Assembly (NCBI GenBank): GCA_001793155.1
Contig: MGHI01000012.1
Coordinates: 1-36,459 of the forward strand
Direction of reading: 5' to 3'
From: Candidatus Woesebacteria bacterium RIFCSPLOWO2_01_FULL_39_61
GTDB taxonomy: Bacteria > Patescibacteriota > Microgenomatia > UBA8517
DNA length: 36,459 nucleotides
A program made the translations under genes and the position numbers. Shown piece after piece: positions 1 to 36,459 of the stretch (positions within the stretch are counted from its first letter, which is position 1; each line of letters begins with the position of its first letter). The notes beneath the pieces were generated by a model. That model had not been told where the DNA came from, did no database searches, and saw only the letters and a list, made by a program, of their open reading frames with translations.

Positions 1-55
1 ACTTCCTTATTTGTGCATCAGACGGAATCTGATTGAACTTATACATCTCCTCCAT
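1..55 (-). CDS. Possible 5' fragment of an ORF running off the left edge (MEEMYKFNQIPSDAQIRK...)
   Basis: Reverse-strand ATG at 55..53, open to the window edge, only 18 codons visible; family not identifiable. Confidence 0.25.
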   Translation of the reverse strand, partial: MEEMYKFNQIPSDAQIRK

Positions 56-102
56 TTTATTGTAAATGTGCCAACAGGTTTAGATTACCCCAATTTTGCC
101 TA

Positions 103-130
103 TTGACAAGCATTGTATATAGTATATACT
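103..130 (+). promoter_or_regulatory. Sigma70-like promoter for the 137-314 RNA; the -10 overlaps a 15-bp palindrome GTATATA-G-TATATAC (115-129)
   Basis: TTGACA (103-108), N16, TATACT (125-130). Confidence 0.5.
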
Positions 131-136
131 ACTCCC

Positions 137-314
137 AATTGAAACAGCTTTGCGGTTTCGACCATTCTTAAAGTCTGGTTGCGACTCAAGCCAATCAATT
201 AACTAAACCACCGATATCTTGTACGCAAGTACAAAAAAATAAAGTTTTCTTTGGGGCGTCACCGTAAGGCGACACAACAAAAGACAAAATTTTATCGATA
301 CTCGGTGGTTTTTT
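137..314 (+). ncRNA. Putative structured small RNA of unknown family
   Basis: No ORF; promoter upstream; closing stem ACCACCGATATC (207-218)/GATA-c-TCGGTGGT (297-309) followed by T6; hairpin TTGTAC-GCAA-GTACAA (219-234); arm GTCACC-GTAA-GGCGAC (about 258-273); 5' domain with GAAAC..GTTTC hairpin. Confidence 0.5.
297..314 (+). terminator. Intrinsic-terminator-like 3' strand of the long closing stem, with T-run
   Basis: GATAcTCGGTGGT pairs with 207-218 and is followed by TTTTTT. Confidence 0.5.
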
Positions 315-366
315 CATTTATCTTACTATTACTTCTTTAGTCTTCGTTTAATGTTATAATCTCTTA

Positions 367-867
367 ATGCTTATTTTAGGAATCGATCCCGGAACCGCTA
401 CAACAGGTTATGGCCTCATAGAATCAAACGGTGACGGAAGCACAAAAGTGATTGACTGGGGGCTCATCGAAACCGACAAGGATAGGTTTAAAGAAAAACG
501 CCTCGAAGTAATCTATAAAGAAACCTTATCTTTAATAAAAACGCATTCTCCCGATCTTTTCGTTATGGAAAAGGTTTTTTTTGCAACCAACGCCAAAACA
601 GCAATTGCTGTCGGTCAAGCTCAAGGAGTACTCCTTTTGGCTGCTTCCAAAACCAAAGTCAGGGTGGTCGAATACGCTCCCGGGACTATTAAAAAAATTA
701 TTACAGGGGATGGGCGTGCAAAGAAAAAAGATATACAAAAATCGATTAGAAAAATGTTAGGAAACCAAGTAAAAAGCAAAGCTCATAAAAAAACTCATTT
801 TGATAACGCAGCGGATGCGTTGGCTGTGGCTTTAACGCATGCTTTAAGTATAAATCTGCCCCAATGA
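367..867 (+). CDS. ruvC: Crossover junction endodeoxyribonuclease RuvC
   Basis: N-terminal LILGIDPGTATTGYGLIE, VMEKVFFATNAKTAIAVGQAQGVLLLAA, and C-terminal HFDNAADALAVALTH are characteristic of RuvC. Confidence 0.95.
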   Translation: MLILGIDPGTATTGYGLIESNGDGSTKVIDWGLIETDKDRFKEKRLEVIYKETLSLIKTHSPDLFVMEKVFFATNAKTAIAVGQAQGVLLLAASKTKVRVVEYAPGTIKKIITGDGRAKKKDIQKSIRKMLGNQVKSKAHKKTHFDNAADALAVALTHALSINLPQ

Positions 868-918
868 GATAGTGCAAACGCACATCTCATGGGGTCCCGT
901 GAGATGTCCCAAAGGGAC
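864..918 (+). promoter_or_regulatory. Cluster of overlapping hairpins between ruvC and the next gene
   Basis: ATGAGAT-a-GTGC/AAAC/GCAC-ATCTCAT (864-890); alternative CATCTCA...TGAGATG (883-906); GTCCC-AAA-GGGAC (906-918). Confidence 0.45.
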
Positions 919-944
919 TATATCACTGGGAGGAGGTGATAAAA

Positions 945-1199
945 ATGGCTGAGTTTAAAGTAGGTCGAGTTACACATTATTACGATAAAATAGGTGTAGC
1001 TATTATCGAACTTGATTCAGATTTGGGAGTCGGGGACAGAATCAAATTTTCCCGGGGCGGTGAAGAATTGTTCGAACAGGACGTTGATTCGATCCAAATA
1101 GAGCACGAAAAGAAAGATAAAGCTGGTAAAGGAGATGTTATAGGATTAAAAACCACTCGAGAGGTTAAAGAAGGGGCGGAAGTTATTAGGCTTGCTTAA
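945..1199 (+). CDS. Translation elongation factor-like (EF-Tu domain 2-like) small protein
   Basis: MAEFKVGRVTHYYDKIGVAIIELDSDLGVGDRIKFSRGG resembles an EF-Tu domain II beta-barrel. Start moved from GTG 936 to ATG 945 because the GTG lies inside the Shine-Dalgarno AGGAGGTGAT (931-940). Confidence 0.7.
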   Translation: MAEFKVGRVTHYYDKIGVAIIELDSDLGVGDRIKFSRGGEELFEQDVDSIQIEHEKKDKAGKGDVIGLKTTREVKEGAEVIRLA

Positions 1200-1239
1200 A
1201 TAATTAGTTTTTCGTAACCTTAAACTCTCATGACATTCT

Positions 1240-1264
1240 CCACGGACTAAGAGTCCGTGGTTTT
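1240..1264 (+). terminator. Intrinsic terminator
   Basis: Perfect 9-bp stem CCACGGACT-AAG-AGTCCGTGG followed by TTTT. Confidence 0.75.
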
Positions 1265-1301
1265 ACTTATGAAAGAGAATGACATATCAAGTTCAATTCC
1301 T

Positions 1302-1323
1302 CCCCGACAATATGTCGGGGTTT
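1302..1323 (+). terminator. Second strong hairpin, possible terminator (short T-run)
   Basis: Perfect 8-bp stem CCCCGACA-ATA-TGTCGGGG followed by TTT. Confidence 0.5.
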
Positions 1324-1336
1324 CCTTGAAATTGCT

Positions 1337-1747
1337 ATGAGACGGAAAAGGTGGGTTAGTGTAGATTGGAAAAAAGCGCCTGACATCAAAAAAAGAGTTC
1401 TTCATCTAAAAACAGTTTTAGACCTTCCCTGGCTGAGGACTTCAAAAATATATTGCGTCCGTTCAAATTATTCAACATCCCGTGCATATGCACGTATTTG
1501 GGGATTATCTAAGGTCTGGCAGCTCGCTTTGGAAGTAGAACCAGCCTATATAATCGAGGTGCTTTCCGAGAAGTTTGACAACCTTGACACCGAGGAAAAA
1601 GATAGAGTTTTACTTCACGAAATATCTCATATTCCGAGAAACTTTTCCGGAAGTCTACTCCCGCACATAAGACGTCGCGGGAAAAGAAATTTTCACGATA
1701 GGGTAGAAGAACTTTTTTCAATGTATCTTAAAAACAGAAAGGGCTAA
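1337..1747 (+). CDS. Putative metallopeptidase-like protein (HExxH)
   Basis: LLHEISHIP motif followed by conserved-looking His/Glu residues (FHDRVEELF). Confidence 0.6.
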   Translation: MRRKRWVSVDWKKAPDIKKRVLHLKTVLDLPWLRTSKIYCVRSNYSTSRAYARIWGLSKVWQLALEVEPAYIIEVLSEKFDNLDTEEKDRVLLHEISHIPRNFSGSLLPHIRRRGKRNFHDRVEELFSMYLKNRKG

Positions 1748-1748
1748 C

Positions 1749-1769
1749 GTACAAGGAGGGACCTTGTAC
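1749..1769 (+). repeat. Hairpin GTACAAGG-AGGGA-CCTTGTAC, likely related to the REP-like family at 5.4-6.1 kb
   Basis: Perfect 8-bp stem; core CAAGGAGGGACCTT matches the reverse complement of the repeats (CAAGGACGGACCTT) at 13 of 14 positions. Confidence 0.5.
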
Positions 1770-1776
1770 ATACTTA

Positions 1777-2451
1777 ATGAAAATAATAATTTTGCACGGT
1801 GACGATGTAATCGGAAGTTACGATCGTCTTGCTAAATTTATTGAAATTGCAAAATTGAGAAATTGGGAAACCTATAAAATAGGAGACGGTAACTTAACAC
1901 TGACCGAAGCTTTAAGTTCGGGTTCTCTTTTTCAGAAAGAAAAGTTGATTATTCTTGAGAACGTCAGTTTAATTAATAAAATTACCTCTGATTGGATAAA
2001 CAAAGAAGCGGATAATTTAGATGCGACTCTCGTTATATATAATCAAGGAATTGTCGACCTCAAATTAATTAAATCTCTACCTAAAAATACAAAGGTTGAG
2101 GAATTTAAACTCAAAAGTTATATCTGGAATTTTCTTGACTCTTTTTATCCGGGTAATGTTAAAAATGTCTTACTTCTTTTGAATGAAGTAGTTAAAAAAG
2201 ACCCTGTGGAATTTTTGTTTACTTTACTCGTAAGACACTTAAGAGATTTATATTGGTTAAAAATTGATCCGAAGGCACTGAATTATCCATCCTGGCGTTT
2301 GTCTAAACTTAAAAGACAAGCTTCTAGATTTAGCGAGAAAGTTTTAAAAAGTATAATAGCAGATTTGGCTGATGCCGATATCAAGTCAAAAACATCCCAG
2401 GTTGATTTAAAAGACTCGCTTGATTTTCTGATAGCAACCAAATTAGAATAG
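1777..2451 (+). CDS. holA: DNA polymerase III delta subunit-like protein
   Basis: N-terminal IILHGDDVIGSYDRLAKFI; C-terminal helical region (FLFTLLVRHLRDLYWLK... LKRQASRFSEKVLKSIIADLADADIKSKTSQVDLKDSLDFLI) typical of HolA. Confidence 0.75.
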   Translation: MKIIILHGDDVIGSYDRLAKFIEIAKLRNWETYKIGDGNLTLTEALSSGSLFQKEKLIILENVSLINKITSDWINKEADNLDATLVIYNQGIVDLKLIKSLPKNTKVEEFKLKSYIWNFLDSFYPGNVKNVLLLLNEVVKKDPVEFLFTLLVRHLRDLYWLKIDPKALNYPSWRLSKLKRQASRFSEKVLKSIIADLADADIKSKTSQVDLKDSLDFLIATKLE

Positions 2452-2458
2452 TTACTAC

Positions 2459-3892
2459 ATGCAAGTAAACCCTTTAATTTTTAGAAACTATGATATTAGA
2501 GGAGTAGTGGATAAAGATTTAAATCCTCAAATTGTAGAAGCAATTGCTAAAGCCTATGGTACATTTTTAAGAAAAAGGAAAATTAAACAAGCTGTCATAG
2601 GTTACGATTGTCGCCTTAGTGGGCCTTCTTATCATGAAGCATTTATAAAGGGACTGACATCTTGTGGAATCGATTTGATAGATTTAGGAATGGTTATGAC
2701 TCAAATGGTCTATTATGGCCAATATAGATTCCAGACCAATGGCGGAGTCATGATAACAGCCTCACATAATCCCTGGAATTATAATGGTTTTAAACTTGCA
2801 ATCGGTTATTCATTAACAACTGGACCAGAAGAAGTTCAAGAACTTAGAAAACTTGTAGAGACTGAAAGTTTCTTTAAATCCGAAAAAAAAGGCGAGGTAA
2901 CCAAAGCAGATATAAAAGAAGATTATATTCACGATGTCTTGAAAAGGATTGAAATAAAAAGACCTTATAAGATTGTTATGGACACACATAAAGGAACAAC
3001 AACTCTTTTCAATCCCGAAATAGCTAAAAAAGCTGGGTGTGAGGTTATTGAAATGAACTCCGGAATGGACGGTTCATTTCCTGCAGGGACACCCGATCCA
3101 ACAGACGCCAAATTAATGGCTAATTTAGCTAAAGCCACTTTAGAAAATAAAGCGGATGTAGGCTTGGCCTATGACGGTGATGGGGATAGGATAGGCTTTG
3201 TCGATGAAAAGGGCAGAGTCTTGTGGAACGACGTAGCTGTTGCAATTTTTTCAAAAGAAATTTTGGAAAGGTTTCCAGGAACGAAAATCGTTTACAATAC
3301 ACTTTGCTCACAAGTTGTCAAAGAGGTTATAAAGGCAAATGGTGGAACACCTATTATGTGGCTAACAGGTCATGCTTTTATTAAAGCTAAAATTGCCGAA
3401 GTGGGTGCAGCTTTTGGTGGAGAACTTTCAGGTCATTTCTTTTTTGCTGATAATGCTTACGGACACGACGATGGTACTTATGCAACTTTAAGGGTACTTG
3501 AATACCTTTCTGAAAAAAATATGACCTTGAGTCAGCTTTATGAAACTTTTCCACAATTTATATCTTCTCCCGAAATTAAAGTTGGTTGTCCAGATGATAA
3601 GAAAAAAGATGTTATTAAAGATCTTTCGGTAAAATTTAAGAAAGACTTTGCAAACGCAGAAATTACTGATGAAAATGTTATTCCTGGCGATGACGGCGTT
3701 CGGGCTGACTTTAATGACGGTATGCTCGTTATCAGATACTCACAGAACGGACCATATATTACCGTTAAGTTCGAGGCAGTAACACAAGAAGTTTTCGAAA
3801 AACGTAGAAAATATGTTAGCGATATGCTTCATTCGTATAAGGAGGTTATTTGGGACGACCCTTTGTGTGTAAATATTGATTTTGTAAAGTAG
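2459..3892 (+). CDS. Phosphomannomutase/phosphoglucomutase
   Basis: IFRNYDIRG start, TASHNPWNYNG phosphoserine loop, AYDGDGDRIGFVDEKG metal loop, GGELSGHFFF substrate loop. Confidence 0.93.
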   Translation: MQVNPLIFRNYDIRGVVDKDLNPQIVEAIAKAYGTFLRKRKIKQAVIGYDCRLSGPSYHEAFIKGLTSCGIDLIDLGMVMTQMVYYGQYRFQTNGGVMITASHNPWNYNGFKLAIGYSLTTGPEEVQELRKLVETESFFKSEKKGEVTKADIKEDYIHDVLKRIEIKRPYKIVMDTHKGTTTLFNPEIAKKAGCEVIEMNSGMDGSFPAGTPDPTDAKLMANLAKATLENKADVGLAYDGDGDRIGFVDEKGRVLWNDVAVAIFSKEILERFPGTKIVYNTLCSQVVKEVIKANGGTPIMWLTGHAFIKAKIAEVGAAFGGELSGHFFFADNAYGHDDGTYATLRVLEYLSEKNMTLSQLYETFPQFISSPEIKVGCPDDKKKDVIKDLSVKFKKDFANAEITDENVIPGDDGVRADFNDGMLVIRYSQNGPYITVKFEAVTQEVFEKRRKYVSDMLHSYKEVIWDDPLCVNIDFVK

Positions 3893-3921
3893 TTTGAAGC
3901 ACCAATACACCCCCAACTGTA

Positions 3922-4731
3922 ATGGATAAGTACAGAAACATAGGAATTGAAGCTGTCTTAAAATCAGGTCAATTTCTTCTTAAAAATAGGGATAATGTTA
4001 AAAAAATTAAAGATAAATTTGGCGGAGCGGATATTTTAACAACAGCGGATAAAAAATCCGAAGAAATAATCACTTCTATTATTCACAAAAATTTTCCAAG
4101 CCACGCAATCTTTTCCGAAGAGTCTGGAGAAATTTACGGTGGAAGTGATCTCCAGTGGGTTATGGATCCTCTTGATGGAACCAAACATTATATTAAAGGT
4201 TTACCATTCTTCGCAGTGAGTCTTGCCTTAAGAAATCAAAAGGGACCTGTACTTGCATTCACTTTTATTCCAATAACAAATGAGCTTTTCATCTCTGAAA
4301 AAGATCGTGGTGTCACTTTCGATGGGAAAAATTGTAAGGTATCTGGGGAACAAAGCTTGGCTAACGCGATTATTTATGTAGAATTTCCGTCTTCAAGATT
4401 TAAGGTGGATTGGAAAAAAGAAGATTACGACAGAGCCTGGAGATTGTACGAAAACCTTACTAGGGCTTGCTTCAGAACCAGAGCGTACGGGTCGGGTCCA
4501 ATAGGTATGGCTTATACGGCGATGGGAGGGTTTGACGCCTATGTACGTTTTCAGCCGCTTTCTTATGAAGATGTTTTAGGCGGCTCGTTAATGATTAAGG
4601 AAGCGGGAGGTGAAATTACTGACCAACACGGGAAAGGTGTCGAGATGAAAGGGAACGAACCGGATACAAGACTTGTTGCTTCCAACGGTAAAATTCACGA
4701 GTATATTCTAGATATTTTATCTCAAAAATGA
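3922..4731 (+). CDS. Inositol monophosphatase family protein
   Basis: SEESGE and WVMDPLDGTKHYIKGLPFFAVSLAL motifs; C-terminal SYEDVLGGSLMIKEAGGEITD. Confidence 0.9.
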   Translation: MDKYRNIGIEAVLKSGQFLLKNRDNVKKIKDKFGGADILTTADKKSEEIITSIIHKNFPSHAIFSEESGEIYGGSDLQWVMDPLDGTKHYIKGLPFFAVSLALRNQKGPVLAFTFIPITNELFISEKDRGVTFDGKNCKVSGEQSLANAIIYVEFPSSRFKVDWKKEDYDRAWRLYENLTRACFRTRAYGSGPIGMAYTAMGGFDAYVRFQPLSYEDVLGGSLMIKEAGGEITDQHGKGVEMKGNEPDTRLVASNGKIHEYILDILSQK

Positions 4732-5396
4732 TCAAGGGAGTGATTTTTGATTTTAATGGAGTAATAGTTGAAGACTATCCTTTACAAAAGGAGGCCTGGA
4801 ATACTATCTCCAAAAAGTTACGGAAAACCGAGATAACGGATAATGAAATGCTTAATAAAATTAGGGGAGTGAGGACGGCAGATACCGTAAGAAGAATGTC
4901 CGGTAATAAACTGAGCGATGAAGAAGTACAAAATATATCGAATGAAAAAGATAAAATAATTCAAAAATTATTGAAAACCAGTCCGTTATTTCGTTTGAAT
5001 GTAGGCCTCGAAGGTTTCTTCAATGAATTGAAAGAAAAAAACATTCTAATAACTATTGCTACATCCCAAAGTTTTAATAACCTTACGCTATCTTTCAAAA
5101 GACTGAAACTTGGTAACTGGTTTGAGATAGAAAAAGTTATATATAACGACGGTACTTATCCTGGCAAACCGGCACCTGATGCTTATATTTTAGCTGCTGA
5201 AAAAATAGCTATAAAACCATCAGAATGTTTGGTATTCGAAGATGCCGTTAATGGCATAAAATCCGCTTTCTCTGCTGGAGTAAAAACAATTGTCGCTGTA
5301 GGTAACGACGAAAGGTTAAAAGTACTACTTAAACAAAGTGGAGTTGTAAAAGGAATACACAATTTTACTGAAATTAATATAAATACTTTCTTTTAA
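4728..5396 (+). CDS. HAD family hydrolase, beta-phosphoglucomutase-like
   Basis: VIFDFNGVIVEDY motif I, TIATSQS motif II, GKPAPDAY and VFEDAVNGIKSAFSAG motifs. Confidence 0.88.
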   Translation: MIKGVIFDFNGVIVEDYPLQKEAWNTISKKLRKTEITDNEMLNKIRGVRTADTVRRMSGNKLSDEEVQNISNEKDKIIQKLLKTSPLFRLNVGLEGFFNELKEKNILITIATSQSFNNLTLSFKRLKLGNWFEIEKVIYNDGTYPGKPAPDAYILAAEKIAIKPSECLVFEDAVNGIKSAFSAGVKTIVAVGNDERLKVLLKQSGVVKGIHNFTEININTFF

Positions 5397-5419
5397 CTTT
5401 AAAGGTCCGTCCTTTGAAG
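5397..5419 (+). repeat. REP-like hairpin copy 1: CTTTAAAGGTCCGTCCTTTGAAG
   Basis: 23 nt; nine-base arms around a TCCGT loop; same family as 5910-5932 and 6116-6138. Confidence 0.75.
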
Positions 5420-5430
5420 TGAACGCATGA

Positions 5431-6102
5431 TTAGTCTAAGGTAAGTTTTTCTAATATAGTAGCGCTATCAGTTTTATTATTTTCGACAAAGGTTTTGTAA
5501 TCATTAAATTTGCTAACTACTGGCATTATAGGAGACTTAAAAAACTTTAATATAAAATTTGGATTGAGCCATAAAGTATTTCTCAAACCTAAATAATCTG
5601 CATAAGAAGAATAAGCTTTTGTTAAAACGCTGATATATTCGGCAGGGTTTAGATGGATGTAACGTGTGAGATGTAAAAGGTATTCATCATTGGTTATAAG
5701 TACCGCTTTATATCTTCCCTGATATAAAGGTCCTATACGATCATATTTACGGTTGAAGTAAGCTGCATATCTAGTACTGATAGATCTCATAAAACTTTTA
5801 ATTGTTTCTTTACTTTTTTGCTTTAGTAATAAATGAAAATGGTTTGGCATAAGACAATAAGCGATAAGGGTTATATTATGATGGAAGTTCTTAACGGGAC
5901 GCTTTATACCTTTAAAGGTCCGTCCTTGCAAGTTGAAATCGATTTTTTTAATTACCGGTATTGATAGTGCTTCTTTTAGATATTTCAAAAAGACTTTGTA
6001 GTCTTGTCTATCCCGAAAAACTTTTTGCTTTGCCACACCTCTATTATAAATGTGGTAATAACTATCGCTAACATATATCTTTAGTATATTACGACTGGGC
6101 AT
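5431..6102 (-). CDS. REP-associated tyrosine transposase (RAYT; IS200/Y1-like)
   Basis: SYYHIYNRGVAKQKVF, LIAYCLMPNHFHLLLKQ (HUH motif HFH), SISTRYAAYFNRKYDRIGPLYQGRYKAVLI, YLLHLTRYIHLNPAEY. Confidence 0.92.
   Translation of the reverse strand: MPSRNILKIYVSDSYYHIYNRGVAKQKVFRDRQDYKVFLKYLKEALSIPVIKKIDFNLQGRTFKGIKRPVKNFHHNITLIAYCLMPNHFHLLLKQKSKETIKSFMRSISTRYAAYFNRKYDRIGPLYQGRYKAVLITNDEYLLHLTRYIHLNPAEYISVLTKAYSSYADYLGLRNTLWLNPNFILKFFKSPIMPVVSKFNDYKTFVENNKTDSATILEKLTLD
5910..5932 (+). repeat. REP-like hairpin copy 2: CTTTAAAGGTCCGTCCTTGCAAG, inside the RAYT coding sequence
   Basis: Identical to the 6116-6138 copy; read on the minus strand it encodes LQGRTFK in frame. Confidence 0.8.
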
Positions 6103-6115
6103 ATTTATATGCTAG

Positions 6116-6138
6116 CTTTAAAGGTCCGTCCTTGCAAG
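6116..6138 (+). repeat. REP-like hairpin copy 3: CTTTAAAGGTCCGTCCTTGCAAG, upstream of RAYT
   Basis: 23-nt identity with copy 2, 14 bp upstream of the RAYT start codon. Confidence 0.8.
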
Positions 6139-6182
6139 CTTTATAATTATAAAATAAGAAGTTAGTATGAATTATAATAATT

Positions 6183-7247
6183 ATGACAATCAACAAACAA
6201 TCTATGGAAGAAAAATACAAACTTGTTGCCGATACGATCCGGGCTTACCCACTCCAACTAAAACAATCCTGGGAAGAAATTCAGAAAATGTATATTCCCG
6301 ATGAATATAAAAATATAGATAATATTGTCTTTTGCGGAATGGGCGGTTCCGCCTTAGGGGCAAGAATGTTGGACGCATACGCTTTTAACCTTTTAAGAAC
6401 TCCCTTGGAAATAGTTAATGAGTACGGACTACCAAACTATACAAATTCAAAATCCTTAGTAATAGTTTCCTCTTATTCGGGTTCTACAGAAGAGACTATT
6501 GAAGCAACATATGAAGCGCTCAAAAGAAAAGCTAAAGTTTTTGCAATCACAACAGGAGGGAAATTGGGTGAAATTATCAAAGAGGAAAAGCTTTCAGGAT
6601 ATCTTTTTGATCCCGTGCATAATCCTTCAGGCCAACCTAGAATGTCCATAGGCTACGCTTCAGGTGCGGTTCTTTCCTTTTTAACAAAAATAGGGGCTAT
6701 AAGTGTTACCGAAGATGAAATCGACCAGACAATATCAGTAATGAATAACGTAATCGGAGATTATAACGAAGGCGCCACTAAGGAAAAAAACCTGGCAGTA
6801 TCATTTGCTCAAAAAATAAAGGGTAAAATTCCCATACTTATCGCTTCAGAACATCTTATCGGAACTGTATACACAATTAAAAACCAGTTAAACGAAAGTG
6901 CAAAAACCTTCTCCGCACTCTTTGATATCCCCGAACTTAACCACCATCTTATGGAAGGATTAAGAAATCCTGTTAAGCTAAAGGACTTATTCCTGTTTAT
7001 ATTTTTTAACTCAAAACTTTATAGTGAGCGTGTACAGATCCGCTACCCGCTGACCGCCGATGTCGTCGAGAAAAACGGTGTTCCGCATCTTATGTATTCG
7101 CCTTTTTCGGATAAAAAGTTGCCCCAGGTTTTTGAAACACTAATCTTCGGATCTTACATGGCTTACTATTTAACTAAGGAACACCAGATTGATCCCTTGG
7201 AAATTCCCTGGGTCGATTATTTCAAGAAGGAACTTACCAAGGTTTAG
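6183..7247 (+). CDS. Bifunctional phosphoglucose/phosphomannose isomerase (SIS domain)
   Basis: VFCGMGGSALGARML, VIVSSYSGSTEETIEATYEA, and the C-terminal PGI/PMI-like region. Confidence 0.88.
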   Translation: MTINKQSMEEKYKLVADTIRAYPLQLKQSWEEIQKMYIPDEYKNIDNIVFCGMGGSALGARMLDAYAFNLLRTPLEIVNEYGLPNYTNSKSLVIVSSYSGSTEETIEATYEALKRKAKVFAITTGGKLGEIIKEEKLSGYLFDPVHNPSGQPRMSIGYASGAVLSFLTKIGAISVTEDEIDQTISVMNNVIGDYNEGATKEKNLAVSFAQKIKGKIPILIASEHLIGTVYTIKNQLNESAKTFSALFDIPELNHHLMEGLRNPVKLKDLFLFIFFNSKLYSERVQIRYPLTADVVEKNGVPHLMYSPFSDKKLPQVFETLIFGSYMAYYLTKEHQIDPLEIPWVDYFKKELTKV

Positions 7248-7293
7248 TAATTGAAAATTTCTAATTGATAACTGATAATAAATAATTGTTATT

Positions 7294-9564
7294 ATGTCTG
7301 CCCAACCCAATATTCTTTTCTTCAACCAAATCGATAAAAACGATATTCCGATAGTCGGAGGCAAAGGAGCAAATCTCGGAGAAATGACAAAAGCGGGTTT
7401 TCCTGTTCCAAACGGCTTCGCAATAACTGTTCATGCGTACGATTTATTTTTAACTAAAAACGAAATTTATCAGAAGATTCAAGATATTCTGGCGGGAGTT
7501 GATGTAAATAAACCCGATGAACTTCAAGAGGTTTCCAAAAAGGTAGAGAGAGTAATATCTTCAGGAGAAATACCCAATGAACTAGCGGCTGAAATTATAA
7601 AAAACTATAAAAAGCTTTCGGGAATGTTCAAATCAGCTTTGGTTGCTGTAAGGTCCTCGGCTACGGCAGAAGATTTGCCCGGAGCCTCATTTGCAGGCCA
7701 ACAGGCAACATATCTTAACGTAAAAGGGGAAAACAATCTCCTGCAAAGAGTTAGAGATTGCTGGGCGTCACTTTTTACAGCCCGCGCAATTTTCTACCGC
7801 GCCCAAAATAAAATAGATACTTCAAAGGTCAAAATTTCCGTTATCGTGCAGAAGATGGTTCAGTCGGATGTTTCGGGAGTAATGTTTACACTCGATCCGG
7901 TAACAAACGATAAAGATAAAATTATTATAGAAGCCGTTTGGGGGCTCGGGGAAATGATTGTCCAAGGGTCGGTTGTTCCGGATAGTTATGTCGTTCAGAA
8001 AGAAACTTTTTACGTTCTTTCCAAAGAAATTTCGGACCAGGCCATACAGCTTACCAAAAAAGGTGTCGAAACCAAAGAAATTGAGGTTCCGAAAAACAAA
8101 CGAGATCTGCAAAAAATAAGCGATGAAGAAATAGTCAAATTAGCTAAATTAGCTGACGGTTTGCAAAAACATTATTACTTTCCCCAGGATATCGAGTGGG
8201 CCAAAGAAGGTAAAAAACTATATATTGTCCAAACCCGCCCCGTAACTACAATTAAAGACGACAGAAAAGTGACCAAAGAGGGCGAGGTTAAAGTCGCGGA
8301 TAGTCCTATATTAACAGGCGCAGCTGCGTCACCGGGTATCGGAACGGGGCCTGTAAAAATTCTGAAATCCCCCAAAGAAATAGATAAAGTAAAAGAAAAA
8401 GATGTTTTGGTTGCTCCGATGACCTCGCCCGACTATGTTCCTGCGATGAAAAAAGCTTCGGCGATAATAACCGACGAGGGTGGTCAAACCAGTCATGCTG
8501 CAATAGTTTCACGGGAACTGGGTATTCCCTGTGTAGTCGGGACGAAAGAGGCTACAAAAAGACTTAAAGACAGTATGATCGTCACCGTAGACGGTGAAAG
8601 AGGACTAATATTTCTGGGTGGTAAATTCAAAGTTGAAAAAAGAAAAACCGAAGAAAAAGGAGGATTCAGGGGTAAAACCGCAACAAGACTTTATGTCAAT
8701 TTAGCCGAAAAAGAGTTAGCTGAAAAAACCGCCAAAGAAAATGTTGACGGCGTAGGGCTTTTAAGAGCTGAATTTATGATTGCCAACATTGGAACTCATC
8801 CAAAAGAAGCCATACGACTCAAAAAACAGAGAGAGTTTATCGATAAACTAGAAAAAGATTTATCTATCTTTTGCAAAGTTTTTCATCCTAGACCGGTAGT
8901 TTATAGAGCCACCGATTTTAAAACAAATGAATATCGAAGCCTGCCAGGAGGTGATAAGTGGGAACCGATTGAAGCAAACCCGATGTTAGGATTTAGAGGT
9001 GCTTTCAGATATATTGCGTCTCCAGAGGTATTTAATCTTGAATTACAGGCTATTAAAAATGTTCGTGAAAAATACAATAATCTCTGGCTTATGATTCCTT
9101 TCGTAAGATCTCCCGAAGAATTGGCAAGGGTTAGACGTCTCGTTGCCGCGGAAGGATTATTTGCCTCGACCACCTTTAAGTTTTGGATGATGGTCGAAAT
9201 CCCCGTTAACGTTATTCTTATCGAAGAGTTTATTAAAGTGGGAATTGACGGCATTTCAGTAGGCTCTAACGACTTAACAATGCTTGTAACGGGTACAGAC
9301 AGGGACAATTCGGAAGTTGCAGAAGCATTCAACGAACGATCTCCTGCTGTTTTATGGTCACTTCGTCGCGTCATAAAAAGATGTAGAAAACACGGAGTTA
9401 CCACTTCAATCTGCGGACAAGCCCCGTCAGTTTATCCTGACCTTGTTCACAAATTGGTCAAATACGGAATTACCAGCATTTCCGTTAATCCGGATGTAAT
9501 AAATAAGGTAAGAGAAACAATATATGAAGCAGAAAAAGAGGTTGCATCTAAAAGTGACAAGTGA
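7294..9564 (+). CDS. ppsA: Phosphoenolpyruvate synthase
   Basis: GGKGANLGEMTKAGFPVPNGFAI, AVRSSATAEDLPGASFAGQQ, swivelling-His region IITDEGGQTSHAAIVSRELGIPCVVG, C-terminal VEIPVNVILIEEF...GSNDLTMLVTGTDRD. Confidence 0.96.
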   Translation: MSAQPNILFFNQIDKNDIPIVGGKGANLGEMTKAGFPVPNGFAITVHAYDLFLTKNEIYQKIQDILAGVDVNKPDELQEVSKKVERVISSGEIPNELAAEIIKNYKKLSGMFKSALVAVRSSATAEDLPGASFAGQQATYLNVKGENNLLQRVRDCWASLFTARAIFYRAQNKIDTSKVKISVIVQKMVQSDVSGVMFTLDPVTNDKDKIIIEAVWGLGEMIVQGSVVPDSYVVQKETFYVLSKEISDQAIQLTKKGVETKEIEVPKNKRDLQKISDEEIVKLAKLADGLQKHYYFPQDIEWAKEGKKLYIVQTRPVTTIKDDRKVTKEGEVKVADSPILTGAAASPGIGTGPVKILKSPKEIDKVKEKDVLVAPMTSPDYVPAMKKASAIITDEGGQTSHAAIVSRELGIPCVVGTKEATKRLKDSMIVTVDGERGLIFLGGKFKVEKRKTEEKGGFRGKTATRLYVNLAEKELAEKTAKENVDGVGLLRAEFMIANIGTHPKEAIRLKKQREFIDKLEKDLSIFCKVFHPRPVVYRATDFKTNEYRSLPGGDKWEPIEANPMLGFRGAFRYIASPEVFNLELQAIKNVREKYNNLWLMIPFVRSPEELARVRRLVAAEGLFASTTFKFWMMVEIPVNVILIEEFIKVGIDGISVGSNDLTMLVTGTDRDNSEVAEAFNERSPAVLWSLRRVIKRCRKHGVTTSICGQAPSVYPDLVHKLVKYGITSISVNPDVINKVRETIYEAEKEVASKSDK

Positions 9565-9660
9565 CAAGATGTAAGCGATAAGTTATTATAAAAAATGTTA
9601 GTACGTAATTGTTTAATTTTTTAAAAACTCATCACCTCTTACCTAATACTTATTACTAAT

Positions 9661-10932
9661 ATGAGTAAAGTTCAAAAAGTTTGGGCAACACAAATACTTG
9701 ATTCAAGGGGGTTTCCCACTGTCGAAGCAGCATGTCAGCTTGATTCGGGAGAGGTAGCGGTGGCTTCGGTTCCCGGGGGAACATCAACAGGCACTTACGA
9801 AGCACTAGAGCTGCGTGATGGAGATAATCAAAAGTTTTTGGGAAAAAGCGTCTATAACGCAGTTAAAAATGTCAATGAGGTACTGGGTCCCGGGGTATGG
9901 GGATTAGACGTTAATGATCAGGATAAAATAGATAAACGCCTTATAGAGCTTGACGGTACCAAAAATAAATCGAAGTACGGCGGAAACGCGATTTTAGCCG
10001 TTTCTCTTGCATCAACAAAGGGTGGAGCTTTGGCAAACAAACAGCCTTTGTATCTCTGGGTAAATACTTTAGCCAAGCGGGTCGGAATAAATGCCGAAAT
10101 ACACATACCTTCTCCTATATTTAATATGATAAACGGAGGATTACACGGAGCGGGAAACTTGGATTTCCAGGAGTTCCACGTCATCCCCGCGACATCCAAA
10201 ACTTATTCGGATTCTCTTAGGATGGGCGTAGAAATTTATATGATGCTGGGTAAAGATTTGGATAGACGTGGAGCGATTCATTCTGTCGGAGATGAGGGAG
10301 GTTATGCTCCGAACCTGTTTACAAATGCCGACGCTCTGGAAGTATTATATGAAGCCATTAAACAAACACCCTATCAAATGGGCCGGGATGTTTTTTTGGG
10401 TTTAGACGTTGCAGCCTCGGTATTTTATAAAAACGGAGAATACACAATCCGAGACAAATCCGCGCCCCTAAACGACGATGCACTATTGGACTATTATAAA
10501 TACATTAATAATCAGTATCACCTGGCTTTAATCGAGGATCCTTTCCACGAAGACGCGTGGGATAGCTGGAAGAAAATATTGGAAGCTTTCCAGGGTCAAT
10601 TAACGATTGTGGGAGACGATATTCTGGCAACTAATATGGAAAGGGTTCAAAAGGCGATTGCCGACAAGGCCTGCAATGGAATTTTGGTCAAACCCAATCA
10701 GGTTGGCACTGTCAGCGAAACACTTGAGGTTATAAAAACAACTAGAGATGCAGGCTGGAAAGTCATAGTTTCCCACAGGTCCGGCGAAACTAATGACTGG
10801 TTTATAGCTGATTTTGCAGTAGGAGTGGGAAGTGATTACACGAAGTTCGGGGCTCCCGCCAGAGGTGAACGAGTAGTTAAATATAATAGGTTATTGAGTA
10901 TCGAATCAGAACTCCAACAGAAAAATATATGA
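9661..10932 (+). CDS. eno: Enolase
   Basis: ATQILDSRGFPTVEA, SVPGGTSTGTYEALELRDGD, SVGDEGGYAPN, ALIEDPFHEDAW, VGDDILATN, VSHRSGETNDWFIADFAVG, FGAPARGERVVKYNRLL. Confidence 0.97.
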   Translation: MSKVQKVWATQILDSRGFPTVEAACQLDSGEVAVASVPGGTSTGTYEALELRDGDNQKFLGKSVYNAVKNVNEVLGPGVWGLDVNDQDKIDKRLIELDGTKNKSKYGGNAILAVSLASTKGGALANKQPLYLWVNTLAKRVGINAEIHIPSPIFNMINGGLHGAGNLDFQEFHVIPATSKTYSDSLRMGVEIYMMLGKDLDRRGAIHSVGDEGGYAPNLFTNADALEVLYEAIKQTPYQMGRDVFLGLDVAASVFYKNGEYTIRDKSAPLNDDALLDYYKYINNQYHLALIEDPFHEDAWDSWKKILEAFQGQLTIVGDDILATNMERVQKAIADKACNGILVKPNQVGTVSETLEVIKTTRDAGWKVIVSHRSGETNDWFIADFAVGVGSDYTKFGAPARGERVVKYNRLLSIESELQQKNI

Positions 10933-12599
10933 TCTCCGCGTCTTTCCCCAAAATGGTGGTATTAGCCATACTTGATGGTTGGGGAATAGCACAGGACGGT
11001 CCAGGTAACGCAATATCACTCGCCTCTACCCCCAATATGGATAAGTTCTGGCATTCATATCCCCACACCCAACTGGAGGCTTCAGGCGAGGCGGTCGGGC
11101 TTCCTAAGGGTGAAGACGGTAATACCGAAACAGGACATCTTAATTTGGGTGCGGGAAGAATTGTCTATCAGGATCTTGAGCGAATTAATATGGCAATAGC
11201 CGACGGAAGTTTCTTTGAAAACAAAGTACTTTTAAGTGCAATTGAGCATACTAAAAAATTCAACTCAGACTTGCATTATATAGGACTTTTGGGTGGTGGA
11301 GGTGTTCATTCCAACATGTCTCACTTGTTTGCTTTGTTAAATTTAGCAGCAAAACAAAAAGTAAACAATCTATATCTGCATATTTTTACGGACGGAAGGG
11401 ATTCTCCACCAACGGCCGCCCGGACTTACATAGCTAATTTAAAGGGAATTATCAATAAGGAGGGTGTCGGAGAAATTGCTTCGATAATGGGTAGGTACTG
11501 GGCTATGGATCGTGATCAAAGATGGGATAGAACAGAATTAGCCTATCTCGCTTTGACCAAAGGTCAAGGAGATTTGGTTAAAAACCCCGAAGAGGCGGTT
11601 GAGGATTCATATCAGCAGGGTAGAACTGACGAATTTATTTCACCATCATTAGTTACGGATAATAAAGGTTATCCTATCGCCTTAATAAAAAAAGACGATG
11701 CTGTTATTTTTTTCAATTTCAGAATAGACAGGCCCAGACAACTCACAAAAGCCTTTGTGCTAAAAGATTTTTCTAAGGCAACAATAAATTTTGATTTTAA
11801 TATTTCTTTAGATAATCATAAAAACACGCAAATTATTCAAAACACCAACCCGAAAAAAGAAGACGAACCTTTTAATAGAGAAGAAAGACTTTCAAATTTA
11901 TTTTTTGTTACAATGACCGATTACGGAAAACTTATCACGGATGACGGGGCACATCCCGCCTTTCCTCCGGAAATTATTGATGCTCCGATAGGCAGCGTAT
12001 TTTATTCTCAGGGGCTAAAACAGCTAAGAATTACCGAATCGGAAAAGGAGCGTTTTGTAACTTTTTATTTTAACGGATTAAGGGATAAACCTTTTGCGCT
12101 GGAAGATAGAATCATTATTCCGTCTCCGACCGTCCCCACTTACGATCAGAAACCCGAAATGTCTGCGCACGACATTACCAAGACATTAGTTTCCAAAATC
12201 GAATCCGAGACATATAAATTTATAGTTGTTAATTATCCGAATGCCGATATGGTGGGACATACAGGAAATATCGGGCCGACTGTTAAGGCAGTCGAAGTAG
12301 TCGATGAATGTATAGGCAAACTTGCTTCTATCCTATCGGCATACGATGGGGCCTTGATTATCACAGCAGATCACGGTAATGCTGAAGAAATGATTAATGC
12401 TGCAACAGGTGAAATCGATACCGAGCACTCGACCAATCGCGTTCCCTTTATTGTTGTTTATAATAAATACTTAGGCAAGGCTCAAACTCTTAGGACAGGA
12501 ATTTTGGCAGACGTATCACCAACCATTATTTCACTCCTGGGTCTAATACAACCAACATCAATGACCGGCAGAAATTTACTAAGTGAAGTAAATTATTAG
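10929..12599 (+). CDS. gpmI: 2,3-bisphosphoglycerate-independent phosphoglycerate mutase
   Basis: LAILDGWGIAQDGPGNAISLASTPNMD, GEDGNTETGHLNLGAGRIVYQDLERIN, FTDGRDSPPTAARTYI, NYPNADMVGHTG, ITADHGNAEEM. ATGA overlap with eno. Confidence 0.96.
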   Translation: MISASFPKMVVLAILDGWGIAQDGPGNAISLASTPNMDKFWHSYPHTQLEASGEAVGLPKGEDGNTETGHLNLGAGRIVYQDLERINMAIADGSFFENKVLLSAIEHTKKFNSDLHYIGLLGGGGVHSNMSHLFALLNLAAKQKVNNLYLHIFTDGRDSPPTAARTYIANLKGIINKEGVGEIASIMGRYWAMDRDQRWDRTELAYLALTKGQGDLVKNPEEAVEDSYQQGRTDEFISPSLVTDNKGYPIALIKKDDAVIFFNFRIDRPRQLTKAFVLKDFSKATINFDFNISLDNHKNTQIIQNTNPKKEDEPFNREERLSNLFFVTMTDYGKLITDDGAHPAFPPEIIDAPIGSVFYSQGLKQLRITESEKERFVTFYFNGLRDKPFALEDRIIIPSPTVPTYDQKPEMSAHDITKTLVSKIESETYKFIVVNYPNADMVGHTGNIGPTVKAVEVVDECIGKLASILSAYDGALIITADHGNAEEMINAATGEIDTEHSTNRVPFIVVYNKYLGKAQTLRTGILADVSPTIISLLGLIQPTSMTGRNLLSEVNY

Positions 12600-13219
12600 T
12601 TCTTGGAGTATTTACGAATTAAGCCGACAACTTTCCCCTGAATTCTTACGTTTTTAACGAAAATGGGACTCATCCTAGCATTAGCGGGTTCTAGTCTGAC
12701 TCTGGTTGCCTCTTTGAAAAATCGTTTCAGGGTTGCCATTCCGTTATCTAGAAGCGCCACAACTATGTCTCCGTTATTTGCAGAGTCTATCTGCTCGATA
12801 ATAACAAAGTCTCCGTCTCTTATTTGCTCTTCAATCATGGATTCGCCTCTTACTTGAAGGACGTAAGTTCTTTTAGTACCGGATACAAAGTCGTTCGGTA
12901 TGGAAAAAGAGGCGTTGGGATCGCTATAAGGCTCAATTGGAGCTCCAGCTGCGATAAAACCCAAAATGGGTACGTCTATCTGTTCCGTTAGGACCGGGAT
13001 ATCGGTTTCCGAAAGTTCTATTGCCCGGGTTTTGCCCCCCTTCCTTTTAATCAATTTTTTTGTTTCAAGAGCCTGAAGATGCTCATGAACTGTGGCTAAA
13101 GAAGAAACACCGATTGCTTCTGCAATTTCTTTTAAAGTGGGAGCCGAACCTGTAGACTGGATATGCTGTTTTATAAAATCGAGTATTTGACTCTGTCTTT
13201 TGTAAATTACCGGTGCCAT
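12596..13219 (-). CDS. lexA: LexA repressor
   Basis: N-terminal winged HTH (RQSQILDFIKQHIQSTGSAPTLKEIAEAIGVSS..TVHEHLQALE), cleavage site IAAGAP, catalytic GESM and Lys in GMATLKRF. Confidence 0.95.
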   Translation of the reverse strand: MAPVIYKRQSQILDFIKQHIQSTGSAPTLKEIAEAIGVSSLATVHEHLQALETKKLIKRKGGKTRAIELSETDIPVLTEQIDVPILGFIAAGAPIEPYSDPNASFSIPNDFVSGTKRTYVLQVRGESMIEEQIRDGDFVIIEQIDSANNGDIVVALLDNGMATLKRFFKEATRVRLEPANARMSPIFVKNVRIQGKVVGLIRKYSKN

Positions 13220-13230
13220 ACGTTAAATTA

Positions 13231-13259
13231 ATTATACAAACAAAACCCGAAGATGTCAA
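13231..13259 (-). promoter_or_regulatory. Consensus sigma70-like promoter for lexA
   Basis: Minus strand TTGACA (13259-13254), N17, TATAAT (13236-13231); predicted TSS about 5 nt from the ATG at 13219. Confidence 0.75.
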
Positions 13260-13309
13260 GTGGCAATAAATGGTGTTAACTTGATATAATTTCGTCTTGT
13301 ATTCGGGTT
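13244..13309. promoter_or_regulatory. Possible bidirectional operator: inverted repeat AACCCGAA (13244-13251) / TTCGGGTT (13302-13309)
   Basis: Perfect 8-bp inverted repeat flanking the lexA/uvrB intergenic region; the left arm lies in the lexA promoter spacer, the right arm just downstream of a TATAAT (13285-13290) serving uvrB. Confidence 0.35.
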
Positions 13310-13320
13310 AATGTATTATT

Positions 13321-15402
13321 ATGAAAAAACTAAAAATTCACTCTGACTATAAACCTACAGATGAACAAAAAAAGGCGTCTGAAAAACTGGCTGAGGGAAT
13401 CGAAAGGGGATTGGACTATCAGGTTCTTCTGGGAGTTACCGGTTCAGGCAAAACTTTTACGTTAGCAAACGTCATAGAAAAGCTACAAAGACCTACCCTG
13501 GTTTTTTCTCACAATAAAACATTAGCTGCACAACTTTATCAAGAGTTCAGGGACTTTTTTCCGGATAATGCAGTTTCATATTTTGTTTCTTACTATGACT
13601 TTTACCAGCCTGAAGCCTATATCCCCGCAACCGACACTTATATAGAAAAAGATGCCGACATTAATGAGCTAATTGACAAGCTCCGTCTGGCGACGACTTC
13701 AAATTTACTTACCAGAGCCGATACTATAGTAGTTGCCTCGGTATCTTGTATTTATAATATCGGTTCGCCCAAAGAATACGGTGATTTTATTTTCGAAGCT
13801 AAAAAGGGTTTAAAAATGACCAGGGAAAAAATAATAGACAGGCTTATCGATTTGCAATACGTTAGGGCTGACTACGGTTTTCACAGGGGAACCTTCCGCG
13901 TAAGAGGCGATTCGATCGATATTTTTCCGGCCTATCAGGACGAGTCTCTGCGTGTTAACCTCGAAAGAGGCATTATCAAAGATGTTGTCATTTTCAATCC
14001 GATCAGCGGGCAAGCATTTGAAAACGACAAGGATTCAGCCTCAAAAAGCTTTACTTTGTATCCTGCAAAACACTTCATAACCGACCCGTATAAAAACAAA
14101 AAAGTCTTTGATCAAATACGCAGTGATCTTGCCTTAAGTATTAAAAGATTAAAGAGTGGAGGTAAAGATTTGGAAGCGCACAGACTTTCTCAAAGAGTAA
14201 ACTATGATCTTGAAATGATACAAGAAGTCGGCTACGTCAAGGGAATCGAAAACTATTCACGTTATTTTGATGGTCGTAGTCCTGGAGATCCTCCTTTTAC
14301 GCTTTTGGATTATTTTAAAGAACCTTATGGTGATGACTGGCTAGTGGCAATCGACGAAAGTCATATGACTTTCCCTCAAATAAGGGGAATGTATTCAGGA
14401 GACTTTTCGAGAAAACAAACCTTAATCGACTACGGATTCAGACTTCCGGCGGCAATGGATAATAGGCCATTGAAATTCGATGAGTTCATGAGAAGAATTC
14501 CTAACTTTATAGCAACAAGTGCAACACCATCAGCTTGGGAACTATCCCTAGCCCAGCAATCATACAAAGAGCTTCCCAAAGCTAAAAAAGCTAGTCTGTC
14601 CAAAAACGGCTTGACCGAGCAGTTACTAAGACCCACTGGGATTCCCGACCCTTTGGTTGAAATCAGACCGATTGAAAACCAGGTGGCTCACGTCATTGAA
14701 GAAATAAAAAAGCAAAAATCCAAAAAACAAAGGACTTTAGTTACCACTTTAACAAAACGCGCTGCAGAAGACCTTTCTTCTTATCTTGAAGAACAGGATA
14801 TTAATGTTCATTATCTTCACTCCGACATTCAGACTTTGGAAAGAACCGACGTTTTGGATGATTTAAGAAAGGGAACTTATGACGCAATTGTGGGTGTTAA
14901 CTTACTACGTGAGGGTCTGGATCTTCCTGAGGTGGCTCTTGTTGCGATACTTGATGCCGATAAGGAAGGATTCCTAAGAAGCGAGGTTTCTTTGGTTCAA
15001 ACAATGGGTAGAGCCGCAAGACATGTTGAGGGCAAGGTGATACTCTATGCCGATACAGTAACAAAGTCAATAAAAAATGCTTTATCTGAAATAAAAAGAC
15101 GTCGTGACTACCAAACATCAATGAATAAGAAACTTGGGATAATGCCACGATCTATTACTAAGCCGATACGAGAAAGGCTTGTGAGCGAAGAAGAGGTCAG
15201 CTTGATGGGACAGGTTATCGAAGGCAAGGAAAAGTCTTTCCAGATCCTTCCTTCACTTGATATTGAAGGGTTAACCCCTTTAGATCGGAAAAGGTTGACT
15301 TCAAAGTTGAGACGGGAAATGAAAACCGCTGCCCAGGATCTTAATTTTGAATTGGCGATAGAAATAAGAGATAAAATTAAGGAAATCGAAAGCGTTCTTT
15401 GA
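13321..15402 (+). CDS. uvrB: Excinuclease ABC subunit UvrB
   Basis: LLGVTGSGKTFTLANVIE Walker A, YYDFYQPEAYIPATDTYIEKDADIN beta-hairpin, GVNLLREGLDLPEVALVAILDADKEGFLRS, C-terminal UVR motif. Confidence 0.98.
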   Translation: MKKLKIHSDYKPTDEQKKASEKLAEGIERGLDYQVLLGVTGSGKTFTLANVIEKLQRPTLVFSHNKTLAAQLYQEFRDFFPDNAVSYFVSYYDFYQPEAYIPATDTYIEKDADINELIDKLRLATTSNLLTRADTIVVASVSCIYNIGSPKEYGDFIFEAKKGLKMTREKIIDRLIDLQYVRADYGFHRGTFRVRGDSIDIFPAYQDESLRVNLERGIIKDVVIFNPISGQAFENDKDSASKSFTLYPAKHFITDPYKNKKVFDQIRSDLALSIKRLKSGGKDLEAHRLSQRVNYDLEMIQEVGYVKGIENYSRYFDGRSPGDPPFTLLDYFKEPYGDDWLVAIDESHMTFPQIRGMYSGDFSRKQTLIDYGFRLPAAMDNRPLKFDEFMRRIPNFIATSATPSAWELSLAQQSYKELPKAKKASLSKNGLTEQLLRPTGIPDPLVEIRPIENQVAHVIEEIKKQKSKKQRTLVTTLTKRAAEDLSSYLEEQDINVHYLHSDIQTLERTDVLDDLRKGTYDAIVGVNLLREGLDLPEVALVAILDADKEGFLRSEVSLVQTMGRAARHVEGKVILYADTVTKSIKNALSEIKRRRDYQTSMNKKLGIMPRSITKPIRERLVSEEEVSLMGQVIEGKEKSFQILPSLDIEGLTPLDRKRLTSKLRREMKTAAQDLNFELAIEIRDKIKEIESVL

Positions 15403-15456
15403 TACCAAAGTTATCTTGACAATCCAGGTTCAAACTAATAGCATAAACGTATATTC

Positions 15457-15594
15457 ATGTCCAGACAAAATAAATATTTATCTACAATATTGATTCTTAT
15501 TATAATGATGCTGGGATTGGCAGTGGGTGTTTACCTTGTTCAAAAAAATCTGGAGATTAGAGAAAAAGCAGCTGAGCTTAAGCTTAAGAAGTAA
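15457..15594 (+). CDS. 45-aa single-pass membrane peptide (not in the ORF track)
   Basis: MSRQNKYLSTILILIIMMLGLAVGVYLVQKNLEIREKAAELKLKK*. TTGACA at 15416-15421, N17, weak -10 TAGCAT at 15439-15444. Confidence 0.55.
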   Translation: MSRQNKYLSTILILIIMMLGLAVGVYLVQKNLEIREKAAELKLKK

Positions 15595-15596
15595 CT

Positions 15597-15914
15597 TCAG
15601 GGTTGGATGCTGGGAATATTAAAGGTTAATAAATTTACTCCGAAGAAAACGCTTATAAAATTTATTATCGCCCAGGCAGAGAAAACAATTAAAATTCCAA
15701 TTAGAGCACTCGCAATTTGATTCTTCGCTTCATCGACTCTTTCTTTTTTACCGCCGGAGGCAGTCCACTTGATACCCCCGAATAGAAGCGAAAAGACAAA
15801 AGAAAGCGACGCAATGATCAAAGAGACCATAACCGCGGCAGATATTAATCCCTCAATTGATATTGTATTTAGACTTGCGAACTGACCTTCTGGAAATATT
15901 CTAAACGATCCCAT
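15597..15914 (-). CDS. TrbC/VirB2-like (pilin-like) small membrane protein
   Basis: Two hydrophobic helices around GGIKWTASGGKKERVDEAKNQIASALIGILIVFSAWAIINF, a pattern seen in VirB2/TrbC-like proteins. Confidence 0.65.
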   Translation of the reverse strand: MGSFRIFPEGQFASLNTISIEGLISAAVMVSLIIASLSFVFSLLFGGIKWTASGGKKERVDEAKNQIASALIGILIVFSAWAIINFISVFFGVNLLTFNIPSIQP

Positions 15915-16017
15915 ATTAATCTATTTTTCTCTGGTTTAACCCTAATGTCAAACATAACTTATGCTACAATACATATAACCACGGATATCCGCTGGGGGGT
16001 TTACGTGGAAAACATAT

Positions 16018-18939
16018 ATGGATGGACAAATAAGAGTCAGAGGCGCCCGTCAGCATAATCTCAAAAATGTCAACCTGGATATTCCCAAAAATAAGTTTAT
16101 TTGCTTTACGGGTGTATCGGGAAGTGGTAAAAGTTCTATGGCCTTCGATACAATCTATGCCGAGGGTCAAAGGCGTTATGTCGAAAGCTTGTCTACGTAT
16201 GCAAGACAGTTTCTAGGTATTATGGAAAAGCCCGACGTCGACCTTATTGAAGGTCTTTCTCCTTCCATTTCCATTGATCAAAAAATCAGCTCTCGTAATC
16301 CCCGTTCTACTGTCGGAACAGTAACCGAAATTTACGATTATTTGAGGCTACTTTTTGCCCGTATCGGGCACCCACACTGCCCTATTTGTGGAAGAGAAAT
16401 CTCTACTCAGACGCTTGATGAAATTGTTACCTCCATTACCAGTTTAATAGATAAAACCACCAATGAAAGGAAAAACTTCAGATTTTTAATACTTTCACCT
16501 TTAGTTGTTGACCGTAAAGGTGAATTTTCCTCGTTATTTACCAACCTCAAAGCCCAAGGTTACAGGTATGTTCGTCTCGATAAACAAATTAAAGATTTAA
16601 CAGAAGATTTCGTGCTTATTAAAACCAATAAGCATTCTATTGAGGTAGTAATCGATAGGATTTCTTTAAGCAATAAGGACATTAAAAATGAGGGTTTTGC
16701 TAAAAATCTTAAAAGCAGAATCAGCCAATCTGTTGAACTGACTTTAAAACTTTCCCAAGGCTTGGTAATTATCTCGGAAATAATGGATAAGGCTCTGGAA
16801 ATGCCTGAATTTCCTAAAGACATGGTCGACCATCTTTATTCGGAAAAATTCTCTTGTCCGGTTGATAATATTCAGCTTCCGGAAATCGAACCTCGAACTT
16901 TCTCTTTTAACTCCCCACACGGAGCCTGCGAGGTGTGCCATGGTATAGGAAAAATTTTAAAAATCGATCCTTCTCTGATTCTTTCTCCCGACATTTCCAT
17001 AACCGAAGGAGGAATATTGCCTTTTGCAAATATTTTTGAGCACGATACCTGGTATGCTAGGTTAATCTTACAGGTTTCTAACGAGCATGGTATTAACCCC
17101 AGAATCCCTATTAGAAACCTTTCAAAGGAACAAATCGATTTACTGTTTGATGGAACAGGGGATAAAGAATATAAAGTCGAAGGAACCAACAGATTCGGCA
17201 GAATAACATATATTTATGAGAAATTTATGGGTATTCTGAAAGAATTAGAAAGGAGACATTCCGAAACGGAATCTGATTGGGTAAGAGCCGAAGTTGAAAA
17301 ATACATGGTGGAAACTACCTGCCCGTCTTGTAACGGAAAAAGATTAAAAAAGGAAGCCCTGAATATAACAATAGATAAGTTGTCTATTGCCAACGTCGTA
17401 GATAAAACCATTAAAGAAGTCGAGGCTTGGATTAAAAAAGTATCAACCACGCCAGCAATATTAAATGAAAAAGAAAAAAATATCGGAAGTTTGATAATAA
17501 AAGAGGTTGAAACCCGTATTAATTTTTTGACAAGTGTTGGACTTGATTACTTAACCTTGGACAGATCAGCCGGGAGTCTGGCTGGGGGAGAGGCACAAAG
17601 AATTAGACTTGCGAGCCAGATAGGGTCGGGACTAACAGGTGTTCTTTATGTTCTGGACGAACCGACAATAGGGCTTCATCCCAAGGATAATCAAAAATTA
17701 ATAAACACATTAAAAAAGCTAAGAGACCTGGGCAATAGCGTTGTTGTCGTCGAACACGATGAGGAAACAATCCGCCAATCCGATCACGTCGTTGACTTCG
17801 GTCCGGGGGCAGGAAAAGATGGAGGATATGTTGTCGCCCAAGGAACCGTTGCCGATATTATTAAAAAAAAATCTTCAATTACAGGAAAGTTTTTGAGCGG
17901 TAAAAGGAAAATAGACATTCCGAGCGTTCAGCAAAATTTAAACATCGAAGAAAATATGTTGACTATTTACGGTTGTAATAAATTCAACCTTAAAGATATT
18001 GATGTAACCTTTCCCTTATCAAAACTTGTGGTAATTACGGGTGTTTCGGGTAGCGGTAAATCCACTTTACTTGTGGAAACTGCTTATCAGGCTATAACAA
18101 AAGAGTTACATAAGTTTTATAGGGGCCAAATGCTTTCATATCAAAAACTAGAAGGGGTAGAACACATCGACAGAGTAATTCTTATTGATCAATCACCAAT
18201 AGGGCGGACTCCAAGAAGCAATCCCGCTACATACACAAAAGTCTTTGATCATATCAGAGATGTTTTTGCATTAACCCGAGAAGCACGAGCCTCAGGATTT
18301 AATAAGGGCTACTTTTCATTTAATGTTAAAGGGGGAAGGTGCGAAGCCTGCGAGGGTCAGGGTCAAATTAAAATAGAAATGCAATTCATGAGCGATATCT
18401 GGATAACCTGCGAGGTCTGCAAAGGAGCTCGCTACAATTCCCAAATACTGGATATCCATTATAAAGGTAAAAATATTTCTAAAATATTGGAACTTTCAGT
18501 TAGCGAGGCAATAGAATTTTTTCACTCGCATCCCCAAATTCTTTCCAAGTTAAATACGCTGGAAGAAGTGGGGTTGGGTTATATCGAGCTGGGTCAACCG
18601 GCTACGACTCTTTCCGGAGGAGAAGCACAAAGAGTAAAACTGGCCTCGGAATTGACAAAAAAGGCTACTGGAAAAACTGTTTATATACTCGACGAACCGA
18701 CCACCGGGCTTCACTTTGCTGATGTTGAAAAACTTTTGAAAGTCTTAAGGATTTTGGTTTCAAGAGGAAACAGCGTTTTTATTATCGAGCATAATCTCGA
18801 TGTAATCAAAAATGCTGATTGGGTTATAGATCTCGGGCCTGGAGGAGGTGAAGCCGGAGGACAAATCGTCGCCGAGGGAACACCTGATAATATACGTAAG
18901 TCAAAAAAGTCTTATACTGGGATGTATCTGGCAGGATGA
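16018..18939 (+). CDS. uvrA: Excinuclease ABC subunit UvrA
   Basis: IRVRGARQHNLKNVNLDIPKNK, two Walker A motifs, CxxC zinc modules (CPICG, CEVCHGIG, CEACEGQG), two signature motifs (LAGGEAQRIRLA, LSGGEAQRVKLA). Confidence 0.98.
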   Translation: MDGQIRVRGARQHNLKNVNLDIPKNKFICFTGVSGSGKSSMAFDTIYAEGQRRYVESLSTYARQFLGIMEKPDVDLIEGLSPSISIDQKISSRNPRSTVGTVTEIYDYLRLLFARIGHPHCPICGREISTQTLDEIVTSITSLIDKTTNERKNFRFLILSPLVVDRKGEFSSLFTNLKAQGYRYVRLDKQIKDLTEDFVLIKTNKHSIEVVIDRISLSNKDIKNEGFAKNLKSRISQSVELTLKLSQGLVIISEIMDKALEMPEFPKDMVDHLYSEKFSCPVDNIQLPEIEPRTFSFNSPHGACEVCHGIGKILKIDPSLILSPDISITEGGILPFANIFEHDTWYARLILQVSNEHGINPRIPIRNLSKEQIDLLFDGTGDKEYKVEGTNRFGRITYIYEKFMGILKELERRHSETESDWVRAEVEKYMVETTCPSCNGKRLKKEALNITIDKLSIANVVDKTIKEVEAWIKKVSTTPAILNEKEKNIGSLIIKEVETRINFLTSVGLDYLTLDRSAGSLAGGEAQRIRLASQIGSGLTGVLYVLDEPTIGLHPKDNQKLINTLKKLRDLGNSVVVVEHDEETIRQSDHVVDFGPGAGKDGGYVVAQGTVADIIKKKSSITGKFLSGKRKIDIPSVQQNLNIEENMLTIYGCNKFNLKDIDVTFPLSKLVVITGVSGSGKSTLLVETAYQAITKELHKFYRGQMLSYQKLEGVEHIDRVILIDQSPIGRTPRSNPATYTKVFDHIRDVFALTREARASGFNKGYFSFNVKGGRCEACEGQGQIKIEMQFMSDIWITCEVCKGARYNSQILDIHYKGKNISKILELSVSEAIEFFHSHPQILSKLNTLEEVGLGYIELGQPATTLSGGEAQRVKLASELTKKATGKTVYILDEPTTGLHFADVEKLLKVLRILVSRGNSVFIIEHNLDVIKNADWVIDLGPGGGEAGGQIVAEGTPDNIRKSKKSYTGMYLAG

Positions 18940-20786
18940 GAAAATTACTTTTAGAAACCGCCTTAATATTAGTTTTTAGCCTTTTTTCCCTTGCTACGTT
19001 CCTAGTAAAACCCAGTTTTGCCGATACCAACTTTGATACACACGTAAATGTTAATTATAAAGTTAATGAAAACGGCATAACCTCGGTTACAAATACCTTC
19101 ACATTAAAAAATAAAACTTCAACACTCCAGGCAGAAAAATATATTTTTTCGCTAAAAAGTATAGAACCTACCAACATTAAAGCGTACGAAAAGGGAAGCC
19201 AGCTTAAAGTAACAAAGGAAAAAATTGACGATACATTAATCCTGACGATAAGTTTTAGTGAAAAGGTTTTGGGTATAGGAAAAACCAGAACCTTTATAGT
19301 CACATACGATGACGAACGCATTGCCAATAAATCAGGTGAGATTTGGGAGGTTGCTATTCCAAAGTCGGAAAAAGACGAAGATTTTTCAACCTACGACGTT
19401 CAACTCAAAATTCCCAAAATTCTGGGGGACGAAGCTTATATTTTTCCGACTCCGGAATCTGTAAAAGAGGAACCCGACGAAAGAAGTTACTTTTTCAATA
19501 AAGAACAGCTAGGCGTTAGAGGAATAACGGCAGGATTTGGCAAATCTCAGGTTTTTAATTTTACTCTCTCGTATCACCTTGAAAACACGCTTAAGAAGGA
19601 TCAACTCTTGCAAATTGCTATTCCTCCGGATACGTCCTTGCAAAGAGTGTACTACCAAAATATAGAACCCAAACCTTTGAGGGTTGAAGAAGACGTGGAC
19701 GGAAATTGGATAGCTTTTTACAATTTAAAATCCAAAGAAAGGAAGGATATAACCGCATATGGAGCGGTTCAAATATTTGCCAGTCCAAGAAAATTAAGAA
19801 AACCGAACTACGAAACCCTTATCGAAAACACTAAGGAGAGCTCTTATTGGCAGACATCAGATCCTCAAATAAAAGAGCTTGCTAAAAACCTCAAAACCCC
19901 AAAAGAAATTTATAACTATGTAACAACTTATCTTACCTATGACGTATCCCGCGTTAAACCTGACGTAGTTAGAATGGGTGCAAAATCCGCTCTGGCCGCT
20001 CCTTCTAATGCCATTTGTATGGAATTTACCGATCTATTCATCGCTATAGCAAGAGCTGCAGGAATCCCCGCAAGAGAAATTAACGGCTACGCCCACACAG
20101 ACAATAGCGAAATTAAACCATTATCTTTGGTTGCCGATGTCCTTCATGCCTGGCCCGAATACTGGAGCGAAACGGATCAAACTTGGATTCCTGTTGATCC
20201 AACTTGGGGAGCAACAAGTGGGGGAGACTATTTCTCCAAACTGGATCTTCGGCATTTTACTTTTGTCATTCACGGAAAAACTGCCAGTTACCCGATTTCT
20301 CCAGGATCTTATAAGCTTGGGCCCAATCCTCAAAAAGATGTCTTTGTAACTTTTGGTAGTTCGCCTCTTGAAAGATTTTCAAATCTTCGAGTTGACCACA
20401 AATTCTCCTGGGGACTTACCAAGAAAAAACTCACCCTTACCTTTAAAAACCTAGGCTCGGCAGCAGAATATGAACTCGTTCCTTCCATTTTTTTTGACGG
20501 TGTTTGGATTAAAAGCGATTCTATATCTGTTCTACCCCCCTTCGCCGAGTATAAAACTTTGATTGAAGTTCCTTATGGGAATTTTGCAGCGTTAGCACCA
20601 AACCAAATTATTGTGAAGGTCGGAGGCAAATCTAATTTAATAGCAACGGATAAAGTAGGAGTCATTATTCTTCAGCTTCTAATTTTGGTCTTTTTCTTTT
20701 TAGGCTTATTGATCTTATCTCTCACTAAATTAAAAAAATCTCCCTTTCTTTTGTTTACAAGGTTTTTAAAAAGTAGGCGGACGTGA
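18936..20786 (+). CDS. Transglutaminase-like domain membrane/secreted protein
   Basis: Signal/TM N-terminus, core AICMEFTDLFIAIARAAGIPAREINGYAH ... HAWPEYWSETDQTWIPVDPTWGA (Cys-His-Asp triad), C-terminal TM. Confidence 0.88.
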   Translation: MRKLLLETALILVFSLFSLATFLVKPSFADTNFDTHVNVNYKVNENGITSVTNTFTLKNKTSTLQAEKYIFSLKSIEPTNIKAYEKGSQLKVTKEKIDDTLILTISFSEKVLGIGKTRTFIVTYDDERIANKSGEIWEVAIPKSEKDEDFSTYDVQLKIPKILGDEAYIFPTPESVKEEPDERSYFFNKEQLGVRGITAGFGKSQVFNFTLSYHLENTLKKDQLLQIAIPPDTSLQRVYYQNIEPKPLRVEEDVDGNWIAFYNLKSKERKDITAYGAVQIFASPRKLRKPNYETLIENTKESSYWQTSDPQIKELAKNLKTPKEIYNYVTTYLTYDVSRVKPDVVRMGAKSALAAPSNAICMEFTDLFIAIARAAGIPAREINGYAHTDNSEIKPLSLVADVLHAWPEYWSETDQTWIPVDPTWGATSGGDYFSKLDLRHFTFVIHGKTASYPISPGSYKLGPNPQKDVFVTFGSSPLERFSNLRVDHKFSWGLTKKKLTLTFKNLGSAAEYELVPSIFFDGVWIKSDSISVLPPFAEYKTLIEVPYGNFAALAPNQIIVKVGGKSNLIATDKVGVIILQLLILVFFFLGLLILSLTKLKKSPFLLFTRFLKSRRT

Positions 20787-22129
20787 AGCTTCAAAAATAC
20801 AGTAAAAATCGATCTAACTTAAACAACGTTCCTCAGGATGCGGGTGTGTATATATTTTGGAATAAAGCAAGCGTTCCTATTTACGTCGGCAAAGCAAATA
20901 ACCTTAAAAAAAGACTTGAATCTTATTTTTCAAATAAAATTTTCGGAAAAACGCTGCAAATGATGACAGAGGCTACCGGTTTTTCAATAATTCGTGTTGA
21001 CTGTGAGATTGAGGCTTTGCTTTTGGAAGCCAAACTCGTTAATCAATTTCAGTCAAAGTTTAATAGTCAACTTAAGGACGATAAGCGCCCTCTCTACATT
21101 ATAATTACCCCAGACACTTACCCGCAGGTTCTGATCGCAAGAAAAAAGGATCGAAGCGATCGATCTTTATTCTACGGACCGTTTCCATCCTCAACATCCG
21201 TTAAGACAGTGTTGAAACTCATAAGAAGAATTTTCCCCTACTCCCAGCATAAAATCGGAAACAGAGCCTGTTTATATAGCCAGATAGGTCTTTGTAATCC
21301 CTGTCCGAACGAAATCGAAAAAATTAAGGATCGGCAGGAAAAAGACAGACTCCAAAAAAAATATAAAAGAAATATCAAAATGATAAAGACGTTTCTGTCG
21401 GGTGACCTTTATAAAGTTAAAAGAAGTCTGGAAAAAGAAATGAACGGATTGGCTAAAAACGAAGATTTTGAAGAAGCCAAAGCGGTCCGTGAAAAAATAA
21501 AATCTATCGAGTATATAACTCAACCAATTACCCCAATTAATTACTTTTTGGAAAACCCCAACTTTTTGGAAGATATTCGCAAAAAAGAAGAAGAGGAACT
21601 GACTAATATATTGAGAAAATTCTTTCAGATCACCTATAGTATATCCCGTATTGAGTGTTTTGATGTAGCCCATTTAGGAGGCACTAGCGTCACGGCATCA
21701 ATGGTCACTTTTATAAACGGCGAACCTGAAAAAAGCCTATATAGACATTTCAGGGTTCGTCAAAAAAAGAGCAGGGACGATATTTCATCGCTTTCGGAAA
21801 TTGCTCAAAGAAGATTGAAAAACAAAGAAACTTGGGGATTACCAAATCTTATAGTGGTCGACGGAGGGAAGGGTCAACTTAAAACTTTCCTAGAAGAATT
21901 TAAGAATATTGATCTGCCTATCGTGGGTCTGGCAAAACGCGAAGAAACTTTGGTTATGGCAACGCTCAAGGGTAACAAAATTAGTTTTCAAACGCTTAAA
22001 CTGGCAAGGGGTCCAGCTCGTAATCTTCTACAAAGAATCAGGAATGAAGCCCACAGGTTTGCAAGGCGATATCATTTTAACTTGGTCAAAAAAATGTTAA
22101 TTCCCCGAAGTTACAAGAAAAAGTTGTAA
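20783..22129 (+). CDS. uvrC: Excinuclease ABC subunit UvrC, short form
   Basis: N-terminal GIY-YIG (AGVYIFWNKASVPIYVGKANNLKKRLESYF), UVR region, RNase H-like half (IECFDVAHLGGTSVTASMVTF... LIVVDGGKGQLKTF). GTG start overlapping the upstream stop. Confidence 0.93.
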   Translation: MKLQKYSKNRSNLNNVPQDAGVYIFWNKASVPIYVGKANNLKKRLESYFSNKIFGKTLQMMTEATGFSIIRVDCEIEALLLEAKLVNQFQSKFNSQLKDDKRPLYIIITPDTYPQVLIARKKDRSDRSLFYGPFPSSTSVKTVLKLIRRIFPYSQHKIGNRACLYSQIGLCNPCPNEIEKIKDRQEKDRLQKKYKRNIKMIKTFLSGDLYKVKRSLEKEMNGLAKNEDFEEAKAVREKIKSIEYITQPITPINYFLENPNFLEDIRKKEEEELTNILRKFFQITYSISRIECFDVAHLGGTSVTASMVTFINGEPEKSLYRHFRVRQKKSRDDISSLSEIAQRRLKNKETWGLPNLIVVDGGKGQLKTFLEEFKNIDLPIVGLAKREETLVMATLKGNKISFQTLKLARGPARNLLQRIRNEAHRFARRYHFNLVKKMLIPRSYKKKL

Positions 22130-22157
22130 AATTGATTTAATATATAATTAATAAGTT

Positions 22158-22559
22158 ATGAAGAGAATCCTGAGACACTATGCAATCGACACTTTTTCGC
22201 TCTGGACAGTCAGCCAAATTGCTAGCGGAATTTACTTTGACCAAGGTATTAAAACTCTCCTTATGGCCGGAGTTGGTGTTACTGTTGTTTCTATTATCGC
22301 CAAACCCGTTATTAATTTACTTTTGTTACCTTTAAATTTAGTCACATATGGGCTTTTCCGCTGGGTTTCTTCGGCTATAGTAATATATTTGGTAAGCCTC
22401 GTAGTAAAAGGCTTTAAAGTAATTAGCTTTTCTTACGCGGGATTCACAAGTACGTGGTTTGATATTCCGAGCATTAACTTTGAGGGCTTTTTTGCATACG
22501 TCGCATTCTCGTTTTTACTCTCGGTAATAACTTCGGCAATTTACTGGCTGGTAAAATAA
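22158..22559 (+). CDS. Phage holin family / 4TM membrane protein
   Basis: Four hydrophobic segments; AKPVINLLLLPLNLVTYGLFRWVSSAIVIYLVS is typical of this family. Confidence 0.65.
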   Translation: MKRILRHYAIDTFSLWTVSQIASGIYFDQGIKTLLMAGVGVTVVSIIAKPVINLLLLPLNLVTYGLFRWVSSAIVIYLVSLVVKGFKVISFSYAGFTSTWFDIPSINFEGFFAYVAFSFLLSVITSAIYWLVK

Positions 22560-22596
22560 TTTCAATCTTATTAGCTTAAGTGTATAATAACCGAAT

Positions 22597-22809
22597 ATGC
22601 CTAATATTTTTCTAATTTTACAGGTTGTTTTCGCTTCGATCCTGATCGTAATGATACTTATGCAACCTAAGGGTACTGGTTTCGCCCGCTCTTGGGGAAG
22701 TTCCGGATCATCTTTCACCAGGAGGGGCCTTGAAAAAGTTACCTTCAGAGCTACTTTCATCGTTTCCGCAGCTTTTATTATCGTTTCAATCTTACAACTG
22801 GTTTTTTAA
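22597..22809 (+). CDS. secG: Preprotein translocase subunit SecG
   Basis: 70 aa, two TMs, LMQPKGTGFARSWGSSGSSFTRRGLEKVTFRAT. Confidence 0.85.
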   Translation: MPNIFLILQVVFASILIVMILMQPKGTGFARSWGSSGSSFTRRGLEKVTFRATFIVSAAFIIVSILQLVF

Positions 22810-22829
22810 TGCCTCATTTGCATTAAGGT

Positions 22830-24152
22830 ATGCCAAATTTCAAGTACGCTTATAAAGTTACTTTTGCATATATAAAGCGATTTAAGTGGATTTTACTGCT
22901 TGGTGTAATCTTCGGAGTAATTATCTTTTTTTTAATAAAATATTTATTCCCCATTCTTACTAGACCGAGGCCCGAAAGAATTGGAGTGACGGGGAGGTAT
23001 CATACAGACACTCTTCCTTCCTTCGTTCTCTCGGAAATAAGCTACGGTCTAACAAAAATTGACGATAACAAAAATGTCGTGCCTTCATTAGCCAGCGCCT
23101 GGGAAACTCCCGATAAAGGTAAAACCTGGATATTCCACCTAAGTGATGATCAGGTATGGCACGACGGGAGTAAAGTTAATTCAGATTCTATTGCCTATGA
23201 ATTTTCAGACGTAGAGGTTCAAAAGTCTGACGATAAAACTATCTCGTTTAAACTGCAAAACATCTTTTCACCCTTCCCCAGCGTTTTAGCCAGACCCACA
23301 TTTAAAAAAGGTCTTTTGGGTACTGGGACTTGGAAGGTCGAAAAAGTCCAGCTTTCAGGGGGATTTGTTACCGAACTTCAGATTTTAAATTCCGACGACA
23401 GGAAAAAAGTTTATAAATTTTATCCCACCTTAGAAAGAACCAAACTCGCTTTCAAGTTGGGAGAGGTTGACTCTATCATAGAAGTTCTTGACCCAAAGCC
23501 TTTTGATAATTGGAAAACAACGACAATTTCAGAAAACGTTAATATTAATCAGGTTGTGACTTTATTTTTCAATACTCAAGATAAAGTTTTATCTGAAAAA
23601 AACTTACGGCAAGCTTTGACCTATGCGATAGATAAAGAAAAATTAGGAGAAAGGGCAATAAGCCCGATATCTCCCAGTTCTTGGGCTTATAATCCCCAAG
23701 TAAAAAAGTATGCTTTTGATAAAACGCGGGCTAAAGAGCTTATAAATGATCTTCCGAAAGAAGCGAAAAGCGACCTTAAAATAAATCTGGTTACAACTAC
23801 AAATTTGCTTAACGTCGCAGAACAAATTTCCAATGACTGGAAGGAAATCGGCGTTGAAACCCGAGTCCAGGTTTCCTCAATAATACCGTCAGAATTTCAG
23901 ACTTTTCTGACAATCTACGATATTCCTCAAGATCCTGATCAATATTCAATATGGCATTCAACCCAAATAACGACCACCAATATATCGAAATACTCTTCAG
24001 CCAGGATAGATAAATTATTAGAGGAGGGTAGAACGTCTCTTGATATGGACCAAAGGAAAAATACATATCTTGATTTTCAAAGATTTGTACTCGAGGATTT
24101 ACCTGCGGCGTTTCTGTACCACCCTAAATATTACACTATTAAAAGAAGTTAG
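22830..24152 (+). CDS. ABC transporter family 5 substrate-binding protein (oligopeptide-type)
   Basis: N-terminal TM; LVPSLASAWETPDKGKTWIFHLSDDQVWHDGSKVNSDSIAYEF; NLRQALTYAIDKEKL. Confidence 0.85.
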   Translation: MPNFKYAYKVTFAYIKRFKWILLLGVIFGVIIFFLIKYLFPILTRPRPERIGVTGRYHTDTLPSFVLSEISYGLTKIDDNKNVVPSLASAWETPDKGKTWIFHLSDDQVWHDGSKVNSDSIAYEFSDVEVQKSDDKTISFKLQNIFSPFPSVLARPTFKKGLLGTGTWKVEKVQLSGGFVTELQILNSDDRKKVYKFYPTLERTKLAFKLGEVDSIIEVLDPKPFDNWKTTTISENVNINQVVTLFFNTQDKVLSEKNLRQALTYAIDKEKLGERAISPISPSSWAYNPQVKKYAFDKTRAKELINDLPKEAKSDLKINLVTTTNLLNVAEQISNDWKEIGVETRVQVSSIIPSEFQTFLTIYDIPQDPDQYSIWHSTQITTTNISKYSSARIDKLLEEGRTSLDMDQRKNTYLDFQRFVLEDLPAAFLYHPKYYTIKRS

Positions 24153-24167
24153 ACATCGTATTAAGGT

Positions 24168-26129
24168 TTAACTTTCCGGAACTTCAATTACTTCTTCTCG
24201 TTTTTCCCTGATAAAGGACGTCCACTCTTCAAATACCTCGATTATGCTTTTGAGAGGAGCTTCGATAATAAAATCTAATAAGATTGTAAGAAAATTTAAC
24301 CTTGCCAACCCCCTTGAAAGAATAAAGCCGAAATTAAGGAATGGTAGAGTCAAATAACTGAAAAGGTGTCCGAATATATCATCCTTATCAGCTTCAGCTT
24401 TTAGCTGTGTTGCATTGAAACGGACTCTGTAGGCAAAAAGCAAAACCAAGGATATAAAAACAAAAAAAACTAGTGTGGCAAAAATAGAAAAATTAAGTAG
24501 AAGTAGAAGGTAGTAAATACCACCAAAAACCAAAATAAACATAATAGTGTAAATAAAACTGAATGAAGATATTAAAAGGGAGTTGGACTGAATTCTTTTC
24601 GTTGTAAATATAGCTTTCGTAATTTCGTCCTTCTGGAATGCAACTGATTTTAGTCTGTCAACAATTATCTGAGTATTTTTTGCTCCGGGGACTCCTATTG
24701 AAATACCTATTAACCACATCAAAAAGGGAGGAAATCCGATATTTATAAAAAGCGGTATATATCTTATATCTCCGTACCTGTATATTTCATACGGAATTTC
24801 TAAAACCAGCGCCAGGACAACTTTGGTGATGAAAATATAAATTATGCTCCTTACAATACCAGTGGTAACCTTCTTTTTTATCTGCTGATATTTATTCTCG
24901 CAAACATCCCGAATCTTTTCTTCGAATTTTTTTTCGCTCTCCAAAAGCTTCCTTAGCTTTAATCCTTCCTCCTGGGCAATTGACCTGAATATTTCAAAAG
25001 CGGCTGCGTGCTTTTGCAGTTTTCTGTAAAGAACAAATCTGCCCGAAAAATTTAAGTGGCCTTCGATTTCAGCGTATATTTTGGGGAAGCTATTAATAAA
25101 GGTGTAAATTTCATCTTTCGTAAGATTGTTCCAATTTGGATATTCTTCAACCAGAAGATGATACCGCATAATCTGGTCGTCCGACTTGGTGAATGCACGG
25201 TGTATAGCAAGATGAATTTGTATATCTTTCTCATGATCAGGTAGTTTCGTATCTTTCCAGATAAAATTACCTTTAAACCATCCGTGCATTAGTTTCACAT
25301 ATAACTCTCGGTTGGAAGGATCTATTGCCTCTTCTATTTCGCTCGATGCAATACCCCAAATCCAGTTGCGAACCGTTCCCGGCGAAGTGCCCTGGGGAAT
25401 ATTGTCCAAATTCCGCAATACGGAAAAATACTTATCGATTATTTTTTGGACTTCTTCAATTTTTAGCTTTGGAACTGAGTCGTTTTTTAAATATCGAGCC
25501 CAAATGAGCTCTTTGAGTAATGTTTCTGAAATACCTTTTGTATTAACGTCGGAGCGCAGGCTTCCTTTTTCCCATACCAATCGTTTCAAAATTCGCTCAA
25601 TGGCATTGCGTCTTAAAACATGCTCTCCTTTATATTCAACAGTCGTTCTGATTCTTTCATAAAGTCGGGCTATGCTTCCCAATACTTCGCTGACTTTAAT
25701 ATTTCCGTCACCGTTACTATAGCCCTTCTTTGCCAGTCTTTTCTCAAATTCATCTATAAATTCACCCAGATAATCCGAAAAATTATCACTTCTGGGCTTT
25801 TTTTCCACTATATTTATCTCTTTAGGTTTCTCCGGCAAATCTCTGTGTTGATCTTTCCTGGTAGGATTAACACTTGGAACACCACTTTCGTGACGTTTAC
25901 CCTGTAATGAGAGTGCTGCTTCTACTTTAACGCCGGATAGCGATTGATCCGAGTTCAGTTCTTTGCGGATCTGACCACCGGTTGTAGCCATCTCAGGGGA
26001 TACATCTCTCCTTCCGGGCAGAATCTCTTGGTTCGTAGAAAACGTTCCTTCCCGGCCAATCGTCGAATCGGCCGCACCTTCGGGCTCAGGCTCTGATTTT
26101 TCTCGACTGCTTGTGTAAACTGTAACCAT
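24168..26129 (-). CDS. Large uncharacterised membrane protein (653 aa)
   Basis: Charged low-complexity N-terminus, long helical middle, hydrophobic pairs in the C-terminal third (IIYIFITKVVLALVLEIPYEI, LFINIGFPPFLMWLIGISIGVPG, IYYLLLLLNFSIFATLVFFVFISLVLLF). Confidence 0.7.
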   Translation of the reverse strand: MVTVYTSSREKSEPEPEGAADSTIGREGTFSTNQEILPGRRDVSPEMATTGGQIRKELNSDQSLSGVKVEAALSLQGKRHESGVPSVNPTRKDQHRDLPEKPKEINIVEKKPRSDNFSDYLGEFIDEFEKRLAKKGYSNGDGNIKVSEVLGSIARLYERIRTTVEYKGEHVLRRNAIERILKRLVWEKGSLRSDVNTKGISETLLKELIWARYLKNDSVPKLKIEEVQKIIDKYFSVLRNLDNIPQGTSPGTVRNWIWGIASSEIEEAIDPSNRELYVKLMHGWFKGNFIWKDTKLPDHEKDIQIHLAIHRAFTKSDDQIMRYHLLVEEYPNWNNLTKDEIYTFINSFPKIYAEIEGHLNFSGRFVLYRKLQKHAAAFEIFRSIAQEEGLKLRKLLESEKKFEEKIRDVCENKYQQIKKKVTTGIVRSIIYIFITKVVLALVLEIPYEIYRYGDIRYIPLFINIGFPPFLMWLIGISIGVPGAKNTQIIVDRLKSVAFQKDEITKAIFTTKRIQSNSLLISSFSFIYTIMFILVFGGIYYLLLLLNFSIFATLVFFVFISLVLLFAYRVRFNATQLKAEADKDDIFGHLFSYLTLPFLNFGFILSRGLARLNFLTILLDFIIEAPLKSIIEVFEEWTSFIREKREEVIEVPES

Positions 26130-26208
26130 AAACTATACAATAATTATACACTGCAGAGCCCCACTATTGCATTTGACAAAAACAATTTTTTAGATAATTA
26201 TTATTGGT

Positions 26209-26526
26209 ATGAGATTTCCAAAGGCCGCGATTTATATATCGCAACTGGATTCAAATCACTCCGATAAATTGGACAGTATGGTTGACTCGTTATTCAAAGA
26301 CGAAATAGCCTACGAAAGAGCATCTCAAGCCCTACGTCGCCGTTTTGTAAGAGGGGCGGAATTTGTTCAGGGAGTAGACAGGGGCGGTAGAATAACCAGA
26401 ATAAAAAGAGAGAGAGTCGGCGGGAAATACAAATATTTTTTGGAAGGGTTAGACGGAGGTTGGAATTCACCGGACGAGCGGATTTGGATAGTTGCAATGT
26501 ATGCCCTCTGGCAAAAAAACAAATAA
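26209..26526 (+). CDS. Hypothetical protein (105 aa)
   Basis: Intact ORF with an AT-rich upstream region containing TTGACA (26173-26178); no family recognised. Confidence 0.5.
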   Translation: MRFPKAAIYISQLDSNHSDKLDSMVDSLFKDEIAYERASQALRRRFVRGAEFVQGVDRGGRITRIKRERVGGKYKYFLEGLDGGWNSPDERIWIVAMYALWQKNK

Positions 26527-26544
26527 GATCTCCGGTTATTTTTC

Positions 26545-26928
26545 TTACTCTGGTTCTGAAGCGGAAATATCCACAAAACTTCCGTCCAGCTTTAAATAGT
26601 AAAGATCCACATTTAGTGATGGAAATTTTTCATTAATCTCCGTTTTTGCTTTGAGAAGATCCTGAGTATGTCTTGCAAGTGACCCTTCAGCCCCGTATGC
26701 ACCACAGTCTTCGTGGTGAATTAAAACCGCTCTTTTTATGTTATGTAACCTTACTGATATTTCGATTTGTCCCATAATTATATCCAGATCTTTTGTACTG
26801 CCGGCAAATCCGATATAATCAAACGTTTTATCTTTTAAATTTTCATAAAGAAAGTCTTTTAAATACCCCTGAAACCGATAATCAATACAGCTAACGACAA
26901 CCGCTTCACAATGATGTTCTACACCCAT
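26545..26928 (-). CDS. Beta-carbonic anhydrase-like protein
   Basis: Zinc-site pattern CIDYR (CxDxR) and HHEDCGAYG (HxxC), spacing consistent with beta-CA. Confidence 0.75.
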   Translation of the reverse strand: MGVEHHCEAVVVSCIDYRFQGYLKDFLYENLKDKTFDYIGFAGSTKDLDIIMGQIEISVRLHNIKRAVLIHHEDCGAYGAEGSLARHTQDLLKAKTEINEKFPSLNVDLYYLKLDGSFVDISASEPE

Positions 26929-26981
26929 GTCTGAAAGTCTAAATAAGTTTTTTTAAAATTACAAGACCTCATTTTTTTTGG

Positions 26982-27010
26982 TTGACACTATCAGAAAGTC
27001 TAGTTAAAAT
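26982..27010 (+). promoter_or_regulatory. Promoter of the ATP synthase operon
   Basis: TTGACA (26982-26987), N17, TAAAAT (27005-27010). Confidence 0.7.
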
Positions 27011-27030
27011 CAGATGAAAAGTAGTGCAGA

Positions 27031-27067
27031 TCTCACGCTTCGACTGTGAGAGTTTTGTTTTTTATTT
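27031..27067 (+). promoter_or_regulatory. Leader hairpin with T-rich tract, possible attenuator upstream of the atp operon
   Basis: TCTCAC (27031-27036)/GTGAGA (27046-27051) stem followed by GTTTTGTTTTTTATTT. Confidence 0.4.
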
Positions 27068-27105
27068 AAGAACTCATCTATTTTTCAAAAACATTTTGTT
27101 TTTTT

Positions 27106-27372
27106 ATGCTTAAAAAACATCCTAAAAAAATAAGTTCTAAAAAATCCGAGAAGGAAAATAGCTGGTACTTATTGAGCCAGGCTTTTTATGAGGCTAGCAT
27201 AATTTCTTTCTCACTTGTATTTTTTCCAATAGTAATGCTTTTGCTGGGAGTATTTTTAGATAAAAAATTCTCAACTACCCCTCTTTTTATTGTAATCGGA
27301 ATAATATTGGGTGTAATTACAGCAATCTATAAGGCAACCAGAATAAAATTACATAAATTTAAAAATGGGTAA
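27106..27372 (+). CDS. AtpZ/AtpI-like F0F1 ATPase-associated protein
   Basis: 88 aa, two TMs, first gene of the atp operon. Confidence 0.75.
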   Translation: MLKKHPKKISSKKSEKENSWYLLSQAFYEASIISFSLVFFPIVMLLLGVFLDKKFSTTPLFIVIGIILGVITAIYKATRIKLHKFKNG

Positions 27373-28171
27373 ATTACATATTTCAGTAGCGCCGGAAATA
27401 ATCGCAAATATAGCTGGCCTTAATATTACAAATTCTTTATTAACGAGTCTAATCGTTATGGGAATTTTGATTTTACTTGCGTTTAAAACCGCAAGTCAAA
27501 AACCTGAAACAGTGAAAGAGCGAAAAAGCATGCTTTATATGGCACTGGAAATGATTATCGAGGGCTTTTATAACTTCATCAAAAACATTGCCGGAGACAG
27601 GGTAGAAAAACTTTTTCCTCTCCTTTTTACGTTTTTCCTATATATTATTATCGGAAATTGGATCGGCTTAGTGCCGGGGGTAGGCTCAGTAGGGTTTTAT
27701 AAGGCAACCGAACACGGCAGGGAATTTATCCCGCTTTTTAGAGGTCCTAATGCTGATTTAAATACTACACTTGCACTGGCACTTATTTCGGTAGGATTCA
27801 CACAGTATGTAAGTATTAAATCCCACGGTTTCAAAGGTTATATAGCCAGATTTATTAACATTAAAAATCCTATCAATTTCTTTGTAGGAATTTTAGAGCT
27901 AAGCTCGGAATTTTCTAAGGTTCTCTCTTTTTCTTTCAGACTTTTCGGAAACATCTTTGCCGGAGAAGTACTTTTGGCAGTCATGGTATTTTTAATTCCT
28001 ATACTTGTCCCCGTACCCTTTTTATTTCTTGAAGTGTTTGTAGGATTTATCCAGGCACTCGTTTTTACTATGCTGACTGCAATATTTATAGTTGTAGCCT
28101 CTGAGGTACACCACGAAAGTGAAAATTCTAATCAAAAAAGTATTAAACTCGGAGGGGAGGTGGGAATTTAA
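27365..28171 (+). CDS. atpB: F0F1 ATP synthase subunit A
   Basis: GNWIGLVPGVGSVGFYK; SFSFRLFGNIFAGEVLLAVM with the essential Arg; C-terminal FVGFIQALVFTMLTAIFI. Confidence 0.95.
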   Translation: MGKLHISVAPEIIANIAGLNITNSLLTSLIVMGILILLAFKTASQKPETVKERKSMLYMALEMIIEGFYNFIKNIAGDRVEKLFPLLFTFFLYIIIGNWIGLVPGVGSVGFYKATEHGREFIPLFRGPNADLNTTLALALISVGFTQYVSIKSHGFKGYIARFINIKNPINFFVGILELSSEFSKVLSFSFRLFGNIFAGEVLLAVMVFLIPILVPVPFLFLEVFVGFIQALVFTMLTAIFIVVASEVHHESENSNQKSIKLGGEVGI

Positions 28172-28390
<219 letters not shown>

Positions 28391-28398
28391 AAAAGCGT

Positions 28399-28767
28399 AT
28401 GGAAAAATTAGGAATAGACCCTATTTTGATTGCGGTTCAAATTATAAACTTTGGGTTACTATTGGTCTTACTAAAGAAGGTTTTATACAAACCCATACTG
28501 GAAACTATCCTGAAAAGGAAGGAAGAGCTTGAGGGAATTGAGAAGGAAAAGGCGGAAATTGAAAAAACAAAAAGAGAGGTCGAGGCGGATAAGAAAAATA
28601 CATTGATTGAAACGCAAAAAGAAAAAAATGAAATACTCACTAAGGCAAAAAGAGAAGCCGAGATAGAAAAAAGAAAAATTATCGAAAGGGCTAACTTGGA
28701 GGCAAAGGAAATTCTGCAGGGAACCAAAAAGCAAATTGAAAGAGATAAAAGGAAAAAGCAATTTTAA
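28399..28767 (+). CDS. atpF: F0F1 ATP synthase subunit B, 0-frame product truncated (122 aa); -1 frame continues to 28874
   Basis: IDPILIAVQIINFGLLLVLLKKVLYKPI N-terminal anchor and charged coiled coil; stop at 28765-28767. From codon GCA 28757 the -1 frame reads [38 protein letters not shown]. Confidence 0.85.
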   Translation: MEKLGIDPILIAVQIINFGLLLVLLKKVLYKPILETILKRKEELEGIEKEKAEIEKTKREVEADKKNTLIETQKEKNEILTKAKREAEIEKRKIIERANLEAKEILQGTKKQIERDKRKKQF

Positions 28768-28882
28768 AATTTATGTGTCTCATGTTTGCCATAAAACTCA
28801 ACACTTCTCCATTTCTCAATCACAAAAAATTACGATCAATCAAATTAAGCCAATTGGATAAGGAATTTGTCTAAAAATATTC

Positions 28883-30374
28883 ATGAAAACCAATAATCTT
28901 AACACGAAAGACAGTAAAACCGGTGAAATTATTTCGCTTGCCGACGGATGCGTATGGCTATCCGGCATGGAGGATGTTATGTATGGCGAGTTGATTGAAT
29001 TCGGAAACGGAATATTCGGTATTGCACTTAATCTCGAAGAGGACAGAGTTGGGGCAATAGTATTGGGAGATTATGAAAGTCTTTCCTCTGGAACAAAGGT
29101 TAGAACAACGGGACACCTTATGGAAATAGGCGTAAGCGAAGAAATGTTGGGAAGAGTGGTTAACGCCATCGGAGAACCGATTGATGAAATGGGGAAATTC
29201 AAAAAGCTGACCCCCATGCCTATTGAAAAAATAGCCCCCGGTATAGTAGATAGAAAACCCGTCGATACCCCTCTTCAAACAGGCATAAAAGCGATCGACT
29301 CTATGATTCCAATTGGGCGAGGCCAAAGGGAACTCATAATAGGGGACAGGCAGGTAGGTAAAACTGCCATAGCTATCGACACCATAATTAACCAGAAAAA
29401 CGAAAACGTAATTTCAATATACGTAACGATTGGTCAGAAACGGTCAAAAAATGCCGAGGTTATTAAAAAACTTAAAGAATACGGTGTTTTTGAAAAAGTA
29501 ATTATTGTCTCCGCTTCTGCCTCCGATTCATTCGCTATGAGATACCTTGCCCCCTATGCCGGTTGTGCAATTGGAGAATATTTTTTGGGAAAAGGCAAAC
29601 ACGCGCTTTTGGTTTTCGATGATCTGACCAAACACGCTTGGGCTTACAGGGAAATGTCGCTTCTTCTTAAAAGACCGACCGGAAGAGAAGCTTATCCTGG
29701 AGATGTCTTTTATCTTCATTCGAGACTTTTAGAGAGGGCTTGCCAGTTATCGGACAAAAACGGAGGAGGCAGCTTGACTGCACTTCCAATAATAGAAACC
29801 CAAGCCCAGGATGTTTCCGCTTATATTCCCACAAACGTGATTTCCATTACCGACGGTCAGATTTATTTAGAGAGCGATCTTTTCTTTGCCGGCATAAAAC
29901 CCGCATTAAACGTTGGTCTTTCTGTATCAAGGATAGGCGGTGCAGCACAAATTAAAGCTATGAAAAAAATTGCAGGCCGGCTTCGACTGGATTTATCGCA
30001 ATATAACGAATTGGCTACTTTTGCGCAATTTGCAACGGATTTAGACGAAAATACGAAAGAGAAAATTGAAAGAGGTAAAAGAATTGTTGAAATTTTAAAA
30101 CAGGACCAATTCACGCCTTACAGCGTTGAAAACCAAGTGTTGGTAATATATCTTGCAACATCTGGCAGTCTCGATGATATACCTCTCGAACTGGTAAGGG
30201 AATTCGAAAAAGGTTTTCTGGTCTTCGTCCAAAAAAAGTATAAAAAAATACCTGAAGAGATCAGCAAAAAGGGTGAAATTGATGAAATATTAGAAGAAAA
30301 GTTGGTTAAGTCAATTTCAGATTTTAAAACTGAATTTATGTTTGAGCATCAGATGGAAACAGAAATGGCGGAAC

Positions 30375-30397
<23 letters not shown>
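28883..30397 (+). CDS. atpA: F0F1 ATP synthase subunit alpha
   Basis: [19 protein letters not shown] Walker [47 protein letters not shown]. Confidence 0.97.
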
Positions 30398-32697
<2,300 letters not shown>

Positions 32698-32705
32698 AGA
32701 TCTAA

Positions 32706-33119
32706 ATGAACTTCCATATCGACATTGTCAGCCTCCAGGGAAGTATTTACTCCGGCGAGGCCAGTGAGGTTATTCTTCCCTCGACTGAGGGTGAAATAAC
32801 CGTTCTGTCAAGGCATATGCCTATTGTAACCACCCTGACCCTCGGTGAAGTAGTCGTTAAAACTCCCACCGATACCATTAATTTATTAATCGGTAAGGGA
32901 GTGTTTTCTTTTTCAGACGGTCTGGGACGTCTTCTTGTCGAGGACGTAAGATTTTCTGACGAGATTTCCGAAGAAAAAGTGCTAGAGGCAAAAAAAACAG
33001 CGGAAGAATTGATTGAAAAAGGCGTTAAGGGGGAAGAAAAGGAAAGAGCGGCGTATGCTTTAAGAAAAAGCCTGTTTGATTTAAAGATAGTCAGACGAAA
33101 GAAAAAGAGACTTCTTTAA
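32706..33119 (+). CDS. atpC: F0F1 ATP synthase subunit epsilon
   Basis: IVSLQGSIYSGEASEVILPSTEGEITVLSRHMPIVTTLTLGEV. Confidence 0.92.
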   Translation: MNFHIDIVSLQGSIYSGEASEVILPSTEGEITVLSRHMPIVTTLTLGEVVVKTPTDTINLLIGKGVFSFSDGLGRLLVEDVRFSDEISEEKVLEAKKTAEELIEKGVKGEEKERAAYALRKSLFDLKIVRRKKKRLL

Positions 33120-33127
33120 ATTTAAAG

Positions 33128-33156
33128 TTGATAGTTTACACTTTGCGATCTAAAAT
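33128..33156 (+). promoter_or_regulatory. Promoter of the CBS-domain gene
   Basis: TTGATA (33128-33133), N17, TAAAAT (33151-33156), 7 nt before ATG 33164. Confidence 0.65.
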
Positions 33157-33163
33157 AGTAGCT

Positions 33164-33613
33164 ATGCTGGTCAAAGATGTAATGACCAAAAAAGTCATAA
33201 CTGCCACTCCCTCTACACGCTTCACAGAGCTTGTCAGGTTACTCATAAAGAAAAATATATCCGGACTTCCCATTGTAAATAAAAAAGGTAAAGTGGTTGG
33301 CGTAATTTCAGAAAAAGACCTTTTTTACAGATTGTTTCCCTCACAAGAAGAGTTCTATAAAAACATAGAATACTATACGAATCGTAATAATCTTGAAAAA
33401 GAAACCCGGGCAATCGTTAAGCTGAAAGCAAAAGATTTGATGACTAAAGACATTATTTCAATTGGCAAGAACGATCATATTTTAACTGCCTGCTCGCTCC
33501 TTCTCATCTACGAAATCCGCCGTCTACCTGTAATAAACCATGGTAAGCTTGTCGGAGTCGTAACCACAAACGATATTTATAAGAATTTCTTGCTTACAAT
33601 AACTAAAAAATAA
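33164..33613 (+). CDS. CBS domain-containing protein (two CBS repeats)
   Basis: VKDVMTKKVITATPSTRFTELVRLLIKKNISGLPIVNKKGKVVGVISEKDL and a second repeat AKDLMTKDIISI...RRLPVINHGKLVGVVTTNDI. Start moved from TTG 33128 to ATG 33164. Confidence 0.88.
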   Translation: MLVKDVMTKKVITATPSTRFTELVRLLIKKNISGLPIVNKKGKVVGVISEKDLFYRLFPSQEEFYKNIEYYTNRNNLEKETRAIVKLKAKDLMTKDIISIGKNDHILTACSLLLIYEIRRLPVINHGKLVGVVTTNDIYKNFLLTITKK

Positions 33614-33621
33614 TAAGTTAT

Positions 33622-34251
33622 TTAAAATCTTATGAAGAAATCAAAATTTGTATTCGCCTTCGCTTCAACGTAATAACTCTCGTAAAGTTGTTCATATTTT
33701 TGGGATAACAATAATTCTTTTACTTCCTGCCTTATCTGCTCCTGTTCCCTGCCTTTATACAAATCCTTGTTTCTATTTATCTCGGCGTCTATTTCTTCTT
33801 CAGTAACGTCTACGTCTTTGGCTATAATTTTATATATAGTTATTCTTAATTTTACATTTTTCTCTAGATCCTCGATTGTTTGATCGGATTCCTTAAGGAG
33901 CTGGGTTAAAGTTTTACCGTTTTCCAAAGCTTTCCTTTCAGTTCTTAGAATTTCGGCTTCTATTTCTTCCTTTTTTACAACGATGTTTCTCTTTTTTGCT
34001 TCAAATTCTACTATTTTTTCGACAATCAGCCTATCAAGAGCATTTTTTGGTCCACCTCTATCCTGAACTAATTTTAGTATTTCACCAAATGTAACTGGCT
34101 GACCGTTAATAAATACTGGGGCAACAACCCCCTTTTTGTATAGACTCCACAGAATCAAAACAGCGAACAAAGTAGAGGCAATTTTAAGTAAAACCCGAAC
34201 TTTAATTTCCCGATTCAAAATATTTCTTATTTTAGCTTTTGAAATTCTCAT
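33622..34251 (-). CDS. SurA N-terminal domain-like secreted/membrane protein
   Basis: N-terminal TM then VFINGQPVTFGEILKLVQDRGGPKNALDRLIVEKIVEFEAKKRNIVVKKEEIEAEI; no PPIase domain seen. Confidence 0.7.
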   Translation of the reverse strand: MRISKAKIRNILNREIKVRVLLKIASTLFAVLILWSLYKKGVVAPVFINGQPVTFGEILKLVQDRGGPKNALDRLIVEKIVEFEAKKRNIVVKKEEIEAEILRTERKALENGKTLTQLLKESDQTIEDLEKNVKLRITIYKIIAKDVDVTEEEIDAEINRNKDLYKGREQEQIRQEVKELLLSQKYEQLYESYYVEAKANTNFDFFIRF

Positions 34252-34377
34252 ATAAAAAATATTAGCATAAATATATATCTTGGGTTAATCTGAGTAGGCT
34301 GAGATACATCGGTTACACTTCCTAATCTAAAATATGATGGGATTTTCATATGAATTAATTACAACTTTGTTTCTTTC

Positions 34378-34419
34378 CTTCGCTTCACCCGAGCGTTAAA
34401 ACGCTCGGTATTCGCGAAG
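34378..34419. promoter_or_regulatory. Two-tier hairpin overlapping the glycosyltransferase promoter region
   Basis: Outer CTTCGC (34378-34383)/GCGAAG (34414-34419), inner CCGAGCGT-TAAA-ACGCTCGG (34389-34408); TATAAT follows at 34433-34438. Confidence 0.5.
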
Positions 34420-34454
34420 TTTGCATAAAATTGTATAATCTTTTCGGAGATCGG

Positions 34455-35702
34455 ATGAAAACTTCTACAAATTTGGCCGTTTTTTCACTACATACCTGTC
34501 CTATAGCTTCAAGTGAAGGTAAAGAAACGGGAGGATTGAACGTATACGTTTTAGAAACAGCAAAGCAGTTGGGTAAATTGGGTTACAAAGTTGACATGTT
34601 TACTCGTTCACAAGATCGACTCAAGCCTTACTTAATTGAAGTTACTCCTAATGTGCGATTGATGCATCTTGTTGCAGGACCGGAAAAACCTATTCCCAAG
34701 AAAAATTTACTACCCTACGTAGACAGCTTTACAAAAGCTTTTCTTAACTTTTCCAGAAAGGAAAATCGTACTTATGAACTTTTGCACTGCCACTATTATC
34801 TTTCGGGATTAGCAGGACTTAAGATTAAACAGGCATATCAAATCCCGTTATTGATGACTTTTCACACCCTTGCTCTTATGAAAAATCTGGTTGGCAGATC
34901 AGAAGACGAGACTGAAGAAAGTGCTCGACTTAAAGCTGAGAGGAAATTAGTCAAGAAATCCGACCGCATAATTGCATCAAGCTATAAGGATAAAACTTAT
35001 CTAAAGTATCTTTATGACGCTTCAGCAGAAAAAATTTCCGTCGTTAGCCCGGGATTCGATGTTCAACTTTTTTCTCCAATTCCGAAATCCAAAGCAAAAA
35101 TGGAAATTGGGTCAGATTCTCTTAAAAAGTTAATTTTATCGGTAGGTAGAATAGAACCGCTAAAAGGGTTTGACGTTCTCTTATACGCTATAAAAATATT
35201 GTTAGTGAAAAATCCCAAGCTTCAGAAACATATTTCGTTATGGATTGTTGGAGGAGATACATCTGAACCCGTTAGTCTTTGGTCGGGAGAGTTAAAACAT
35301 TTGGAAAAATTGCGCCGGGATCTTGGAATTAAAGCGTCTGTTAAATTCGTCGGCCATAAGGCCCAAGAAATGTTACCCTATTATTATTCTGCCGCGGAGC
35401 TTGTCGTAATGCCTTCTCATTATGAATCGTTCGGAATAGTTGCCTTGGAGGCTATGGCATGTGGCACTCCAGTTATTATTTCTAATGTTGCCGGTGCTTC
35501 GGACCTGGTTCGTACAGTACACGGTGGAATGCTAACTTCGGTTAATAATCCAGTTCTCCTGGCAACCCAAATCGAATATATTCTATCCGATAGGCTAGCT
35601 TCGCAAAAGAGGCAACAAAAAATAAAGAATAAAATAAAAAATTACACTTGGGAAAAAAGTGCTATCCAGTTAGATAGGGTTTATCGCTCGGTGTTGAAAT
35701 AA
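34455..35702 (+). CDS. Glycosyltransferase family 4
   Basis: ETGGLNVYVLETAKQLGKLGYKVDMFTRSQ, SVVSPGFDVQLFSP, LSVGRIEPLKGFDVLL, VVMPSHYESFGIVALEAMACGTPVIISNVAGASDLV. Start moved from TTG 34431 (overlaps the -10) to ATG 34455 after GGAGAT. Confidence 0.93.
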   Translation: MKTSTNLAVFSLHTCPIASSEGKETGGLNVYVLETAKQLGKLGYKVDMFTRSQDRLKPYLIEVTPNVRLMHLVAGPEKPIPKKNLLPYVDSFTKAFLNFSRKENRTYELLHCHYYLSGLAGLKIKQAYQIPLLMTFHTLALMKNLVGRSEDETEESARLKAERKLVKKSDRIIASSYKDKTYLKYLYDASAEKISVVSPGFDVQLFSPIPKSKAKMEIGSDSLKKLILSVGRIEPLKGFDVLLYAIKILLVKNPKLQKHISLWIVGGDTSEPVSLWSGELKHLEKLRRDLGIKASVKFVGHKAQEMLPYYYSAAELVVMPSHYESFGIVALEAMACGTPVIISNVAGASDLVRTVHGGMLTSVNNPVLLATQIEYILSDRLASQKRQQKIKNKIKNYTWEKSAIQLDRVYRSVLK

Positions 35703-35792
35703 AAGGTCACCTTCAAAAAACCTTAAATATTTTTGATATTAGCTTTAGCGTGGCGACTCGCAGCGTTTTTGATAAAATAATTTATAGTTTAC

Positions 35793-35831
35793 GGTGGCTG
35801 TAGGAAAACAGTAGTTTTCGTAGCATCCACC
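35793..35831 (+). pseudogene. Degenerate tRNA-His-derived minihelix (copy 1)
   Basis: GGTGGCTGTAG (35793-35803) identical to the first 11 nt of the intact tRNA-His, then GAAAAC-AGTA-GTTTTC hairpin, ending in CCACC that can pair with GGTGG. Confidence 0.45.
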
Positions 35832-35843
35832 TTAACAAGTTAC

Positions 35844-35902
35844 AGTGGTTGTAGCTCAGTTGGTTAGACCTGCCTGCCGGCAGGCAGGGCGCGAGTTGTG
35901 GA
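35844..35902 (+). pseudogene. Partial tRNA-His 5' half (copy 2) interrupted by a palindrome
   Basis: AGTGGTTGTAGCTCAGTTGGTTAGA + 20-bp palindrome + GCGCGAGTTGTGGA; matches the intact gene at 36162 onwards apart from two substitutions and one deleted G, ends inside the anticodon loop. Confidence 0.8.
35869..35888. repeat. Perfect 20-bp palindrome CCTGCCTGCCGGCAGGCAGG
   Basis: The two 10-nt halves are exact reverse complements; interrupts the D-arm of the tRNA remnant. Confidence 0.85.
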
Positions 35903-36146
35903 ATATTTTGTCTACATAATTAAGAGCATGTCGAAAAATAAATTTTATACTGGTATTACTTCAAACATATTAAGAAGATTAAATGAACATAATAGTAGGT
36001 TATCTAACACAAGAACAACTAAATATATTAGAGATTTCGAATTGATTTTTGTTCAAATAGTTAAGAATAGATTGGAAGCAAGAAAATTGGAAAAATATTT
36101 TAAATCTGGTACGGGTAGAGAATTAAGAGCCGAAATAGTAAAATAG
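35898..36146 (+). CDS. GIY-YIG nuclease family protein (URI-like, 82 aa)
   Basis: MEYFVYIIKSMSKNKFYTGITSNILRRLNEHNS; GTG start coincides with the anticodon of the tRNA-His remnant. Confidence 0.88.
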   Translation: MEYFVYIIKSMSKNKFYTGITSNILRRLNEHNSRLSNTRTTKYIRDFELIFVQIVKNRLEARKLEKYFKSGTGRELRAEIVK

Positions 36147-36161
36147 TGTACAAAGTGATAA

Positions 36162-36236
36162 GGTGGCTGTAGCTCAGTTGGTTAGAGCGCGAGGTTGTGG
36201 ACCTTGAGGTCGGGGGTTCGAGACCCCTCAGCCACC
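36162..36236 (+). tRNA. tRNA-His (GTG anticodon)
   Basis: Cloverleaf: encoded G-1, acceptor GTGGCTG/CAGCCAC, D-arm GCTC..GAGC, anticodon arm CGAGG-TTGTGGA-CCTTG, T-arm GGGGG-TTCGAGA-CCCCT, C73; 3' CCA not encoded. Confidence 0.95.
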
Positions 36237-36459
36237 CAACATACATTAAAAATAAGCCAATTTTGTCATGTAAGGACTCCGACTAAAATTGCCTCTTAAA
36301 ACTCTCGGTTATTCAAAAATAAATGTAAGGAATTAAATTAGTAGTTAGAAGTTTAGACAAAGACTACGGGTATTCTTAACGAGTTGGCACAATGAATAGT
36401 GTGTTTTCTAGGTAAAATCGGGGATTTTTAAACATTTCAGGGTGGGAAAATCTGTAACA

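Follow-up and report, generated by a model that had tools for sequence, protein, structure and literature searches.

A small GIY-YIG endonuclease gene fused to a displaced tRNA-His fragment in a Woesebacteria genome, and related loci that point to a putative minimal mobile element of tRNA genes

Described nuclease genes in and beside tRNA and rRNA genes

The tRNA cluster of phage T4 encodes SegB, a free-standing GIY-YIG homing endonuclease that cuts within several tRNA genes; the inheritance or amplification of this region is driven by SegB (PMC13096335, PMC2988022). Mobile ORFs that bring replacement gene ends are described from fungal mitochondria, i.e. in atp6 of Allomyces and in atp6, atp9, cox2 and nad3 of Glomus, with a GIY-YIG nuclease in the Glomus atp9 case (PMC3630166). 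In the rRNA genes of CPR bacteria, GIY-YIG insertions unlike group I or II introns have been reported (PMC11270868); the report covers rRNA only, and tRNA is unmentioned in its text.

The locus described here was found at the end of a contig of Candidatus Woesebacteria bacterium RIFCSPLOWO2_01_FULL_39_61 (MGHI01000012.1). The stretch of DNA analysed (the window) is this whole contig (C12) of 36,459 bp, from a 1.08-Mb assembly of 46 contigs. The locus resembles SegB in that a GIY-YIG nuclease gene is found among tRNA genes, which provides a precedent for the target; SegB, however, lies between intact phage tRNA genes, whereas the ORF in the window is fused to a truncated tRNA. The elements proposed here further differ from SegB in their location on bacterial chromosomes, their many tRNA isotypes, their palindromes and replacement tRNAs, and their 82-aa protein, for which cleavage is inferred. 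The fungal mobile ORFs share with them an endonuclease ORF within a gene, a replacement part that is brought in and a native part displaced alongside, and thus give a precedent for the rescue of the target gene; they reside in mitochondrial protein genes and replace the 3' end, whereas the new elements are found at bacterial tRNA genes, replace either end or the whole tRNA, and carry palindromes in the displaced part. The insertions in CPR rRNA genes are similar in that they, too, place small GIY-YIG genes within structured RNA genes, and in the same bacterial group (compare the 23S rRNA locus below); the two may be related. With tRNA group I introns that encode homing endonucleases, the locus shares a nuclease gene inserted at the anticodon loop; there the tRNA is saved by splicing, whereas in the window it is preserved by a second copy.

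No description of the arrangement was found in the open-access literature searched (GIY-YIG with tRNA genes in Patescibacteria, CPR or Bacteroidetes, tmRNA, palindromic elements), and a description elsewhere could have been missed. The recurrence of the arrangement, as set out below, points to a widespread minimal mobile element that is apparently undescribed.

The tRNA-His locus and its GIY-YIG gene

Near the end of the contig, three tRNA-His-like stretches on the forward strand come after a glycosyltransferase-like ORF; their GGTGGCTGTAG-like starts are at positions 35793, 35844 and 36162. Only one of these stretches is a complete tRNA, a tRNA-His(GTG) predicted by ARAGORN at 36163-36237 (Rfam, 65 bits), or 36162-36237 when the extra 5' G of tRNA-His is included; no second tRNA-His turned up in a search of the genome. 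The locus is at the contig edge with 222 nt remaining after the intact tRNA, and its right side is therefore unseen.

The second stretch (copy 2, 35844-35902, forward strand) was identified by its identity to the intact gene as a displaced 5' part of tRNA-His, nucleotides 1 to approximately 38, where the anticodon loop ends on its 3' side. Over 35845-35868, 23 of 24 positions are identical to the first 24 nt of the intact tRNA-His, and the alignment score was equalled by none of 200 shuffles and is thus beyond chance. It is interrupted inside the D-arm by an exact 20-bp palindrome, CCTGCCTGCCGGCAGGCAGG (35869-35888), whose insertion neither removed nor duplicated tRNA bases; the tRNA sequence resumes behind it as GCGCGAGTTGTGGA, with one G missing, reaches the 3' edge of the anticodon loop and directly enters the GIY-YIG ORF (35898-36146, forward strand, 82 aa). 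The GTG start codon of this ORF at 35898 is the GTG anticodon of the displaced copy, and a short spacer (36147-36161) separates the ORF from the intact tRNA. This anatomy is read directly from the DNA. A sequence-only reading had already claimed the three repeated tRNA starts with only the last one complete, and a second copy that follows the intact gene through the anticodon loop and then becomes the GIY-YIG ORF; both claims held, but the palindrome, which is a main feature, had been missed. The likeness of the short upstream flanks (AGTTTAC, AGTTAC and AGTGATAA), also claimed there, is possibly due to chance.

The first stretch (copy 1, 35792-35831, forward strand) forms a direct repeat with the tRNA start and was annotated as a collapsed tRNA-His remnant, in which acceptor-like GGTGG/CCACC ends enclose an unrelated hairpin, GAAAACAGTAGTTTTC (RNA fold, -17.5 kcal/mol, z -4.45). 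Because of this hairpin with its acceptor-like closing ends, copy 1 is more than a 5' piece and has the look of a collapsed tRNA remnant. Copy 1 might be the trace of an older insertion round; this is an inference.

The ORF belongs to the GIY-YIG superfamily (PF01541, 60.5 bits against a curated cut-off of 22.6, 2e-16), with both motif tyrosines (Y6, Y17) and the arginine R27; these three residues, G19 and H31 are invariant among its relatives. The nearest solved structures to the profile are UPF0213 proteins and, weakly, SLX1. Within the window a second GIY-YIG domain is found at 20843-21064 inside a 450-codon open frame, which could be UvrC. Further small GIY-YIG genes in the same genome are located beside a tRNA-Ser, beside a tmRNA and inside a split tRNA-Glu (L003, L005 and L006, respectively), and a decayed copy with two internal stops (L008) lies between tRNA-Lys and tRNA-Glu.

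The only Rfam matches in the window were to tRNA, with none to group I or II intron RNA, and a group I or II intron was thus rejected. Between the fragment and the intact tRNA-His, the GIY-YIG ORF stands alone without an integrase ORF; a tyrosine-recombinase integrative element was ruled out by this absence (with the right side of the contig unseen) and by the displacement of the 5' part. A related explanation is that a larger integrative element at the tRNA, such as a tyrosine-recombinase island or a prophage, was deleted down to its GIY-YIG gene. Such elements classically attach at tRNA genes, and the mirror-type loci described below do contain displaced 3' ends; however, there is no integrase ORF between the copies, the displaced piece in the window is the 5' part, and the same ORF-only layout is repeated in dozens of loci, so that this explanation can be all but excluded.

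The reading that we consider likely is that of a minimal selfish element of the homing type, a free-standing GIY-YIG gene of approximately 250 bp that enters tRNA genes while a working tRNA is kept; its cleavage activity and its movement are inferred. The nuclease would cut an uninterrupted tRNA gene, and repair of the break, templated by a copy that already bears the element, would transfer the element; the displaced piece and the intact tRNA would provide the homology arms. Homing of this kind is an inference also. The insertion would displace part of the resident tRNA (in the window, the 5' part up to the anticodon loop) and leave the ORF flanked on its other side by a complete tRNA, whether the missing part is duplicated or a whole tRNA is brought along; the displaced piece would acquire a GC palindrome in one of its arms (D, anticodon or T). 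With a complete tRNA left beyond the ORF, the host would keep its tRNA and the nuclease gene would lie within the transcription unit of that tRNA; co-transcription is likewise inferred. A point against homing is that the intact tRNA should also be a target, and its protection is unexplained. The origin of the replacement part cannot be told for the window, because the acceptors of fragment and intact tRNA-His differ at a single base.

Related loci, displaced fragments and split tRNAs

Relatives of the ORF were drawn from the genomes of 56 relatives, a contig set of 84,980 species, viral contigs and 374 genomes of the class, and the surrounding DNA was read. A tRNA or tmRNA was found less than 150 nt from 109 of 158 sampled related GIY-YIG genes, and in all 109 cases on the same strand. 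The first sample contributed 61 of 105 genes (61/61 on the same strand; 27 before and 34 after the RNA gene) and the second, which comprised the best profile matches including two on viral contigs, 48 of 53 genes (all on the same strand; 34 before and 14 after). Both samples were ranked by likeness to the protein of the window, and the fractions therefore hold for this subfamily and not for GIY-YIG genes overall. As a rough control, 29 glycosyltransferase loci of the same genomes were inspected, none of which contained a tRNA. The layout of the window recurs at tRNA genes for Asp, Ile, Leu, Asn, Phe, Lys, Arg, Gly, Gln, Val and Glu; furthermore, the ORF is found downstream of tmRNA in six loci and inside 23S rRNA in one (L113), and a search for other structured RNAs near tRNA-free GIY-YIG genes yielded one 23S rRNA case in 20 loci. 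The arrangement is also present in two single-contig genomes (G046, G022) and in a cultured Bacteroidota isolate, Reichenbachiella agariperforans (L043), and is thus not an artefact of fragmented assemblies; related loci occur in other phyla and on viral contigs. This recurrence is shown.

In a tree of the proteins, 47 of 177 genes had no tRNA in range, most of these in other clades, whereas all 24 rows of the window's own subtree adjoin a tRNA. The occurrence of the ORF without a tRNA had been named beforehand as grounds for refutation, which are partly met by these 47 genes. The tree rests on few columns and contains many unresolved forks; layout, tRNA isotype and palindrome were each clustered on it (0 of 200 shuffles as low).

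Members of the GIY-YIG family were detected in 309 of the 374 genomes, and most of their ORFs are open. Such a distribution, together with the distant similarity to the structure-specific nuclease SLX1, might suggest a protein that serves the host by acting on tRNA or on tRNA-gene DNA, e.g. in the repair of transcription-associated breaks, with the fragments as by-products. However, the genes are patchy at any given tRNA, range from 0 to 15 copies per genome and adjoin different tRNAs across genomes; the decayed copy in the window's own genome and the displaced tRNA halves also speak against a host function, which we regard as very unlikely.

The loci fall into two mirror layouts. In the first, that of the window, the ORF comes before the tRNA, and a tRNA fragment that usually begins at nucleotide 1 was recognised upstream of the ORF in 26 of 33 loci (≤2 of 200 shuffles); in several isotypes, the fusion with the start of the ORF lies close to the anticodon loop. 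In the second, the ORF comes after the tRNA, and a 3' fragment was recognised downstream in 19 of 49 loci (≤2 of 200 shuffles); the re-reading of 3' fragments comprised 19 loci and a different threshold. An endonuclease ORF between the displaced part and a complete host gene is thus present in the window and in most relatives of its layout. The proposal made from sequence alone, a minimal tRNA-targeting element with the GIY-YIG nuclease as its agent that displaces the 5' part and leaves the intact gene downstream, is supported by these comparative data, with cleavage and mobility inferred; its restriction to the 5' end failed, since the mirror arrangement with a displaced 3' part is equally common.

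Split tRNAs are shown for six loci (L006, L232, L236, L238, L244, L246), in which the upstream fragment and the intact tRNA differ in their acceptor strands. Behind the intact tRNA lies a 3' half whose acceptor pairs with that of the upstream fragment at 7 of 7 positions (one G-U pair in L232; halves of L006, L238 and L244 paired by eye). The simplest reading is that the resident tRNA was broken by the arrival of the ORF together with a whole tRNA, and the six loci thus meet the description of a foreign replacement with the native part displaced. The anticodon of the carried tRNA is that of the displaced tRNA where it is readable (CAG in L238, TAG in L246), and in L244 the displaced halves overlap by approximately 34 nt, resembling a target duplication. 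No such 3' half was found in loci with identical acceptors in fragment and intact tRNA (a 6/7 match in L097 resembles the neighbouring tRNA-Ser), and it is missing also in some loci with differing acceptors (L039, L229, L266). The earlier claim that the 5' part is duplicated therefore held in part, as some loci received a whole tRNA.

An empty site is shown for one locus: genome G280, of the same genus as G026, has the syntenic tRNA-Leu(CAA) with both flanks matching and without ORF or fragment. This evidence is limited to a single comparison (L012 against G280) and does not concern the locus of the window, for which a search through the glycosyltransferase neighbour gave distant paralogues only, with no tRNA nearby; a search of the G054 genus with L118 gave repeats and partial contigs only. 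A relative that lacks the gene and still bears the fragment would have counted against the element; at the one orthologous locus where this was looked for, G280 has neither, and the idea is not refuted.

These loci also bear on a passive explanation, in which a tRNA is locally duplicated in tandem, one copy decays and gathers palindromes, and the GIY-YIG gene lands there without being the cause. In its favour, a few loci (L138, L118, L011) show a duplication of the upstream flank together with the tRNA, which local duplication explains equally well, and the palindromes are repeats dispersed through the genomes, for the most part not near tRNAs. Against it stand the shared strand in 109 of 109 cases, the fusion of the ORF start near the anticodon loop in several isotypes, the split tRNAs that surround a foreign tRNA, the clustering of target isotypes on the protein tree, and the joint absence of fragment and ORF in G280; we consider passive duplication unlikely.

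If the homing-type element is real, one of the smallest known mobile genes attacks essential tRNA genes, and the host survives thanks to a working tRNA that is either left behind or supplied. The element would then account for many small GIY-YIG genes of unknown role near tRNAs, be a source of tRNA-gene turnover and of pseudo-tRNAs in ultra-small bacteria, extend the idea of gene-end-replacing endonucleases from fungal mitochondria to bacterial RNA genes, and raise a testable question on the palindromes at its scars.

Several further loci were noted. In L252 (G337:C2:1-6000), at least 12 identical tandem copies with a period of 357 bp, each of a GIY-YIG gene, a tRNA-Ser-like 5' piece and hairpins, follow a tRNA-Val at the contig end, and the start of the same array is found in a genome of the same genus (L253, G371:C1); amplification and assembly artefact are both possible, and the choice is undecided. 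A tRNA-Ser-associated group of GIY-YIG genes from different genomes (L003, L014, L249, L250, L263, L268) has AT-rich hairpins, AACGTAATAAATTG...CAATTTAAACGTTGC, between tRNA and ORF. On an IMG/VR contig (L181, 1182-1416), a group I intron (RF00028, 86 bits) interrupts a tRNA gene, tRNA-Asn-like by eye, that lies behind a palindrome-marked GIY-YIG element, so that one tRNA hosts two kinds of selfish element.

Palindromes in the displaced fragments

Short palindromes scattered through genomes are known as REP and as Rickettsia palindromic elements; unlike these, the palindromes described here recur beside one clade of nucleases, where they occupy arms of the displaced tRNA pieces. CCTGCCTGCCGGCAGGCAGG occurs once in the genome of the window, and is a dispersed repeat in 136 of the 374 genomes of the class, with up to 60 copies each, most of them distant from tRNA and ORF; a reversed control sequence was absent from the 374 genomes. 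It occupies the same position in related elements. Of 61 loci with the ORF before the tRNA, 28 have a palindrome of its type directly upstream of the ORF, compared with 0 of 69 loci of the mirror layout. Two or more copies were found in 14 of the 19 genomes with the strongest ORF matches, against 70 of the 355 others.

More generally, a GC palindrome tends to interrupt the displaced fragment in both layouts. Stem scores of at least 12 were reached by 38 of 53 5' fragments, and by none of the control segments taken upstream (0 of 51) or of the shuffled ones (0 of 53); the signal was weaker for 3' fragments, of which 10 of 19 scored at least 11 (controls, 1 of 19). In the clade of the window the palindrome is located in the D-arm and the ORF starts after the anticodon loop, and in another clade the anticodon arm is replaced by GTCGCC..GGCGAC and the ORF starts near the T-loop. 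The palindrome as a fixed end of the element was rejected, because the tRNA resumes past it and the clades differ in palindromes and arms. Translation control by a hairpin, as near T4 homing endonuclease genes (PMC2988022), is unlikely as its sole role, since displaced 3' pieces downstream of the ORF also bear such hairpins. Removal of the cut site, prevention of folding between the dead half and the live 3' half, and formation by the nuclease acting on stem-loops are each possible; any role of the palindrome is an inference.

A bolder reading, which we regard as improbable, is that the 82-aa protein drives a stem-loop system on the hairpin arms of tRNA, tmRNA and rRNA genes, in which it would insert its own gene and swap or break the displaced stem-loops with GC palindromes. 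If this were true, parasitic genes of bacteria would have a general strategy of entering essential RNA genes in a self-insured way.

Some palindromes located away from 5'-type elements (L062, L074, L077) sit, as judged by eye, in apparent tRNA pieces, i.e. in the D-arm of the 5' part of a tRNA-Leu (L077) and in T-arm pieces (L062, L074); these palindromes might be scars of lost elements.
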